Source: Candidatus Saccharimonadota bacterium (lineage in GTDB: Bacteria > Patescibacteriota > Saccharimonadia > Saccharimonadales > Saccharimonadaceae). Taken from it: a stretch of 53,293 nucleotides of DNA. The stretch spans positions 1 through 53,293 of the forward strand of contig JAFWLR010000008.1 of the NCBI GenBank assembly GCA_017510985.1, given 5' to 3'. The notes under the pieces are model-generated. The model was not told where the DNA came from. It did not search any database and worked only from the letters and a program-made list of their open reading frames with translations. Positions 1-53,293 of the stretch are shown here, one piece after another; the first letter of the stretch is position 1; each line of letters opens with the position of its first letter. A program made the translations under genes and the position numbers.

Positions 1-417
1 AGTAGAATAACTATAACCCCAAGTATTAGGTGTAGTAAGAGTAGATAATTTATCACTAGTGGATAAGCTAGTAAAGACATTACTGTGAACGGTATCATTA
101 ACTAGATTAGTAGTATTATGGATTAAACTATTATCTACAGTGCTAGTATCCGTATTATTACCTACAGTACTAGAAAGATTATAGCCACTTACATTATTAG
201 TAGAAACATTAACCGTTACTATATTACTATCACTCTGACTGCCTGGGGCTAGTTCGTCTATAATCAGGTCACCGGAGACCGAGACACTAATAGAAGGATT
301 AATAGTAAAGTTAATACCGGCACTACTACTATATTCTAGGGCAGAAGAGGCACCATTACATATAACAACACTTAGTAGAACTAGTGTTGATGCTAAGATG
401 ATTGTTTTTGCCTTCAT
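1..417 (-). CDS. Secreted surface protein, N-terminal part (truncated by window edge)
   Basis: The ATG at 417-415 begins a signal peptide (MKAKTIILASTLVLLSVV, then CNGASSA). A Ser/Thr/Asn-rich extracellular domain follows and runs off the window at base 1. The stretch after the signal peptide (LEYSSSAGINFTINPSIS, then VSGDLIIDELAPGS) is nearly identical to the start of the surface protein at 28090-29574, so the two are paralogues. That paralogue ends in a FISUMP domain; the matching part here lies outside the window. An AGGCGGAGG-type ribosome site lies just upstream. The gene is preceded by the structured leader at 453-616. The function is probably cell-surface attachment or a structural role, but nothing visible fixes it. 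Confidence 0.85.
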   Translation of the reverse strand, partial: MKAKTIILASTLVLLSVVICNGASSALEYSSSAGINFTINPSISVSVSGDLIIDELAPGSQSDSNIVTVNVSTNNVSGYNLSSTVGNNTDTSTVDNSLIHNTTNLVNDTVHSNVFTSLSTSDKLSTLTTPNTWGYSYST

Positions 418-452
418 ATATGCCTCCGCCTTTGTTACCTTTGATTTCCCCA

Positions 453-616
453 GCGGTGCCGACTTCGCAAAAGGCGTATACAAAATCGGCACCGCAGGTT
501 CCATAATCCAACGCGATGAAATCTCAAAGAAATCAACGACATTGACATCCTGTGGTGCCGATTCTATCGTCGATTACTTTGGATTTCGCTTTTCTAATGT
601 GCGTTGGATTATGGAA
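453..616 (-). promoter_or_regulatory. Structured leader L1 with crossed inverted repeats (candidate pseudoknot)
   Basis: Bases 484-498 pair with 549-563 (14 of 15, the odd one a possible G-U). Bases 499-514 pair perfectly with 601-616 (16 bp). The two helices interlock in the order A-B-A'-B'. A third partner, 453-462, can pair perfectly with 486-495 and competes with A'. Weaker pairing of 513-529 with 578-590 extends the B helix. The element lies just upstream of the surface gene starting at 417 and would be in its 5' leader. The same design recurs at 29614-29770 and 32017-32154. The RNA-level role is inferred. Confidence 0.7.
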
Positions 617-724
617 TTTATATATTTTCATTTTAGCATTAAATCTTTACTCACGCAAGGCCAAAATTAACTACTTTTTAATAGAGGTGAAAACGCTCAT
701 GATACAAAATTTTAAGGTGGGGAG

Positions 725-753
725 TTGACTTTTGGATTTTTTGCGCATACAAT
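725..753 (+). promoter_or_regulatory. Strong sigma-70-type promoter with no ORF behind it
   Basis: TTGACT at 725-730 and TACAAT at 748-753 are separated by exactly 17 bases. No convincing coding sequence follows before hrcA at 1123. The predicted start near 760 reads into GC-rich, hairpin-forming sequence. Confidence 0.6.
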
Positions 754-759
754 AGCGGC

Positions 760-882
760 GGGTTGGCGAAGTTTAACTCTTTTAGAGTATAGAGTCTTGG
801 TGTGGGCCCGTATGACCTTTGTCTACGCGGGGGCTTTATATGACTTATCCTAGTTATAGTCGCGGTCGGTAGCCCCCATTTT
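760..882 (+). ncRNA. Candidate structured non-coding RNA
   Basis: This stretch starts about 7 bases after the -10 box at 748-753. It ends in a hairpin with a seven-base GGGGGCT/AGCCCCC stem (834-872) followed by ATTTTATT, which could serve as a terminator. An internal short hairpin lies near 777-790. I looked for hallmarks of RNase P RNA, tmRNA, SRP RNA and 6S RNA and found none, so the class is unknown. A roughly 120-nt transcript is predicted. Confidence 0.35.
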
Positions 883-899
883 ATTAACTAATGAAATGG

Positions 900-1035
900 A
901 AAGGATACTAGTAGTGAGAAGACGTTTTGTTTTCGCACTAGTAGTGCGATTGTTTAGAAAAGAGATTACCATTCTAGTAGAATGGTAAAACTCGTCCAAC
1001 CAGATGAGTAAGTTGCTAGGGCTTACTCTTTAGTG
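900..1035. repeat. Cluster of three short hairpins, two with CTAGTAG-type loops
   Basis: Perfect small palindromic stems occur at 935-949 (CGCAC/GTGCG), 967-987 (TACCATT/AATGGTA) and 1005-1027 (GAGTAAG/CTTACTC). The first two have TAGTA or CTAGTAG in or around the loop, and a further ACTAGTAGTG copy lies at about 907. The cluster fills most of the space between the candidate ncRNA and the hrcA promoter. It may belong to a longer RNA or be a repeat cluster. No coding potential was seen. Confidence 0.4.
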
Positions 1036-1078
1036 TAATTATAGACCTAATGATTAAAATCGTCAAGGATTTTTTGGG

Positions 1079-1116
1079 TTGGCACTATTGACGTGGGAGT
1101 GCTAATTTTGTATAAT
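1079..1116 (+). promoter_or_regulatory. CIRCE operator overlapping the hrcA promoter
   Basis: TTGGCACTA (1079-1087), a 9-base spacer and GAGTGCTAA (1097-1105) match the CIRCE inverted repeat bound by HrcA. The promoter is TTGACG (1088-1093) and TATAAT (1111-1116) with a 17-base spacer, so the operator covers the -35 box. The -10 box ends six bases before the hrcA ATG, so the transcript should start at or next to the start codon. Negative autoregulation by HrcA is the expected behaviour for this family. Confidence 0.9.
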
Positions 1117-1122
1117 TAAGGT

Positions 1123-1845
1123 ATGGAAATTACGCCGAGACAGCAAGCGATTTTGTGCCAGATTATAGAGGAATATGCCGAGACAGCTTCGCCAGTGGGA
1201 AGTGTGACCTTGGCTAAACTTTTTCAAGTATCGCCAGCGACAGTGCGGGCAGAAATGGCGCGGTTGGAGATGATGGGGCTAATAGCGCAGCCACATACTT
1301 CGGCGGGACGAGTGCCAACGGATGCGGGATATAGGTACTATGTCAACCACTTGAATAGTGAAGAGGCGAATACTTCACATTTGGAACAGCGATCACTGGA
1401 GCGAGGAACGCACGCTTTGAAAGTGCGAGTAAATTCGCAATCTAGAGCAGATGCGGCAATTAGAGGAGCGGTGGATGCTTTGGTGGAATTAACCGGTAAT
1501 TTGGGTTTAGCGACAATTGGAGGGCAGCTGTATTTGTCTGGGATTGCGCGTTTGTTTACACAACCAGAATTTGGTGATACACGACGAGTGCAGGCGGTGG
1601 CTAAGTTACTAGACAATTTGGAACCGTGGCTAAGAGAAGCAGCACCGGGTGAAGCACTAAATATTTTTATTGGGCACGAGAACCCGATTGGTAAGAATTC
1701 GGAGGTGTCGTTGATAATTTCAAAGTTTCGGTCGCCGTTCTCGGATAGAAGCTATATCGGAGTGCTAGGGCCGACGCGGCAGAATTATGCTAAGGTGATG
1801 GCACTAGTAAAGCATGCGGGGCAAATGTTGGAGGAGATATTATAA
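1123..1845 (+). CDS. hrcA: Heat-inducible transcription repressor HrcA
   Basis: HrcA represses heat-shock genes by binding CIRCE sites. The N-terminal winged-helix region is clear: PRQQAILCQIIEEYAET, PVGS, then SPATVRAEMARLEMMGLIAQ and the HTSAGRVPTDAGYRYYV signature (residues 3-77). At 240 residues it is shorter than the roughly 340 of typical HrcA, so the central dimerisation insert is reduced, while the C-terminal GPTRQNYAKVMALV region is kept. The ATG fits both the N-terminus and the promoter spacing. It is followed after 9 bases by grpE, which has its own strong ribosome site. dnaK and dnaJ are not in this window, so the operon is split or incomplete compared with the classical hrcA-grpE-dnaK-dnaJ order. 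Confidence 0.95.
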   Translation: MEITPRQQAILCQIIEEYAETASPVGSVTLAKLFQVSPATVRAEMARLEMMGLIAQPHTSAGRVPTDAGYRYYVNHLNSEEANTSHLEQRSLERGTHALKVRVNSQSRADAAIRGAVDALVELTGNLGLATIGGQLYLSGIARLFTQPEFGDTRRVQAVAKLLDNLEPWLREAAPGEALNIFIGHENPIGKNSEVSLIISKFRSPFSDRSYIGVLGPTRQNYAKVMALVKHAGQMLEEIL

Positions 1846-1854
1846 AGGAGGAAA

Positions 1855-2289
1855 ATGAAAGAGAAGAAAAGAGAAGAAAAAATAGATTTGACGGAAAAAA
1901 TAAACGAACTGACAAATGATTTGCAAAGGACGCGAGCGGATTTTGAGAATTTTCGTAAGCAAGTGGATTTGCAAAAGGAAAATGAACGGAAAGTAGCGAA
2001 GTTTGCAACGGTACATAAGGTATTGCCGCTTTTAGATGACCTTGATCGGGCAATTGCAAATTATGCGGAATTAAAACCGTTAGAGAAATCTTTGGACAAA
2101 ACTTTACAAGGATTGAATTTGATAAAAGTAGAATCGGCAGAGGGGGTGGAGTTTAATCCGGACGTACATGATGCAGTAATGGTGGAGGGGGAGGGAGAAA
2201 AGGAAATAATAGCAGAGACTTTGAGGCCAGGTTATTTTTATGAAGGAGAGATATTGCGACCTGCGATGGTCAAAGTTAAGAAAATATGA
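1855..2289 (+). CDS. grpE: Nucleotide exchange factor GrpE
   Basis: GrpE releases ADP from DnaK during the chaperone cycle. The protein is small (144 residues) and lacks most of the acidic N-terminal tail. It begins with a charged coiled coil (residues 1-50, including RTRADFENFRKQ), then VLPLLDDLDRAIANY. It ends in the beta-wing domain with VEFNPDVHDAVMVEGEGEKE and the closing GYFYEGEILRPAMVKV signature. An AAAGGAGG site lies 5 bases before the ATG. It is co-transcribed with hrcA and so should be heat-inducible. Its TGA stop is part of the extended -10 box of the rplY promoter. Confidence 0.95.
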   Translation: MKEKKREEKIDLTEKINELTNDLQRTRADFENFRKQVDLQKENERKVAKFATVHKVLPLLDDLDRAIANYAELKPLEKSLDKTLQGLNLIKVESAEGVEFNPDVHDAVMVEGEGEKEIIAETLRPGYFYEGEILRPAMVKVKKI

Positions 2290-2295
2290 TATAAT
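2287..2295 (+). promoter_or_regulatory. Extended -10 promoter for rplY
   Basis: TGATATAAT at 2287-2295 is an extended -10 (TGn) box whose TGA is also the stop codon of grpE. There is no good -35 box. The predicted leader to the rplY ATG at 2325 is about 23 bases and contains GAAAGGA. Confidence 0.55.
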
Positions 2296-2324
2296 AGTGG
2301 GAGTTAGAGAAAGGATTTACAAAA

Positions 2325-3002
2325 ATGGCTGAATACAAGTTGACGCTGGATAAGCGAGAGCTGACTGGCAAAAAATTAAAAAGTTTAAGAGAGAAGGGAC
2401 TGATCCCGTCAGTGGTTTATGGTGAAAAAGAGCCAGTATTGGCGGCAAGTGACTATGTTTCAACTGAGAAAGTGTTAGAGAAAGCGGGTTATCATTCCCC
2501 AATTGATTTAGATATCGCAGGTAAAAAACAAATGGCGATCGTAAAGGATGTGCAAGTGGATCCGGTGTCACGGAAGATTATGAATGTGGAATTTCAGGCT
2601 ATTTCGGCGAAGGAAGCCGTGACGGCGACTACGCCGATTGTGATTGTGAATTTTGAAGCTTCGGAGGCATCAAAAACTTATCATTTTGCAATGACGCAGG
2701 CTTTGGAAGATATTGAGGTAAAGGCTAAGCCGGCAGATTTACCGAGCGAATTGACAATTGACGGGTCTGGTCTTGTGAACGTGGAAGATAAGTTGACTTT
2801 GGCAGATATTAAATTGCCGGAAGGGGTGGAATTAGCGGATAAAGAATTGGACCACGAGCAGGTAGTGGCTTCGTTATACGATCCAGCTGCGGAAGCAGAA
2901 AAGCGAGAGGCTGAATCGGTGACTGATGTAGCTGAAGAAGCTCCGACGGAAGAAACTACGGCTGGAGGTGAGCAAAAACCAGAAGCCGAAAAAGCCGAAT
3001 AG
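2325..3002 (+). CDS. rplY: 50S ribosomal protein L25, long (Ctc) form
   Basis: L25 binds 5S rRNA in the large subunit. The N-terminal L25 domain is residues 1-90 (LTLDKRELTGKKLKSLREKG, then IPSVVYG and DVQVDPVSRKIMNVEF). A second all-beta TL5/Ctc domain follows at about 95-190. The last 35 residues are an acidic Glu/Ala tail typical of the Ctc form. Length (225) fits that form. It has its own promoter and is closed by the hairpin at 3015-3046, so it appears monocistronic. Confidence 0.95.
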   Translation: MAEYKLTLDKRELTGKKLKSLREKGLIPSVVYGEKEPVLAASDYVSTEKVLEKAGYHSPIDLDIAGKKQMAIVKDVQVDPVSRKIMNVEFQAISAKEAVTATTPIVIVNFEASEASKTYHFAMTQALEDIEVKAKPADLPSELTIDGSGLVNVEDKLTLADIKLPEGVELADKELDHEQVVASLYDPAAEAEKREAESVTDVAEEAPTEETTAGGEQKPEAEKAE

Positions 3003-3014
3003 GATTAGTTTGAT

Positions 3015-3046
3015 AAAAATGACCCCTAAACTAGGGGTTATTTTTA
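3015..3046. terminator. Bidirectional terminator between rplY and the aldolase fusion gene
   Basis: The stem ACCCCT/AGGGGT (3022-3038) with a short AAACT loop has A-rich sequence on the left and a T run (3041-3045) on the right, so it can end both convergent genes. It overlaps the last codons of the minus-strand gene ending at 3031. Confidence 0.8.
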
Positions 3047-4875
3047 AGGGCAGAGGTGTTGGCTTGAAGGCGGTCGGTGAAAGCTTTTTGAGCTTGTGCT
3101 ATATTGGTATTGTTGCCAGCCCAGGCGTAGAGGGCTGGATCTTGTAAGGCACGAGCAAAAGAGAAGGTAATAGGCCAGTTGAAAGGACCATGCTTAATAA
3201 TCTCAGTAAGATTAGCAGTGGCTTGCTCTGGGGTTTGTCCACCACTTAAGAAGACTATGCCAGCGAGTTCTGATGGGATGTGGGTTTTTAAGACTTCGGC
3301 GGTTTTCATGCCGACTTCTTCTGGGGTGGACTGAGTGGGGTATTGTTTGCCGGCGAGAACCATATTGACTTTAAGAATGCAGGCTTTGAGGTTGACCTTT
3401 TGCCTATCAAGATGCAAGAAAAGGCAATCCAGAATGCGACCGGTGAGGTTGGCAGCAGTGTTAATATCGTAATTGCCGTCGTAAACTAGTTCCGGTTCTA
3501 CAATGGGGACGATATTGGCGGCTTGGCATTCTTTGGCGTATTCGGCGAGAATTTGGCAGTTTTTATTGACTGCAAAATCAGAGGGGGTGACGATGCGATT
3601 GTCGCTGTCGAGTTGAACGGTGAAGGCGGCACGCCATTTGGCAAAACGGATACCCATCTGATAGTATTCTTTAAGGCGATTTTCTAAACCATCTAGGCCT
3701 TTGGTGTAGGTTTCTTCGGGGTGGTTGGTGTCGGGATTGAAATGCTCTAAGCCTTGATCTACTTTGATGCCGGGGATGATACGGTGAGCGGTGAGGTAAT
3801 CGACAAATTTTTGGCCATTATCGGCGGCTTGACGGGCAGTTTCGTCAAAGAGGATTACACCATTGACATAATTGGATAGGTGGGGAGTAGTGAAGAAAAG
3901 GTTGCGGTAATCACGACGATTGTCATAAGTGTCGGGGATATTTAATTGGGCGAATTTTTTATGAATACTGCCGCCAGACTCGTCAGCAGCAAGGATGCCT
4001 TTAGGGTATAAAACGAGGTTTTTGGCTATTAATTCGGGATTTGATTTGCTGGTGTGAGTGTTGGTCATGAGTTCGTTTAATTCAGACAAAGAAAGAACAG
4101 AATTTAATTTGGCGTTTTCAATATTGAGTTTGGCAAGTTTGAGGCTGTCCTCGACGGTCTTGCCGAGTATAAAACAACCGAGAATAGTAGCGGAGGCAAT
4201 AGAATAAAGAGATAGATGTGTGAGAATATCTACGCGGTGGGCGGTAATGTGTTCGGTGATATTGAGGTAGGATAATCTAGTTTCGGATACTTTGATTAGT
4301 TTGTGATGATCGAAAGTTTGGAGCTCAGGTGCGTCTGAAAGTTCTGAAAATAAGAGGTCGGCTCTGGGGATTAGAATGTTTAAGTGAGCGTTATCAAAAT
4401 TACGAGCATAGATAACCAATTTGGTATTGGGATGTTTGTCTAAAAAGTTTAAGATATCGGCAGCGGTGTTGATAGTAATTTCGGCTGAGCGGTCAATGTA
4501 AAGATAATCAGGAGCTTCTGGAAGTGGAGTAAAGGTGGTTTTAGTAAAATCACTAGGGGCAAAGTAAGTGACTTGACCGTCGGCGACCATGATGTAGCGG
4601 TGGGCGGAGGCACTGTCATTTGGGGTATTGGTGGTGCCCGTGAAATTAAGTTGGGAACCAGAAATAGTAGCACTAAGGCCTAGTTTTTGTAAGACTTCTA
4701 GAGAGACAGCGGCACCGCCAAGACTACTAGCGCGGCTGAAGAAATGATGTTCGCTAGCGTTGAAACTGAGGTCTAGCCATTTGGTACCTGTTTTGTCGGT
4801 TTCAAAATTCTCGGTACGGGCGTCTAAATTGAGATAGACATCTTGCAAAATATTGCCCACTACTATAATGCTCAT
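3031..4875 (-). CDS. Fusion of degenerate PfkB-like sugar kinase domain and class I fructose-bisphosphate aldolase
   Basis: Residues 1 to about 270 resemble the PfkB/ribokinase fold. They carry the N-terminal VVGNILQDVYLNLD strand, a GGAAVSLEVLQKLGL motif (family GGxxxNxA) and a final helix pair ILGCFILGKTVEDSLKLAKL. The GAGD catalytic motif expected just before that helix pair is absent (LSLYSIASA stands there), so kinase activity is doubtful. Residues of about 280-600 are a class I aldolase: GILAADESGGSIHKKF, GIKVDQGLEHF, FAKWRAAF, IVPIVEPELV, the Schiff-base lysine region ACILKVNMVLAGKQ and FLSGGQ. The aldolase should interconvert fructose-1,6-bisphosphate and triose phosphates, and tpiA lies nearby. 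TATAAT lies six bases before the ATG on the minus strand, predicting a leaderless mRNA. The domain calls are firm; the role of the N-terminal domain is not. Confidence 0.88.
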   Translation of the reverse strand: MSIIVVGNILQDVYLNLDARTENFETDKTGTKWLDLSFNASEHHFFSRASSLGGAAVSLEVLQKLGLSATISGSQLNFTGTTNTPNDSASAHRYIMVADGQVTYFAPSDFTKTTFTPLPEAPDYLYIDRSAEITINTAADILNFLDKHPNTKLVIYARNFDNAHLNILIPRADLLFSELSDAPELQTFDHHKLIKVSETRLSYLNITEHITAHRVDILTHLSLYSIASATILGCFILGKTVEDSLKLAKLNIENAKLNSVLSLSELNELMTNTHTSKSNPELIAKNLVLYPKGILAADESGGSIHKKFAQLNIPDTYDNRRDYRNLFFTTPHLSNYVNGVILFDETARQAADNGQKFVDYLTAHRIIPGIKVDQGLEHFNPDTNHPEETYTKGLDGLENRLKEYYQMGIRFAKWRAAFTVQLDSDNRIVTPSDFAVNKNCQILAEYAKECQAANIVPIVEPELVYDGNYDINTAANLTGRILDCLFLHLDRQKVNLKACILKVNMVLAGKQYPTQSTPEEVGMKTAEVLKTHIPSELAGIVFLSGGQTPEQATANLTEIIKHGPFNWPITFSFARALQDPALYAWAGNNTNIAQAQKAFTDRLQANTSALKNNP

Positions 4876-4903
4876 GGTTTAATTATAACATGATGGGATT
4901 TAA

Positions 4904-5731
4904 TTACAAGATGCCGAGGATGCCGCGGAGGGCGTAGGCGGTGTCTTCGTGATTCCTAACAGTGATAGTATCGATACCCATTTGAACGACAGGATAATCG
5001 TTGCCGCCAGGCTGAGTCATGTCGCCGAAATAGAGAATATCCTTTTTCTTAACGAGGAGCTCGTCTAGCATGTGAGTCATGCCAAATTCTTTGTTCATGC
5101 CAGGAGTGATGGCGTTAATAGAGGTAGTGCCGCCTATTTCATAGTCAAATTCGGGGGCTAGCTCTTTGCAGCGAGCGACGATTTTTTTGCGTTTTTGACA
5201 ATCTGGGTCCCAGGCGTACTTTTCTTCGGTACCAGCTTTCTGGCCGAGAGCGGAGAAAGTGACTTGAGAGAGGCGGTTTTCGATGATTTCGTCACCGGGT
5301 TTAAGTTTGGTTTCTTCCCAGTAACCGAGTTCTTTGGCGGCTTTTTCGATAGTTTCAGTGATTTTGGTGACTTGCTCGGCTTTTAAGGGGTGATTATAAA
5401 CTTGTTGCCAGTGATTGCGGGAATAGGGGATATTAGGCTTAACGACGCTAACTTCAATGGGGCCGAGTTTTTTGCCAGAGGGGAGGTAACGGTAATATTG
5501 GGTGCCCTGAGCGACAAAGAGATGAAGGTGAGTGAGTTGAGTGGCAACGACACCACGTTTTAGCATAGGGTCAACAATCTGAATGAGGAATTGATCAAAT
5601 TTTTGCCCAGAAATGGGACAGACTTCAAAATGGTCTAAACACCGAATGAGCAAATCAGCAATTTCGTCGGTGATAGGGGTTTTGGCGACATTTAAAGTTT
5701 GGTCTATATCAAATGCTAAAACTTTTTTCAT
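4904..5731 (-). CDS. HAD-superfamily phosphatase/phosphomannomutase-like protein
   Basis: The N-terminal LAFDIDQTLN supplies the two aspartates of HAD motif I. The C-terminal YFGDMTQPGGNDYPV closely matches motif IV of eukaryotic-type phosphomannomutases (GDKTxPGGND). The 275-residue length fits the HAD-IIB/PMM family. A PISGQKFDQ segment matches the family motif II area. It could interconvert mannose or glucose 6- and 1-phosphates for envelope sugars, or act as a sugar phosphatase; sequence alone does not decide. The gene is divergent from tpiA and shares its palindromic promoter. Its own TATAAT ends six bases before the ATG. Confidence 0.8.
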   Translation of the reverse strand: MKKVLAFDIDQTLNVAKTPITDEIADLLIRCLDHFEVCPISGQKFDQFLIQIVDPMLKRGVVATQLTHLHLFVAQGTQYYRYLPSGKKLGPIEVSVVKPNIPYSRNHWQQVYNHPLKAEQVTKITETIEKAAKELGYWEETKLKPGDEIIENRLSQVTFSALGQKAGTEEKYAWDPDCQKRKKIVARCKELAPEFDYEIGGTTSINAITPGMNKEFGMTHMLDELLVKKKDILYFGDMTQPGGNDYPVVQMGIDTITVRNHEDTAYALRGILGIL

Positions 5732-5737
5732 ATTTTA

Positions 5738-5755
5738 ATTATATCATGATATAAT
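5738..5755. promoter_or_regulatory. Palindromic divergent promoter of PMM-like gene and tpiA
   Basis: The 18-base sequence is a perfect palindrome that contains an extended -10 box (TGATATAAT) on each strand. Six bases separate each TATAAT from the start codon it faces: ATG at 5762 on plus and ATG at 5731 on minus. Both genes should therefore be transcribed divergently as leaderless mRNAs from overlapping promoters. Confidence 0.75.
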
Positions 5756-5761
5756 AAATTC

Positions 5762-6532
5762 ATGAAAACTTACATTGTGGGCAATTGGAAGCTGAATTTT
5801 ACAGTGGGGGAGGCTTCGATCTATCTTCATAAATTACTCAAGAAAATGCCGAATTATCGGGATGTAGAAGTGGTGGTGGCGCCATCTACGATTGCCTTAC
5901 AACCGTTGTCTTTGCAAGTGGATCGACATAAAATGAAACTCTCGGCACAAGATGCGTTTTATCGAGATTATGGGGCTTTTACAGGTGAAACTTCTTTTTC
6001 GCAGCTAAGGGGGATTGTGGATTTCTGTATTGTGGGACATTCGGAACGGCGGTATATTTTTGGTGAAAATGATAAAATGGTGGCCAAGAAAGTAGCGGCG
6101 GCGATTAGACACAAGATTACGCCTATTTTGTGTATTGGGGAAACAGAGAGTGAGCGAGCGTTTGGTGAGACGGCAGATGTGATAAGGGATCAGCTAATTG
6201 GGGGGTTGTCAGAGGTGGCGGACGACGATTTTGATAATGTGATTATAGCTTATGAGCCGGTGTGGGCGATTTCTTCAACTAAAGCGGCAAAGTTAGCTAC
6301 GCCAGACGAAATTGCCGAGGTAGTGGAATTAATCAGACAGACTTTAGCGGATACATATGGGGCGGAATTAGCGGAAAAGGTGCCAGTATTATTTGGTGGT
6401 AGCGTGAATAAAGCTAATGCCGGAGCTTATTTAACAGTGCCGGGGGTAAATGGATTATTAATTGGGGGTGCTAGTTTGATTTTGGACGAATTTGTTGATA
6501 TACTAGAGGTAGCTAAGAGAGTGCGACAATGA
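5762..6532 (+). CDS. tpiA: Triosephosphate isomerase
   Basis: This enzyme interconverts dihydroxyacetone phosphate and glyceraldehyde 3-phosphate. The catalytic lysine is in VGNWKLN (about residue 10), the catalytic histidine in IVGHSERR (about 94) and the glutamate in IIAYEPVWAI (about 166). The phosphate-binding loops LFGGSVNKANA and GLLIGGASL are intact. Length (256) is normal. Together with the aldolase fusion it forms a lower-glycolysis cluster. The final TGA overlaps the start of the next gene (ATGA), so the two are probably translationally coupled. Confidence 0.97.
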   Translation: MKTYIVGNWKLNFTVGEASIYLHKLLKKMPNYRDVEVVVAPSTIALQPLSLQVDRHKMKLSAQDAFYRDYGAFTGETSFSQLRGIVDFCIVGHSERRYIFGENDKMVAKKVAAAIRHKITPILCIGETESERAFGETADVIRDQLIGGLSEVADDDFDNVIIAYEPVWAISSTKAAKLATPDEIAEVVELIRQTLADTYGAELAEKVPVLFGGSVNKANAGAYLTVPGVNGLLIGGASLILDEFVDILEVAKRVRQ

Positions 6533-7272
6533 GAAAATACATGGATTTTGTGCCGGCAGAGCCGGTGGGATTGGTGAAAACTCAGACCGCTAGAGCCAAG
6601 AAGGCGGCACGGATTATGCCGAGTGATGGGGCGGTGAGGCAGAAATATCCCAAGATGCGAGCGACTGAAATAGTGCGTAGTACAGAGGATATGAAACGTG
6701 TAGATAGGAAAGTGATGCGTCAGTTACCAAGGGCAGAAAAGGCGCTAGAGATAAAGAGGCCGGTAGAAACGAAGAAACCGGTGGCGTTTACGGATGAAAG
6801 AAATTTGAAGTTGGGGGCGATTGAGGATTTGAACCCGAAATTTGTAAAAACAGATGTACCAAAGCGGCCTTTGTCTAGTGGAACAGGGGCGCGAAGGACT
6901 AGGGGCGGAGTTAAGACTGGGGTGGCAGCAGTAAAAGCGCAGCCGGTGGGGATGCGAGCAAAAAATGCGAATAAGGGACTTTTACCAGGTATGAAACCGG
7001 TGGAAAAGTCGGTGGAAAACTCTAGCACCAAGGGAGTATATCAGCCGCCAAAATCCCCGTTTATAAATCAGAAAAAAGTAGTCAAGCGACCGCTATCAAA
7101 GAATGTATATGCTAAGAAGATAGAGGCACCAAAAGAGGAACCAAAGGGGCCGGTGACGATTATTTCTAAGCCGGAAAAACAGGCGCATGTGGGGATGGTG
7201 GTGACGATTATTTTGACGATAATATTGGGGGCGGCAGCGGGGACGGTAGCGTTTTTGCTTTTGCCGAAATAA
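6529..7272 (+). CDS. Basic, disordered protein with C-terminal membrane anchor
   Basis: I do not recognise this 247-residue protein. It is rich in Lys, Arg, Pro and Val with no obvious globular domain for its first 220 residues. It ends in one hydrophobic helix (VVTIILTIILGAAAGTVAFL) followed only by LPK, which gives a tail-anchored topology with the basic part in the cytoplasm. It starts inside the tpiA stop codon (ATGA) and is co-transcribed with it. The basic tail could bind nucleic acid or phospholipid at the membrane, but no motif proves this. Confidence 0.7.
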   Translation: MRKYMDFVPAEPVGLVKTQTARAKKAARIMPSDGAVRQKYPKMRATEIVRSTEDMKRVDRKVMRQLPRAEKALEIKRPVETKKPVAFTDERNLKLGAIEDLNPKFVKTDVPKRPLSSGTGARRTRGGVKTGVAAVKAQPVGMRAKNANKGLLPGMKPVEKSVENSSTKGVYQPPKSPFINQKKVVKRPLSKNVYAKKIEAPKEEPKGPVTIISKPEKQAHVGMVVTIILTIILGAAAGTVAFLLLPK

Positions 7273-7349
7273 AGTTGTAGGATTGGCGAGATTTTGTAAT
7301 TGGAATTTTGGGGTGGGATGTGATATAATGATAGAGGGGTGAATTTTAC

Positions 7350-7427
7350 GGTGGGATTAGCTCAGATGGTTAGAGCGTCTGATTGTGGTCCAGAAGGTCG
7401 TCGGTTCGATCCCGATATCCCACCCCA
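7350..7427 (+). tRNA. tRNA-His (GTG)
   Basis: Acceptor arms GTGGGAT (7351-7357) and ATCCCAC (7417-7423) pair. The anticodon GTG is at 7385-7387 in a TTGTGGT loop, and the T arm contains GGTTCGATCC. The extra G at 7350 opposite discriminator C (7424) is the identity signature of tRNA-His. CCA is encoded at 7425-7427. A TGATATAAT promoter box lies at 7321-7329. One A-C mismatch sits in the anticodon stem. Confidence 0.95.
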
Positions 7428-7434
7428 GATTTTC

Positions 7435-7509
7435 GCGGGTATAGTACAGTGGTTAGTATGCGAGTTTTCCAAACTCGAGATGAGAGTTCGATTCTCTCTA
7501 CCCGCACCA
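7435..7509 (+). tRNA. tRNA-Gly (TCC)
   Basis: Acceptor arms GCGGGTA and TACCCGC pair. The anticodon stem CGAGT/ACTCG encloses TTTCCAA, giving anticodon TCC at 7468-7470. The T arm GAGAG-TTCGATT-CTCTC is perfect, and CCA is encoded at 7507-7509. It lies 7 bases behind tRNA-His and is probably on the same transcript. Confidence 0.95.
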
Positions 7510-7516
7510 CTAACTT

Positions 7517-7595
7517 GGACTTTTCTTGTAAGAAAAGTCCGGTAAAAGAACTTAGTAATAAAATCCAGATAGAAATAAATTCCATCTGGATTTTT
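7517..7595 (+). repeat. Two-hairpin element E1, probable terminator of the tRNA operon
   Basis: Hairpin 1 is GGACTTTTCT/AGAAAAGTCC (7517-7540). A linker of the type GTAAAAGAACTTAGTAA follows. Hairpin 2 is ATCCAGAT/ATCTGGAT (7563-7591) with AAATTCC in its loop, then a T run. The same layout recurs at 10542, 11921 and 34530 with different stem sequences. Here hairpin 2 and its T run fit an intrinsic terminator for the tRNAs. Confidence 0.7.
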
Positions 7596-7650
7596 GATTA
7601 TGGTAAATTGCTGCGCAATTTGTAGAATATTTGTATTGATGATGCTATTA

Positions 7651-7679
7651 TTGACAATTTGGATGATGTGTGGTATAAT
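7651..7679 (+). promoter_or_regulatory. Promoter of the PQ-repeat protein gene
   Basis: TTGACA (7651-7656) and TATAAT (7674-7679) with a 17-base spacer form a near-perfect sigma-70 promoter. It gives a leader of about 45 bases ending in AAGGAG before the ATG at 7732. Confidence 0.85.
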
Positions 7680-7731
7680 GAAGATAGTAGTGTAGTTGTT
7701 TTTTGTTTTGAACCTCGAGGAAGGAGACGCT

Positions 7732-8241
7732 ATGGCTAGGATGAGGAACAAGACGAGAGGAAACCAGTGGGCGAAGAAAGGGGGAGTGTGCCCGCAGCCG
7801 GTGGATAATGCTGGTTTGGCTGAAGAATCAGTCGAGGAATCGGTTGAGGAGTCGGTGAGAGAAGATCCCGTGGAAGAGGCTTCTGCGGAGGAAGCGAAGG
7901 GCGAGCCGCAACCACAGCCACAGCCACAGCCGCAGCCGCAACCTCAGCCGCAATCTCAGCCGCAACCGCAGCCACAATCGCAGCCGCAATTTCGACCTCA
8001 GCCACAGCTGCAACCGCAGCCACAACCACAATCGTTTGTGGCATCGGGTTTGGGTGAGACAGGCCCGGGTGTGGCATATAAGTTCTGGTATTGCGATAAG
8101 TGGGAATACGTGCCGGACGCGTGGGCTGCGGCGCAGTTTGCACCCCGAAGATGGGAGATGGTGTACGTCTTCTGGGATAACGGGCGTGTAGATTGTGAAA
8201 TGACGTTTGAGGAATACAAAAAGTATTTCCTCCCAAAGTAA
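7732..8241 (+). CDS. Uncharacterised protein with Pro-Gln dipeptide repeat
   Basis: The start is the ATG at 7732, five bases after AAGGAG; an upstream in-frame ATG lacks a ribosome site. The 169-residue product has a short basic start (MARMRNKTRGNQWAKK), an acidic Glu/Val/Ser segment, and a PQPQ tract of about 40 residues. A compact Trp/Tyr-rich C-terminal domain of about 65 residues (YKFWYCDKWEYVPDAW to EEYKKYFLPK) follows. No signal peptide is visible. The C-terminal domain looks folded, with the PQ tract as a flexible spacer. I do not recognise a family. Base use is more GC-rich than in the neighbouring housekeeping genes. Confidence 0.75.
   Translation: MARMRNKTRGNQWAKKGGVCPQPVDNAGLAEESVEESVEESVREDPVEEASAEEAKGEPQPQPQPQPQPQPQPQSQPQPQPQSQPQFRPQPQLQPQPQPQSFVASGLGETGPGVAYKFWYCDKWEYVPDAWAAAQFAPRRWEMVYVFWDNGRVDCEMTFEEYKKYFLPK
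7909..8032 (+). repeat. Hexanucleotide CAGCCR/CAACCR repeat tract in the PQ protein
   Basis: The coding sequence of the PQ tract is a degenerate run of six-base units (CAGCCA, CAGCCG, CAACCG, CAATCG) with one FR interruption. Changes in unit number keep the frame, so the spacer length could vary between strains by slippage. Confidence 0.7.
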
Positions 8242-8262
8242 CGTCCATTAGCACTTTAGATT

Positions 8263-8293
8263 GAGCCTGACTATTTTGGTCGGGCTCTTTCTT
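8263..8293 (+). terminator. Intrinsic terminator after the PQ-repeat gene
   Basis: GAGCCTGAC (8263-8271) pairs with GTCGGGCTC (8279-8287) around a TATTTTG loop, followed by TTTCTT. Confidence 0.85.
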
Positions 8294-8368
8294 GCGTTTG
8301 CCCTGTTTGAAGGTAAGATTTAAGCGTAAGCATAAAATGGTAGATTTAGCAAAATAATGGTAAAAATA

Positions 8369-8397
8369 TTGACAAAAAAGCGAAAGTGTGATACAAT
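8369..8397 (+). promoter_or_regulatory. Promoter of the large membrane protein gene at 8536
   Basis: TTGACA (8369-8374) and TACAAT (8392-8397) are separated by 17 bases. The start near 8404 gives an unusually long leader of about 130 bases. Confidence 0.85.
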
Positions 8398-8403
8398 GTA
8401 GAT

Positions 8404-8520
8404 AGTCTGAGTTTTGCGTGTGTTAAGACAACGAAGGCCCTTAACAGCCAAATCATCTCAGGTTTCAATGTAAACCTGATTGCTATCTATTAACTACATT
8501 GTTGCTCCCCAGCATTACGA
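8404..8520 (+). promoter_or_regulatory. Long leader with two hairpins and a closing repeat
   Basis: Within the leader, TGTTAAG pairs with CTTAACA around the GGCC-containing segment at about 8419-8446, and CAGGTTT pairs with AAACCTG (8459-8478). A GATAG/CTATC closing pair, or at DNA level ACAATGTAGATAG against CTATCTATTAACTACATTGT, brackets both. The layout resembles a three-way junction, but I match it to no known riboswitch. Part of the closing repeat lies over the -10 box and would not be in the RNA. Confidence 0.4.
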
Positions 8521-8535
8521 TTGAAAGGAAATAAG

Positions 8536-10386
8536 ATGAACGTTTTAGTAGGCGTTATTCTCGGGGTTGCGACAATGTGGATTGCCGCAACCGCAATGTC
8601 CCTCGTGAACGGGGGGCAACTAATCGAAAAGACGGACACTGATGAGTTTGGTAACATCCGTTGGAAGCTTAACGGACCGAACCGGGCAATCGGTGACGAT
8701 TGGCCGCTAGCGGTGGCAGGGGGTGTGGTGGTTGCTGCCACTTACTTTCTGTCGAGGGCGGTGGTCTTTACGCCCGTGTCCGGCCTTGCTATCCTATTTA
8801 TGGTGTTTGCCATGGGTTGGATGGCGATAGTCACCGTGCACGGTGTGTGGGTTGCTAAAAAAGTTTCCCATGTACTGTGCATTGCTGGTACGGTAGCAAT
8901 GTTTTTTGTTGCTGCTGAATCGGCAGCTCTGGCCGTAGTGGACTCTTTTAGAGTTCGACTGGTTGGAGCGATCCCGATCGTCGCCATGATTGTGGCAATA
9001 GTGGCTCTTGTGGGTTGCTATTGTTATAATCGTATAACCCATCAAAGTGAGGCTCTTTGGAAAAAGAAGCTGACTTTGGGCAGTGGTGCGACCGTCGGGT
9101 TCGTCGGCGCGTTGCTGGCGGTTTTAGTGCTGGCAGGCGCTGTGGGCTGTAGTCAACAGACTCAAAGTCCAGGAACATCGTCAGGAGAAACTTCGCCGGC
9201 AGCGTCATCTCAGAATGTTGCTGTTTCAGCGGAGGATATCAACGCGGCAAAAACCACGTTCACCGTGTCGGCAGAAGAGATCAATCGGCTCATTCCTGAG
9301 AAGTTTAAAAACTTCTCGGATGATCCGAGCGACAACTCTCTTGCCGCTCGTGACAAAGAGCGTGTGGCGGCAGCCGGATTTTCCGACGCTTTGACTTTCC
9401 CTCTTTCGGGGAATACCGACGAGGAAAGGCTGAGTGATGTAGAGAAGGAAATCTTTACGAACTCAGTATACGGCGTGACGGTAGCCCGAGCTATGCGCGG
9501 AAAGAGAATCGGCGATCAGACGATCGGTGATCTCAATCCGTGGCTCGAGACGATGATCGCTAATGACGACGCTTATGGCGTGGCTTATTGGCGAGAATAT
9601 CGGGATGCCTCGAAGTCATCCATGCGGATGACGGATGAGTATCGCCAGAACGCGGCTGGCATCTGTGTGCTTCTGGAGCGTATGGAAAACCGAGGTATAC
9701 AGACTCGGACGACGGTTGAGAATTGGTGCTTAAACTGCGCTAGTCTCAATAACGACCGGAAGGGCGTGCTGGCTTCGTATCAGTACACCAAGGATGCCTT
9801 GGTGTTGGTATATACGGCGAAGAGCGGAGCGGTGCTGTTTGAAATGGGCTTCAATGTTCATGACAAGCGGCCGGAGTTCTTTGAAGACTCCAATGGTTCA
9901 AGCTCAAGCCCGGATAATCCGACACCGCCTGGTCCGACGCCTGGTCCGAATCCGCCTGGTCCGGAACCGACTCCGGAGTCTATGAAGGATCCGTCGCAGT
10001 TAATGGATCGTCAGGATTATACTAATCCTGGTGATAATACTGGTCCGGGTGAGAAGACGATCGACCCGAAAGATCCAAACCATAGCACGAAGGATCGACC
10101 AGATAACTCTACGTCTTACGATAATATTAGTGATTATCGTGAAGATATGGATTATCTGGCGGATGTGAACGAAGATCAGCGAGTGGAGGGTGACCCCAAC
10201 TCGCCGACGACGGAAACTCCTTCTGGCGATACGGTCGACAATAGCGGCAAGGCTGGCACCGGAAATGGCGGTGCTGATACGGCTACGCCGATAAATCAAC
10301 CAGCCGAAACGGCTGTGGGTGATAAAACCACCAATAACGAGAATAATGCGGCCACCAGATGGGGAGACGGTGAAGATCCGCAGTAA
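8536..10386 (+). CDS. Polytopic membrane protein with large extracellular, Pro-rich domain
   Basis: The start at ATG 8536 is chosen because AAGGAA lies 5 bases upstream. The 616-residue product has about six hydrophobic helices in its first 215 residues, among them VLVGVILGVATMWIAATA, WPLAVAGGVVVAATYFL and VGALLAVLVLAGAVGCS. A Ser/Thr-rich linker, a predicted soluble domain (about 230-450) and a disordered Pro/Gly/Asp/Asn tail (PGPTPGPNPPGPEP onward) follow. The VLAGAVGCSQQ segment looks like a lipobox but sits at the end of the last helix. I cannot name a family; the layout suggests an envelope protein displaying its C-terminal half outside. GC content and codon choice differ from the core genes. 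Confidence 0.8.
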   Translation: MNVLVGVILGVATMWIAATAMSLVNGGQLIEKTDTDEFGNIRWKLNGPNRAIGDDWPLAVAGGVVVAATYFLSRAVVFTPVSGLAILFMVFAMGWMAIVTVHGVWVAKKVSHVLCIAGTVAMFFVAAESAALAVVDSFRVRLVGAIPIVAMIVAIVALVGCYCYNRITHQSEALWKKKLTLGSGATVGFVGALLAVLVLAGAVGCSQQTQSPGTSSGETSPAASSQNVAVSAEDINAAKTTFTVSAEEINRLIPEKFKNFSDDPSDNSLAARDKERVAAAGFSDALTFPLSGNTDEERLSDVEKEIFTNSVYGVTVARAMRGKRIGDQTIGDLNPWLETMIANDDAYGVAYWREYRDASKSSMRMTDEYRQNAAGICVLLERMENRGIQTRTTVENWCLNCASLNNDRKGVLASYQYTKDALVLVYTAKSGAVLFEMGFNVHDKRPEFFEDSNGSSSSPDNPTPPGPTPGPNPPGPEPTPESMKDPSQLMDRQDYTNPGDNTGPGEKTIDPKDPNHSTKDRPDNSTSYDNISDYREDMDYLADVNEDQRVEGDPNSPTTETPSGDTVDNSGKAGTGNGGADTATPINQPAETAVGDKTTNNENNAATRWGDGEDPQ

Positions 10387-10408
10387 AACTCGGTAGATAG
10401 CAAAAACG

Positions 10409-10471
10409 GTGAGGTCTGGTGGGGGATCTAGTACTTTATTGGTCCCAGCGGTTTTACCGCTGGGCCTCACC
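10409..10471 (+). terminator. Branched stem structure after the membrane protein gene
   Basis: GGTGAGGTCT (10409-10418) pairs with GGGCCTCACC (10462-10471), enclosing a perfect hairpin CCCAGCGG/CCGCTGGG (10444-10464). There is no T run, so it may stabilise the 3' end or act as a weak terminator. Confidence 0.45.
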
Positions 10472-10541
10472 TAAGATTGAGATTTGAGATGATTTGGTTG
10501 TTTAGACGAAAATTAACAATTCGGCTGGCAAACAAAGGGCT

Positions 10542-10626
10542 TGAACTTTTTTAGTAAAGAAAAGTTCAGCAAAAGTAATCAGTAAGAAATTTGAAGCGGA
10601 AAGGAATTCCATTTCAAATTTGGATT
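10542..10626 (+). repeat. Two-hairpin element E2, upstream of surface protein
   Basis: Hairpin 1 is TGAACTTTT/AAAAGTTCA (10542-10568). The linker GCAAAAGTAATCAGTAAGAA follows, then hairpin 2, AAATTTGAA/TTCAAATTT, with GGAATTCC in the loop. The linker and loop motifs match E1, E3 and E4; the stem sequences do not. It ends about 25 bases before the ATG at 10650. Confidence 0.65.
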
Positions 10627-10649
10627 TTTATTTTAAAGAAAGGAATATT

Positions 10650-11924
10650 ATGAAAAATATTTATAAATCTGCTTTGGGTGTGACGACTGCGGCGGTAATC
10701 GCTGCGGCTTCGATGGCACCAGTAGCAGTGTATGCTTGGGGTGACAATACCGGTACTCGGGAAGGTCGTCCTAGCTATACGTTAGATCAAATTAATAAAG
10801 AACGGGTACTTGATAACAAGATTACCTTTAACTCAATTTCTAACCAAGACGTTTCGATTGGTGATGAAAAGAATTTCGTAGGTGCTAAGGTAGCAGGCAC
10901 TTATGCTGAGACTTGGAACTCTGATAGTATTAATGTGCAGGATGGTGGAACTTATACAATCCGGTTGTATGTTCACAATAACAACCCAAAGGGCACGGAT
11001 GCTATTGCTAAGGGTGTAAAAGCGACATTTAGTTTGCCGACTAATGTGGCTAAATCTCAGACGATTATAGGGTATTTGGATTCTTCCAATGCTACGCCTA
11101 CTCGGTATTGGGATGAGGTGACGCTAACTTCTGACCAGGATTTTTATTTGGAATATGTTGGTGGCTCGGCTGTGTATCATAATAAGATTGGCGATTTCTC
11201 GTTGTCTGATGATATTATCATCAACGGGGCTACACTTGGATATACTTCTATGAACGGTGAAATTCCGGGTTGTTATCAGTATGCTGGTGTAGTAACGATT
11301 GACGTGAAAGTTCACAAATCTGTGGGTGCAGAGCTTACTAAGAAGGTACGAATTAAAGGTACTAAAGAGTGGAGTGAATCAGTAAATGCCAAAATTGGTG
11401 ACGAAGTTGAGTATCAAATTAAGTATGTAAATTTATTAGCTGATCAGGTAAATAATGTGATGATTCGGGACATTTTGCCTACGAATGTAGAATATGTTCA
11501 GAACTCCACCTATTTATTTAATTCACAATACCAAGATGGTGTGCTTTTGAAAGACAATACCGTAACTACTTCTGGCATTAACATTGGTAGCTATACAGCT
11601 AAAGGTAATGCGTATGTGCGCTTTACTGGTAAGGTGGTAAACAAAACTCTAGCTTGTGGTGGTAACCAGTTGGTGAACTGGGCAAACGCTACAGTGAATG
11701 GTGCTGTTTATAAAGATGACGCATCGGTGATGGTGGATAGGGATGACGAAACTTGCCATATTAATCCGACGCCGACTCCTACCCCTACTCCAGATAATCC
11801 TGGTGGTAACACTCCTGGTACAATCGTAAGTACTGGGCCTGGTACCATCGTAATGGGAGCGGTAGGTGCAGGCGCTGTAGTAACTACGCTTGGTTACTAT
11901 ATTGCTAGCCGACGTGGATTCTAA
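10650..11924 (+). CDS. Secreted, membrane-anchored surface protein with DUF11-like domain
   Basis: The ATG at 10650 follows AAAGAAAGGAATATT. It opens a classic signal peptide (MKNIYKSALGVTTAAVIA, then cleavage after VYA). The mature part has an N-terminal domain beginning GDNTGTREGRPSYTLDQIN. A DUF11/conserved-repeat-like domain (about 230-365) follows, with the hallmark KIGDEVEYQIKYVN, then VMIRDILPTNVEYV. The C-terminus is a Pro-Thr linker (PTPTPTPTP), a Gly-rich stretch, one hydrophobic helix and the basic end ASRRGF. This is the layout of a sortase-independent membrane-anchored surface protein. It is bracketed by copies E2 and E3 of the two-hairpin element. Likely an adhesin or S-layer-like component; this is inference. 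Confidence 0.85.
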   Translation: MKNIYKSALGVTTAAVIAAASMAPVAVYAWGDNTGTREGRPSYTLDQINKERVLDNKITFNSISNQDVSIGDEKNFVGAKVAGTYAETWNSDSINVQDGGTYTIRLYVHNNNPKGTDAIAKGVKATFSLPTNVAKSQTIIGYLDSSNATPTRYWDEVTLTSDQDFYLEYVGGSAVYHNKIGDFSLSDDIIINGATLGYTSMNGEIPGCYQYAGVVTIDVKVHKSVGAELTKKVRIKGTKEWSESVNAKIGDEVEYQIKYVNLLADQVNNVMIRDILPTNVEYVQNSTYLFNSQYQDGVLLKDNTVTTSGINIGSYTAKGNAYVRFTGKVVNKTLACGGNQLVNWANATVNGAVYKDDASVMVDRDDETCHINPTPTPTPTPDNPGGNTPGTIVSTGPGTIVMGAVGAGAVVTTLGYYIASRRGF

Positions 11925-12002
11925 ACTTTGTTATAAGAAGAAAGTTTAGAATAAAGAACTTAGTTTAGGTTCCGAACTGGAAGTTAATTCTGGTTCGGAA
12001 TC
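11921..12002 (+). repeat. Two-hairpin element E3, overlapping the surface gene stop codon
   Basis: CTAAACTTTG (11921-11930, holding the TAA stop) pairs with AAAGTTTAG (11941-11949) across TTATAAGAAG. The linker AATAAAGAACTTAGTTTAG follows. Hairpin 2 is GTTCCGAAC/GGTTCGGAA with TTAATTC in the loop. Same family as E1, E2 and E4. Confidence 0.65.
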
Positions 12003-12037
12003 TGATTAAGATTAGTGGTGGGGGACCGCTTCACATT

Positions 12038-12074
12038 AAAAACGAACTAATAACACGCATTAGTTCGTTTTTTG
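12038..12074 (+). terminator. Intrinsic terminator after the DUF11-like surface gene
   Basis: AACGAACTAAT (12041-12051) pairs perfectly with ATTAGTTCGTT (12059-12069), followed by a T run. Confidence 0.9.
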
Positions 12075-12113
12075 TTGCGATTTTAATAATGGTTATGTTA
12101 TAATGGAAAATAT

Positions 12114-13112
12114 ATGAATCCGTCATACAATAATAGGGTGGGCTCGCAGGTGCAGGCTCCGATGCAACAGCCACAGTCACAACCGGTACCGATGTCGCAG
12201 TCACAACCGACACTGATGCCGCAGTCACAACCGGCACCGATGTCGCAGTCGATATCGCAGTCGCAACCGGCATCAATGCCACAACCGATGTCGGTACAGC
12301 AACCGATGATTGCTTCTGGTGCGGGGGATGTGGTTTTGTCGGGAGCAGGTATACCGAATAAAAAACCACGTAGAGGTTTAATTATAGCTTTGATAGTATT
12401 AGGAATTTTACTAGTGATAGCTGGTGGTGGAGTATTGTTGTGGCAAAATGGAGCGTTTAATAGGATGTTTGGCGGTACGCAGATGGTAGTAGGGAATTTG
12501 GAAGAGGCTTATAACTCTTATACGAATTATGTGTTATGGGGGACTGAGAGCGTAGAAAGACCTAGTTTGGAAGCAATTGAAGAGGCGCAGCCGTATTTTG
12601 AGAGTTTGGGCGATGAGGAAAAGGTAGCTTATGTGGAGAAGGCGGATGCCAAGTATGATCGTTTGCGAGAGAAGACGGAAGAATACGAAGGTGGTCTAAA
12701 TGCAAATATTGGGACTTTGAAGGCTTTTTTTGAAGATTATGTAAAAATCAATTTGACGGACGGGGATATTGTAGCGGCGTATATGAGCGACGGACAAGAG
12801 GGGGCGCAAAAGATAATCACAGATTACTATAAAGTGGATGAGGCGAAAGATTATTATTTGCAGGGGGTTTTGGCGGCAGAGAGGAGTTTGGCGATGACGA
12901 TACTAGATTTGACGGCAAAAGCGGATGCGGCAGGATGCTTAAAGAATGGAGAAATAGTGGAGGGATGTTATACGATGACGGGGGAAGAGTCGCAAAAATT
13001 TAGCGGGGATGTTTTGCTGGTAGAAGAAAAGAGAGTGGCTTTGCGCAGGCGGGCTATGGAAGTGTTAGAAATTGTTTATGGAAACTTATATGGCAGTGAG
13101 GTAGGAGTGTGA
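12114..13112 (+). CDS. Membrane protein with Gln/Pro/Met repeat N-terminus
   Basis: The ATG at 12114 lies 9 bases after TATAAT (12099-12104), giving an almost leaderless mRNA. Residues 1-65 are a low-complexity Gln/Pro/Ser/Met tract. A basic KKPRR and one membrane helix (LIIALIVLGILLVIAGGGVL, about 85-105) follow. The remaining 225 residues are an Asp/Glu-rich, mostly helical outer domain with two cysteines (CLKNGEIVEGC). The repeat tract is therefore cytoplasmic. It ends two bases before the start of the VirB6-like gene, so the two form an operon and may work together in the envelope. No family is recognised. Confidence 0.75.
   Translation: MNPSYNNRVGSQVQAPMQQPQSQPVPMSQSQPTLMPQSQPAPMSQSISQSQPASMPQPMSVQQPMIASGAGDVVLSGAGIPNKKPRRGLIIALIVLGILLVIAGGGVLLWQNGAFNRMFGGTQMVVGNLEEAYNSYTNYVLWGTESVERPSLEAIEEAQPYFESLGDEEKVAYVEKADAKYDRLREKTEEYEGGLNANIGTLKAFFEDYVKINLTDGDIVAAYMSDGQEGAQKIITDYYKVDEAKDYYLQGVLAAERSLAMTILDLTAKADAAGCLKNGEIVEGCYTMTGEESQKFSGDVLLVEEKRVALRRRAMEVLEIVYGNLYGSEVGV
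12190..12303 (+). repeat. 24-base coding repeat (MSQSQPxx units)
   Basis: Degenerate units of the form ATGTCGCAGTCACAACCGRC (eight residues, M-S/P-Q-S-Q-P-x-x) recur about four times, with one expanded copy. Copy-number change would keep the reading frame. Confidence 0.65.
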
Positions 13113-13114
13113 AA

Positions 13115-16100
13115 ATGAGATTAGGACGGAAAATTTGGGTGGTATTAGCACTTATCATGACTGGTATGTTGGGGGTATTAGGCACAAGTGTGGACGTGCA
13201 GGCTTTGGATAAGAATGAGATTTTGAAGAAGTGGGTATTCGTAGGATATATGGATTGTATAGGAAATGGACATATGAATACAACGCTGTCCAATATTAGC
13301 CCTCCGTCTAGTAGTGTAGCTGCGAGTGTGATGAAACAAGATGGTAGCAGGATATATTTACCGTCGTATAATTTTATATCTTCAGCTGGTAGTGAAAGTT
13401 TGAGTTGTTATGATATTTTTATGGGTTCTAGTGGAGTAGAGGGAGTAGCTAATCGTGTAGGGATAAATAAGAGCGTAACTTGGAGCGATACATCGGGGAC
13501 AAATGCTATTTTGGTAGATAAATTAGGTTATGATTTTCACCAGAATCAAAACGGGCGCAAATATTTCAATATTTCTGCAACTGGGAGTTGGCAATCGTGT
13601 ACTTTACAGGGTGTTTGTATGGGTGGTCTTCAGGAGTTACCAGTTACATCTGCGAGAGTGACGGCGAGATCTGATGGGGGGTATGATTTGGACACTCAAG
13701 ATTTAAATTCGATCCATTTGAATATAAGTAATAACGCGAAAAAGATGACAATCAGCTTAGGCTCGGGGTGTGTTTTTACTTCACAGAATAAACAGAACCC
13801 GTTTCCAATTACAGTGGATTTTGGAAATAATTTCGATGATTTTGTAAAAAATATTAACGTGGCGCTAGACGGTGTGTCTGTTTCTTATGAGTGCAATGAT
13901 GCTCAAGTGAGAAATAAGCGTTCGGTTACATTTGGAACGGAGGTAGCTAATGCTGGGGCGGAGGGGACGTATACTTATCCGATTGGCAGTGATGAGGCAG
14001 GTGCATATTTAAAGGATACGGTCAGAAAATTGTCTGGGGCGGATGCTTTTAAAGATTTGAATTTAGATATTAATCAACGATATGTGCTTTATCAATATTA
14101 TATTAATCAGGCTGGACGGGTGGATTGTGAGAATGCTCATGATGATGCAGTAAATTGGGTTGAAATCAAAAATTGGCGGGTTGATGGAGAGTTTAAAACA
14201 TGTTATGCGAATTTTAATAGGGAAGATCCGATGAATATTATGGTTTCGGATCTTACTACAAGTGACGGGTATTTATTAATCGCGGATCAAACTCCATTGG
14301 CGATGATAATTTCTTGGATGAATAGGGTAGATACGAGTAAATTGACAGATGTTGATGTAGTGACGGATGGGGGAGTGACGAGTGATAATGGTGTGGATCC
14401 GTGTTGGAATGCAGGGATAGAGTCGCAATCTTGGTTTTTGTGCCCAACTTTAAATAATTTAACATATACTGCTGGACCACTAGAGGGCATGATAGAAGAT
14501 TGGCTGGCGGTGGATCCGAATTTGTATGATTTTGATAGCCCAACTTATACAGTATGGGAGGTTATGCGGAATATTGCTAATACTGTAATGATTGTGTTCT
14601 TACTGGTGGTGATATTTTCACAGTTGACTGGGTACGGGATTGACAATTATGGGATCAAGAAGATGTTACCGAGGTTGCTGGTAATGGCGATTTTGATTAA
14701 TTTGAGCTTTGTGATTTGTGAAGTGGCGGTGGACTTGTCTAATATTTTGGGTTCGGCATTAAGGGATATGTTTGGGTCGATCGGGGAGGGTTTGTTGAAT
14801 AGTCGTAATATGGAAAGCTATTTGGAGGAATTTATTGGCACAGTGGTGACATGGCTTTTGGTGGCGGCAACTGCGGGCGGGGCAGTGTCGGGGACGGTTT
14901 TGACAATAGTTGGAGTGAGTGGGGATGGGGTGATGGTGGCAGTGGTGTTGATTTTGGCGTTAGTGGTGGTGTTGGCAGCGTTGTTGTTATTCTTCGTGAT
15001 GCTAGGGGCAAGGATGATTATCGTAATTGGTTGTGTGGCGGTGGCACCGATAGCGTTTGCGTTGTTTATATTGCCAAATACGCAAAACTGGTTTAAGAGA
15101 TGGTGGAGTTTGTTTAAAGCAGGTTTGATCATTTTCCCGATTTGTGGGGCAGTTGCCGGAGTAAGTGTATTAATAAAAGGAATAGTATTAAGTACTGATG
15201 AGATACAAATGTGGATGTTGGTAGTAGCTTTAATTGCGCCGTTTTTGCCGTTCTTCTTGCTACCGACATTATTGAAAGAAACAATCGCTGGACTAGGGAA
15301 GATTGGTGGAGCTTTGACGTCGATGGGCGAAAGATTTACTGGTGGAGTGAGAGGAGTATCGGATGCAGTGAGGGGATCTAATCGGTATCAGGAGGCGGCG
15401 CAGTACGGGAAGGACTTGACGGCGGCGGAGAGAGCGAGGAGGGTGCAGCAAGGTTTGAGGGGGAGAGTTCAAAATGGTAACGCAAGTGAACGTGAGATGC
15501 GACGGTATGCACAGGCGGCGCATAGAATATCGACATATGAGAGTGGTAGAGAAAAAATGTATGGAGAGATTTTTGATAGAAATAACAGAAGTGATAATGA
15601 GCAAGAGTTTATAAAATCCTTGACTAGTAATGATGCTGAGCGATCTTCGGCGGCTCTTAGTGCATTATTGGCGCAAGGTGGAATAGATGAGGCTCTGAAG
15701 GCAGCAAGTGGTGCGAATTGGAATACTATGGATACTAATGTAAAGAATAGATTATTGCAGACTATGGCGGCGTCAAACGTGGATGCTTTTAAATCGTTTT
15801 CAAAATATAAGCAGACTGGTGGAGCAGCAGGGTTTCAAGAGTGGGCTGACGGGTCGTATGTTGGTCCAGAGCAAGCAGGCGTGAAAGACAGAACTTATGC
15901 TCAGCATTTGGCAGAAAATGGTGTTCACGCGCTTGATAATTATAGTAAAGACGAAATGAATTTTGTTGGTCAAAATGCAGCTGCTATTGGAGGCGAGCTG
16001 GGCAGTAAATTTAGTACCATGTTAAGTAGCGCAACAGTGAATTCTAAGGATGCTAAAGCTCAAACTGTTGCAGAAAATACAATTGCTAATGGTATAGCTT

Positions 16101-16360
16101 CCGGCAATATTGATATAGATGATTTAGGCTTGACTCCAGAAATGCTTGGTTCAATGCGTGGGGAAACGGCAGAAGCAATCAAACGGGGATATGTAGATTT
16201 GTGGAGGAGAACTACACCTGGTATTTCGGATGCAGATGCAGAAGCACATGCCGTAAATTATATTCGTTCTAATCGTGGTTTAGTAGATGCTGCTAATAAT
16301 GATGAGCAAATTAGGAATAGGATGAACCAAGAAGTAAAAGATCTTTTTGGAATTAGTTAG
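13115..16360 (+). CDS. VirB6/TrbL-like polytopic membrane protein with signal peptide and long cytoplasmic tail
   Basis: ATG 13115 is preferred over GTG 13109 because AGGAG lies 7 bases before the former and 1 before the latter. The 1081-residue product has a signal peptide (WVVLALIMTGMLGVLGTS) and an extracellular region of about 450 residues with several cysteines. A block of roughly seven to eight membrane helices covers about 480-730, including MLPRLLVMAILINLSFVICE, MLGARMIIVIGCVAVAPIAF and WWSLFKAGLIIFPICGAVAG. A charged, helical tail of about 350 residues follows. The membrane core resembles VirB6/TrbL of type IV secretion systems. In CPR such proteins may serve type IV pili or secretion, but no VirB4 or other partner is in the window. 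Confidence 0.7.
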   Translation: MRLGRKIWVVLALIMTGMLGVLGTSVDVQALDKNEILKKWVFVGYMDCIGNGHMNTTLSNISPPSSSVAASVMKQDGSRIYLPSYNFISSAGSESLSCYDIFMGSSGVEGVANRVGINKSVTWSDTSGTNAILVDKLGYDFHQNQNGRKYFNISATGSWQSCTLQGVCMGGLQELPVTSARVTARSDGGYDLDTQDLNSIHLNISNNAKKMTISLGSGCVFTSQNKQNPFPITVDFGNNFDDFVKNINVALDGVSVSYECNDAQVRNKRSVTFGTEVANAGAEGTYTYPIGSDEAGAYLKDTVRKLSGADAFKDLNLDINQRYVLYQYYINQAGRVDCENAHDDAVNWVEIKNWRVDGEFKTCYANFNREDPMNIMVSDLTTSDGYLLIADQTPLAMIISWMNRVDTSKLTDVDVVTDGGVTSDNGVDPCWNAGIESQSWFLCPTLNNLTYTAGPLEGMIEDWLAVDPNLYDFDSPTYTVWEVMRNIANTVMIVFLLVVIFSQLTGYGIDNYGIKKMLPRLLVMAILINLSFVICEVAVDLSNILGSALRDMFGSIGEGLLNSRNMESYLEEFIGTVVTWLLVAATAGGAVSGTVLTIVGVSGDGVMVAVVLILALVVVLAALLLFFVMLGARMIIVIGCVAVAPIAFALFILPNTQNWFKRWWSLFKAGLIIFPICGAVAGVSVLIKGIVLSTDEIQMWMLVVALIAPFLPFFLLPTLLKETIAGLGKIGGALTSMGERFTGGVRGVSDAVRGSNRYQEAAQYGKDLTAAERARRVQQGLRGRVQNGNASEREMRRYAQAAHRISTYESGREKMYGEIFDRNNRSDNEQEFIKSLTSNDAERSSAALSALLAQGGIDEALKAASGANWNTMDTNVKNRLLQTMAASNVDAFKSFSKYKQTGGAAGFQEWADGSYVGPEQAGVKDRTYAQHLAENGVHALDNYSKDEMNFVGQNAAAIGGELGSKFSTMLSSATVNSKDAKAQTVAENTIANGIASGNIDIDDLGLTPEMLGSMRGETAEAIKRGYVDLWRRTTPGISDADAEAHAVNYIRSNRGLVDAANNDEQIRNRMNQEVKDLFGIS

Positions 16361-16405
16361 ACTATATAATCTTAGTGATCTGAGTAGCGTGACTAGAGAG
16401 AGTAG

Positions 16406-17200
16406 CTAAGTGTATGAGTTGACACTGGCTTGGATGAGGTGATCAAAGAGAGCGGCGATGGTGAGAGGGCCAACGCCACCTTTAACTGGGGTAATGGCGG
16501 CGAGGTCGGTACGAGTGCGGACGTTGTCTGCAACATCACCTTTTAAGACACCGTTCTCTGAAGCGGTGCCAGCATCAACGATTACGGCGTTTGGTTTGAT
16601 CATAGAATCAGAAATCAAGCCGGGAACGCCGGTAGCAGTAATAATTATATCAAATTGCTTAAGTTTTGTCAAGTCGGAGCCACGATGGAAAAGTTCTACT
16701 TGGTGGCCAGAGTTGGTTAACATTTTGAATAGAGGTGCGCCGACGAGTTTACCGCGGCCGACAAGAGCGATTTTTTGTTGACTTAAGTCAACATCATAAC
16801 CGGCGAGTAGCCAGAGGATAGCAGTGGCAGTGGCGGAGTCGTATTTGGCGTCTATGCCAAGGCCATCTACGTCTTTTGGGGAAGCGATGAGGTTGCATAA
16901 TTCTTCGGTGTGATCTTTGTCAACTAATGGTAGTTGAATAATAATACCGGAAATTTTAGGATCTTGGTTGGCGGAATTGATTTTGGCGGTAATTTCAGCG
17001 GGAGATTGGGCTCTAAAATCGGTAACTTGAACACCAATGTCGGTGCCGTATTTGATTTTGAGATTAACGTATTTGGTAATGACGGGGTTGTCATTGTCGC
17101 GAATAATTAATAAGTGGGGTTTGGTTTTGAGACTACGAACTTGATGAGCTTGGCGCTCTTTTATGAAACCGGCAAGTTCGGAACCGTTTAAAATTTTCAT
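16406..17200 (-). CDS. folD: Bifunctional methylenetetrahydrofolate dehydrogenase/cyclohydrolase
   Basis: FolD interconverts 5,10-methylene- and 10-formyl-tetrahydrofolate using NADP. The catalytic lysine lies in ITKYVNLKIKYG, the QLPL motif in GIIIQLPLVDKD, and SPKDVDGLG follows. The Rossmann part has VGRGKLVGAPLFKML, and PVKGGVGPLTIAAL is the family C-terminal signature with K in place of the usual P. At 264 residues it is slightly short. Its ATG overlaps the murB stop by one base (TAATG), so it is the second gene of a murB-folD operon. Its presence suggests some one-carbon metabolism despite a reduced genome. Confidence 0.95.
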   Translation of the reverse strand: MKILNGSELAGFIKERQAHQVRSLKTKPHLLIIRDNDNPVITKYVNLKIKYGTDIGVQVTDFRAQSPAEITAKINSANQDPKISGIIIQLPLVDKDHTEELCNLIASPKDVDGLGIDAKYDSATATAILWLLAGYDVDLSQQKIALVGRGKLVGAPLFKMLTNSGHQVELFHRGSDLTKLKQFDIIITATGVPGLISDSMIKPNAVIVDAGTASENGVLKGDVADNVRTRTDLAAITPVKGGVGPLTIAALFDHLIQASVNSYT

Positions 17201-18228
17201 TAACCAATCTCCACCGGCTCTTGCTCTAGCCAGTAGCCAAATTTGTCGTAAACTTTGTTAATGATTTTGGCGCGGGCTTGGTCTAGGTCGGCGTAAGACT
17301 TAGCGGATTCGTTAATTAAAACAAGAGGAGCCGTGTTGCTAACGCGGAAGCCGTGAATAAGTTTGCCTTTAAACTTGCATTGTTCGATAAGCCAAGCGGT
17401 GTTGATTTTGATGCCATCGTTGCCGCGATGGATGGGATAGCCTTTGGTCTCGGCGGCTTCGGCGTCGGTTTCACTAAGATAGATGTTTTTGAAGAAAGAG
17501 CCGGCGCTAGGTTTGGTAGCGGGATCGGGAAGTTTGATAGCGCGAATGGCAGAGACGGCGGCACGAATACTGGCGGGGCTGGTGTCGGTGATATTGTTTT
17601 CGGACAGGTAATTTTCGATAGATTGATAGAGGGGACGCGGCATTTGGCCTGGGTAAAGCTCTAAAGTGATGGATATGACAAAATAACGACCGTATTCGGT
17701 GGTATTGAGAATGCTATGGCGATAAGAGAAGTTAAGTTCGCTTTTAGTAAGAGTACGAAAAGTGCCAGTGGCGGAATCGTAGACGTCGATACTGATTAGG
17801 GTATCGGCAATTTCTTGACCGTAGGCACCGATGTTTTGGACAGGAGCAGCGCCGGTGAGGCCAGGGATTTTGCTTAAGGCTTCAATACCGGTGAGTCCTT
17901 TGTTTGTAGCATATTCGACAACGTTGTCCCAGTATTCGCCGCCCATGATTTTAAGACGGAGGCCTTTGACGTTTGTCTCGGGGTTTACGATGGGCTCTTC
18001 AAAAATGCCATGCATACGATTGATAATAATAACGCCCATAAAACCTTCGTCGTGGCCGATAGTATTGGCGCCGTAGCCAAGGACAAAAACTGGTAAATTT
18101 AAGGTGCGGGCAAAACCGTAGGCGTCGGCAATGTCGCGGGGAGTTTCGGCTTCAATGACGTAGCGGGCAGGGCCGCCGAGGCGCATGGTAGTAAGACTAG
18201 AAATTAAAATATTTTCGTTAACTCTCAT
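17200..18228 (-). CDS. murB: UDP-N-acetylenolpyruvoylglucosamine reductase
   Basis: MurB reduces UDP-GlcNAc-enolpyruvate to UDP-MurNAc for peptidoglycan synthesis, using FAD and NADPH. The FAD-binding domain starts TTMRLGGPARYVIEAET and has VLGYGANTIGHD and GAAPVQNIGAYGQEI. The FSYRHSIL tyrosine segment suggests the type I form. PSAGSFFKNI carries the catalytic serine. Length (342) matches. TACAAT ends six bases before the ATG, so the murB-folD operon is predicted to be leaderless. murC at 37093 is the other peptidoglycan precursor gene in the window. Confidence 0.95.
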   Translation of the reverse strand: MRVNENILISSLTTMRLGGPARYVIEAETPRDIADAYGFARTLNLPVFVLGYGANTIGHDEGFMGVIIINRMHGIFEEPIVNPETNVKGLRLKIMGGEYWDNVVEYATNKGLTGIEALSKIPGLTGAAPVQNIGAYGQEIADTLISIDVYDSATGTFRTLTKSELNFSYRHSILNTTEYGRYFVISITLELYPGQMPRPLYQSIENYLSENNITDTSPASIRAAVSAIRAIKLPDPATKPSAGSFFKNIYLSETDAEAAETKGYPIHRGNDGIKINTAWLIEQCKFKGKLIHGFRVSNTAPLVLINESAKSYADLDQARAKIINKVYDKFGYWLEQEPVEIG

Positions 18229-18561
18229 AGTTATATTGTAGCATATACGATAGGGATTTGGCGGATTTTGTAAGTAGTTTTGGATCTGGAGGGTGGGGGG
18301 TTGTAATTTGATTTGTAGTGTGTTATACAGAGGTGCAGAAGATGGGGTTGATGTAGTTTATAAACATGGTAAGAAGAAAGGAGGTTTATGGAGGTTGAGA
18401 CTGAACGCATAAACGTAACAATTAAACTGAAAATTACTCCTGCTAAATGCAAGAGTAATTAAACTAAACCAAGTTGATTCTACCATACAAGATTGTAGAA
18501 GTCAACCCTATCTTCGTTTTACAAAATATTATATAATAGTCAATAGAAAGGTAATACTATT
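18229..18561. other. Divergent intergenic region between murB and recA
   Basis: It holds the murB promoter (TACAAT on the minus strand at 18240-18235) and a possible micro-ORF (18388-18462). Two hairpins lie at 18432-18460 (AATTACTC/GAGTAATT) and 18473-18506 (GTTGATTCTAC/GTAGAAGTCAAC, one bulge). The recA -10 box TATAAT is at 18531-18536. Bases 18245-18375 contain nothing else I can support. Confidence 0.6.
18388..18462 (+). CDS. Possible 24-residue micro-ORF upstream of recA
   Basis: ATG 18388 lies three bases after a full AAAGGAGG. The predicted peptide starts MEVETERINVTIKLKITPAK and ends CKSN before TAA. The hairpin at 18432-18460 covers its last ten codons. A strong ribosome site with a short spacer could serve a leader peptide or be chance. 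There is no promoter upstream that I can defend. Confidence 0.25.
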   Translation: MEVETERINVTIKLKITPAKCKSN

Positions 18562-19587
18562 ATGGCAAAAAAGGATGTGGTGGAAAAGAAAAATATCAAG
18601 GCAGAGGATGGGAAAAGTGAGGCATTGAAACTCGCAATGGCGCAAATTACTAAGCAGTTTGGGGATGGGGCAATTATGAAACTGGGTGAGGCGCCAAAAA
18701 TGGATGTAGAGCTATTGCCGAGTGGGTCTTTGTCACTAGATTTGGCGCTTGGAGGTGGATGGCCAAAGGGGCGGATTATCGAAATTTATGGGCCAGAATC
18801 TTCAGGCAAGACGACTTTAGCCCTACACGCGATTGTGGAAATACAAAAACAAGGTGGACAGGCGGCGTTTATTGATGCGGAGCACGCTTTAGACCCGACA
18901 TATGCTAAGAAAATTGGAGTGGATACAGAGAATTTGTTGATTTCGCAGCCAGACAATGGGGAGCAGGCGTTAGAAATTTGTGAAACATTGGTGCGGTCTA
19001 ATGCGGTGGACCTTATAGTAGTAGATTCGGTGGCGGCATTAGTGCCACAAGCCGAGATTGATGGTGACATGGGGGATGCGCAAATGGGATTGCAAGCGCG
19101 ATTAATGTCGCAAGCAATGCGAAAATTAACTGGGATTATTGCAAAATCGCGGGCGACCGTGGTATTTATTAATCAAATTAGGATGAAAATTGGGGTGATG
19201 TTTGGTAATCCAGAGACGACGACGGGTGGGAACGCTTTGAAGTTTTATGCTTCGGTGAGGGTGGATATTCGACGGATTGGACAAATTAAGGATGGTGACA
19301 AAATTGCGGGGAATCGGACTAAGATTAAGGTGGTGAAAAATAAGATTGCGGCGCCTTTCCGCACGGCAGAATTTGACATTATGTACAATGAAGGGATTTC
19401 AAAGCCGGGGGATGTGCTAGATTTGGGTGTGTCTTATGGGGTGTTGGAAAAGGCAGGAGCGTTTATAAAGTATAAAGGTGAGACTTTGGGACAGGGCCGC
19501 GAAGCGGTGAAGAAATTATTTCGAGAAAAGCCGGAATTGATGGCGGAGATTGAGGCACAGGTGCGGGAGCGTGCCGCGGTTGAATAA
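18562..19587 (+). CDS. recA: Recombinase RecA
   Basis: RecA forms the filament that pairs and exchanges DNA strands in recombination and repair. Walker A is GPESSGKTT (about residue 77) and Walker [11 protein letters not shown]. Loop L1 and loop L2 segments ([18 protein letters not shown] and [20 protein letters not shown]) are intact. A short C-terminal domain ends in acidic and basic residues. Length is 341. The promoter is TATAAT at 18531-18536, and AGAAAGG precedes the ATG. Its neighbour downstream is a Nudix-NYN fusion, and recX follows within 1.3 kb. Confidence 0.97.
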
Positions 19588-19608
19588 ATTTGGGTTTGAG
19601 GAAGTTTT

Positions 19609-20679
19609 ATGCATCAGGATGAGATGTGGCAGTTGTATGATAAAAATGGTGTGCTGATTGCTGGTGGTAGATGGCCGTCTGCTTTGGATAATCCGGAGAA
19701 GACGGGTAGTGATAAAATTGTGGGAGCAGTGGCGGTGTTTTTGTATCGGCGGGGAGAAAACGGTTTGGAATTTTTATGGCAAAAAAGATCTAAATGGGTG
19801 GGTAATCCGGGTAAATATGATGTGTCAGCGGGTGGGCACGTGAATTTGGGCGAAGATGTAGTGAAAGCGGCTACTAGAGAAGTACAGGAAGAAATTGGAG
19901 TGAAGATAGTGCCAGAAGATTTGCGGTTCATAATGTCTTGGATGCCGGTACCTACAAGGATAGTATGGTATTATTTGGTGGATTGGACTGGGAAAGAGGA
20001 TGCTTTTTGTTTTGATGATAAAGAAGTTTCAGAAGTGAAATGGGTGCCGTGTGCGGAAATGGTTGAATTTAGAAGGAAATATGCTAGAGATTGTTTAGTA
20101 GAAAACCCTGTGGTGTTTGAAGCGATTGATAAATGGTTGAAGATGCAGGGTTTGGTAGAATCATTGTCAGATGAAAAAAGCGAAATAAAAAATTATGCGT
20201 TTATTGATGGTAATAATCTATATCTTGGGGCGAAAAACCAGGGTATAGAACTAGATTATCGTAAGTTACGATTGTATCTAAAGAATAAATTACAGGTGGA
20301 AAAAGCCCTACTTTTTATTGGCTATGATAGGAACCGTAAAAAATTGTATAATATGTTGAAAAGGAGTGGCTTTGAGTTGGTTTTCAAGCCGGCGGTTTTT
20401 TATACTGGTAAAAGCGGGAATAGGATGATGAAAGGTAATGTAGACGCAGAGCTGGTTTTGTACTCTGCGGCCGTTGAATTTAATAATTATGATCAGGCAG
20501 TAGTGGTGACTGGTGATGGTGACTTCGCGTGTTTAATGGATTTTTTGAAGCGGAATAATAAATTGGCAAAAATAATAACGCCTACTGTTAATTTTTCATT
20601 GTTATTAAAGCCGTATATTAAAAATATTTTGCCGATTGAGATCATAAAAGATAAGATACGAAGGAATGATGATGAATAA
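19609..20679 (+). CDS. Nudix hydrolase fused to NYN (LabA/DUF88-type) nuclease-like domain
   Basis: Residues 1 to about 180 are a Nudix hydrolase of the IDI-like type. The Nudix box is complete: GHVNLGEDVVKAATREVQEE followed by IGV. Residues of about 195-345 match the NYN/PIN-like fold, with acidic residues in YAFIDGNNLYLG, MKGNVDAELV and VVTGDGDFACLM in the expected order. NYN domains are often metal-dependent RNases, and Nudix enzymes cleave nucleoside diphosphate derivatives including RNA caps. The fusion suggests RNA end-processing or degradation, but this is inferred. It starts 21 bases after recA and is followed by palindrome 20682-20774. Confidence 0.85.
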   Translation: MHQDEMWQLYDKNGVLIAGGRWPSALDNPEKTGSDKIVGAVAVFLYRRGENGLEFLWQKRSKWVGNPGKYDVSAGGHVNLGEDVVKAATREVQEEIGVKIVPEDLRFIMSWMPVPTRIVWYYLVDWTGKEDAFCFDDKEVSEVKWVPCAEMVEFRRKYARDCLVENPVVFEAIDKWLKMQGLVESLSDEKSEIKNYAFIDGNNLYLGAKNQGIELDYRKLRLYLKNKLQVEKALLFIGYDRNRKKLYNMLKRSGFELVFKPAVFYTGKSGNRMMKGNVDAELVLYSAAVEFNNYDQAVVVTGDGDFACLMDFLKRNNKLAKIITPTVNFSLLLKPYIKNILPIEIIKDKIRRNDDE

Positions 20680-20681
20680 AA

Positions 20682-20774
20682 GTACCGGCTTAGCGGCTAA
20701 TATCTTGGATAATAACCAAGCCGGTACAGTCGCTACGCATTTGCGGTCGGTCGAAACCTTAGGCTAGTCGTAGC
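20682..20774. repeat. Palindromic element P6 between the Nudix-NYN gene and recX
   Basis: GTACCGGCTT (20682-20691) pairs perfectly with AAGCCGGTAC (20718-20727). GCTACG (20732-20737) can pair with CGTAGC (20769-20774) around GGTCGAAACC. It starts three bases after the upstream stop codon, so it may end that transcript, although no T run follows. Confidence 0.6.
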
Positions 20775-20818
20775 TTCGTGTATTCTTATTATATCAAAGA
20801 TTAAAGGAAAAGTCAAGA

Positions 20819-21604
20819 GTGGAAATATATAAGTTAAAAGATGAGATTGAGGATGAAAAAGGGGCTTTGAGAGGCGCAGTCGCAGAGGGTGGCGAGACCC
20901 TTGATAGAGAATTGAGGATTACAGATTTGAAGCAGGGGGTGAAGAATCCGAATCGGGTGAATGTGTTTGTGAATGGGAAATATGCGTTTTCTTTAGATGT
21001 AGCACAAATAGTGGATTTTAAGTTGAAAGTGGGGCTGGTGGTTTTTGAGGAGCAGCTAGCGGAGTATAAAAAAGCTAGTGAGTTTGGGAAAATGTATCAG
21101 AGGGCGCTAGAGTGGGCGTTGATGCGGCCGCGTTCGGTACGAGAATTGCAAGATTATCTAGTGAGAAAGCTCAAGAGGTCTTCCTCGGAGACGCTTGCGC
21201 CTGCCCGTCGTTACGGGGGGCGCTGCGCTCCATTCGCTCCCGTTGTCGCTCAAGCCTCCTCGGAAGACCTCTTGCAGCTTTCTCGAGACATTATCGAACG
21301 ACTTACCGCTAAAGGATATATAGACGACCGGAAGTTTGCGGAGTTTTGGGTAGAAAATCGGTTTGTGAAGAAAGGGGTTTCGAAAAAACGGCTACGGATG
21401 GAGCTGATAAAAAAAGGCGTAACTAAAGAAATTGTAGAAGAAGTATTGGATGGGCGAAATGATGAGGAGGAAATTAAAAAAATGATAGCTAAAAAAAGAG
21501 CTAAATATGACGATGAGAAGCTGATTGGCTATCTTTGCCGACAGGGGTTTAGTTATGATTTGGTGCAGAGGATGGTGCAAGAAAATAGCCGCGAGGCAGA
21601 GTAG
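20819..21604 (+). CDS. recX: RecX regulatory protein with an in-frame palindromic insertion
   Basis: RecX limits RecA filaments. The family core is visible: NRVNVFVNGKYAFSLD at the start, RALEWALMRPRSVRELQDYL, then LTAKGYIDDRKFAEFWVENR and KKRLRMELIKKGV with tandem three-helix repeats. The GTG at 20819 opens the frame after AAAGGAAAAG; about 35 residues precede the usual start, so a later start is possible. Residues of about 122-150 (KRSSSETLAPARRYGG, then RCAPFAPVVAQASSED) are foreign to the family. They are encoded by the palindrome at 21163-21284, which interrupts the first helical repeat without breaking the frame. Confidence 0.85.
   Translation: MEIYKLKDEIEDEKGALRGAVAEGGETLDRELRITDLKQGVKNPNRVNVFVNGKYAFSLDVAQIVDFKLKVGLVVFEEQLAEYKKASEFGKMYQRALEWALMRPRSVRELQDYLVRKLKRSSSETLAPARRYGGRCAPFAPVVAQASSEDLLQLSRDIIERLTAKGYIDDRKFAEFWVENRFVKKGVSKKRLRMELIKKGVTKEIVEEVLDGRNDEEEIKKMIAKKRAKYDDEKLIGYLCRQGFSYDLVQRMVQENSREAE
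21163..21284. repeat. Palindromic element P3 inserted in frame in recX
   Basis: The left arm at 21163-21190 pairs with the right arm at 21256-21284 over nearly its full length. GAGGTCTTCC and GGAAGACCTC are the core, and GAAAGCT and AGCTTTC extend it. The 65-base centre is GC-rich, with a CCCGT/ACGGG hairpin at about 21205-21218. Base composition differs sharply from the surrounding recX sequence. The encoded peptide lies between conserved RecX segments. Confidence 0.8.
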
Positions 21605-21616
21605 GGGTTGGTGGGG

Positions 21617-22213
21617 CTAGTTGGCTTTGAGCTCTTTAGTGTCACTAGTAACAAAGGTGGGGTCGGTGCGGAAAGGATTGACAAAATTGGGGACAAAATC
21701 TTCTTTGGCGGCGCGAGCACGGATGGTTTTTTCTTCGTCTTTAACGATGACTTTGTAGTCGGTAACTTCAATGATTTCATGGCGATGAATGGTAAGCTCT
21801 GGGTCGAGAAGACTTTTAACTGCTGGGCGTTTGACGATGATTTGTTGAATGGTAAAATCTTCGGAAGTGACGGTGAAATTAATAATTTTACCAAGTTTGG
21901 AACCTTTTTTAGTTTCGACTTTAAGACCGATGAGGTTGAAATTGAGTTTTAAAATGTTGGCGATTTTGACGACGTCTTCAGGGCCGATAAGTTCATCATT
22001 GTTGTCAATAACTAGGCCGAGATTAGAATATTCACGAATGGACTGGACATCGAGGATATTATTGGTGGCGTTAATGATAGGGCCTTCGACTTTGAAGGCG
22101 ATGATTTGGAGGTTGTCGGGATTGACGATAGGGGCAGCAATACGAGCAATGGGACCACTAGCTTGGACGCTAAGGATGGGGGTACCGATTAATTTGGAGT
22201 TATACAATAACAT
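21617..22213 (-). CDS. PRC-barrel domain protein
   Basis: The 198-residue protein carries PRC-barrel-like beta segments (LIGTPILSV and GLKVETKKGSKLGKIINFTV), followed by a basic and acidic tail. PRC-barrels occur in RimM, photosynthetic reaction centre H subunits and many small binding proteins. The exact role here is unknown. The start is ATG 22213, which lies exactly six bases after a minus-strand TATAAT (22225-22220), predicting a leaderless mRNA. The upstream in-frame ATG would overlap truB. The promoter lies over the last codons of truB. Confidence 0.8.
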   Translation of the reverse strand: MLLYNSKLIGTPILSVQASGPIARIAAPIVNPDNLQIIAFKVEGPIINATNNILDVQSIREYSNLGLVIDNNDELIGPEDVVKIANILKLNFNLIGLKVETKKGSKLGKIINFTVTSEDFTIQQIIVKRPAVKSLLDPELTIHRHEIIEVTDYKVIVKDEEKTIRARAAKEDFVPNFVNPFRTDPTFVTSDTKELKAN

Positions 22214-22220
22214 AAGTTTA

Positions 22221-22982
22221 TTATAACACACTCGCGTCTTTGATGTCATATTTGCCAATCTTGGTGCGGCGGAGGGCGGTGAGATAAGCACCAGTGTTCA
22301 AAGCTTTGCCGATATCTTCGGCCAAGGTTCTGATGTAGGTACCGGAACTGCAATGGACGCGGATTTTGAGTTCTGGGTAATTATAGTCTAGGATATCTAT
22401 GCTGTAAATTTCGATTTGTCTTTTGGGGATTGCGAAATTTTGGCCTTTCCTGGCCAGTTTGTAGGCACGCTCGCCGTTGATCTTGATAGCGCTGAATCTA
22501 GGTGGGGTTTGCTCGATTTTGCCGATAAATTTTTTTAAGACATATTTGACATCATTTAGAGTACAAAATTCACTAATCTCGGAAGCTTCGCAATGTGATA
22601 AATCAGAGATTATATCGCTTCGCTTTGCCCTTTCGGCGGCAAAATCTGAGATTTTACCTTTATATTCCTCGATTTTAGTGAATTTTGTACTTTTAGGGTA
22701 TTTTATAATTTCTCCTTCTGGGTCGCCAGTGGTGGAAGTATAGCCGAGTTTCAAGGTGGCCTCGTAAATTTTATCGAGCTTTAAAAATTCGTTTGATTTT
22801 TTGGTCATTTTACCAGATAAGAGAATGAGAAGGCCGGTGGCAAAGGGATCGAGAGTGCCGGTGTGGCCGACTTTGATTTTGTGTCCGAATTTATTGCGGA
22901 GGCGAGCGCGAACTCTGGCGACTACGCCAAAACTAGAAATACCGGTGGGTTTATCGATTAAGATAATTTGGTCTTCTTTCAT
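22221..22982 (-). CDS. truB: tRNA pseudouridine-55 synthase TruB with palindromic insertion
   Basis: TruB makes pseudouridine 55 in the T loop of tRNAs. The N-terminus has IDKPTGISSFGVV. The catalytic aspartate is in VGHTGTLDPFATGLLI. FIGKIEQTPPRFSAIKING is the conserved middle motif, and SSGTYIRTLAEDIG is the final one. Length is 253. A segment of about 45 residues (from KFTKIEEYKG to SEISEFCTL) between GDPEGEI and the FIGKIEQTPP block is encoded by palindrome 22561-22690. It keeps the frame. TAATAT six bases before the ATG may be its promoter. Confidence 0.93.
   Translation of the reverse strand: MKEDQIILIDKPTGISSFGVVARVRARLRNKFGHKIKVGHTGTLDPFATGLLILLSGKMTKKSNEFLKLDKIYEATLKLGYTSTTGDPEGEIIKYPKSTKFTKIEEYKGKISDFAAERAKRSDIISDLSHCEASEISEFCTLNDVKYVLKKFIGKIEQTPPRFSAIKINGERAYKLARKGQNFAIPKRQIEIYSIDILDYNYPELKIRVHCSSGTYIRTLAEDIGKALNTGAYLTALRRTKIGKYDIKDASVL
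22561..22690. repeat. Palindromic element P4 inserted in frame in truB
   Basis: GTACAAAATTCACTAA (22561-22576) and TTAGTGAATTTTGTAC (22675-22690) are a perfect 16-base inverted repeat. Inside are AATCAGAGATT/AATCTGAGATT arms and a TTTGCC/GGCGGCAAA hairpin. The element lies wholly within the truB coding frame. Confidence 0.85.
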
Positions 22983-23040
22983 GAAGCGATATTACTATAA
23001 TTAGGGTTAAAAAGCAAATTAGTTGAGTAAAATTAAAGTC

Positions 23041-23069
23041 TTGACAAAAAAACATAAGTGCTATATTAT
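23041..23069 (+). promoter_or_regulatory. Promoter of surface protein gene at 23112
   Basis: TTGACA (23041-23046) and TATTAT (23064-23069) have a 17-base spacer. AAAAGGAAG precedes the ATG at 23112. Confidence 0.7.
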
Positions 23070-23111
23070 GTAATTGCAAAGGTTATACTAAAATAAAAAA
23101 GGAAGAATAAA

Positions 23112-24416
23112 ATGAAAAGAATGAAATTGTTTGCCGTATTGCCAGCATTGGCTTTGTTGGGTTCGACAAATGTGTTTGCTGCAAATCAATATGGTATTGA
23201 GTACACTGGTGGGGAAGCTTTAGGGGAAGATAATTTAACTGTGGATGCTGATTTAGTGAGTAGTCTTACACCGTTGATAGAGTTAGATGGTACTACTGTG
23301 ACGGCGTATGGAACATGGCAAGACGGTTATAGAAAGAGAACTGGTGGTGTGTGTCAAGAGACTAAATATTTTACCGTTTCTCCTGGACATGACGTGACTA
23401 CGACGAATGGAGTCAAAATATCAAACAGTAAATATACTTTTGATTTAACAATTACTGGTGTAGCGCTTGATGGAGTTGAGGATGGAGCTTTGGTGGCGAT
23501 AGCCCCGTATTCTGATAAGGGCTATATATCGGTGGGTGGATATGTTTATTCTGATGCGGTTTGCGAAACTGTAGTTGATAACGTGATTCGGTTAAATACG
23601 GCTCAGGATAATGGTAAAGCTTTTGTAGAGACGAATATTAAATTGTACAAGAACGGGAGTAGTGCTGTTTATAAAGTAAATAATTTGTATTTTGGTTTGA
23701 CAGAAATTGATGCGGCGCAATCTTATAAAGTTTTAAATACTGATAATTTGTTGGAGCAGAGTACAATGGTGGCAGAATCTGCTAGCGCCTTGCAGAGCCC
23801 TGATACGACGTTGAGAAATATGTTTGTGGCTGATGGGAATTATATTTATTCTCAATATGATGGAGGTGAACGAATTGAGTTGAATGATGATGCTTCGATT
23901 TATATTCCGCTAACAGATAACACGCAAGAGTCTGGGCTAAATATCGTGTTTGGTTTTGCTAATGCAGCGGCTAGCGGTATTGAATATTTTGCCAAACAAT
24001 TAAACGTAATGTATGTTTCAGACGATAATGGAGTGATTTCGGGGATTACAAGCGAAAAAGTAATTGCTGGGGAAAGCCCTTCTGGTTCGGTATCTACTCC
24101 TAATGAGGGATATGAATTAGCTTATTGGACGGCAGACAAGGATGTGACTCTAGCTGATGGTGCTACGATTCGGGCTGGTGAATTGATGACGATGGAGCAA
24201 ATTGAAACAGTGGTTGTGACTGAGGATTTGGTGTTTACAGCTCATCATGTGGCTAAAACTGAGCCAGCTCCATTTACACCGAATACTGGGATGTCAACAG
24301 GTGAAACGAACGCTGTGGCTGTGATTACTTCGGTATTCGGAGTTGCTTTGGGGGCTTTGGTAATAGGTCTTTTGTTGCCTAGACTGAAGAGGCAAAAGAT
24401 AGATTTCAAAAAATAA
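23112..24416 (+). CDS. Secreted, membrane-anchored surface protein
   Basis: A signal peptide (MKRMKLFAVLPALALLGSTN, then VFA) precedes a mature region of about 365 residues without a recognised domain. It is rich in Asp, Thr and Gly and looks all-beta. A stretch near the C-terminus (SVSTPNEGYELAYWTADKDV) recalls InlB-type beta repeats. The protein ends PFTPNTGMSTGE, then one membrane helix (VAVITSVFGVALGALVIGLL) and a basic tail. This is the same anchor style as the protein at 10650. It has its own promoter and is followed by rpsO. Probable envelope or adhesive protein. Confidence 0.8.
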   Translation: MKRMKLFAVLPALALLGSTNVFAANQYGIEYTGGEALGEDNLTVDADLVSSLTPLIELDGTTVTAYGTWQDGYRKRTGGVCQETKYFTVSPGHDVTTTNGVKISNSKYTFDLTITGVALDGVEDGALVAIAPYSDKGYISVGGYVYSDAVCETVVDNVIRLNTAQDNGKAFVETNIKLYKNGSSAVYKVNNLYFGLTEIDAAQSYKVLNTDNLLEQSTMVAESASALQSPDTTLRNMFVADGNYIYSQYDGGERIELNDDASIYIPLTDNTQESGLNIVFGFANAAASGIEYFAKQLNVMYVSDDNGVISGITSEKVIAGESPSGSVSTPNEGYELAYWTADKDVTLADGATIRAGELMTMEQIETVVVTEDLVFTAHHVAKTEPAPFTPNTGMSTGETNAVAVITSVFGVALGALVIGLLLPRLKRQKIDFKK

Positions 24417-24463
24417 GGCCTGGATTTGCTTTATTGGGGAAGGTGTGATATAATCGGTTTACT

Positions 24464-24730
24464 ATGATAACAAAAGAGAATAAAGACAAGGCTATTGCCA
24501 AGGTCCAGCGAAATAAAGCTGATGTTGGTTCTCCTGAAGTGCAAGTTTCGATTCTTACAGAGCGGATCAAAGAAGTGACCGAGCATGTGAAGAATAACAA
24601 ACATGACTTTATGGCCAAAAGAGGTTTAATCCAGATGGTGGGGAAGCGGAAAAAACTGCTGAAATATCTGGAAGAAATGGATTTTGAGCTATATAAGAAA
24701 ACCATTAGCAAGCTTGGACTTAGGAAATAG
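24464..24730 (+). CDS. rpsO: 30S ribosomal protein S15
   Basis: S15 binds the central domain of 16S rRNA. The 88-residue product has family motifs GSPEVQVSILTERI, HDFMAKRGLIQMVGKRKKLL and LEEMDFELYKKTISKLGLRK. TGATATAAT at 24446-24454 lies 9 bases before the ATG. The terminator at 24733-24761 follows at once, so unlike E. coli it is not co-transcribed with pnp, which lies 0.85 kb away beyond a minus-strand gene. Confidence 0.97.
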   Translation: MITKENKDKAIAKVQRNKADVGSPEVQVSILTERIKEVTEHVKNNKHDFMAKRGLIQMVGKRKKLLKYLEEMDFELYKKTISKLGLRK

Positions 24731-24732
24731 AG

Positions 24733-24761
24733 AAAAACCCGCCTAATTGGCGGGTTTTTTC
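24733..24761. terminator. Bidirectional terminator after rpsO
   Basis: AAACCCGCC pairs with GGCGGGTTT around TAATT, with an A run before and a T run after. It also serves the convergent gene that ends at 24743 on the minus strand. Confidence 0.9.
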
Positions 24762-25315
24762 TTGAGTTCGGGGTGTGCTGCGAGGTAAGCTTTGCTTTCC
24801 TCGCGCTTCTGCTCTTTGGTCTTTTTTACCTTCTTGAAAGAAGGCATCGTGAGGCCGCATTTTTCGACGAACTTTTTGATGCTTTGGTTGCATTCGTTGC
24901 AAACCACAGTTCTAGCCGGTCCGTCGTTGGTTTCTTTGATTTGTTCTATCTTACTGAGGTAGAGTTGTAGTCCCTCCTCATCTTGAAAGAATTTATCTAA
25001 GAGCTCGAGATATTGGCTGATGATGCCACCACTTCTGGTATCGCCTTTGAGAGCACGCTTAGCTACCTTCAAAAATTCGTCTTGAGGGCGCTCTCTGCTA
25101 TTGCTTGGCAATAGCGTACACGTGACTGAATCTCGGTCGCGATACACTATGATCGTGACGTGGATCTCTTTTTGATTATGCCTTATAGGGCGAAAGATCT
25201 CCACGATCGGATCGTCGGCCTCTGCGGATGAAGGGATATAGCCCTCGATAATGATGCGGGCGTTCCCCGTATCTTCATCAAACGTTACCGACATGATTCT
25301 GGGTGTTACGCACAT
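24743..25315 (-). CDS. Uncharacterised protein with C-terminal cysteine pair and basic tail
   Basis: The start is taken as ATG 25315 because AAAGGGGAGC lies just upstream on the minus strand. The 190-residue product opens MCVTPRIMSVTFDEDTGNAR in an alpha/beta-looking region. It has helices around FLKVAKRALKGDTRSGGI, then VVCNECNQSIKKFVEKCG, which could hold a metal. A Lys/Glu-rich tail follows. I do not recognise it. The promoter is TTGCAT and TATAAT (25372-25367) with a 17-base spacer, divergent from pnp. Codon use is more GC-balanced than in the neighbours, like the genes at 7732-10386. Confidence 0.7.
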   Translation of the reverse strand: MCVTPRIMSVTFDEDTGNARIIIEGYIPSSAEADDPIVEIFRPIRHNQKEIHVTIIVYRDRDSVTCTLLPSNSRERPQDEFLKVAKRALKGDTRSGGIISQYLELLDKFFQDEEGLQLYLSKIEQIKETNDGPARTVVCNECNQSIKKFVEKCGLTMPSFKKVKKTKEQKREESKAYLAAHPELKKKPAN

Positions 25316-25430
25316 TTTTTGCTCCCCTTTCTCTAAGGAACTATAGTTGGAAAACTTATCTTTACTATTATAGCATATTTTGCCAAAAAATGCAAGGTTT
25401 GGTATAATAAAAGTGTAAATAATTAACAAT

Positions 25431-25566
25431 TTGGGAAGACGGCAGATATGGGGTGAGGAGCTATCATAACCCCTCTTTCGGACATGCTCAAGGGCGCTCG
25501 CCCAAGCTTATAGTCCTCAAGAGGGGTTATAGATAGCTCCGAAATCCATATCTGGAGTTTTCCCAA
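25431..25566 (+). repeat. Palindromic element P1 forming a long hairpin in the pnp leader
   Basis: Arms 25431-25477 and 25519-25566 are complementary over most of their length, including GGAGCTAT, TAACCCCTCTT and CAGATATGG with their partners. The 37-base core at 25480-25516 (GGACATGCTCAAGG, then GCGCTCG, then CCCAAGCTTATAGTCC) matches the core of P2 at 29485-29522. The pnp -10 box TATAAT is at 25403-25408, so the hairpin would be in the pnp mRNA leader, 17 bases before the ATG. Confidence 0.8.
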
Positions 25567-25583
25567 GAAAGGAATACATTTTT

Positions 25584-27761
25584 ATGGAAATTATTAACCC
25601 AAGCGGTAAGAAAACTGTGCGACTTTCTACTAAGTGGCTGGGGCGAGAGTTGACGTTAGAGGTGAATAGAGTAGGATTTCGTTCGACTTCGTCGGTACTA
25701 GTGACCTACGGGGATACGGTAGTGTTAGGTTCGGTAGTAGTGGGAACTAAGCCGGTGGTACAGGATTTCTTCCCTTTGTCAATTAGTTATGAAGAAAAGT
25801 TTTATGCAGCAGGGAAAATTAGTGGGTCACGGTTTATTAAGCGAGAAGGTAAGCCGTCGGATGAGGCGGTGCTAGTAGGGCGGTTAATTGACCGGCCAAT
25901 TCGACCTCTGTTCCCTAAGGGGTATCGGCAAGAGGTGCAAGTAGTATGTACGGTACTTTCGATGGATCCGGCATTTCGGCCAGATTGTGTGGCAATGATT
26001 GCGGCTTCGTCAGCTCTAATGAATGCCGGGATACCGTTTGACGGACCAGTTGCGGGGATTAGGATTGGGCGAATCGGGGGTGAATTCAAGGGATTCTTAA
26101 GCCCGGAAGAGCGAGAAAAATCGCCGTTGGATTTAGTTGTAGCTTGTAAAGATGGCAAAGTGATGATGGTAGAGGCGGGGGCGAATGAGGTGCCAGAAGA
26201 AATGATTATTGAAGCGATGCACTGGGCGGTTTCGAAAGTGCAGCCAGTGTTGGATTTACAGAGAGAATTATCCAAACACGTGGACGCGCCGGAGCAGGAA
26301 TATGAGTTGGTTTTACCAGATGATGAAATAATGGAAGAGGTGGCTAAGTGGACAGAAGGAAAATTTGGCTCGAAAGTACGGGGAAATGTGATGGAAAGAG
26401 CACAGATTTTGGATGATCTGAAATATGCAATGCACGACGAATTTGCATTGCTTCATGGTGAGGGAAAAACAGATAATGAAAAAGTGGAATGGTACGATGA
26501 GAATTTGCGTGATGTATATGATCAAGCATTTGAGTTAGCGGTGCACAAAGAGGTGAGGAGGGGAATTTTGGAAGAAGGGGTGCGACCAGATGGGCGAAAA
26601 TTAGACGAAGTACGACCGCTTAGCTCTCAGGTAGGGATTTTGCCACGGGCACATGGTTCTTCCTTGTTTACTAGAGGGGTGACGCAGGCTATGAATATTG
26701 TGACTCTAGCGTCATTGTCTTATTCGCAAGAAGTAGATACAATGGAGGTAACGGAGGGTAGACGGCGATATATGCACCATTATAACGCACCACCTTATAC
26801 TGTAGGTGAACCAGGGCGGATTGGCTCTCCGGGGCGGCGTGAGATTGGGCACGGGTATTTGGCAGAGCGAGCTCTTACGCCGGTGTTGCCTTCAGAGGAA
26901 GAGTTCCCTTATGCGATTCGTTCAGTAACAGAGATTATGTCGCAAAATGGCTCTACTTCGATGGCAGCAACTTGTTCATCTTGTATGGCTTTACTCGATG
27001 CTGGAGTGCCTCTGAAACGGCCGGTATCAGGGGTGGCAATGGGGCTAATGGTAGATGTAGAAAAAGGCGCAGAGATTACGGCGGATGATATTGATAAGGC
27101 CTATGTATTAACGGATTTGATGGATGCAGAGGATTTTGCCGGGGATATGGACTTTAAAGTGACAGGTACCTCGGAAGGGATTACGGCTCTACAAATGGAT
27201 ATGAAGGTGCATGGGTTACCGGTAGAGATTATGGAGAAGGCTTTGAAGCAGTCACACGCGGGACGGATGTTTATTTTGGAACATATTAAAGAGGTGATTA
27301 GTGAACCAGCAGAGGTGAGTGAGTATGCACCGCGGATTGAGAAGATACAAATAAAGCCAGAGAAGATTGGTTCGGTGATTGGTAAAGGTGGGGAAACAAT
27401 TAACAAAATTACTTCGGAAACTGGTACAGAGGTGAATATCGAAGAGTCTGGTTTAGTGACGGTAGCGGGGTCTAATGCAGAGAGTATTCAGAAGGCTTTA
27501 GATTGGATTCATGCCTTAACTGATGAGCCAGAGGTGGGGCGAATTTATACTGGCAAGGTAATGTCAATCAAAGATTTTGGGGCGTTTGTGAATATTTTGC
27601 CAGGGGTGGACGGAATGTTGCATATTTCGCAAATTACTGATAAGCGGCTGAAGAAGGTGACTGATGCGTTGAATGTGGGGGATGAGGTGAAGGTGAAATT
27701 GACGGCAATTGACCAGAGGGGGAAGTTGAGTTTGTCAATGATTGGGGTGGAACAAGGATAA
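25584..27761 (+). CDS. pnp: Polyribonucleotide nucleotidyltransferase (PNPase)
   Basis: PNPase degrades RNA from the 3' end by phosphorolysis. It contains two RNase PH-like domains (about 10-230 and 315-560), with FFPLSISYEEKFYAAGKISG in the first and EVTEGRRRYMHHYNAPPYTV in the second. A KH domain follows (IGSVIGKGGETINKI, about 597), then a final S1 domain (TGKVMSIKDFGAFVNILPGV, about 655). Length (725) is full. AAGAAAGGA precedes the ATG. The long hairpin in its leader fits the known pattern of pnp autocontrol by RNA processing in E. coli, though here it belongs to a repeat family. Confidence 0.97.
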   Translation: MEIINPSGKKTVRLSTKWLGRELTLEVNRVGFRSTSSVLVTYGDTVVLGSVVVGTKPVVQDFFPLSISYEEKFYAAGKISGSRFIKREGKPSDEAVLVGRLIDRPIRPLFPKGYRQEVQVVCTVLSMDPAFRPDCVAMIAASSALMNAGIPFDGPVAGIRIGRIGGEFKGFLSPEEREKSPLDLVVACKDGKVMMVEAGANEVPEEMIIEAMHWAVSKVQPVLDLQRELSKHVDAPEQEYELVLPDDEIMEEVAKWTEGKFGSKVRGNVMERAQILDDLKYAMHDEFALLHGEGKTDNEKVEWYDENLRDVYDQAFELAVHKEVRRGILEEGVRPDGRKLDEVRPLSSQVGILPRAHGSSLFTRGVTQAMNIVTLASLSYSQEVDTMEVTEGRRRYMHHYNAPPYTVGEPGRIGSPGRREIGHGYLAERALTPVLPSEEEFPYAIRSVTEIMSQNGSTSMAATCSSCMALLDAGVPLKRPVSGVAMGLMVDVEKGAEITADDIDKAYVLTDLMDAEDFAGDMDFKVTGTSEGITALQMDMKVHGLPVEIMEKALKQSHAGRMFILEHIKEVISEPAEVSEYAPRIEKIQIKPEKIGSVIGKGGETINKITSETGTEVNIEESGLVTVAGSNAESIQKALDWIHALTDEPEVGRIYTGKVMSIKDFGAFVNILPGVDGMLHISQITDKRLKKVTDALNVGDEVKVKLTAIDQRGKLSLSMIGVEQG

Positions 27762-27799
27762 TTTCAAAACCGTAATTTTCGTGAGTTGCTTTACGATTC

Positions 27800-28041
27800 G
27801 CAACTTCAACCACTAATTTTTCAGAACTAGACTTAAGCCTTGTTGTAATTTGTACAAGATTAGGCAGGCGGGTGCGTCTTATGCCGTACTACCTACGGTG
27901 CTACTGACTTCACATTGCACACCAGCGATACCCTTTAAATGTATTCCAGAAGTACTCAAGGACGCACCCCGCACTGTAATATTGTACAAATCACAACGGC
28001 TTAAATCCGGAAATGTTCTGAAAAATTAGGATTGGAGTTGC
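27800..28041. repeat. 242-base palindromic element P5 downstream of pnp
   Basis: Nested arms pair from outside inward: GCAACTTCAACCACTAATTT (27800) with its near-complement ending at 28041, CTAATTTTTCAGAAC (27813-27827) with 28015-28029, and TTAAGCC/GGCTTAA. TTGTACAA matches at both sides, and GCGGGTGCGTC with GACGCACCCCGC. The 80-base centre has no ORF and includes GTACTCAAGGA, similar to CTCAAGG in the P1/P2 core. It fills the 328-base gap between pnp and the convergent surface gene. It could terminate pnp or be a MITE-like element. Confidence 0.75.
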
Positions 28042-28089
28042 TTATTCAGTCTAAATCTCATTTATGCTCTGGAAAGAAATGGTTTTGAG

Positions 28090-29574
28090 CTAGTTGTTGG
28101 CGATGCAGCGGGCTGAAAGTCCGACACTACGAGCTATGCCGTTATATGGATAGACATCGTTTGGCCCGAAGCTGATGACGGGTGCAAACACGAGGCTGTT
28201 ATCGAGCCTCGTGGAGGTCCAGAAAAGGCCGTTTGCGCCTAGATTAGCTTGGCTGTTGTTGGGGTAGTTTCCGGAAAGGGGAGTAGAAAGTGCGACCCTA
28301 AAATCATCGGCACTACCGGAATAGGCATTATAAAGAATTCCGTATTCATTACCGTTATAGCCACCGGTAGGCATGCGCCAATTAGCCGGGCAAATATTGT
28401 ATTGGGCGTTTCCTGTACTGCTTTCGGAATTATAACAATAGGTTCCAGCGCTAGCAGCACAAAAATTATAATAAACACCTATTTTCCCGGAGCCAGTACC
28501 ATAGCTAGTAGTCGTATCATTTTTGTAGGCAGCATTAATCTTGGCTTCAACGTAAGTAGCAACTCCACTAGTTACCCCTTTTGGCAACGTCCAAGCCTCT
28601 GCAATATTAGTGTCTTGTGGAGTGAGATTTATAGAATTATCATTACTACCTAACCTTAAATTATCCTTCATCCAACATCTCTCATCAGCTAGTCTACCTA
28701 TCATATAGATTTCATTGTCTCTAGTATCTATGACATAAATATCAGAGTCTTGTTCTACGGCATTACAGATAGCAGGAGTCATGTCTTGGATTTTATAGTA
28801 ACCATTTAACATTTCTATATGGTTATTAGGATCTGCTGCAGCATTCTCAAAGGCTTGGTAGATAGTAACTGGTACTGCTTTGCCTACAACGGTAAAGTTA
28901 ACTGTATTAGTATACTCCCCAGCTGCTTGGGTATTAGAGGCTTTAGCTCCTATTTTAAACTTAATAGTATTAGTACCAATAGCCGTAGTATCTACTAGCT
29001 TAATACCAGTACCAGAATATAAGGGTAGACCATTATAACCACTAGCTGTACTGCCAGTATTACCACTAATCCAATTAGCACCAGCATCTACTGAATAAGA
29101 ATAGCCCCAATAGTTATCATCAAAGTTAGATAGATTAGCTTTATTAGTATTTAGATTAGTGAACTTATTAGTATTATCATTACTATTACCATCTAGTTTT
29201 AAGTCTGTAGAAGCTACGCTACTAGTACCTACTGTACTACTAAGGACATAACCAGTACTATTATTACTTAGAACTGTGACATTAATTACATTACTATCAC
29301 TACTACTACCTGGTGCTAATTCATCTATAATTAAGTCACCAGAAACAGAAACGCTAATGGAGGGATTGATGGTGAAGTTAACTCCGGCAGAGCTGCTGTA
29401 TTCTAGGGCATTGACATTGTTGCAACTGATAATACTAATTAAACCTAATGTGTATGCGATAGGTAATTTAAATAATACTTTTTGGGACACACTCAAGGCC
29501 GTTCGGCCAAGCTTACGGTTCCAAAAAGTATTATTTAAATTACTTGGTCTGCAGTTTATTGTTTTTGCCTTCAT
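28090..29574 (-). CDS. Secreted FISUMP-domain surface protein
   Basis: The ATG at 29574 opens an abnormal N-terminus. MKAKTI matches the paralogue at 1-417, but about 29 extra residues (NCRPSNLNNTFWNRKLGR, then TALSVSQKVLFKLP) from palindrome P2 precede the hydrophobic signal helix IAYTLGLISIIS. The mature N-terminal domain (LEYSSSAGVNFTINPSIS onward) is Ser/Thr/Asn-rich. Residues of about 260-494 are a FISUMP-type domain: DNEIYMIGRLADERCWMKDN, YNICPANWRMPTGG and GLFWTSTR, ending SVGLSARC. FISUMP proteins are surface proteins of unclear activity. The leader at 29614-29770 precedes it. Whether export tolerates the insertion is unknown. Confidence 0.85.
   Translation of the reverse strand: MKAKTINCRPSNLNNTFWNRKLGRTALSVSQKVLFKLPIAYTLGLISIISCNNVNALEYSSSAGVNFTINPSISVSVSGDLIIDELAPGSSSDSNVINVTVLSNNSTGYVLSSTVGTSSVASTDLKLDGNSNDNTNKFTNLNTNKANLSNFDDNYWGYSYSVDAGANWISGNTGSTASGYNGLPLYSGTGIKLVDTTAIGTNTIKFKIGAKASNTQAAGEYTNTVNFTVVGKAVPVTIYQAFENAAADPNNHIEMLNGYYKIQDMTPAICNAVEQDSDIYVIDTRDNEIYMIGRLADERCWMKDNLRLGSNDNSINLTPQDTNIAEAWTLPKGVTSGVATYVEAKINAAYKNDTTTSYGTGSGKIGVYYNFCAASAGTYCYNSESSTGNAQYNICPANWRMPTGGYNGNEYGILYNAYSGSADDFRVALSTPLSGNYPNNSQANLGANGLFWTSTRLDNSLVFAPVISFGPNDVYPYNGIARSVGLSARCIANN
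29462..29544. repeat. Palindromic element P2 inserted in a signal-peptide coding region
   Basis: Arms 29462-29485 and 29521-29544 are complementary at 23 of 24 positions. The core 29485-29522 matches P1: GGACACACTCAAGG, then CCGTTCG, then GCCAAGCTTACGGTTCC. The central stem is GGCC/GGCC here and GGGC/GCCC in P1, a pairing-preserving change. The insertion is in frame with the surface protein. Confidence 0.85.
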
Positions 29575-29613
29575 GTTTGCCTCACTTTGCCTTTAATTAC
29601 CTTTATTTTCCCA

Positions 29614-29770
29614 GCGGTGCCATTTTGTCATGAAAGGCGTACACTAAAAATGGCACCGCAAGGGGTGTAACTATCCGACAATCGCGCCGAGTGGCTCGAT
29701 GACAGACACCTTGCGATGCCATTATAGCCATCGAGTATTTACTCAGCGTTTATAATTATCGAATAGTTAC
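29614..29770 (-). promoter_or_regulatory. Structured leader L2 with crossed inverted repeats
   Basis: The A strand 29649-29668 pairs with A' 29706-29723 (AATGGCACCGCAA region). B 29667-29678 pairs with B' 29759-29770 (11 of 12, the odd one a possible G-U). C 29614-29626 pairs perfectly with 29647-29659. CTCGATG (29695-29701) and CATCGAG (29729-29735) extend the B helix. The order and the competing C pairing match L1, but stem sequences differ (GGTGCCATT for GGTGCCGATT). It ends about 40 bases before the ATG at 29574. Confidence 0.7.
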
Positions 29771-29859
29771 ATTACTATCATAACATAGTTTTTGTGATTT
29801 TGCGGTTGTTTTTGGTTTTTGTGCAACAGTTTTGAAATATTTGTGGTGTTGTAGGGTGG

Positions 29860-31968
29860 TTAGGAGCTGGCGACACAACGGATTTGCCATCCTTGGCCTA
29901 TTACGGATAGGGCGTCTGTGTCCATTTTGCCTTTTGGACCCGTATAACGGTAGACATAGATGTCTTGCGGGTTGTAAGAATTTGAAGTCCAGAAATACCA
30001 ATTTTCTGATCTGGTGGAAGAAGTTGAATGCCACCACCATCCGGAGTAGACAAAGTTGTTGGGAAAATGACTAAAACGGCTTGCCATAGTGTCGGCGGTG
30101 GGATTGGTGGACGAACTCATCTGTGTGTTTAGCCCGCCCATTGAAGCACTAAGATTAGGGTAACTGTAGGTATTGTATCTAGACCTAGATGGTAATTGCC
30201 AGTTGGATGGGCAAATTGAAGTTGTGGTGGCGCTATCACTACTAGCTAAAACAGTGGTGGCGCTTGCAGCTGCCCAAGAATATACATTGCCATAACCATA
30301 CCATTGTGAATAATTATTGTTGTCATTGTAACTTGCTATAAGTGAAATACCAGAAGAGTTGGTGCCACCAATATTAGTGTTGTTGGTATTAATTTGGGGG
30401 AGAGTGGCGGTAGTAAGGTTCAACTCGCTACCATAGACGTCGTTATATGTGTTGGATTGCCAAGCATCGTCCACGCTGTTAGGTAGTTTAGTAAATACTC
30501 CACCTGTGCCTTGAGAGCCGTTAGCCATATCTGTTGCTGAAACTGAACCATCTATCCGTAAGTTTTCCAACATCCAGCAGTTTCCGTCGCTTAATCTAGC
30601 TACCGCATAAACGTCATTATCGCGTTCGTCCCTTAGGGCGATAAAAGAGTCTGCTGTGAGGGTAGTTTGATTTTCGGTATGGAAGGAAGAGGTACTACTA
30701 TCATAAACAATTTTAGCGAGTTCGTTTTCGCAAATTGACGAAGAGAAATTTTGCATAGTATAGGCAGAGTTCTTTTCTAGCCAAACTGCATAAAGTTTTA
30801 ACCCTTCGGAAGATAGAGCTGGAAAAGTAATATCTTCCATGGGTCCATAAATAGTGTCTATACCGATAATGGGGTTAGAAACTGTGCTCCAACCCAAGAA
30901 TCCATAGTTTGGACGTTTATAATTATACGCTATTAGTCTAGCGGAGATGGTGCTAGTGCCCACTGATTGATTATCCATGACTCCAGCCGTAGCGCCATTT
31001 CCATCATAACAGATGTTACCTCTAGGGCAAGTAGCCCATTGAGCATATAAAGTAATGGTATTATTTGGACCTACCGTGGTGAGGTTTGTGACTTGATCTT
31101 GGTCGGAATAAACAGTACCGGTGCCATCTTGATTAGTAGTCCAACCATTAAATTGGAGTCCTGTGGGCGGAGCGTAGGTATTAGCATCGAGGGTTGTAGC
31201 AATACCCTCTGCTATTCTTTGGTCTGGCATCGCGTTGCCGGAACCACCATTAGCGTTGAAATGAACGACATAACTTAGACAATTAATGTCCGCAGTTAGA
31301 TAGTAAGTAATTTTACCAGTATTACTACTATCATACATAGTGTAAGTACCCATAGGTAATGTAGCTGGTACCGATGCTCCATAGTAGACTGGGATAGTAT
31401 CACCACCACTAGCACTAGCAGTCTGTTTACTATAGATTTCCACCGTACTATTAGTTAAACCAATGAAGTTACCAGTAGCAGTACTATTAGTAGTACTATA
31501 ACCCCATGTACCTAGATTGCTAGTACCGGTAACAGGTGCTGGACTGGCTTTAGTACCAGTAGAAGCACTGATTTTATTACTACTAGTATTATCACCATTT
31601 TGATATAATGTAGCATCACTGGGGCCGCTGATAGATACTGTATAGCCTAAAGGACAAGTAGAACTCACCGTGAGATTATCTGTTACCACGTTAGCTCCAT
31701 TACCAGCTGGTGAGACATTTAGATTGACGCTGCCACCCACACTAATACTAGCGGAATAGGTGGAGGCGAAAGTATTGCTATAAGTTATAAATGAAATAAA
31801 CATTGTAATAAAGAATAAGATAATAAGCCCTGTGAAAGTGCCAGTAGGATTACTCATACACTTGCCCTCCATAGTCTGGATGCTGTCTCTGACATCCCGA
31901 CCGGGCTGCCTACTGACACTTTCACTAGGCTTATTGAATTTATTTGCGAGTTGTGTGACGAGAGACAT
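29860..31968 (-). CDS. Secreted surface protein with InlB-type repeats and FISUMP domain
   Basis: ATG 31968 follows GGAGGT by four bases. An alternative, ATG 31857, also has a good GGAGGG site and starts right at the signal peptide (TGLIILFFITMFISFITYSN). The upstream choice is preferred because it keeps the leader L3 at the distance seen for L1 and L2. The mature protein has a Ser/Thr-rich domain (about 70-235), then two InlB/Listeria-Bacteroides-type repeats (HFNANGGSGNAMPDQ, FNGWTTNQDGTG, LYAQW and a second ending LYAVW). A C-terminal FISUMP domain follows (DNDVYAVARLSDGNCWMLEN, SICPSNWQLPSRS, YFWTSNSY, ending GWQIRC). Probably a large adhesin-like protein. Confidence 0.85.
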   Translation of the reverse strand: MSLVTQLANKFNKPSESVSRQPGRDVRDSIQTMEGKCMSNPTGTFTGLIILFFITMFISFITYSNTFASTYSASISVGGSVNLNVSPAGNGANVVTDNLTVSSTCPLGYTVSISGPSDATLYQNGDNTSSNKISASTGTKASPAPVTGTSNLGTWGYSTTNSTATGNFIGLTNSTVEIYSKQTASASGGDTIPVYYGASVPATLPMGTYTMYDSSNTGKITYYLTADINCLSYVVHFNANGGSGNAMPDQRIAEGIATTLDANTYAPPTGLQFNGWTTNQDGTGTVYSDQDQVTNLTTVGPNNTITLYAQWATCPRGNICYDGNGATAGVMDNQSVGTSTISARLIAYNYKRPNYGFLGWSTVSNPIIGIDTIYGPMEDITFPALSSEGLKLYAVWLEKNSAYTMQNFSSSICENELAKIVYDSSTSSFHTENQTTLTADSFIALRDERDNDVYAVARLSDGNCWMLENLRIDGSVSATDMANGSQGTGGVFTKLPNSVDDAWQSNTYNDVYGSELNLTTATLPQINTNNTNIGGTNSSGISLIASYNDNNNYSQWYGYGNVYSWAAASATTVLASSDSATTTSICPSNWQLPSRSRYNTYSYPNLSASMGGLNTQMSSSTNPTADTMASRFSHFPNNFVYSGWWWHSTSSTRSENWYFWTSNSYNPQDIYVYRYTGPKGKMDTDALSVIGQGWQIRCVASS

Positions 31969-32016
31969 ATAGACCTCCGAATTAATGTTGTATTGCCAAC
32001 TCCTACTAGTTATACA

Positions 32017-32154
32017 AAATCGGCACCGGTAGGTTTCTGAATCCAACGTACTTGGTTGATCGCAAAATCAATCAAGCGTAGTCGGTCCTACTGGTGCCGA
32101 TTTCACGTTTGATGTAATTCTGCGATTTTGTTTAAAGTACGTCGGATTCAGAAA
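32017..32154 (-). promoter_or_regulatory. Structured leader L3 with crossed inverted repeats
   Basis: A 32017-32033 pairs with A' 32087-32103 (16 of 17, the odd one a possible G-U). B 32034-32053 pairs with B' 32135-32154 (19 of 20, the odd one again a possible G-U). A and B abut directly, as in L1. AATCAATCAAGCG and CGTTTGATGTAATT can extend the B helix. The C strand of L1 and L2 is not clear here. It lies upstream of the surface gene starting at 31968. Confidence 0.7.
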
Positions 32155-32263
32155 ATTTGTTGTAGTTACATTATATATGTTTTTTGATTTTTATGCAAAT
32201 ATTTTGTGCCAACGTTTGGGAGTGGGGTGGTGATTTATATAACAGATATGATATAATAAGGAG

Positions 32264-32761
32264 GTGAAGATTGAGAGTGAGTCGGAAATGATAGAGTGCG
32301 GCAAGAAGCTGGCCGAGAAGATAAAATCTCGGTGGGATTTTGCCGATACAGAGAGAAATGTGAATTCTGCTGTGGTGATTGAGTTGGTGGGGGATGTGGG
32401 GGTTGGTAAGACTACTCTGACGCGAGGGTTGGCGGAGGGCTTAGGAGTGAAGGAGCCGGTGACGAGTCCGAGCTTTACGATTTCTAAGGTCTATGCTTTG
32501 TCTAGTGGCGGACAGTTAATTCATTACGATTTTTATCGATTAAATGACCCAGGATTGATGATGGAGGATTTGCAAGAAAATTTAACAAATCCAGAAAATG
32601 TAGTAGTGATAGAGTGGGGAGAATCGGTAACAGATATTTTGCCGAGAGAACATCTAAAAGTAGAGATTATCTATAACGATGATGGCACGCGTGAGGTGAT
32701 GGTGCAAGATAGTGATCTACAGATGGAGCGGGATGTAAATGAGAAGGATAGAAATGGATAA
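32264..32761 (+). CDS. tsaE: tRNA threonylcarbamoyladenosine biosynthesis ATPase TsaE
   Basis: TsaE is the ATPase partner of TsaB/TsaD in making t6A37 on tRNAs. Walker A is GDVGVGKTT, followed by LTRGLAEGLGV and TSPSFTISKVY. The catalytic region is IHYDFYRLND, and VVIEWGESV is typical. The GTG at 32264 lies six bases after TATAAT (32252-32257), so it is probably a leaderless GTG start. The next in-frame ATG (32288) would remove part of the first helix. TsaB is at 36742 in this window. The C-terminal end overlaps the lepA start by 8 bases. Confidence 0.93.
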   Translation: MKIESESEMIECGKKLAEKIKSRWDFADTERNVNSAVVIELVGDVGVGKTTLTRGLAEGLGVKEPVTSPSFTISKVYALSSGGQLIHYDFYRLNDPGLMMEDLQENLTNPENVVVIEWGESVTDILPREHLKVEIIYNDDGTREVMVQDSDLQMERDVNEKDRNG

Positions 32762-34523
32762 AATTCGGAACTTTTGTATTATTGCACATATTGACCACGG
32801 GAAAAGTACAATTGCGGATCGGATGATGGAACTAACTGGCACGGTATCAAAACGGGAAATGAAGTCGCAACTACTAGATTCAATGGAGCTAGAACAGGAA
32901 AAGGGAATTACGATTAAACTAGCGCCGGTGACGATGCAATGGAAAGGTTATACTTTAAACTTGATTGATACGCCGGGGCATGTGGATTTTTCGTATGAAG
33001 TGAGCCGATCTTTGCAGGCAGTAGAAATAGCGGTTTTGGTGGTAGATGCGACGCAAGGGATACAAGCGCAGACATTAGCAAATGTGTATCTAGCTTTAGA
33101 GCAGGATCTTACAATTATTCCGGTGATTAATAAGATTGATTTGCCGGCGGCGGATGTAGAATCCGTTGTTGCTCAAATTGTGGATCTACTTGGATGTAAA
33201 CGGGATGAAATTATTGAGGTATCTGGTAAAACAGGGAAAAATGTGGATAAAATTTTGGATAGGTTGATTGGTTTAGATATTATTATTGATAATAATATAA
33301 ACGATAAAACTAAGGCTTTGATTTTTGATTCGTATTTTGATGATTATCGGGGAGTGGTGCTATATGTGCGGGTGTTTGAGGGGGAAATTCAGAAAAATGC
33401 AGAAATTAAGATGATGGCGGCGGGAACTAAGGGGTTGGCGTTAGAAGTGGGAATTTTGACGCCCAAAATGACACCACGAGAATCACTAAAGGCTGGGGAA
33501 ATTGGCTATATTGTAACCAACCTAAAAACTACGCGAGAGGCAAAAGTGGGCGATACGGTGACATTAGCAAAAATGCCAGCTATGACGCCTTTGCCGGGTT
33601 ATAAGAATGTTTTGCCGTTTGTGTATGCTGGTTTTTTCCCTGTTTCGAATGATCAATATAAAGATTTGAAAGAAGCAATTGAAAAATTGAGTTTGTCGGA
33701 TTCGGCGCTTCGGTTCGAGCCGGAAAATTCGCCAGTTTTAGGATTTGGTCTTCGAATTGGGTTTTTAGGATTATTGCACATGGATATTATTCGTGAGCGG
33801 TTGGAACGGGAGTTTGGGCTAGACTTGATTGTAACTAATCCTAGTACAAATTATGAAGTGGTAATGAATAATGGGGAAATATTAGAAATTAAATCTGCAG
33901 CAGATTTGCCGGATATGACGGAAGTTGCGGAAATTAGAGAACCGTGGGTGAAGGGGGAAATTATTGTACCTAAATCAATGATTGGTGGAGTGCTAAATTT
34001 AATTAACGAAAAACGGGGACACCAAACTAATTTGAGCTATATCGAAGAACGGGCGGTAATTGATTTTGCAGCACCGATGGCAAATCTTTTGACGGATTTT
34101 TATGATCAGCTGAAATCAGCTACTAGTGGATATGCGTCGTTTAATTATGAGTTAGATGGATACCGAACGGAAGATTTGGTAAGAGTAGATTTTTTAGTGG
34201 CGGGACAGAGAATAGATGCTTTGTCAATTATGGCGCACCGAACTGAAGCGGAAGCGATTGGCCGGGAGGTGACAAAAAAGTTAAAGGAGGTAATTCCCCG
34301 CCAGAATTTTGAGGTGGCTTTGCAGGCGGCAATTGGGGCGCGAGTGATTGCGCGGGAAACGATTGGGGCGTATCGGAAAGATGTGACGGTGAAGATTCAT
34401 ACTGGTGATCGAGATAGAAAAGCCAAGTTGCTTGCCAAGCAGAAAAAAGGTAAAGCTCGTATGAAGAGATTTGGAAAGATTGATATTCCTTCTGAAGCGT
34501 TCACAGTTATGTTAAAGCGCTGA
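32754..34523 (+). CDS. lepA: Elongation factor 4 (LepA)
   Basis: LepA is a ribosome-associated GTPase that can back-translocate stalled ribosomes. The start ATG 32754 (MDKIRNFCIIAHIDHGKST) follows AGAAGGA and matches the family N-terminus; an ATG 15 bases earlier is less likely. G motifs AHIDHGKST, DTPGHVDF and NKIDLP are present, as is the LepA-specific C-terminal domain (DRDRKAKLLAKQKKGKARMK, then RFGKIDIPSEAF). Length is 589. It overlaps tsaE. A two-hairpin element follows at 34530. Confidence 0.97.
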   Translation: MDKIRNFCIIAHIDHGKSTIADRMMELTGTVSKREMKSQLLDSMELEQEKGITIKLAPVTMQWKGYTLNLIDTPGHVDFSYEVSRSLQAVEIAVLVVDATQGIQAQTLANVYLALEQDLTIIPVINKIDLPAADVESVVAQIVDLLGCKRDEIIEVSGKTGKNVDKILDRLIGLDIIIDNNINDKTKALIFDSYFDDYRGVVLYVRVFEGEIQKNAEIKMMAAGTKGLALEVGILTPKMTPRESLKAGEIGYIVTNLKTTREAKVGDTVTLAKMPAMTPLPGYKNVLPFVYAGFFPVSNDQYKDLKEAIEKLSLSDSALRFEPENSPVLGFGLRIGFLGLLHMDIIRERLEREFGLDLIVTNPSTNYEVVMNNGEILEIKSAADLPDMTEVAEIREPWVKGEIIVPKSMIGGVLNLINEKRGHQTNLSYIEERAVIDFAAPMANLLTDFYDQLKSATSGYASFNYELDGYRTEDLVRVDFLVAGQRIDALSIMAHRTEAEAIGREVTKKLKEVIPRQNFEVALQAAIGARVIARETIGAYRKDVTVKIHTGDRDRKAKLLAKQKKGKARMKRFGKIDIPSEAFTVMLKR

Positions 34524-34529
34524 AGCTTT

Positions 34530-34613
34530 GGACTTTTTTGGGGTAAAGAAAAGCCTAGCAAAAGAAACCAGCTAGAAAATTAAAATGGAAGTGAATTCCA
34601 TTTTAATTTTTGA
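34530..34613 (+). repeat. Two-hairpin element E4 after lepA
   Basis: The first hairpin is imperfect (GGACTTTTTT against AAAGAAAAGCC). The linker AGCAAAAGAAACCAGCTAGA follows, then hairpin 2, AAAATTAAAATGGA/TCCATTTTAATTTTT, with GTGAATTCC in the loop and a T run. Layout and motifs match E1-E3. It may terminate the tsaE-lepA transcript. Confidence 0.65.
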
Positions 34614-34667
34614 TGATGGCTGTTTAATCCTGTTAGGATTAAACAGGAACGTGTTATAATGGAAAAT

Positions 34668-35171
34668 ATGAAGAAGGGAAAAAATTGGTTTTTCTTGATT
34701 GTGGTAGTAATGGGTTTTTGTTTTGCGGTGCCGACTAATGCAATTAGCGAAAATCAGAAAAACGCGATTTTGGACCATTGTGAAGCGATGCGAGATGATT
34801 TGAAGAATGTACAAAAAGCAGATTCGCGAGCGCGAGTGTACTTAGGCGGATTTTATGAAACGATTTTGGTGGATTTTATTACGCCGCTTAATGTGCGATT
34901 AGTAGAAAATAATATGTCTAGTGCGGAATTAGTAGAAAATCAAAATAAACTAGCGGATGCGAAGACGTTGTTTGCAGGTGATTTTATTGCTTATCAACAG
35001 AACTTGGAGGAGTTAATATTGGTAGACTGCGAGAAAGAGCCAGAGAATTTTTACAATAAGTTGGATAAGACGCGGCAAAAGCGGAAAATTGTAGAACAAG
35101 ATGTACTAAAGATGCGAAATTTGATATCTGAACATGTAAAGTTGGTGAATCAGTTAAAGGGGAAGATATAG
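34668..35171 (+). CDS. Secreted helical protein of unknown function
   Basis: ATG 34668 is chosen because TATAAT (34655-34660) ends seven bases before it, and the ATG at 34659 overlaps that box. The 167-residue product has a signal peptide (NWFFLIVVVMGFCFAVPTNA). A mostly helical, charged mature domain with two cysteines (DHCEAM, VDCEKE) follows, and a coiled coil at the end. A palindrome TTTAATCC/GGATTAAA (34623-34643) lies at the -35 region. It is the first gene of a three-gene envelope cluster (34668-36736). No family is recognised. Confidence 0.75.
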   Translation: MKKGKNWFFLIVVVMGFCFAVPTNAISENQKNAILDHCEAMRDDLKNVQKADSRARVYLGGFYETILVDFITPLNVRLVENNMSSAELVENQNKLADAKTLFAGDFIAYQQNLEELILVDCEKEPENFYNKLDKTRQKRKIVEQDVLKMRNLISEHVKLVNQLKGKI

Positions 35172-35570
35172 ATGGAAGAGAGAATAGATAGTGTAAATGA
35201 AATACTGGCAAAAAAGGCAACTAAAAAGAAGTTGAATAAGGGTGGACGGAATTTAGTAATTTTGGGAGTGATGGCCACAATAGTGGCGGTAGCGACGACT
35301 GGAGTATCTTTGGCGATTTACCATAATTCTGGGGATATATATCTTGATAGGTCGCGGCCGGGATATTTACCAGATGAAGAAGAAATTGAAGATGGGGAAG
35401 AAAAAGAGTTAGAATATAAATTGGACAAGACTGGTAAGATAAGTTTGGACGTGCTAGACGAGTATTTGGAAAATTTGGATTTTGAAATTGAAGCGATTGA
35501 TGCGTATGAAAAACCATTTAATCAAGATGCATTATCAAATGAACGGTTGGGAATACCAGCGGAAAGTTGA
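35172..35570 (+). CDS. Single-pass membrane protein of unknown function
   Basis: The ATG follows the upstream stop codon without a gap, so translation is coupled. The 132-residue product has a basic cytoplasmic N-terminus (KKATKKKLNKGGRN) and one membrane helix (LVILGVMATIVAVATTGVSL, about 29-49). A strongly acidic external part of about 80 residues follows. It has no recognised domain. Being directly coupled to the secreted helical protein, it is a candidate partner for it. Confidence 0.7.
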   Translation: MEERIDSVNEILAKKATKKKLNKGGRNLVILGVMATIVAVATTGVSLAIYHNSGDIYLDRSRPGYLPDEEEIEDGEEKELEYKLDKTGKISLDVLDEYLENLDFEIEAIDAYEKPFNQDALSNERLGIPAES

Positions 35571-35611
35571 CGTTTTGAGTAAAAAGACTTATACTTAAAT
35601 TAAAGGTAAAT

Positions 35612-36736
35612 ATGAAAAAGAAGCAAAAGAAATCTCAGATGGTACTAGTGGTGACACTGAGTGTGTTTAGTTTGGGACTAATGCTAGCTGTAGCGGGGAT
35701 GTCGCAGGCGGTGGTAAATATCAAAGAGGAAGCTATATCAAAGACTCCTGAAGCGATTTTGGCAAGTACAGGGTTGGAAAGTGGAGCAGATATTAATTTA
35801 CAAGTGGCTTATTATGATCAAAAGAGTGATGCGTGTGTAAATATGTATGATGCGGAAGCAAGTAAAGCCTTAGAAGTGAGGCAGTTTGAATGGACTGGTT
35901 GTGATTATTATAATAAACAATTAGAACAGGGTTTAGTGGATTATATATTGGGCAAGGATTACTTGCCGGTGGCAGTAGGTGGGGATTTATTGCCAAATCG
36001 AGGTTTAAATGACATGGAGCGTTGGTTTAGTTCGGTAGAAGGTAAAAGTAAAGAATACACTGGGAGTTTAAAATTAGTTTATCGGGCGGAAAAAGGAGCG
36101 GAGTTTTCTTATGTGGATGGGAGTTTTTATCCGTTGGATGCAGCTGATTTTAGTGCGGGTGATAGCGTAAATAGTGATGGGCATAATCATTTATTTACTA
36201 TGAGTTTTGCGGTGCCGTTTACAGTGGCGGCGAGTGGAGCGGAGAGCTTTGAAATTACGGCAGATGATGATACGTTCGTTTATATAGGGAATCAGTTAGT
36301 ACTTGATATGGGTGGGGTACACGAGCCTCTTACGGGGAAGTTGGCGGTAAATGAATTAGGGGAGGTTTATGCGGCTGTAAATACAAAGGATTTGGCTTAT
36401 AGTGGAGTTACCCTAGATAAGGACGCGGGAGCGGTTATTAGGATTTTTCATGCAGATAGAGATTCGGCGGAGTCGGTGTTTAAGATTAGATTGAAAGAAA
36501 TGAAATTGAATGTAGTACAGGCAGAACTAGCTAGTGGTAATGGAGTGCAGGTGGCGTACGATCCAAGTGACCCCGGTTATGTGGGGCCGCTAGGAGAGAC
36601 TTCGGTGTTCCGGCCGGATGGGACAAAGGGATATATCGTGATGGCTACGGTGATGGGAGTAGTGGTTGTGGTGTGTGCGATGTTTGTAGTAATGTTGGCA
36701 CATACTTTGGTGAAAAATCGGCAAAATAAAAAATAA
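35612..36736 (+). CDS. Membrane-anchored fibro-slime-domain surface protein
   Basis: AAATTAAAGGT precedes the ATG. An N-terminal membrane helix (VLVVTLSVFSLGLMLAVAGM) begins the protein. The external region carries the fibro-slime/PA14-like signature FEITADDDTFVYIGNQLVLD followed by MGGVHEPLTGKLAV, and HNHLFTMSFAVPFTV before it. A second membrane helix (YIVMATVMGVVVVVCAMFVV) lies near the C-terminus with a short basic tail. Fibro-slime domains occur in surface proteins of Fibrobacter, Dictyostelium and others, and PA14 relatives bind sugars. A carbohydrate-binding role in adhesion to the host or matrix is possible but unproven. Confidence 0.82.
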   Translation: MKKKQKKSQMVLVVTLSVFSLGLMLAVAGMSQAVVNIKEEAISKTPEAILASTGLESGADINLQVAYYDQKSDACVNMYDAEASKALEVRQFEWTGCDYYNKQLEQGLVDYILGKDYLPVAVGGDLLPNRGLNDMERWFSSVEGKSKEYTGSLKLVYRAEKGAEFSYVDGSFYPLDAADFSAGDSVNSDGHNHLFTMSFAVPFTVAASGAESFEITADDDTFVYIGNQLVLDMGGVHEPLTGKLAVNELGEVYAAVNTKDLAYSGVTLDKDAGAVIRIFHADRDSAESVFKIRLKEMKLNVVQAELASGNGVQVAYDPSDPGYVGPLGETSVFRPDGTKGYIVMATVMGVVVVVCAMFVVMLAHTLVKNRQNKK

Positions 36737-36741
36737 ATGAA

Positions 36742-37074
36742 TTATTTTTTGGGTTGACTGATATTGGCGGGGTGACCATATTCAGGGAGGATAATAGGAT
36801 GTTTTTTGTTGTGGTGGTCATAAAGAGGAATATTTAGTTCGTGGGCGAGAGTATTAACAATGGAGGCACCAATACGGAGGCCAGTGAAAGATCCAGGGCC
36901 AGACATAAAGGTAATTTCGGTGAGGTCGTGCCAATCTTGATTGTTTTCTTGTAACTTTTGATGGATGAAGTCAAGGAGCTTTTCGGCTAAGTTGTGCCCA
37001 AAATTTTGATGGTATTCTTGATCATCCAATTTTAGGATAGTTTCTGTGGTGCTAGTATCTAAATAGAGTTTCAT
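36742..37074 (-). CDS. tsaB: Minimal TsaB (t6A synthesis dimer partner)
   Basis: TsaB is the inactive Kae1-like partner needed with TsaD, TsaE and TsaC for t6A37. The N-terminal MKLYLDTSTTETILKL and the signature FMSGPGSFTGLRIGASIVNT are clear. The protein is only 110 residues against the usual 200-230, so it keeps the N-terminal lobe and loses the second one. The stop codon and basic end are unambiguous. It is divergent from murC and shares the 24-base palindromic promoter. tsaE lies at 32264. Confidence 0.85.
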   Translation of the reverse strand: MKLYLDTSTTETILKLDDQEYHQNFGHNLAEKLLDFIHQKLQENNQDWHDLTEITFMSGPGSFTGLRIGASIVNTLAHELNIPLYDHHNKKHPIILPEYGHPANISQPKK

Positions 37075-37095
37075 GATATAATATATTATATCATG
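37072..37095. promoter_or_regulatory. 24-base perfect palindrome forming divergent tsaB/murC promoters
   Basis: The sequence reads the same on both strands and is bounded by the two start codons: ATG 37074 on minus and ATG 37093 on plus. Each strand carries TATAAT ten bases before its start codon. Transcription both ways should be leaderless or nearly so, and only one polymerase could occupy the site at a time. Confidence 0.75.
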
Positions 37096-38322
37096 AGAGT
37101 ATATATTTCGGGAATATCAGGGACAGGAATGGGTCCTTTGGCATTGATGGCAAAAGAGGCGGGGTTTAAGGTGGTGGGATCTGATTTGGGCAGGGGGGCG
37201 ATTTATGATGAATTATTGAATGCTGGAATAGAGATGCAAATTGGACCGCAGGATGGAAAATTTCTGCAAAAAAAATTAGAGGAGGGAGTGGATTGGTTTG
37301 TATATACATCAGCTTTGCCGGAGGATCATGTAGAGTTGAAAACGGCGCGAGAGGCGGGGCTAAAGGTATCTAAACGGGATGAACTGACGGCATTTTTGGT
37401 GGAAAAATTGGGGCTTAAAATGGTGGCAGTAGCAGGGACGCATGGCAAAACAACTACAACATCAATGATTGTGTGGGCAGCGTTAAAATTAAGAGTGCCA
37501 GTGGCGTATATCGTGGGGACTACATTGGGATTTGCGGCATCTGGAGTTTATCATAAAGATGCTAAATATTTTATTTATGAAGCAGATGAGTATGACCGAA
37601 ATTTTTTAAAATTTTGTCCTTGGCTTTCGGTAATCACTTGCGCGACTTATGATCACCCAGATATTTATCCGACGGTAGATGATTATCAGGCGGCATTTCG
37701 ACAATTCAAGGAGCAAAGTGAACAAGTGATTACGGAGGGGGTGGGGCTAGAGAAGTTTAGATTGGCGGGAAAAGCAAGGCGAATTGATGCGGGGTTGGCA
37801 GCGGCGGCGCTCAAAGTGATGGAGCCAAAAATTGATGAAAATAAATTGGTGCAAGTTTTAAATGAATTTCCTGGTGTAGGGTGAAGGTTTGAAAGAATTA
37901 TAGAAGGAGTATATACGGATTATGCGCATCATCCAGAAGAAATTGCGGCGACGGTAGAAATGGCACGAGAGGAGGCTAAAATGATGGGGCGCAGAGGAGT
38001 AGTGGTGTTGTATCAACCGCATCAAAATGTGCGACAACACGAGGTGCGAGAGGGGTATCGTGAAGCGTTTATAGGGGCGGATAAGGTACTATGGCTACCA
38101 ACTTATTTGACGCGGGAAGATCCGGAGTTGGCGGTGTTGACACCAGAAGAATTGACTAGTGGGCTAGCGAATAAAGAGGTAGCGGAAACGGTAGAGCTAT
38201 CAGATGAATTAGCGGATAGATTAAGAGGGTATGTGAAAGAAGGATATTTGGTGATATTAATGACGGCGGGGCCGGCAGATGGGTGGTTGAGAGATAAACT
38301 GGCTTCGGAGGTTATGAAATAG
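37093..38322 (+). pseudogene. murC: UDP-N-acetylmuramate-L-alanine ligase interrupted by one in-frame TGA
   Basis: MurC adds L-Ala to UDP-MurNAc. The frame holds ISGIGTGMGPLALMA-like N-terminal motifs (ISGISGTGMGPLA), the ATP site VAGTHGKTTTTSMIVWA, YEADEYDRNFLKF and CATYDHPDIYPT. TGA at 37882-37884 follows NEFPGVG. The same frame then continues RFERIIEGVYTDYAHHPEEI to VMK, giving a normal 410-codon gene. The family motif here is GRRF, so the TGA stands for Arg, most simply CGA to TGA. The downstream part has no ribosome site of its own. The gene may be recently inactivated, read through, or misread by sequencing. Confidence 0.85.
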
Positions 38323-39680
38323 TGAAAGCTAAATCCCAGTTTGTCTGTCAACAATGTGGGGCAGTATATGTAAAATGGGTGGGGCAGTGCAATAATTGTT
38401 CGGCATGGAATTCATTAGTGGAACAGGTGGTTGAAAATAGTAGTGGGGCTAGTGGTAGCAAATCGGCGATTGCGAAAGGGCGAGCTTCGGGCAAGAAATT
38501 GGATTTTGTAAAATTGTCGTCGGTGGTGCCGTCGGATGCAAAAGCGCGACTTTTGACTGATTTTAAAGATTTAAATATGGTGTTAGGGGGTGGGATATTG
38601 CTAGGCTCGGTGTCATTATTGGCGGGGCAGCCAGGAATAGGAAAATCTACGATATTGATGCAAATTTGTGCAGAAGTAGCAAAAGAACATAATGTGCTCT
38701 ATGTGTCAGGTGAGGAAAGTGCAGGACAAGTGAAACTAAGAGCACTAAGATTAGGAGCGGATTCGGGAAAATTGAGTTTTGCCGCTTCGACAAGTGGTAA
38801 CGATATTGCTAAAACGATAGAAACGGGTGAGTTTGAGCTGGTGATAGTAGATTCGATTCAAACATTAGCAATGGATGAAATTTCTTCGGCACCAGGGACG
38901 GTGTCGCAAGTGACAAATTGTGGGAATTTGATTATTCGAGCAGCAAAGGCGACGGATACTGCAGTAATTATTGTGGGGCATGTGACGAAAGATGGGACTT
39001 TGGCGGGGCCGAAAGTATTGGAACATTTAGTGGATGTGGTGTTGAATTTTGAAGGAGATAGATACGGGGGTTTTAAAACTTTAAGGGCGGTAAAAAATCG
39101 GTTTGGGTCTACAAATGAGGTAGCGATTTTTGAGATGGGGGCAGAGGGACTAAGCGAAGTAGAAAACCCGTCGGCAGCACTACTGGCTGAGCGGACGAAC
39201 ACGGACGGATCGGTGATATTAGCAACGTTAAATGGGAATCGGCCGATTTTGGTGGAAATTCAAGCGCTTTGTAACAAATCTAATTATGGTTATCCTAAGC
39301 GGACGGCGAGTGGTTTTGATCTTAACCGGTTAAATTTATTGATCGCAGTGTTGGAACGGCGGACAAAATTAAGGTTGTCGGATCGAGATATATTTGTGAA
39401 TGTGGTGGGGGGGATGAAGCTAAGTGATTCGGCGGCGGATTTGGCGGTATGTATGGCAATTGCTTCGGCGGTGGCGGGGCGAAAGTTAGGCGAAGAATAC
39501 GTGGTGTTTGGGGAAGTGGGTTTGGGAGGTGAAATTCGTTCGGCGTTTCGGGCGGATCAACGGATTGCGGAAGCTAAAAAACTAGGTTTTAAGCATGCCA
39601 TAGGCCCTGCAACTGTAAGAGATAAATTTGTGATTCCAGCCAAAGATTTAAGGGAAACATTAATTAGGTATATAAAATGA
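38322..39680 (+). CDS. radA: DNA repair protein RadA
   Basis: RadA is a RecA-like ATPase that helps branch migration in recombinational repair. It has a zinc finger (FVCQQCGAVYVKWVGQCNNC), Walker A GQPGIGKSTI, the family motif KNRFGSTNEVAIF, and a C-terminal Lon-protease-like domain (FVNVVGGMKLSDSAADLAVC, GEVGLGGEIR). Length is 452. The GTG start overlaps the murC stop by one base (TAGTG), and ruvC overlaps its end (ATGA). This makes a murC-radA-ruvC-ruvA operon with recombination genes together. Confidence 0.96.
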   Translation: MKAKSQFVCQQCGAVYVKWVGQCNNCSAWNSLVEQVVENSSGASGSKSAIAKGRASGKKLDFVKLSSVVPSDAKARLLTDFKDLNMVLGGGILLGSVSLLAGQPGIGKSTILMQICAEVAKEHNVLYVSGEESAGQVKLRALRLGADSGKLSFAASTSGNDIAKTIETGEFELVIVDSIQTLAMDEISSAPGTVSQVTNCGNLIIRAAKATDTAVIIVGHVTKDGTLAGPKVLEHLVDVVLNFEGDRYGGFKTLRAVKNRFGSTNEVAIFEMGAEGLSEVENPSAALLAERTNTDGSVILATLNGNRPILVEIQALCNKSNYGYPKRTASGFDLNRLNLLIAVLERRTKLRLSDRDIFVNVVGGMKLSDSAADLAVCMAIASAVAGRKLGEEYVVFGEVGLGGEIRSAFRADQRIAEAKKLGFKHAIGPATVRDKFVIPAKDLRETLIRYIK

Positions 39681-40204
39681 GAATTTTAGGAATTGACCCG
39701 GGGATTGGAATTTGTGGATTTGGGTTAATTGAAACGGTTGGACGGGCTAGTGCAAGGGCGCTGGATTATGGTGCGGTGACGACGATGGTGGATGCGCCGT
39801 TGCCGGCACGGTTGTTGGAATTGTACGATTCTTTGATAGAAGTTTTTGAGCAGACGAAGCCGGAAGTAGTGGCAGTGGAAAAATTGTTTTTTTCCAAGAA
39901 TATTACGACTGGGATAGCGGTGGCAGAGGCACGAGGAATAGTGCTGTTAGTAGCGGAACAGAAGGGAATATCGGTTTATGAATATACTCCTAACGAAATT
40001 AAAAAATCTTTGACGGGTTATGGAGCGGCAAATAAGACACAGATGCAGGAAATGGTGCGTGTGCATTTGGGGCTAGTTAATAAACCGAAGCCAGATGATG
40101 CGGCGGATGCATTGGCGGTGGCGATTACTTGTGGTTTTTTGTACCGAGAGGGGCAAAAACAGAGTTATGAATTTTCAAATTCAAGAAAGAAAGTGGTAAA
40201 ATAA
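39677..40204 (+). CDS. ruvC: Holliday junction endonuclease RuvC
   Basis: RuvC resolves Holliday junctions by paired cuts. Catalytic acidic residues are in LGIDPGIGICGFG, VAVEKLFFSKN and PDDAADALAVA. TGYGAANKTQMQ is also conserved. Length is 175. It overlaps radA by four bases and lies four bases before ruvA. No ruvB follows in this window. Confidence 0.96.
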   Translation: MRILGIDPGIGICGFGLIETVGRASARALDYGAVTTMVDAPLPARLLELYDSLIEVFEQTKPEVVAVEKLFFSKNITTGIAVAEARGIVLLVAEQKGISVYEYTPNEIKKSLTGYGAANKTQMQEMVRVHLGLVNKPKPDDAADALAVAITCGFLYREGQKQSYEFSNSRKKVVK

Positions 40205-40208
40205 AAAT

Positions 40209-40787
40209 ATGATAGCACATCTAAAAGGAATAATTGAAGAAAAATTTGGCAATAGTTTAATTGTGGATGTGGGGGGTGTGGGATATGAAATCGTGGTGTC
40301 TGTACTGGATTTTGAGGCTTGTAATTTGGGAGAGGAACGGAAATTTTATACTTATCATAGTGTGCGAGAAAATGCGGAAGAGTTATATGGATTTTCTAGT
40401 TTGGCGGCAAAGAGGATTTTTGAACTGCTAATTAGCGTACAGGGAATTGGACCAAAAGCGGCGATGGCGATTTTGTCATTGGCGGAAGCAGAAGAGGTAC
40501 GAAATGCGATAGCGAATGCAGATGCTAGTTTTATTGCAAAAGCGTCTGGGGTAGGAAAGAAGAGTGCAGAGCGGGTAATTGTAGATCTACGCGACAAAGT
40601 GGGGACACCGAGCCGATATGGGGTGGCGGAAGTAGCTGCTGGTATTAGGACTAATGTTGAACCAGATGAGGCGCTAGATGCGTTAATTGCGCTAGGGTTT
40701 CCTTTGAAAGAGGCGACTGCAGCACTAGAAAAAGTAGATAAATCTCTATCGGTGGAAGAAAGAATTCGGCTGGCCTTGAAAAAATAG
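40209..40787 (+). CDS. ruvA: Holliday junction DNA helicase subunit RuvA
   Basis: RuvA holds the four-way junction for the RuvB motor. It has the N-terminal OB-fold (MIAHLKGIIEEKFGNSLIVD, then VGGVGYEIVV) and two helix-hairpin-helix motifs (SVQGIGPKAAMAILS and ASGVGKKSAERVIVDLRDK). A C-terminal RuvB-binding domain follows (DEALDALIALGFPLKEA). Length is 192, and all three domains are intact. Confidence 0.96.
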   Translation: MIAHLKGIIEEKFGNSLIVDVGGVGYEIVVSVLDFEACNLGEERKFYTYHSVRENAEELYGFSSLAAKRIFELLISVQGIGPKAAMAILSLAEAEEVRNAIANADASFIAKASGVGKKSAERVIVDLRDKVGTPSRYGVAEVAAGIRTNVEPDEALDALIALGFPLKEATAALEKVDKSLSVEERIRLALKK

Positions 40788-40796
40788 GTGGAGACC

Positions 40797-40825
40797 TTGA
40801 AAAGTTACGTAAAGTGTGGTAGAAT
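40797..40825 (+). promoter_or_regulatory. Promoter of rplS
   Basis: TTGAAA (40797-40802) and TAGAAT (40820-40825) have a 17-base spacer. TAAAGGTAAT precedes the ATG at 40858. Confidence 0.7.
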
Positions 40826-40857
40826 AGTGGGTAATTGTTTAATATAAAGGTAATAAA

Positions 40858-41349
40858 ATGAGTTTTTCGATTCTAAAAGAGATTGGTGACGCGCAGAAGA
40901 AGAAGGCGGTGGTAGATGTGCGTTCGGGCGACACCGTAAAAGTGACCCAAAAAATTAAAGAAGGTGATAAATTTCGTTTGCAGACGTTTGAGGGGGTAGT
41001 GATTCGAGTGGATCGGAAGAATTCGCATACGGAGCGAATTGTGGTGCGGAAAGTAACTTCGGGTGTAGGAGTAGAAAAGTCGTATTTGGTACATTCGCCA
41101 TTAATTGAAAAAATTGAAATTACTAAGAGGGCAAAGGTGCGGCGAAATAATTTATCGTATTTGCGTGAGCGATCTGGCAAGTCGGCAAGACTTGCCGGTA
41201 AGGATTTTGACCGAGTAGCAGTGAATGATGTAAGGGTGGAAGAAGATCAGGTTGAAAAAAATCCGGCAAAAGAAACCGAAACAGAGGGAACGGAAGAAGC
41301 TTTAGTGGACGAGACGAAAGAAGAAAAGGCAGAAGAGACTAAAGCCTAA
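40858..41349 (+). CDS. rplS: 50S ribosomal protein L19 with acidic C-terminal extension
   Basis: L19 lies at the 30S-50S interface. The core (about 1-115) has VDVRSGDTVKVTQKIKEGDK, FEGVVIRVDRKNS, TVRKVTSGVGVEKSYLVHSP-type motifs and RAKVRRNNLSYLRERSGKSA. A tail of about 45 residues rich in Glu, Lys, Thr and Ala follows, which standard L19 (about 115) lacks; L25 in this window has a similar tail. The TAA stop overlaps the ATG of rnhB (TAATG). Confidence 0.95.
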   Translation: MSFSILKEIGDAQKKKAVVDVRSGDTVKVTQKIKEGDKFRLQTFEGVVIRVDRKNSHTERIVVRKVTSGVGVEKSYLVHSPLIEKIEITKRAKVRRNNLSYLRERSGKSARLAGKDFDRVAVNDVRVEEDQVEKNPAKETETEGTEEALVDETKEEKAEETKA

Positions 41350-42332
41350 TGGCAATTTTGGGTATAGATGAAGTAGGACGCGGACCCTTGGCGGGTCCGC
41401 TTGTTGTGGGGGCGGTAATTTTGCCAGAAGAAAAGCCGGAGTGGGTGAAAAGTTTACGGGATTCAAAACAATTGACACCAAAGCGAAGAGAAGAGCTTAA
41501 AAAGATAATTGTTCATGATAAGACTGTAGTTACTGGATTAGGTTGGGTTTCGGCAGGAGAGATTGATAGGTTGGGCATGGTAGGAGCTTTGAAATTAGCG
41601 ACTAGGAGGGCAGTAAAAACAATACAGCAAACCCACATCCCATTTTCAGAGATTATAATAGACGGAAATATTAATTTTTTGGTGGATACAAGTTTGGCGA
41701 AATATACTTCAACGGTGATTAAAGGTGATGATTTGATTAGAGAAATTTCGGCAGCGTCAATTATTGCGAAGGTAGCACGGGATAATTATATGCGTGAATT
41801 AGCAAGAGAATATCCAGAATATGGTTTTGAAAGACATATGGGTTATGGTACGGATTTGCATCGGAGGATGATGCGAGAATATGGACTATGCCCAGAACAT
41901 CGGCGTTTAGTAAAATTGGTGCAAGAAATTGCAAAGCAGGATGGAGAAGATCTTTCTGGGGTATGGAGGAGGGAAATAAAAAAGAATACTACTTCTCTTG
42001 GTAAGCGGGGTGAAGATGCAATTTGTGATTATTTGGAAGTTTGTGGGCATGTAATTGTAGAGAGGAATTTTAGGACGAAGTTTTGCGAAATTGATATTAT
42101 ATCAACAAAGAATGAGAAGATTTATTTTACGGAAGTGAAATATCGGAAATCAGATGTGGCGGGTGGAGGTTTAGCGGCGGTGGATAAGAAAAAGTTAGAG
42201 AAAATGCGATTTGCGGTAGAATGTTTTTTGAAATTCCGACCGGATTTAAAAGTTCGATATAGCCCACTGATGGCAGTGGCGGCGGTAGGAGGTGATAATT
42301 TTGTAGTGCAAGAGTGGTTGCCGTTAAGTTAA
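41349..42332 (+). CDS. rnhB: Ribonuclease HII fused to a YraN/UPF0102 nuclease-like domain
   Basis: Residues 1 to about 200 are RNase HII, which cuts RNA in RNA-DNA hybrids and starts ribonucleotide excision. Acidic residues are in LGIDEVGRGPLAGPLVVGAV (D7, E8), IIIDGN and the SAASIIAKVARDNYMRELAR block. Residues of about 213-327 match the YraN/UPF0102 family: LGKRGEDAICDYLEVCGHVI, ERNFRTKFCEIDIIS and IYFTEVKYRKS, with the restriction-enzyme-like E-D-EVK set. In many bacteria rnhB and yraN are separate neighbours, so here they are joined in one frame. The arrangement suggests that the two act together on hybrids or repair intermediates. Confidence 0.9.
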   Translation: MAILGIDEVGRGPLAGPLVVGAVILPEEKPEWVKSLRDSKQLTPKRREELKKIIVHDKTVVTGLGWVSAGEIDRLGMVGALKLATRRAVKTIQQTHIPFSEIIIDGNINFLVDTSLAKYTSTVIKGDDLIREISAASIIAKVARDNYMRELAREYPEYGFERHMGYGTDLHRRMMREYGLCPEHRRLVKLVQEIAKQDGEDLSGVWRREIKKNTTSLGKRGEDAICDYLEVCGHVIVERNFRTKFCEIDIISTKNEKIYFTEVKYRKSDVAGGGLAAVDKKKLEKMRFAVECFLKFRPDLKVRYSPLMAVAAVGGDNFVVQEWLPLS

Positions 42333-42443
42333 AATGCGATGCATCGTTTTTGTTAAAATGTTACTGTTAAAGCCGAATTAAAAAAATAGATGATTTACCA
42401 TGTTATAATAAATACAGGGTTTAATTCATAGTGAGGATATTTT
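42333..42443 (+). promoter_or_regulatory. Gap upstream of the amylase gene with promoter
   Basis: A weak CGATGCATCG palindrome with a following T run (42337-42351) may end the rnhB transcript. TATAAT at 42404-42409 is the likely -10 box for the GH13 gene, and GTGAGGA at 42431-42437 its ribosome site. The sequence is clearly more AT-rich than upstream. Confidence 0.5.
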
Positions 42444-43886
42444 GTGGAAAAAGAGTCAAAGAGCACACCGGAAAATCATGAGTTTACTGATGATGGAATT
42501 TTGAAAACTATAGGAAGAACTGCTCTTCAGGTTGAAGAAACTAAAAAATCTGGCGAAACTATAAAACCAAAGAAAATTGCTTGTATGGAGGTATATCCTT
42601 TTTCATTTGAAGATGGAGAAGGTAAATCTAACGTTTTTGAAAAAATAACAAGCCTCCTCCCGTATTGGAAAAATTTGGGTATTAACACGATATGGTTGGC
42701 TCCGGTATATCCGTCTCCGCGTAAGGATATGGGTTATGACATTTCAAATTACGAGGAGATAGATGAGAGGTTCGGTATGTTGGAAGATTTTGATAATTTT
42801 GTTACTGAGGCGCATAATCAAGGCCAAAAAGTCTTAATGGATTTAGTTTTGAATCATACATCAACAGAGCACGAATGGTTCAAAAAGGCTTTGTCTGGCG
42901 ATCCAAAATATCGTAATTTTTATTACTTCACTGAAACACCTCAAGAAGATTGGCATAATTTTTTCGACGACCAATCCGCCTGGGCAGCCTCACCAAACCA
43001 TCCGGGAGAATATTACTTGCATTCTTTCCATGAAAATCAAGCTGATTTAAGATGGTTTGATGAGGACGGAAATCTTAATCAAGACCTATTGGCCGAATTT
43101 CAAAAAGTCATTGATTTTTGGACAAAAGAACATCATGTTGATGGTTTTCGACTTGATGTACCGCAAGCTATTGACAAAGATTTCGCAAACCCAGAAAGAA
43201 GCTTTGAAATAGCCTTACAGAGTGATGGCGAACAAAGCAGTCTAGTTATTGAGAAGCTCTTTGGGGATCGGCCAGAATTAATTACTACTGTAGAAGTTTT
43301 TGATGTTTCTGATGACGATTCGGTAATTTCCCGTTATTCTGGTCCAGGTAAACCTATCCAATTTGCTATGAATGCTTGGCTAGCTATGCAACCAGAATCA
43401 GAAATGCTGGAGCAATTTTCAAATAGCATAAAAAGAACGCCAAATCTTATGGTTGCCACTCAGTCTCACGATACTTCTCGTAAAGATATATCTAATGAAG
43501 TGTTAACAAAACTGTTGGAGCAAGAGCCAGAAGCTGTGTGTTTGTATATGGGGCAAGAGATTGGCCTAGACAATCCAAGCGTTGAAGAGTTTGGCAACGA
43601 AGCCTTTTTCAGATCTGACGCTCAAGCCGATATGCAACTAAAAGCTGCTATAGAATTGAAAAAGAAAGAAAATGGCGGCTTTATTTCTCAAGCAGAAATA
43701 GATGAGATCATCGAGAAGATTCGTAGCAATGCTCGTGCCAATAGCCGTGCGCCTATTAATGACGTTTATTATTTAGCTGAACTAGCGAGACAAGAAGTTG
43801 ATCCAAGTTCGACTTACAATTTTTTGAAAAAAGCAACTACTTCTTGGGTGAAACGAGATGAACCTGACCCAAATAGTAATACCTAA
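42444..43886 (+). CDS. GH13-family alpha-glucosidase/amylase, without C-terminal domain
   Basis: This hydrolyses or rearranges alpha-glucosidic bonds. The (beta/alpha)8 motifs are intact: TIWLAPVYPSPRKDMGYDIS, VLMDLVLNHTS, DGFRLDVPQA (nucleophile Asp, about 236), TTVEVFD (acid Glu, about 282) and TQSHDTSRKD (Asp, about 343). The usual beta-sandwich domain C is missing; the protein ends about 480. A helical insert rich in Ala/Lys/Glu lies before SNARANSRAPINDV, which matches the NARTPMQWD area. There is no signal peptide, so it acts on internal sugars. The GTG start follows GTGAGGA. Codon use is more AT-rich and less G-rich than the operon before it, which points to acquisition. Confidence 0.88.
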   Translation: MEKESKSTPENHEFTDDGILKTIGRTALQVEETKKSGETIKPKKIACMEVYPFSFEDGEGKSNVFEKITSLLPYWKNLGINTIWLAPVYPSPRKDMGYDISNYEEIDERFGMLEDFDNFVTEAHNQGQKVLMDLVLNHTSTEHEWFKKALSGDPKYRNFYYFTETPQEDWHNFFDDQSAWAASPNHPGEYYLHSFHENQADLRWFDEDGNLNQDLLAEFQKVIDFWTKEHHVDGFRLDVPQAIDKDFANPERSFEIALQSDGEQSSLVIEKLFGDRPELITTVEVFDVSDDDSVISRYSGPGKPIQFAMNAWLAMQPESEMLEQFSNSIKRTPNLMVATQSHDTSRKDISNEVLTKLLEQEPEAVCLYMGQEIGLDNPSVEEFGNEAFFRSDAQADMQLKAAIELKKKENGGFISQAEIDEIIEKIRSNARANSRAPINDVYYLAELARQEVDPSSTYNFLKKATTSWVKRDEPDPNSNT

Positions 43887-43889
43887 TTA

Positions 43890-43962
43890 AAATACGCTTC
43901 AATTTAAGCTTTAAAAACAGACATTATGGGTTGGTTCTGAATTTAAAGATAGGGATTTTGTG
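43890..43962 (+). repeat. Divergent copy S1 of the ychF 5' region
   Basis: GGTTGGTTCTGAATTTAAAG (43929-43948), then ATAGGGATTTTGTG, matches the ychF start region at 46960-46992 (GGTTGGTTATGAATTTAAAG, then ATCGGAATTGTGG) at about 28 of 34 positions. The ATG is changed to CTG. The 39 bases before it also show partial likeness (ACAGA motif and spacing). The 3' part encodes the last residues of the convergent MBL gene. Confidence 0.7.
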
Positions 43963-44671
43963 TTTTTGAACTAACTTTTGTTTTGTTAGTTTTTGCCATT
44001 TGAGCAATTCTAAAACCGTCCTTAATTGCTCTTTTGTATAATCTATAAGTGTCGAAATGCATTAATATAAGTTTGTTCTTATCCAAATCCATGATGTCCT
44101 CATATTTTATATGTACGTCATATGTTTCTTCTGCTACTTCACAATAGATGGTTTTGATAACTTCGTCAGTAGATAACTTTCTTATATAATCGATATCTTT
44201 TGTATCTCCTGTATAATAATATTTGCCAAATTCATCTTTAAACATGATACCAAAGCATTGCAAATATGATACGTGAGATGTTGGTTGCATATTAACGCTA
44301 AAATCAAAATTTAATGATTTTTCATTTATGAAATTATAAAATTTGTCTGTAACGCCGGTTATTCTGAGTAATTCAATGAGTGATTGTTTATATGCTTCGT
44401 TATTATAAACTATTTGCGGTGTTTTATTTAGATAAAAATTGCTATACCATAAGAGTACGCCTAAACCTGCTATATGATCATAATGCGTATGGGTTAAAAT
44501 AATATAAATCTTGTTAATATTGTTAAATGCGCTTGTATTTAATAATTTCTTTGTTGCTTCTTCACAGACATCTATTATTAATAGATTATTATTATTTTTG
44601 ATGTAGCAACAATTACCGCCTAATTCTATGGTAGTTGCACCACCTATTCCGATAAAATTTAATTGTTTCAC
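43943..44671 (-). CDS. MBL-fold metallo-hydrolase
   Basis: The metallo-beta-lactamase fold is shown by LTHTHYDHIAGLG (HxHxDH), TSHVSY, YYTGDTKDIDYI and LMHFDTYRL, which supply the usual di-metal ligands. The GTG start at 44671 follows AAGGAGC by seven bases, giving 242 residues; an upstream ATG has no ribosome site. The family includes RNase Z-like enzymes, phosphodiesterases and many unknowns. The substrate is not predictable, though the short form with a trailing HFDT is RNase Z-like in places. It is AT-rich and lies between two copies (S1 and S2) of the ychF 5' region, so it is probably cassette cargo. Confidence 0.85.
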   Translation of the reverse strand: MKQLNFIGIGGATTIELGGNCCYIKNNNNLLIIDVCEEATKKLLNTSAFNNINKIYIILTHTHYDHIAGLGVLLWYSNFYLNKTPQIVYNNEAYKQSLIELLRITGVTDKFYNFINEKSLNFDFSVNMQPTSHVSYLQCFGIMFKDEFGKYYYTGDTKDIDYIRKLSTDEVIKTIYCEVAEETYDVHIKYEDIMDLDKNKLILMHFDTYRLYKRAIKDGFRIAQMAKTNKTKVSSKTQNPYL

Positions 44672-44744
44672 GTTTGTTGCTCCTTTCTGTTCATACTGAA
44701 TTAGATTGTTGTTAACCACTGTCCTATAAATAAAATTATACATC

Positions 44745-44815
44745 AAAATATGTTATAATGATTTTATATTAAAAGATATTATAGGTTGGTTTTGAACTTG
44801 AAGATTGGAATCTTG
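44745..44815 (+). repeat. Divergent copy S2 of the ychF 5' region
   Basis: AAAATATGTTATAAT at 44745 and GGTTGGTTTTGAACTTGAAG at 44784 repeat the ychF region (46921 and 46960) with exactly the same 39-base spacing. The ATG is TTG here. The downstream GATTGGAATCTTG still matches GATCGGAATTGTG. Confidence 0.8.
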
Positions 44816-44920
44816 AATTCCCAAATCAACCTGTTTTTATCCTTTTTAACCAAAATTCACTCACTTAAGCCAAAGTGGATAAATATTAATACTAAAAAGT
44901 AATGGAAATATCAGCTAGAC

Positions 44921-45628
44921 TTACTCCATTTTTATTTTCTTGTTTAACTCTTCAACACTTATCTGTTCATCTTTACCGATAAATCTCTTGATATCTTTTA
45001 TGGCATCGAGTTTATTTTCTCTTTTACCGCTTTCGCTGTCAAATATCCAAACGGCAGTTAAATCGTTTAGCGAAAGTGCGCCAATTTGCCCGTCTTTTAC
45101 AGCATCAATGGATGTTTCCAGAATAGGCCTTTCGTCTATAAAATTTAGTTTATCGCCGCCAGCCGACCAGAAAACTTCATTCTCATGCCCACCCTTAACT
45201 TTCCCCTCTTTAGATCTTACATAACCACAATTAATAATATCTGCTATTTGGTCTATACCAGTAATTCTGTAAACTGAAGTCTCATTAGTTCTAAAAACAT
45301 TAGGGCTATCATCGTATCTAGGACCAAATTCCGATTTAAACACCCTATTTTTGCAACTAGTAATCCGTTCGTCATTGTTTGTGTTATTTTTATTTTTGTT
45401 AAAAGCTTCTAGAACTGCATTCCTAGCCTCATTTAAATCCTGCTCGTATTTTTCGTCATTATTAATACTAGTATCATTTTCGTCAGTTGGCAGTGACGAT
45501 AATAAGTCTTTTAATTCTTTTATATGTTCTTCAAAAGTTTTTGGCTTATTTGCATAATTAGCAGAACCCTCAGGATTTTTTGACATATCTATATTGCGAC
45601 TCCTGCTTAAACTTTCTGATTTCCTCAC
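44921..45628 (-). CDS. Uncharacterised cytoplasmic protein in accessory island
   Basis: The 235-residue product has no signal peptide or membrane helix. Residues 1-95 are charged and probably disordered or coiled. The C-terminal half looks folded, with SVYRITGIDQIADIINCGYV, NEVFWSAGGDKLNFIDERPI and IGALSLNDLTAVWIFD. The Arg-Ile-Thr opening, Gly-Tyr-Val and Trp-Ser-Ala-Gly-Gly blocks recall small proteins seen in phages and accessory regions, possibly ADP-ribosyltransferase-like, but I cannot support that. Several start codons are possible (45628 or the later Met at about 45586). It is flanked by S2 and S3. Confidence 0.65.
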   Translation of the reverse strand: MRKSESLSRSRNIDMSKNPEGSANYANKPKTFEEHIKELKDLLSSLPTDENDTSINNDEKYEQDLNEARNAVLEAFNKNKNNTNNDERITSCKNRVFKSEFGPRYDDSPNVFRTNETSVYRITGIDQIADIINCGYVRSKEGKVKGGHENEVFWSAGGDKLNFIDERPILETSIDAVKDGQIGALSLNDLTAVWIFDSESGKRENKLDAIKDIKRFIGKDEQISVEELNKKIKME

Positions 45629-45749
45629 CTAATATATCCTCTTATGTAATTCTACCACAAAATATGCTATGTTTTAATAGGTATGCAGAAAAACGTAGTG
45701 GAAATTTTAGATAGGTGCAATACTATTTTTATCTCGCTAATTTTATGAT

Positions 45750-45773
45750 ATAATTCTATCAACAATAACAGAA
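45750..45773 (+). repeat. Partial copy S3 of the ychF promoter region
   Basis: The 24 bases starting TATAATTCTATC and ending AATAACAGA match the ychF leader starting at TATAATTATACC (46930) at 21 of 24 positions. The GGTTGG/start part is absent. It lies upstream of the mazF-like gene and its own promoter. Confidence 0.5.
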
Positions 45774-45860
45774 TATGTTACACATTCTTTCACCACAATT
45801 TGTACAGAAAAACGTCGCTATACCTCTATTATGGCACCATTTTATGGTATAATTGCAAGT
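45774..45860 (+). promoter_or_regulatory. Promoter region of the mazF-like gene with direct repeat
   Basis: TATAAT at 45848-45853 lies seven bases before ATG 45861, so the gene is probably leaderless. TATACCTCTATTAT (45819-45832) recurs as TATACCTCCATTAT at 46292-46305 inside the gene's 3' end (13 of 14). Confidence 0.55.
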
Positions 45861-46343
45861 ATGGAAGAAAAACATTTTCACGAGTGGATTGATTTGAAAG
45901 AAAAAATTCATTTCAGCAATTCTGCGCCAAAAATCAACGAAGGTGACATTTGGTAGTGTGGTTTTGGTGAAAATGTTGGAATCGAAATAAACGGCAAAAG
46001 TTCTCGTTTTTCTCGCCCAGTTTTAGTTATGAAGAAACTGAGCCGTCAAGGTTTTATGGGTGTACCACTAACCTCACAAGAAAAAACTGGTTCATGGTAT
46101 GCGAAATTCGAATTTCTCGGAAAAAGCGAATATGCTGCAGTTTGTCAAGCGAGAGTTATGAGTGTTTCTAGGCTACACTCCAAACTGGGGCGTATTCCTG
46201 AATCAGATTTAGAAATAGTAAAGAAAGCTTTTCAGAATTATTTAAATAAAAAATGTGCCCCTCCGAAGAGAGGAACGCGAGTAACCTCGAATATACCTCC
46301 ATTATATCAAACATTAAGCATTTTGTCAACAAAAATGCACTAA
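45861..46343 (+). pseudogene. PemK/MazF-family toxin gene with in-frame TAG
   Basis: Conceptual translation gives MEEKHFHEWIDLKEKIHFSN, then INEGDIW, TAG (45954-45956), CGFGENVGIEINGKSSRFSR, PVLVMKKLSRQGFMGVPLTS and a C-terminal helix. This is a chromosomal PemK/MazF-like endoribonuclease of the kind common in CPR. Relatives have a second aromatic residue, often Trp, after GDIW, so TGG to TAG is the simplest change. The part after the stop (from 46029) has no ribosome site. The tail after KKCAPPKRG overlaps a direct repeat and may be foreign. No protein antitoxin gene is next to it. Two small hairpin transcripts follow. Confidence 0.8.
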
Positions 46344-46348
46344 TTTGA

Positions 46349-46414
46349 TATAATCAAGATATCGAAGTTCTTGCAGGGCGCAGTATGTGCCGAGCGCAAG
46401 AACTTCTTTTTATG
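46349..46414 (+). ncRNA. Short promoter-hairpin-terminator unit 1
   Basis: TATAAT (46349-46354) is followed seven bases later by ATCGAAGTTC. GAAGTTCTTGC (46364-46374) pairs perfectly with GCAAGAACTTC (46396-46406), and a T run follows. An inner GGCGCA/GTGCC hairpin fits in the loop. A transcript of about 52 nt is predicted. A -35-like TTGTCA (46323) is 20 bases away, a long spacer. Confidence 0.5.
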
Positions 46415-46415
46415 C

Positions 46416-46481
46416 TATAATAAAAGTATCGAAAGTCCGCCAGGCAGTGATGGATATGCTCGTGTAGGGGCTTTCTTTTTT
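46416..46481 (+). ncRNA. Short promoter-hairpin-terminator unit 2
   Basis: TATAAT (46416-46421) follows unit 1 directly. Seven bases later ATCGAAAGTCC begins. GAAAGTCC (46431-46438) pairs with GGGGCTTTC (46467-46475) and a T run ends it (46476-46481). Start motif, size and end match unit 1, so the two look like tandem copies of one small-RNA design. Confidence 0.5.
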
Positions 46482-46528
46482 GTGGCATTAATATAAACAC
46501 CGAAACATTTGCATGATGCCAAAGGCAC

Positions 46529-46904
46529 CTACCGCGGGAGCTTCTTTTTTATGATGCTTTTAACCCTCTCCACAAAATCTTTTTTATTATTATAATTTAT
46601 TATTTCTTCAGCAATTGAAGAAATAGCACTACTTGGGTTTACTCCAGATTTTACGAAACAGTATATCAGTTTTTTTGTCATCATAAAACCATCCGAGTTC
46701 TATACCGACACCAATAGACGGCTCACTACATTCTGCAATCACTACATCATAGCTTTTGTAGTCTTCTCTAGAATTATGAATATCAACGCTCTCTTCATGC
46801 GGTAAAACCAATTCGTGTTCCAAGAAAAAATCATCGTTTCTCAGTGGTTCATATATCTCTTTTTTATAATCAATGCTAGTTGGATGCGCTATATAGATTC
46901 TCAT
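46529..46904 (-). pseudogene. Nucleoside 2-deoxyribosyltransferase-like gene, frameshifted
   Basis: ATG 46904 lies six bases after a minus-strand TATAAT (46916-46911). The frame encodes MRIYIAHPTSIDYKKEIYEP, then SREDYKSYDVVIAECSEPSI and GVGIELGWFYDDKK, the ends of the nucleoside 2-deoxyribosyltransferase-like fold. It then runs to a stop at 46629 with an unrelated tail. If one A of the seven-A run (seven Ts at 46670-46676 on plus) is removed, the frame continues LIYCFVKSGVNPSSAISSIA, EEIINYNNKKDFVERVKSII and ends at 46529, a typical family C-terminus. Hence a one-base insertion, real or from sequencing. Confidence 0.75.
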
Positions 46905-46920
46905 ACTACTATTATACACT

Positions 46921-46966
46921 AAAATATGTTATAATTATACCAATAATAACAGATACGCAGGTTGGT
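46921..46966 (+). promoter_or_regulatory. ychF promoter and leader (source of S1-S3 copies)
   Basis: TATAAT at 46930-46935 gives a leader of about 26 bases ending GCAGGTTGGTT before ATG 46968. The AAAATATG...GGTTGG spacing of 39 bases is shared with S2. It has no good ribosome site. Confidence 0.6.
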
Positions 46967-46967
46967 T

Positions 46968-47957
46968 ATGAATTTAAAGATCGGAATTGTGGGATTGCCA
47001 AATGTGGGCAAATCTACGTTATTTAATGCATTGACAAACGCAGGCGCGCTGGCGGCGAATTATCCGTTTGCGACGATTGAACCGAACGTGGGAATTGTGC
47101 CGGTGCCAGATGATAGATTGCAGGTGCTAGCTGAGATGTATGAGACGGAAAAGATTGTACCGGCGACGGTGGAATTTGTAGATATTGCGGGGCTAGTGGC
47201 GGGAGCTAGTAAAGGCGAGGGACTAGGCAATAAGTTTTTGGCGCATATTAGAGAATGCCAGGCGATTTGTCATGTAGTACGAGCATTTGCAAATGACGAC
47301 ATCGTGCGGGCGGATAATAAAATTGAAGCGGATATTGTAGCGCAAGCGAAAGAAGACATCGAGATTATTAATTTGGAACTAGAATTAGCTGACGAAGAAA
47401 CTAAGGCCAAAATTGCGGCAAAGCGAAAAAAAGATGCGATAGACGAGAATATACCATATTTGACAGACAAGCCGGTGATTTATATGTTTAATGTGGATGA
47501 AGATGGATTAATGGACAAGAATTTACAGAGCCAATTGCAGCAATTAGTAGCCCCGGCGGAAGCGATTTTTGTGAATGCGAAGCTAGAAGAAGAAATGTCA
47601 GGAATGAATAGAGAAGAGAGAAGAGAATTTTTGGAAAGTTATGGAGTAAAAGATGATGCGTTGAGTGAGTTAATTAAGGCAGCATATCGGACTTTGGGAC
47701 TGCAGTCGTTTTTAACGGCAGGTAAAAAAGAAGTGCGGGCGTGGACGATCAAACAAGGGGCAACGGCGCCAGAGGCGGCTGGGACAATTCATACAGATTT
47801 TGAACGGGGATTTATTGCGGCGGTGATTTGTAACTATAACGATTTGAAGGAATTAGGTTCGGAAAAGGCAGTACGTGAGGCGGGGAAATTAAGAACGGAA
47901 GGTAAAACTTATATCATGCAAGAGGGAGATGTGGTGGAATTTAAGTTTAATGTTTGA
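46968..47957 (+). CDS. ychF: Ribosome-binding ATPase YchF/OLA1
   Basis: YchF is an Obg-family P-loop ATPase linked to ribosomes and stress. It has GLPNVGKSTLFNALT (Walker A), FVDIAGLVAGASKGEGLGNK (G3), YMFNVDED in the G4 position, and a C-terminal TGS domain (GTIHTDFERGFIAAVICNYN, then YIMQEGDVVEFKFNV). Length is 329. ATG 46968 fits the family N-terminus (MNLKIGIVGLPN). The TTG six bases earlier is unlikely. Its first codons are duplicated at S1 and S2 in the island upstream. Confidence 0.96.
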   Translation: MNLKIGIVGLPNVGKSTLFNALTNAGALAANYPFATIEPNVGIVPVPDDRLQVLAEMYETEKIVPATVEFVDIAGLVAGASKGEGLGNKFLAHIRECQAICHVVRAFANDDIVRADNKIEADIVAQAKEDIEIINLELELADEETKAKIAAKRKKDAIDENIPYLTDKPVIYMFNVDEDGLMDKNLQSQLQQLVAPAEAIFVNAKLEEEMSGMNREERREFLESYGVKDDALSELIKAAYRTLGLQSFLTAGKKEVRAWTIKQGATAPEAAGTIHTDFERGFIAAVICNYNDLKELGSEKAVREAGKLRTEGKTYIMQEGDVVEFKFNV

Positions 47958-48018
47958 TTTTGCTTTATGATATTTAGAATATATGATATTATGGGAATAT
48001 AAACATAAGGAGAAAAAA

Positions 48019-48591
48019 ATGATTAGCTCCAAACAGAGTGAAACAAAAAATAAAAAAGTTAAAAGTAAACGTCTAAAAGCAAAAATTAATGAACGAGGGT
48101 CTAAGCATCCAGCTAGAGGATTTTTGATTGCGCTGGGATTTATTTTGCTGCCGTTAGTAGTAGGGATGATTTCGTCGGCAATTACAGGTAATGCACAACA
48201 AGCTTTTGGGGAATTAAACCAGCCAGTGGCGGCACCACCAGCGTGGTTATTCCCGGTGGCATGGACGATTTTATATTTATTAATGGGCGTAGCGTCGTAT
48301 TTGATTTATCGAGTGAAGCCAAAGAATAAAGCAGGTGAGAGATTAAGAACAGCGGAACTAGTGCTATTTTATGTGCAATTGGCTTTTAATTTTATGTGGA
48401 CGATACTGTTTTTTAATTTGGAATTTAGATATTTTGCGTTTGGATGGTTAATTGTAATGTGGTTGATGATTTTGACACTTATTATTATGGCATTTAAGAA
48501 TTGTAAAGGTGCAGCTTGGTGTTTGATACCGTATATTCTCTGGTGTACTTTTGCGGCATATTTGAATATTATGATTGCTGTGCTAAACTAG
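48019..48591 (+). CDS. tspO: TspO/MBR (peripheral benzodiazepine receptor) family membrane protein
   Basis: TspO proteins bind porphyrins and other ligands in the membrane. After a basic N-terminus (KKVKSKRLKAKINERGSKHP) come five membrane helices. The signature QPVAAPPAWLFPVAWTILYL, then LMGVASYLIYR, is present, as are AFNFMWTILFFNLEFRYFAF and the final IPYILWCTFAAYLNI. The start is ATG 48019, seven bases after AAGGAG; the earlier ATG 47983 overlaps a promoter-like box. The following gene starts 8 bases downstream. Confidence 0.92.
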   Translation: MISSKQSETKNKKVKSKRLKAKINERGSKHPARGFLIALGFILLPLVVGMISSAITGNAQQAFGELNQPVAAPPAWLFPVAWTILYLLMGVASYLIYRVKPKNKAGERLRTAELVLFYVQLAFNFMWTILFFNLEFRYFAFGWLIVMWLMILTLIIMAFKNCKGAAWCLIPYILWCTFAAYLNIMIAVLN

Positions 48592-48598
48592 ATATATA

Positions 48599-49579
48599 AT
48601 GACAGAACAGATAAGAAAGCGACATTATTTAGGATGGGTGATGTTGTTGGTGGTGGCGGTGTTGGCTTTGGTGACGATATTAAACAGAGAGCGGATCTAT
48701 GATTTTTATCGGGGGCAAACATACCAACCGTCTAGTGAGATGGTGCGAATACGGGCGGATTTGAATTTGACCGATAAGGGAACGTTTTTATTTAATGCGG
48801 CACAACCAGAGCTAAATGAAGCAGCTGAATTTAATAGTTATTGTAGAAATGGGGAGTCGGAAATTGCAGTGCTGGGGTGCTATCGTAGTGGAAATATTTA
48901 TGTGTATAATATTACGGATAATAATTTAAATGGGATTAGGGAATTGACAACGGCGCATGAACTGTTGCATGCGAATTGGGCGCGAATGAGCGAAGCGGAA
49001 AAAGTGAAACTAACGGAACCTTTGACGCGAGTGTTTGAGGCGAATCAAGAGATGTTGGAGGAAGAAATTAATTCTTATGATATTTCAGAGAAGCAAGAAG
49101 AATTGTATGTGCGAGCCGGGACAGAAGTGGCAAATTTGCCAGAGGTTTTGGAAAAACATTACGCAGAGATTTTTAAAGACCAAGATGCAGTGGTAGCCTA
49201 TTATGATAGTTATATTGAAGTGTTTCGGGCCCTTAAGGCAGAAATGGATAGTTTAAAAGTAGAGCTAAATGAGATTAATGAGACAATAGAGCAAAAGATG
49301 GCAGAATACGAAAGAAGAGTTAGTCAATTAAGCGCAGATATTGTGAGCTTTAATAGTTGTGCAGAGGTGGCAGGGTGTTTTAAAGCTGAGGAAGAGTTTA
49401 ACTTGCGGCGAGAAAGTTTGATCGATGAACAAGAAGCTTTGGAAGTAATGTATAATGAAATTAACGAATTGATAGATGCATATAATGCCAAGGTAGAAAT
49501 TTACAATGCAGATGTATCGCAAAGTGAGCGGCTAAATACGATTATAAATTCAAGTAGTAAGCCGCAGGAGGTGAATTAG
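48599..49579 (+). CDS. Membrane-anchored protein with HExxH motif and coiled coil
   Basis: One N-terminal membrane helix (WVMLLVVAVLALVTILN) anchors a long external part. Residues of about 113-135 contain RELTTAHELLHANWARMSEA, a HExxH zinc-protease-like motif. Residues of about 205-300 form a coiled coil (EMDSLKVELNEINETIEQKM onward) with one CAEVAGC loop. The 326-residue protein has no family I can name; a zinc peptidase is suggested but the third ligand is not assigned. It is followed by the nuclease gene with a TAGTG overlap, so the two are translationally coupled. Confidence 0.75.
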   Translation: MTEQIRKRHYLGWVMLLVVAVLALVTILNRERIYDFYRGQTYQPSSEMVRIRADLNLTDKGTFLFNAAQPELNEAAEFNSYCRNGESEIAVLGCYRSGNIYVYNITDNNLNGIRELTTAHELLHANWARMSEAEKVKLTEPLTRVFEANQEMLEEEINSYDISEKQEELYVRAGTEVANLPEVLEKHYAEIFKDQDAVVAYYDSYIEVFRALKAEMDSLKVELNEINETIEQKMAEYERRVSQLSADIVSFNSCAEVAGCFKAEEEFNLRRESLIDEQEALEVMYNEINELIDAYNAKVEIYNADVSQSERLNTIINSSSKPQEVN

Positions 49580-50322
49580 TGAAGTTAAAGGTGCGGAGAT
49601 TAACGGTAGTGGGGGTGGCGCTAGTGGCGGTGGTGGCGTGGCTGATTGTAAATCCGGTTAGTTATGATTCGATTTTTACTCCGGTAGAAAATACGGGAGC
49701 AGAGGAGGGGGTTGACTATACGGCGAAGGCGGTGACAGAGACTGATGCTTCGGTGCCGTTGGCTGTTGAGGTGTTGGAAAAGTTAGAAGTAAAGGGGCGA
49801 GCGCCGAAAACTGGCTATTCGCGTGACCAATTTTATGCAGGTTGGCCGACGGTGGAGGGGTGTTCTTTACGACAGAAAATTATTAAGCGAGAATTTGGCG
49901 AGAGTGCAGTGCTTGATGGGTGTAATGTGGTGGCGGGGGAATTTGATGAGCCATATACAGGTGAACGTTTGAAATTTACTGAGAGAGAACAGATAAGCAA
50001 AGGGATACAAATAGACCACGTGGTGGCGCTTTCTGATGCATGGCAGAAGGGGGCGCAATATTTGTCGCCTGAGGTAAGATACAATATTGCAACAGATCCG
50101 TTGAATTTATTGGCGGTGGATTCGTCGGCGAATCAAGGGAAATCAGATGGCGATGCGGCGACTTGGTTGCCGCCGAATAAGAAGTTTCGGTGTCAATATG
50201 TGGCAAGACAAGTGAGTGTGAAATATAAATATTATTTGTGGGTGACAGAGGCGGAAAAAGATGCGATTCAAAACGTACTTAATAATTGCCCTAATGAACA
50301 CGCTATAGGTATTACGCAATAA
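49579..50322 (+). CDS. Membrane-anchored extracellular HNH nuclease (DUF1524/GmrSD C-terminal type)
   Basis: An N-terminal helix (LTVVGVALVAVVAWLIVNPV) exports the protein. The catalytic part (about 75-245) has GWPTVEGCSLRQKIIKREFG, IDHVVALSDAWQKGA (HNH histidine), LLAVDSSANQGKSDGDAATW and LPPNKKF. This resembles secreted HNH nucleases with a DUF1524-like fold. Saccharibacteria lack much of nucleotide synthesis, so degrading outside DNA for uptake or attacking host DNA is plausible but inferred. The GTG start overlaps the upstream TAG. Confidence 0.85.
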   Translation: MKLKVRRLTVVGVALVAVVAWLIVNPVSYDSIFTPVENTGAEEGVDYTAKAVTETDASVPLAVEVLEKLEVKGRAPKTGYSRDQFYAGWPTVEGCSLRQKIIKREFGESAVLDGCNVVAGEFDEPYTGERLKFTEREQISKGIQIDHVVALSDAWQKGAQYLSPEVRYNIATDPLNLLAVDSSANQGKSDGDAATWLPPNKKFRCQYVARQVSVKYKYYLWVTEAEKDAIQNVLNNCPNEHAIGITQ

Positions 50323-50434
50323 ATTTTAATATAAGAGGATACTTTCAAAATCTCAAATGTCTTGAACCGGTACAAAAAGCTTAGGAAAAGTTTATTATGT
50401 GATATAATAGTCATTGGTAATAGTGGAGATAAAG

Positions 50435-51115
50435 ATGAAAAGATATATTTGGAGTGCGGTAATAGGGGGTGTGATTTTGATAATTGGGGCGTTTTTACTA
50501 GGGCGATTTGCGTTTCCAAATACTTTAGTTGGTTTGCCAGTACCAGAGGTGTCGGAGGGGCAGAGGGGGGAGTTGGGAATAGATAAAAATGTTAATGAAA
50601 GCACAATAGATAATTATTTGGGGCGGAGTGATGCGATATACAGAGATTTACGAATGCTAAAGGATCCAGGATATTACGAGGCAATTGGGGGTGATTCGTA
50701 TTTATCAGGGTTTGTGAGGGGGTTTGAAGTGGTGCCGTTCCCGTATCTGGTGAATGTGTCGGGATTGCCGGAGGCGGTGGGAGAGACTTACAACGGTAAA
50801 ACTTTATTTACTTTTGATGGCACGAATTATCAGCCAAATTATCAAGAATCAATGGATATTTTGGAAGCATTGTTCCCGAAGGATAAAGTAATATTTTTGA
50901 TGTGTGGTGGGGGTGGTTATTCGGGGATGATGAAGAAAATGCTAGTGGCACTAGGCTGGGATGCCTCAAAAATCTATGTAACGGGTGGGCATTGGTATTA
51001 TGAGGGCGAGAATAATGTAGAGGTGAGGCGAGTACTGCCAGATGGTTCGGTGGTGTATGATTTTTATAAAGTGCCGATGCACGAGATTAATTTTGAAGAG
51101 TTGACGGAGATTTAG
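50435..51115 (+). CDS. Membrane-anchored rhodanese-like protein
   Basis: ATG 50435 follows GGAG by seven bases, and TATAAT at 50402-50407 is the likely promoter. The N-terminal helix (YIWSAVIGGVILIIGAFLLG) anchors an external domain. The C-terminal half has the rhodanese layout: FTFDGTNYQPNYQESMDILE, then KVIFLMCGGGGYSGMMKKML with the active-loop cysteine, and KIYVTGGHWYYEG. An external sulphur transfer or phosphatase-like activity is possible. Length is 226. The next gene is also a membrane-anchored redox-like protein. Confidence 0.75.
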   Translation: MKRYIWSAVIGGVILIIGAFLLGRFAFPNTLVGLPVPEVSEGQRGELGIDKNVNESTIDNYLGRSDAIYRDLRMLKDPGYYEAIGGDSYLSGFVRGFEVVPFPYLVNVSGLPEAVGETYNGKTLFTFDGTNYQPNYQESMDILEALFPKDKVIFLMCGGGGYSGMMKKMLVALGWDASKIYVTGGHWYYEGENNVEVRRVLPDGSVVYDFYKVPMHEINFEELTEI

Positions 51116-51149
51116 GGTGGAATGTTATGGGTGACTAGGGAAATATAAA

Positions 51150-51638
51150 GTGAGTGCGGAAAAGAAAAAACAAATGGGAGTGTTAGGGCTGATTGTGGCA
51201 CTGGTGGTAGTGCTATTTGGTGGAGTGCTGTTTGTGGGGGCGGCGAGTGGGTGGTTTGATAATCCCAAAGTAACTTTGGACCCGGAATATTATGGGGAGG
51301 GGACGCAAATGATGGATCTTGATGCTGGTGGGTATGAGGAGTTGGTGGGGGCGAAGAAGTCATTTGTGGTGTTTGTGGATCAAGGTGGGTGTACGACGGC
51401 GGATAGGTTGCGTGAATATGTGACGGATTATATGGGGGAAGCGGGGATTAAAGTATATCGGATGATGTTTGAGCAGGTAAAAGAGTCGTCTTTACACGAC
51501 TATGTGAAATATTATCCGTCGGTGGCGATAGTGAGTAAGGGTCACGTGATGGGGTATTTGAGGGCGGATAGTGATGAGGACGCGGCAGCGTATAATGATT
51601 ATGGTGCGTTTAAGGCTTGGATAAGTAAGTATTTGTAG
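51150..51638 (+). CDS. Membrane-anchored thioredoxin-like protein with single cysteine
   Basis: The GTG start follows CTAGGGAAA. A membrane helix (GVLGLIVALVVVLFGGVLFV) is followed by a small external alpha/beta domain. SFVVFVDQGGCTTADRLREY lies where thioredoxins have CxxC, but the second cysteine is replaced (CTTAD). YYPSVAIVSKGHVMGYLRAD matches the cis-Pro strand. At 162 residues this fits a bacteriocin-transport-accessory or thioredoxin-like fold without normal disulphide exchange. It probably acts with the rhodanese-like protein upstream. Confidence 0.7.
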   Translation: MSAEKKKQMGVLGLIVALVVVLFGGVLFVGAASGWFDNPKVTLDPEYYGEGTQMMDLDAGGYEELVGAKKSFVVFVDQGGCTTADRLREYVTDYMGEAGIKVYRMMFEQVKESSLHDYVKYYPSVAIVSKGHVMGYLRADSDEDAAAYNDYGAFKAWISKYL

Positions 51639-51709
51639 TTTTGAGATGGTTTGAAGCTTAGTTTTTTGGTTTTTGGGGGTGCATAATAGACTCTAGAAAG
51701 GAGTTTATA

Positions 51710-52546
51710 ATGCAAAAAATAAAGAGACAGGTGGGGGAATATTTGGCTTATTGCGAAAAGGTGCGGAGGATGACGGAGGCGACAATGCGAATGAAAGAGA
51801 ATATACTAGAGAGGTTTGTGCGGGTGACTGGAGTTGGGAGTTTGGAAGAGTTGACTAACGAGGTGTTTAATGTGTGGGTGGCTAGTTTAACTGAGCGTGG
51901 GGTGTCGCCGCGGTCGATTAATACTTATAATGCAGCGGTACTAGCAATGGTGCGGTATTATCGGGGAGTGGGGGTGGAAATACCTTTAAGGATTGCTCTG
52001 GTGGGGAAATTAAAAGAAGGGCAGGTACGGCGGCGATTTTATACCGATGAAGAGGTGAATACGGCGATTTCTTATGCAGGCTTTGAGACGGGGTTAATGA
52101 TTAGAATTATGTTTGAGACAGGGATGCGGATAGCGGAGTTAACTAGGCTGAAAGTGTCGGATTTTGATGGGCGGCGAGTGCAGTTTATTGGGAAGGGGCG
52201 GAAACCGCGAGAAGTATATGTGCGAGAAGATACTTTAATGTGGGTGCGGGAGTTTATGAGGGAACGGGGTGTGGTGGATGGGTATTTGTTTGCCACTTTG
52301 AATGGTGAGCCGCCGACAGTGGCAACGGTGCGGAAGAGATTAAGGAGGCCATTTGTTGCAGCAGGGTTTGACGATTTTTATCCACATAGTTTGCGTCATT
52401 CGTTTGCGACGAATTTACAAATGAGGGGGGCTTCTGTGGAGGAGATCAAGGAGATGATAGGTCACGAATCGGTAGCCACGACAGAGCGGTATTTACATGG
52501 GTTTGAGGGAAGGTTAGAAGAGCTGTTTGATAAGTATTTGGGGTGA
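51710..52546 (+). CDS. Tyrosine recombinase (XerC/D-like)
   Basis: This recombinase should cut and rejoin DNA at specific sites. The N-terminal SAM-like core domain is residues 1-90. Catalytic residues are present: R in ETGMRIAELTRLK, K in GKGRKPREVY, HxxR in PHSLRHSFATNL, H in EMIGHESVATT and the nucleophile Y in ERYLHG. Length is 278, near that of XerC/XerD (about 300). Candidate roles are dimer resolution of the chromosome at dif, or integration. AAAGGAG precedes the ATG. No dif-like site was identified next to it. Confidence 0.92.
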   Translation: MQKIKRQVGEYLAYCEKVRRMTEATMRMKENILERFVRVTGVGSLEELTNEVFNVWVASLTERGVSPRSINTYNAAVLAMVRYYRGVGVEIPLRIALVGKLKEGQVRRRFYTDEEVNTAISYAGFETGLMIRIMFETGMRIAELTRLKVSDFDGRRVQFIGKGRKPREVYVREDTLMWVREFMRERGVVDGYLFATLNGEPPTVATVRKRLRRPFVAAGFDDFYPHSLRHSFATNLQMRGASVEEIKEMIGHESVATTERYLHGFEGRLEELFDKYLG

Positions 52547-52594
52547 TGTGTGATCTACGCAAAATACCACCCCTTATTTAAAGTTTGGACTCAT

Positions 52595-52628
52595 AAAAAA
52601 TCCCCCCTTTAGTACAGGGGGGATTTTT
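52595..52628. terminator. Bidirectional terminator after the recombinase gene
   Basis: AAAAATCCCCCC pairs with GGGGGGATTTTT around TTTAGTACA, with A and T runs at both ends. It ends both the recombinase gene and the convergent minus-strand gene. Confidence 0.9.
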
Positions 52629-52639
52629 GCTAACTCTGA

Positions 52640-53230
52640 TTAAAGCTCAGAGAGACCGTAGGTCATTGTGCCTGTATAGACATCAGCTGGCGTTTCAGTA
52701 CCAACATAAGCACTATAGGTTACAGTGAAAGTAGTGCCATTCGTAGGACCACTGTCAGTCACAATTACATGGCTTTGAGCATCAATAGCTGGAACCGGAG
52801 TAGTCAAAGTAGGAGTATGTGCATCACTTGATGTAACCACTGCACTCCACATTCCAGCTGTGCCAGAAGCGCTGTAGGAAGTGGTGTAAGGGATATTGTT
52901 CTTTGTAACATTCTCGCCCGTAGGTTTTGTGCCAACTAAATTAGTTGGGGTGGCAGTTACGGAATAACCTTCGTTGTCGTTGCAGGTTACATTAAACTTG
53001 TGAGCACCACTATTATTGAAGGCAGCTTCCGCGCCGTTAGCTACAGTCGCAGAATACCCAGTATCTGCAGATGAAGAACTCTGACCGTTATCAAATGTAC
53101 ATGTCGGGCTAACTGTTACAGTAATGGTATCCACGACTGTCTTATCATCATCAGCCATTACCCCTGCGAACGGTAAAGCTGCCATAGCCAAAGCTGCAAC
53201 ACCTGCACCTGCGATTAATGTTTTTTTCAT
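52640..53230 (-). CDS. Small secreted surface protein
   Basis: ATG 53230 follows AAAGGAGAAAAATAAT. The signal peptide is MKKTLIAGAGVAALAMAALP, then FAGVMA. The 170-residue mature part is Ser/Thr/Val/Gly-rich with two cysteines (PTCTFDNGQ, FNVTCNDNEGYSV) that probably form a disulphide. It ends MTYGLSEL, like a pilin-type or spore-coat-U-like all-beta domain. No membrane anchor is visible, so it may be released or assembled. A hairpin CTGC/GCAG lies in its leader at about 53250. Function unknown. Confidence 0.8.
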   Translation of the reverse strand: MKKTLIAGAGVAALAMAALPFAGVMADDDKTVVDTITVTVSPTCTFDNGQSSSSADTGYSATVANGAEAAFNNSGAHKFNVTCNDNEGYSVTATPTNLVGTKPTGENVTKNNIPYTTSYSASGTAGMWSAVVTSSDAHTPTLTTPVPAIDAQSHVIVTDSGPTNGTTFTVTYSAYVGTETPADVYTGTMTYGLSEL

Positions 53231-53293
53231 ATTATTTTTCTCCTTTTTTCTGCATCTTCAAGCAGAATTACTTTATATTTGTGTTAAAATATG

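Follow-up and report, generated by a model that had tools for sequence, protein, structure and literature searches.

A predicted bistable leader RNA upstream of surface genes in Saccharibacteria

Introduction

The trp and erm leaders, known as domino attenuators, work through successive pairings that exclude one another and so determine the exposure of a terminator or a start region. The surface proteins of Saccharibacteria are their likely contact with host cells, and to our knowledge regulation in this group is almost unstudied. A 5' pseudoknot is required for repZ initiation in the IncI plasmids (PMC9977716). In Saccharibacteria, riboswitches are mentioned only as tools in a 2024 perspective (PMC11665869), and no description of a leader such as the one analysed here, or of FISUMP genes in these bacteria, was found in the literature.

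The sequence under study (hereafter the window) is the forward strand of contig JAFWLR010000008.1, positions 1-53,293 (53,293 nt), from assembly GCA_017510985.1 of a Candidatus Saccharimonadota gut bacterium of the Saccharimonadaceae. A first-pass annotation had marked three elements in it, L1 (453-616), L2 (29614-29770) and L3 (32017-32154), whose crossed repeats are part of a larger RNA family.

Results

Three leaders and their arms

The crossed inverted repeats of the first-pass annotation, in the order A-B-A'-B' with A abutting B, are present in all three elements, with plus-strand matches at 484-498/549-563 and 499-514/601-616 in L1, at 29649-29666/29706-29723 and 29666-29682/29755-29771 in L2, and at 32017-32033/32087-32103 and 32034-32053/32135-32154 in L3. 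A strict seed search of the window for crossed abutting repeats recovered L1 and L3, with a mean of 0.13 per shuffle in 60 dinucleotide shuffles, which were used as the null since reversal preserves inverted repeats and is therefore unsuitable; L2 was missed because of G.U pairs within its arms. A third arm, A2, also complementary to A', was found in L1 (450-465) and L2 (29614-29626). The spans first reported had covered this arm, the consequence that A' has two possible partners being left undrawn. The arms are renamed here accordingly, the former A, A', B and B' becoming A', A1, B' and B, so that the RNA, read from the minus strand, has the order B - upper hairpin with A1 at its apex - B' - A' - K - A2 - Shine-Dalgarno (SD) - ATG.

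In L1, which lies downstream of an extended -10 element TGCTAAAAT (630-635), B (601-616) forms the 5' strand of the basal stem and is complementary to 499-514 at 16/16 positions, while A1 (549-565), at the apex of the B hairpin, has 93% complementarity with 484-498. B' (499-514) and the abutting A' (480-498) were located by the repeat search, the latter also by sequence reading, and are followed by the loop K ATACGCCTTTTGCG (466-479), complementary to 427-433, by A2 (448-465), the competing partner of A' as delimited by inverted repeat and covariation, and by K' AAAGGCGGAGG (423-433), which overlaps the SD and was placed by K complementarity and folding. L2 has a -10 element TATGAT (29777-29782), B (29754-29771), A1 (29706-29723), B' (29666-29683), A' (29646-29665), loop K AGTGTACGCCTTTCATGAC (29627-29645), with CTTTCATG pairing with CATGAAGG at the start codon, A2 (29610-29626) and K' CATGAAGGC over the start codon (29567-29575). 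L3 has a -10 element TATAAT (32170-32175), B (32135-32154; 95% complementary to 32034-32053), A1 (32087-32106; 94% with 32017-32033), B' (32034-32053), A' (32011-32033) and a short A2-like segment, AGTAGG (32002-32007), which on sequence reading pairs with CCTAC of A'; such a segment is also found in a sibling of L3 on contig C6 of the host genome (locus L199, CCTC/GAGG). All of these features lie on the minus strand.

Linked surface genes

Each leader had been described as standing before a FISUMP-type gene. This holds by sequence for L2 and L3, and the L1 gene (1-417, minus strand), which encodes an MKAK signal peptide, is cut by the contig end. The L2 gene (28090-29574, minus strand; 494 aa) matches TIGR02145 (1.7e-06) and PF09603 (5.9e-06); with the gene alone these matches fall short of the curated cut-off, and they pass it when neighbouring stretches are included. 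The L3 gene, read from an SD-supported ATG (29860-31968, minus strand), matches TIGR02145 (2.2e-11) and Flg_new (9.7e-09). Across the host genome, every FISUMP match with its 5' end on the contig has a leader, the four without one being cut by contig ends, and leaders precede surface genes wherever the gene could be checked.

A second type of long hairpin, with a stem of ~20-24 bp, occurs in the window at 29466-29540 and 31815-31945 and also at loci L002, L014, L004, L015, L017 and L131, lying either within the first codons of several of these surface genes, in frame, or in the interval from A2 to the SD. Several copies have related cores, none matches Rfam, and the type may represent a mobile hairpin or a structured RNA of some other kind.

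Size and distribution of the family

The covariance model and search of relatives proposed in the first-pass annotation yielded homologues, in which covariation supports the helices. A model of the A'-K-A2 part (R1) found 13 places in the host genome and matches in 16 of 100 genomes of the host's genus. Searching the host genome at the DNA level added five matches, L3 itself among them, and two further MSLV-type copies were found by pattern (C6:22552 and C2:21223). With L3, which has no full A2 and is counted in addition to the R1 places, and the two pattern copies, the partial host genome of 455 kb holds at least 16 leaders, a frequency that would be unusual for a structured leader. In ~20 Saccharibacteria genomes, mostly of ruminant-gut origin, a parser identified 120 unique elements, and a degenerate pattern run over 85k species gave 39 loci, of which 37 belong to Saccharibacteria, mostly metagenome-assembled genomes named after goat, sheep or cattle gut; the other two, together with one viral contig, have no leader architecture around them and were set aside as chance matches. 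A broader model (R2) gave no match outside the host's genus in 246 genomes of the family and 380 of the phylum. In three leaderless relatives (G046, G032 and G001), the same architecture with other sequence was not found in the regions compared, outside which some gene starts may lie.

In one genome (G056), about ten copies (L112, L115-L124) share an identical A'-K-A2 and a near-identical 5' gene segment and differ in their B stems, which points to gene conversion or to a 3' leader half that has spread recently. Genome G072, which has almost no other copies, carries a single leader-like copy (C5:26860, L028), with its nearest open frame starting far downstream, which is possibly a remnant. Many copies in G005, G076 and G085 lie within 75-250 bases of a contig end, a position that would follow if assemblies break at these leaders and gene starts.

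Covariation and the nature of the element

The B stems are entirely different between copies and keep their complementarity. When partners were swapped within genomes (107 elements), B:B' scored 39.5 for cognate and 17.6 for swapped arms, A1:A' 37.4 against 34.6 (z 9.3) and A':A2 36.7 against 34.9 (z 7.0), and the control pairing A1:A2 was null in the same test. A1 and A2 alike covary with A' position by position, with compensatory changes at several positions; for A':A2, double changes occur in 8/20 pairs, and the covariation score was reached by 0/500 shuffles. The earlier observation that stem sequences change while pairing is kept is thus borne out by partner swaps and by covariation in homologues.

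Mismatches had also been described as possible G-U pairs. Indeed, G.U outnumbers A.C by far in all three helices (88/33 in B:B', 115/20 in A1:A' and 78/14 in A':A2) under a scoring symmetric for both, in copies first gathered by G.U-tolerant scoring and with a kinship between copies that makes p-values optimistic. It is therefore the sense-strand RNA, and not the DNA, that is selected. Inverted repeats at a multi-copy gene family and near-identical 5' gene segments recurring in one genome might recall a cruciform or a recombination site serving surface-gene variation at the DNA level, a reading that the strand-specific excess rules against and that the fixed position behind a promoter also opposes, leaving it extremely improbable.

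Two partners for one arm

The covariation defines a long 5' hairpin made of B, an irregular upper stem and B', with A' following B' nearly without a gap. The pseudoknot consists of B:B' plus the pairing of the apical loop, A1:A', and nearly all copies have in A2 a third arm, a rival of A1 for pairing with A'. The covariation supports both A1:A', the pseudoknot, and A':A2, a simple hairpin, as predicted mutually exclusive states. The pseudoknot first proposed is hence real as a crossed pairing and incomplete as a description, being one of the two. A1 sits at the hairpin apex (relative position 0.57+-0.03) and exceeds its surroundings in openness in 111/120 copies. Predicted duplex energies are similar, -27.5 kcal/mol for A1:A' and -26.3 kcal/mol for A':A2, and the two states differ in total energy by -1.3+-5.3 kcal/mol when no pseudoknot penalty is applied, pseudoknot energies being approximate only. 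Facing the same G, a U in A1 corresponds to a C in A2 in 70/105 cases, which makes for a systematic difference between the two competitors.

Among the copies of one genome, the cores of A1, A' and A2 are nearly invariant and B is free. Such a pattern would be in keeping with joint control of all surface genes by an RNA or protein that acts in trans on the conserved A1 loop at the apex, the role of the cis pairings being limited to shaping this target. The three-way pairing constraint predicts the same conservation, however, and no free-standing A-like RNA stood out among those inspected of 34 pattern matches in the host genome, so that a trans-acting ligand of this kind appears unlikely. Across members, conservation is limited to the A arms and a class-specific K, the B arms and upper hairpin varying freely. 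A mini-ORF in A1 (AUG-GCA-CCG-UAA) was considered and rejected, its start-like and stop-like triplets being unassociated (Fisher p 0.84) and not under selection.

A subclass linked to genes with an MSL(V/I) start (L3 at 32011-32106, L199 and L200) has a short A2, CCUAC/GUAGG or CCUC/GAGG, placed inside a K:K' hairpin (UUGUAU/AUACAA, AUUAGUU/AACUAAU) that adjoins the SD. On sequence, this arrangement is consistent with the logic of the leader in a reduced form.

Position behind a promoter-like sequence

A -10-like hexamer (score >=5, a preceding TG adding half a point) was found upstream of B in 58/58 copies first examined, 4-6 nt before B in 45/58 and with a match 10-15 nt before B in 9/58. 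From its position, the 5' end is predicted at B or from a few to ~10 nt upstream, and not downstream of the element, where it would have told against the first-pass reading. The element lies between the promoter-like sequence and the start codon of the linked gene class, as does a cis-regulatory leader.

With the -10 element at 4-6 nt in 45/58 copies, the 5' nucleotide is predicted to lie in or very close to a paired stretch, and the long hairpin has a mean energy of -51 kcal/mol. Both would suit a leader that mainly stabilizes the mRNA by burying the 5' end in B:B' stacked on the A helix. Protection of this kind needs neither two competing partners for A' nor a cognate K, and the 9/58 copies with the more distant -10 match do not favour it; as the main function of the leader it is judged improbable.

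Loop K and the translation start

K is complementary to the SD or start region of its own gene, as CGCCUUU/AAAGGCG in L1 and CUUUCAUG/CAUGAAGG in L2, and in relatives as GUAUGACCUU/AAGGUCAUAC, AUGACCC/GGGUCAU, UACCCCGUUUA/UAAACAGGGUA (one mismatch) and GCAUGAUC/GAUCAUGC. Over 37 distinct K, the cognate complementarity was 16.05 compared with 13.56+-0.47 (p<5e-5), and a reversed-K control over the same 37 was null, with a weak excess at most for the reverse-complement (p 0.04) and complement (p 0.08) controls. Within genomes the effect was weak (p 0.04 for all copies, 0.18 with one copy per K), and a clade with GTATACGCCTTTTCATATATTAC before ATGCGG genes has little K complementarity. Statistically, the complementarity of K to the start is established as good but not universal.

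In a folding test on 88 copies, covering A' to +21 with A' either free or blocked, blocking A' was predicted to close the start region in 74/88 (unpaired 0.63 to 0.49) and to raise K:start pairs from 0.4 to 5.1, compared with 3.3 for a non-cognate, swapped K, in a nested model that cannot show K:K' forming atop A':A2.

A run of exactly five U follows A' in 106/120 copies and, with the A-rich A1 and the GC-rich stem before it, brings to mind a transcription attenuator in which A1:A' and UUUUU would be a pseudoknotted intrinsic terminator and A':A2 the read-through form. This U run is short, though, and is base-paired in either state, and the polymerase has already left it behind when A2 is synthesized, too late for the usual antiterminator. 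No terminator-like site was called on the leader strand at L1 or L2 in a scan restricted to short loops, and the complementarity of K to the start region would be left unexplained. There is accordingly little probability that the leader acts as an attenuator.

Discussion

The evidence favours, with moderate confidence, a leader of surface-gene mRNAs that is bistable, acts in cis and carries a switch at the start region. Transcription would begin at arm B or a few nucleotides upstream, and B, the upper stem and B' would fold into the long 5' hairpin that bears A1 at the apex and is followed by A'. With A' paired to A2, K would be held in the hairpin loop and the ribosome-binding and start region left free (ON); with A' paired to A1, A2 and K would be released and K would pair with the SD or start region (OFF). 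Since A' emerges before A2, A1:A' would be able to form first during transcription. We infer that the leader may serve as a folding timer or sense a factor that targets the exposed A1 loop at the apex, either of which would shift the balance between the states. Several observations count against the switch: L3 and its siblings have a short A2 only, the K effect is weak within genomes and slight in one clade, and the five-U run would also fit a terminator-like role. The unrelated stems of the different copies are natural compensatory mutants, which makes the switch model testable by a simple reporter.

Since the A1, A' and A2 cores are nearly identical in all leaders of a cell, pairing in trans may also occur. 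The free A1 or A2 of one transcript might then flip the switch of another and join 16-26 or more surface genes in one RNA network, a speculative extension with a low probability. If true, such a network would coordinate the surface proteins displayed by the epibiont, or make them mutually exclusive.

The suggestion that the element is a regulatory RNA common to surface genes is supported, as a predicted function, by covariation, the strand test, the position of the promoter and gene linkage. One RNA class with a covarying pseudoknot precedes practically every member of a large surface-gene family. The element had been matched to no known riboswitch, and this agrees with a search of the window against Rfam 15, in which only tRNAs exceeded the gathering threshold, and with permissive Rfam searches of the leader loci, which gave nothing credible.

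Like the translational riboswitches in Rfam, the leader is a structured 5' element with a sequestering helix at the start region; unlike them, and unlike metabolite riboswitches in general, its members share no conserved unpaired aptamer core, nor does it match Rfam. The repZ/repBA leaders of the IncI and IncB plasmids offer a closer parallel, in that the loop of a 5' stem-loop pairs with a downstream segment near the ribosome site, as the A1 apex does here with A'. In those leaders, by contrast, it is the pseudoknot that activates, and its disruption comes from an antisense RNA, a translated leader peptide and a cis-encoded antisense RNA being features of that system, whereas the saccharibacterial leader has a competing third arm in cis, A2, and a K that would cover the start region, and forms a chromosomal, multi-copy family; no Rfam family links the two. 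With the domino attenuators the leader shares successive segments whose pairings are mutually exclusive, and it differs from them in that no leader peptide was found to drive the switching and that, of its alternative pairings, the first is a pseudoknot involving an apical loop. By analogy, the leader would work like the domino attenuators and resembles the repZ leaders, the tests made placing it in neither group, and its sequence characteristics suggest a new, previously undescribed RNA class of a known working type.
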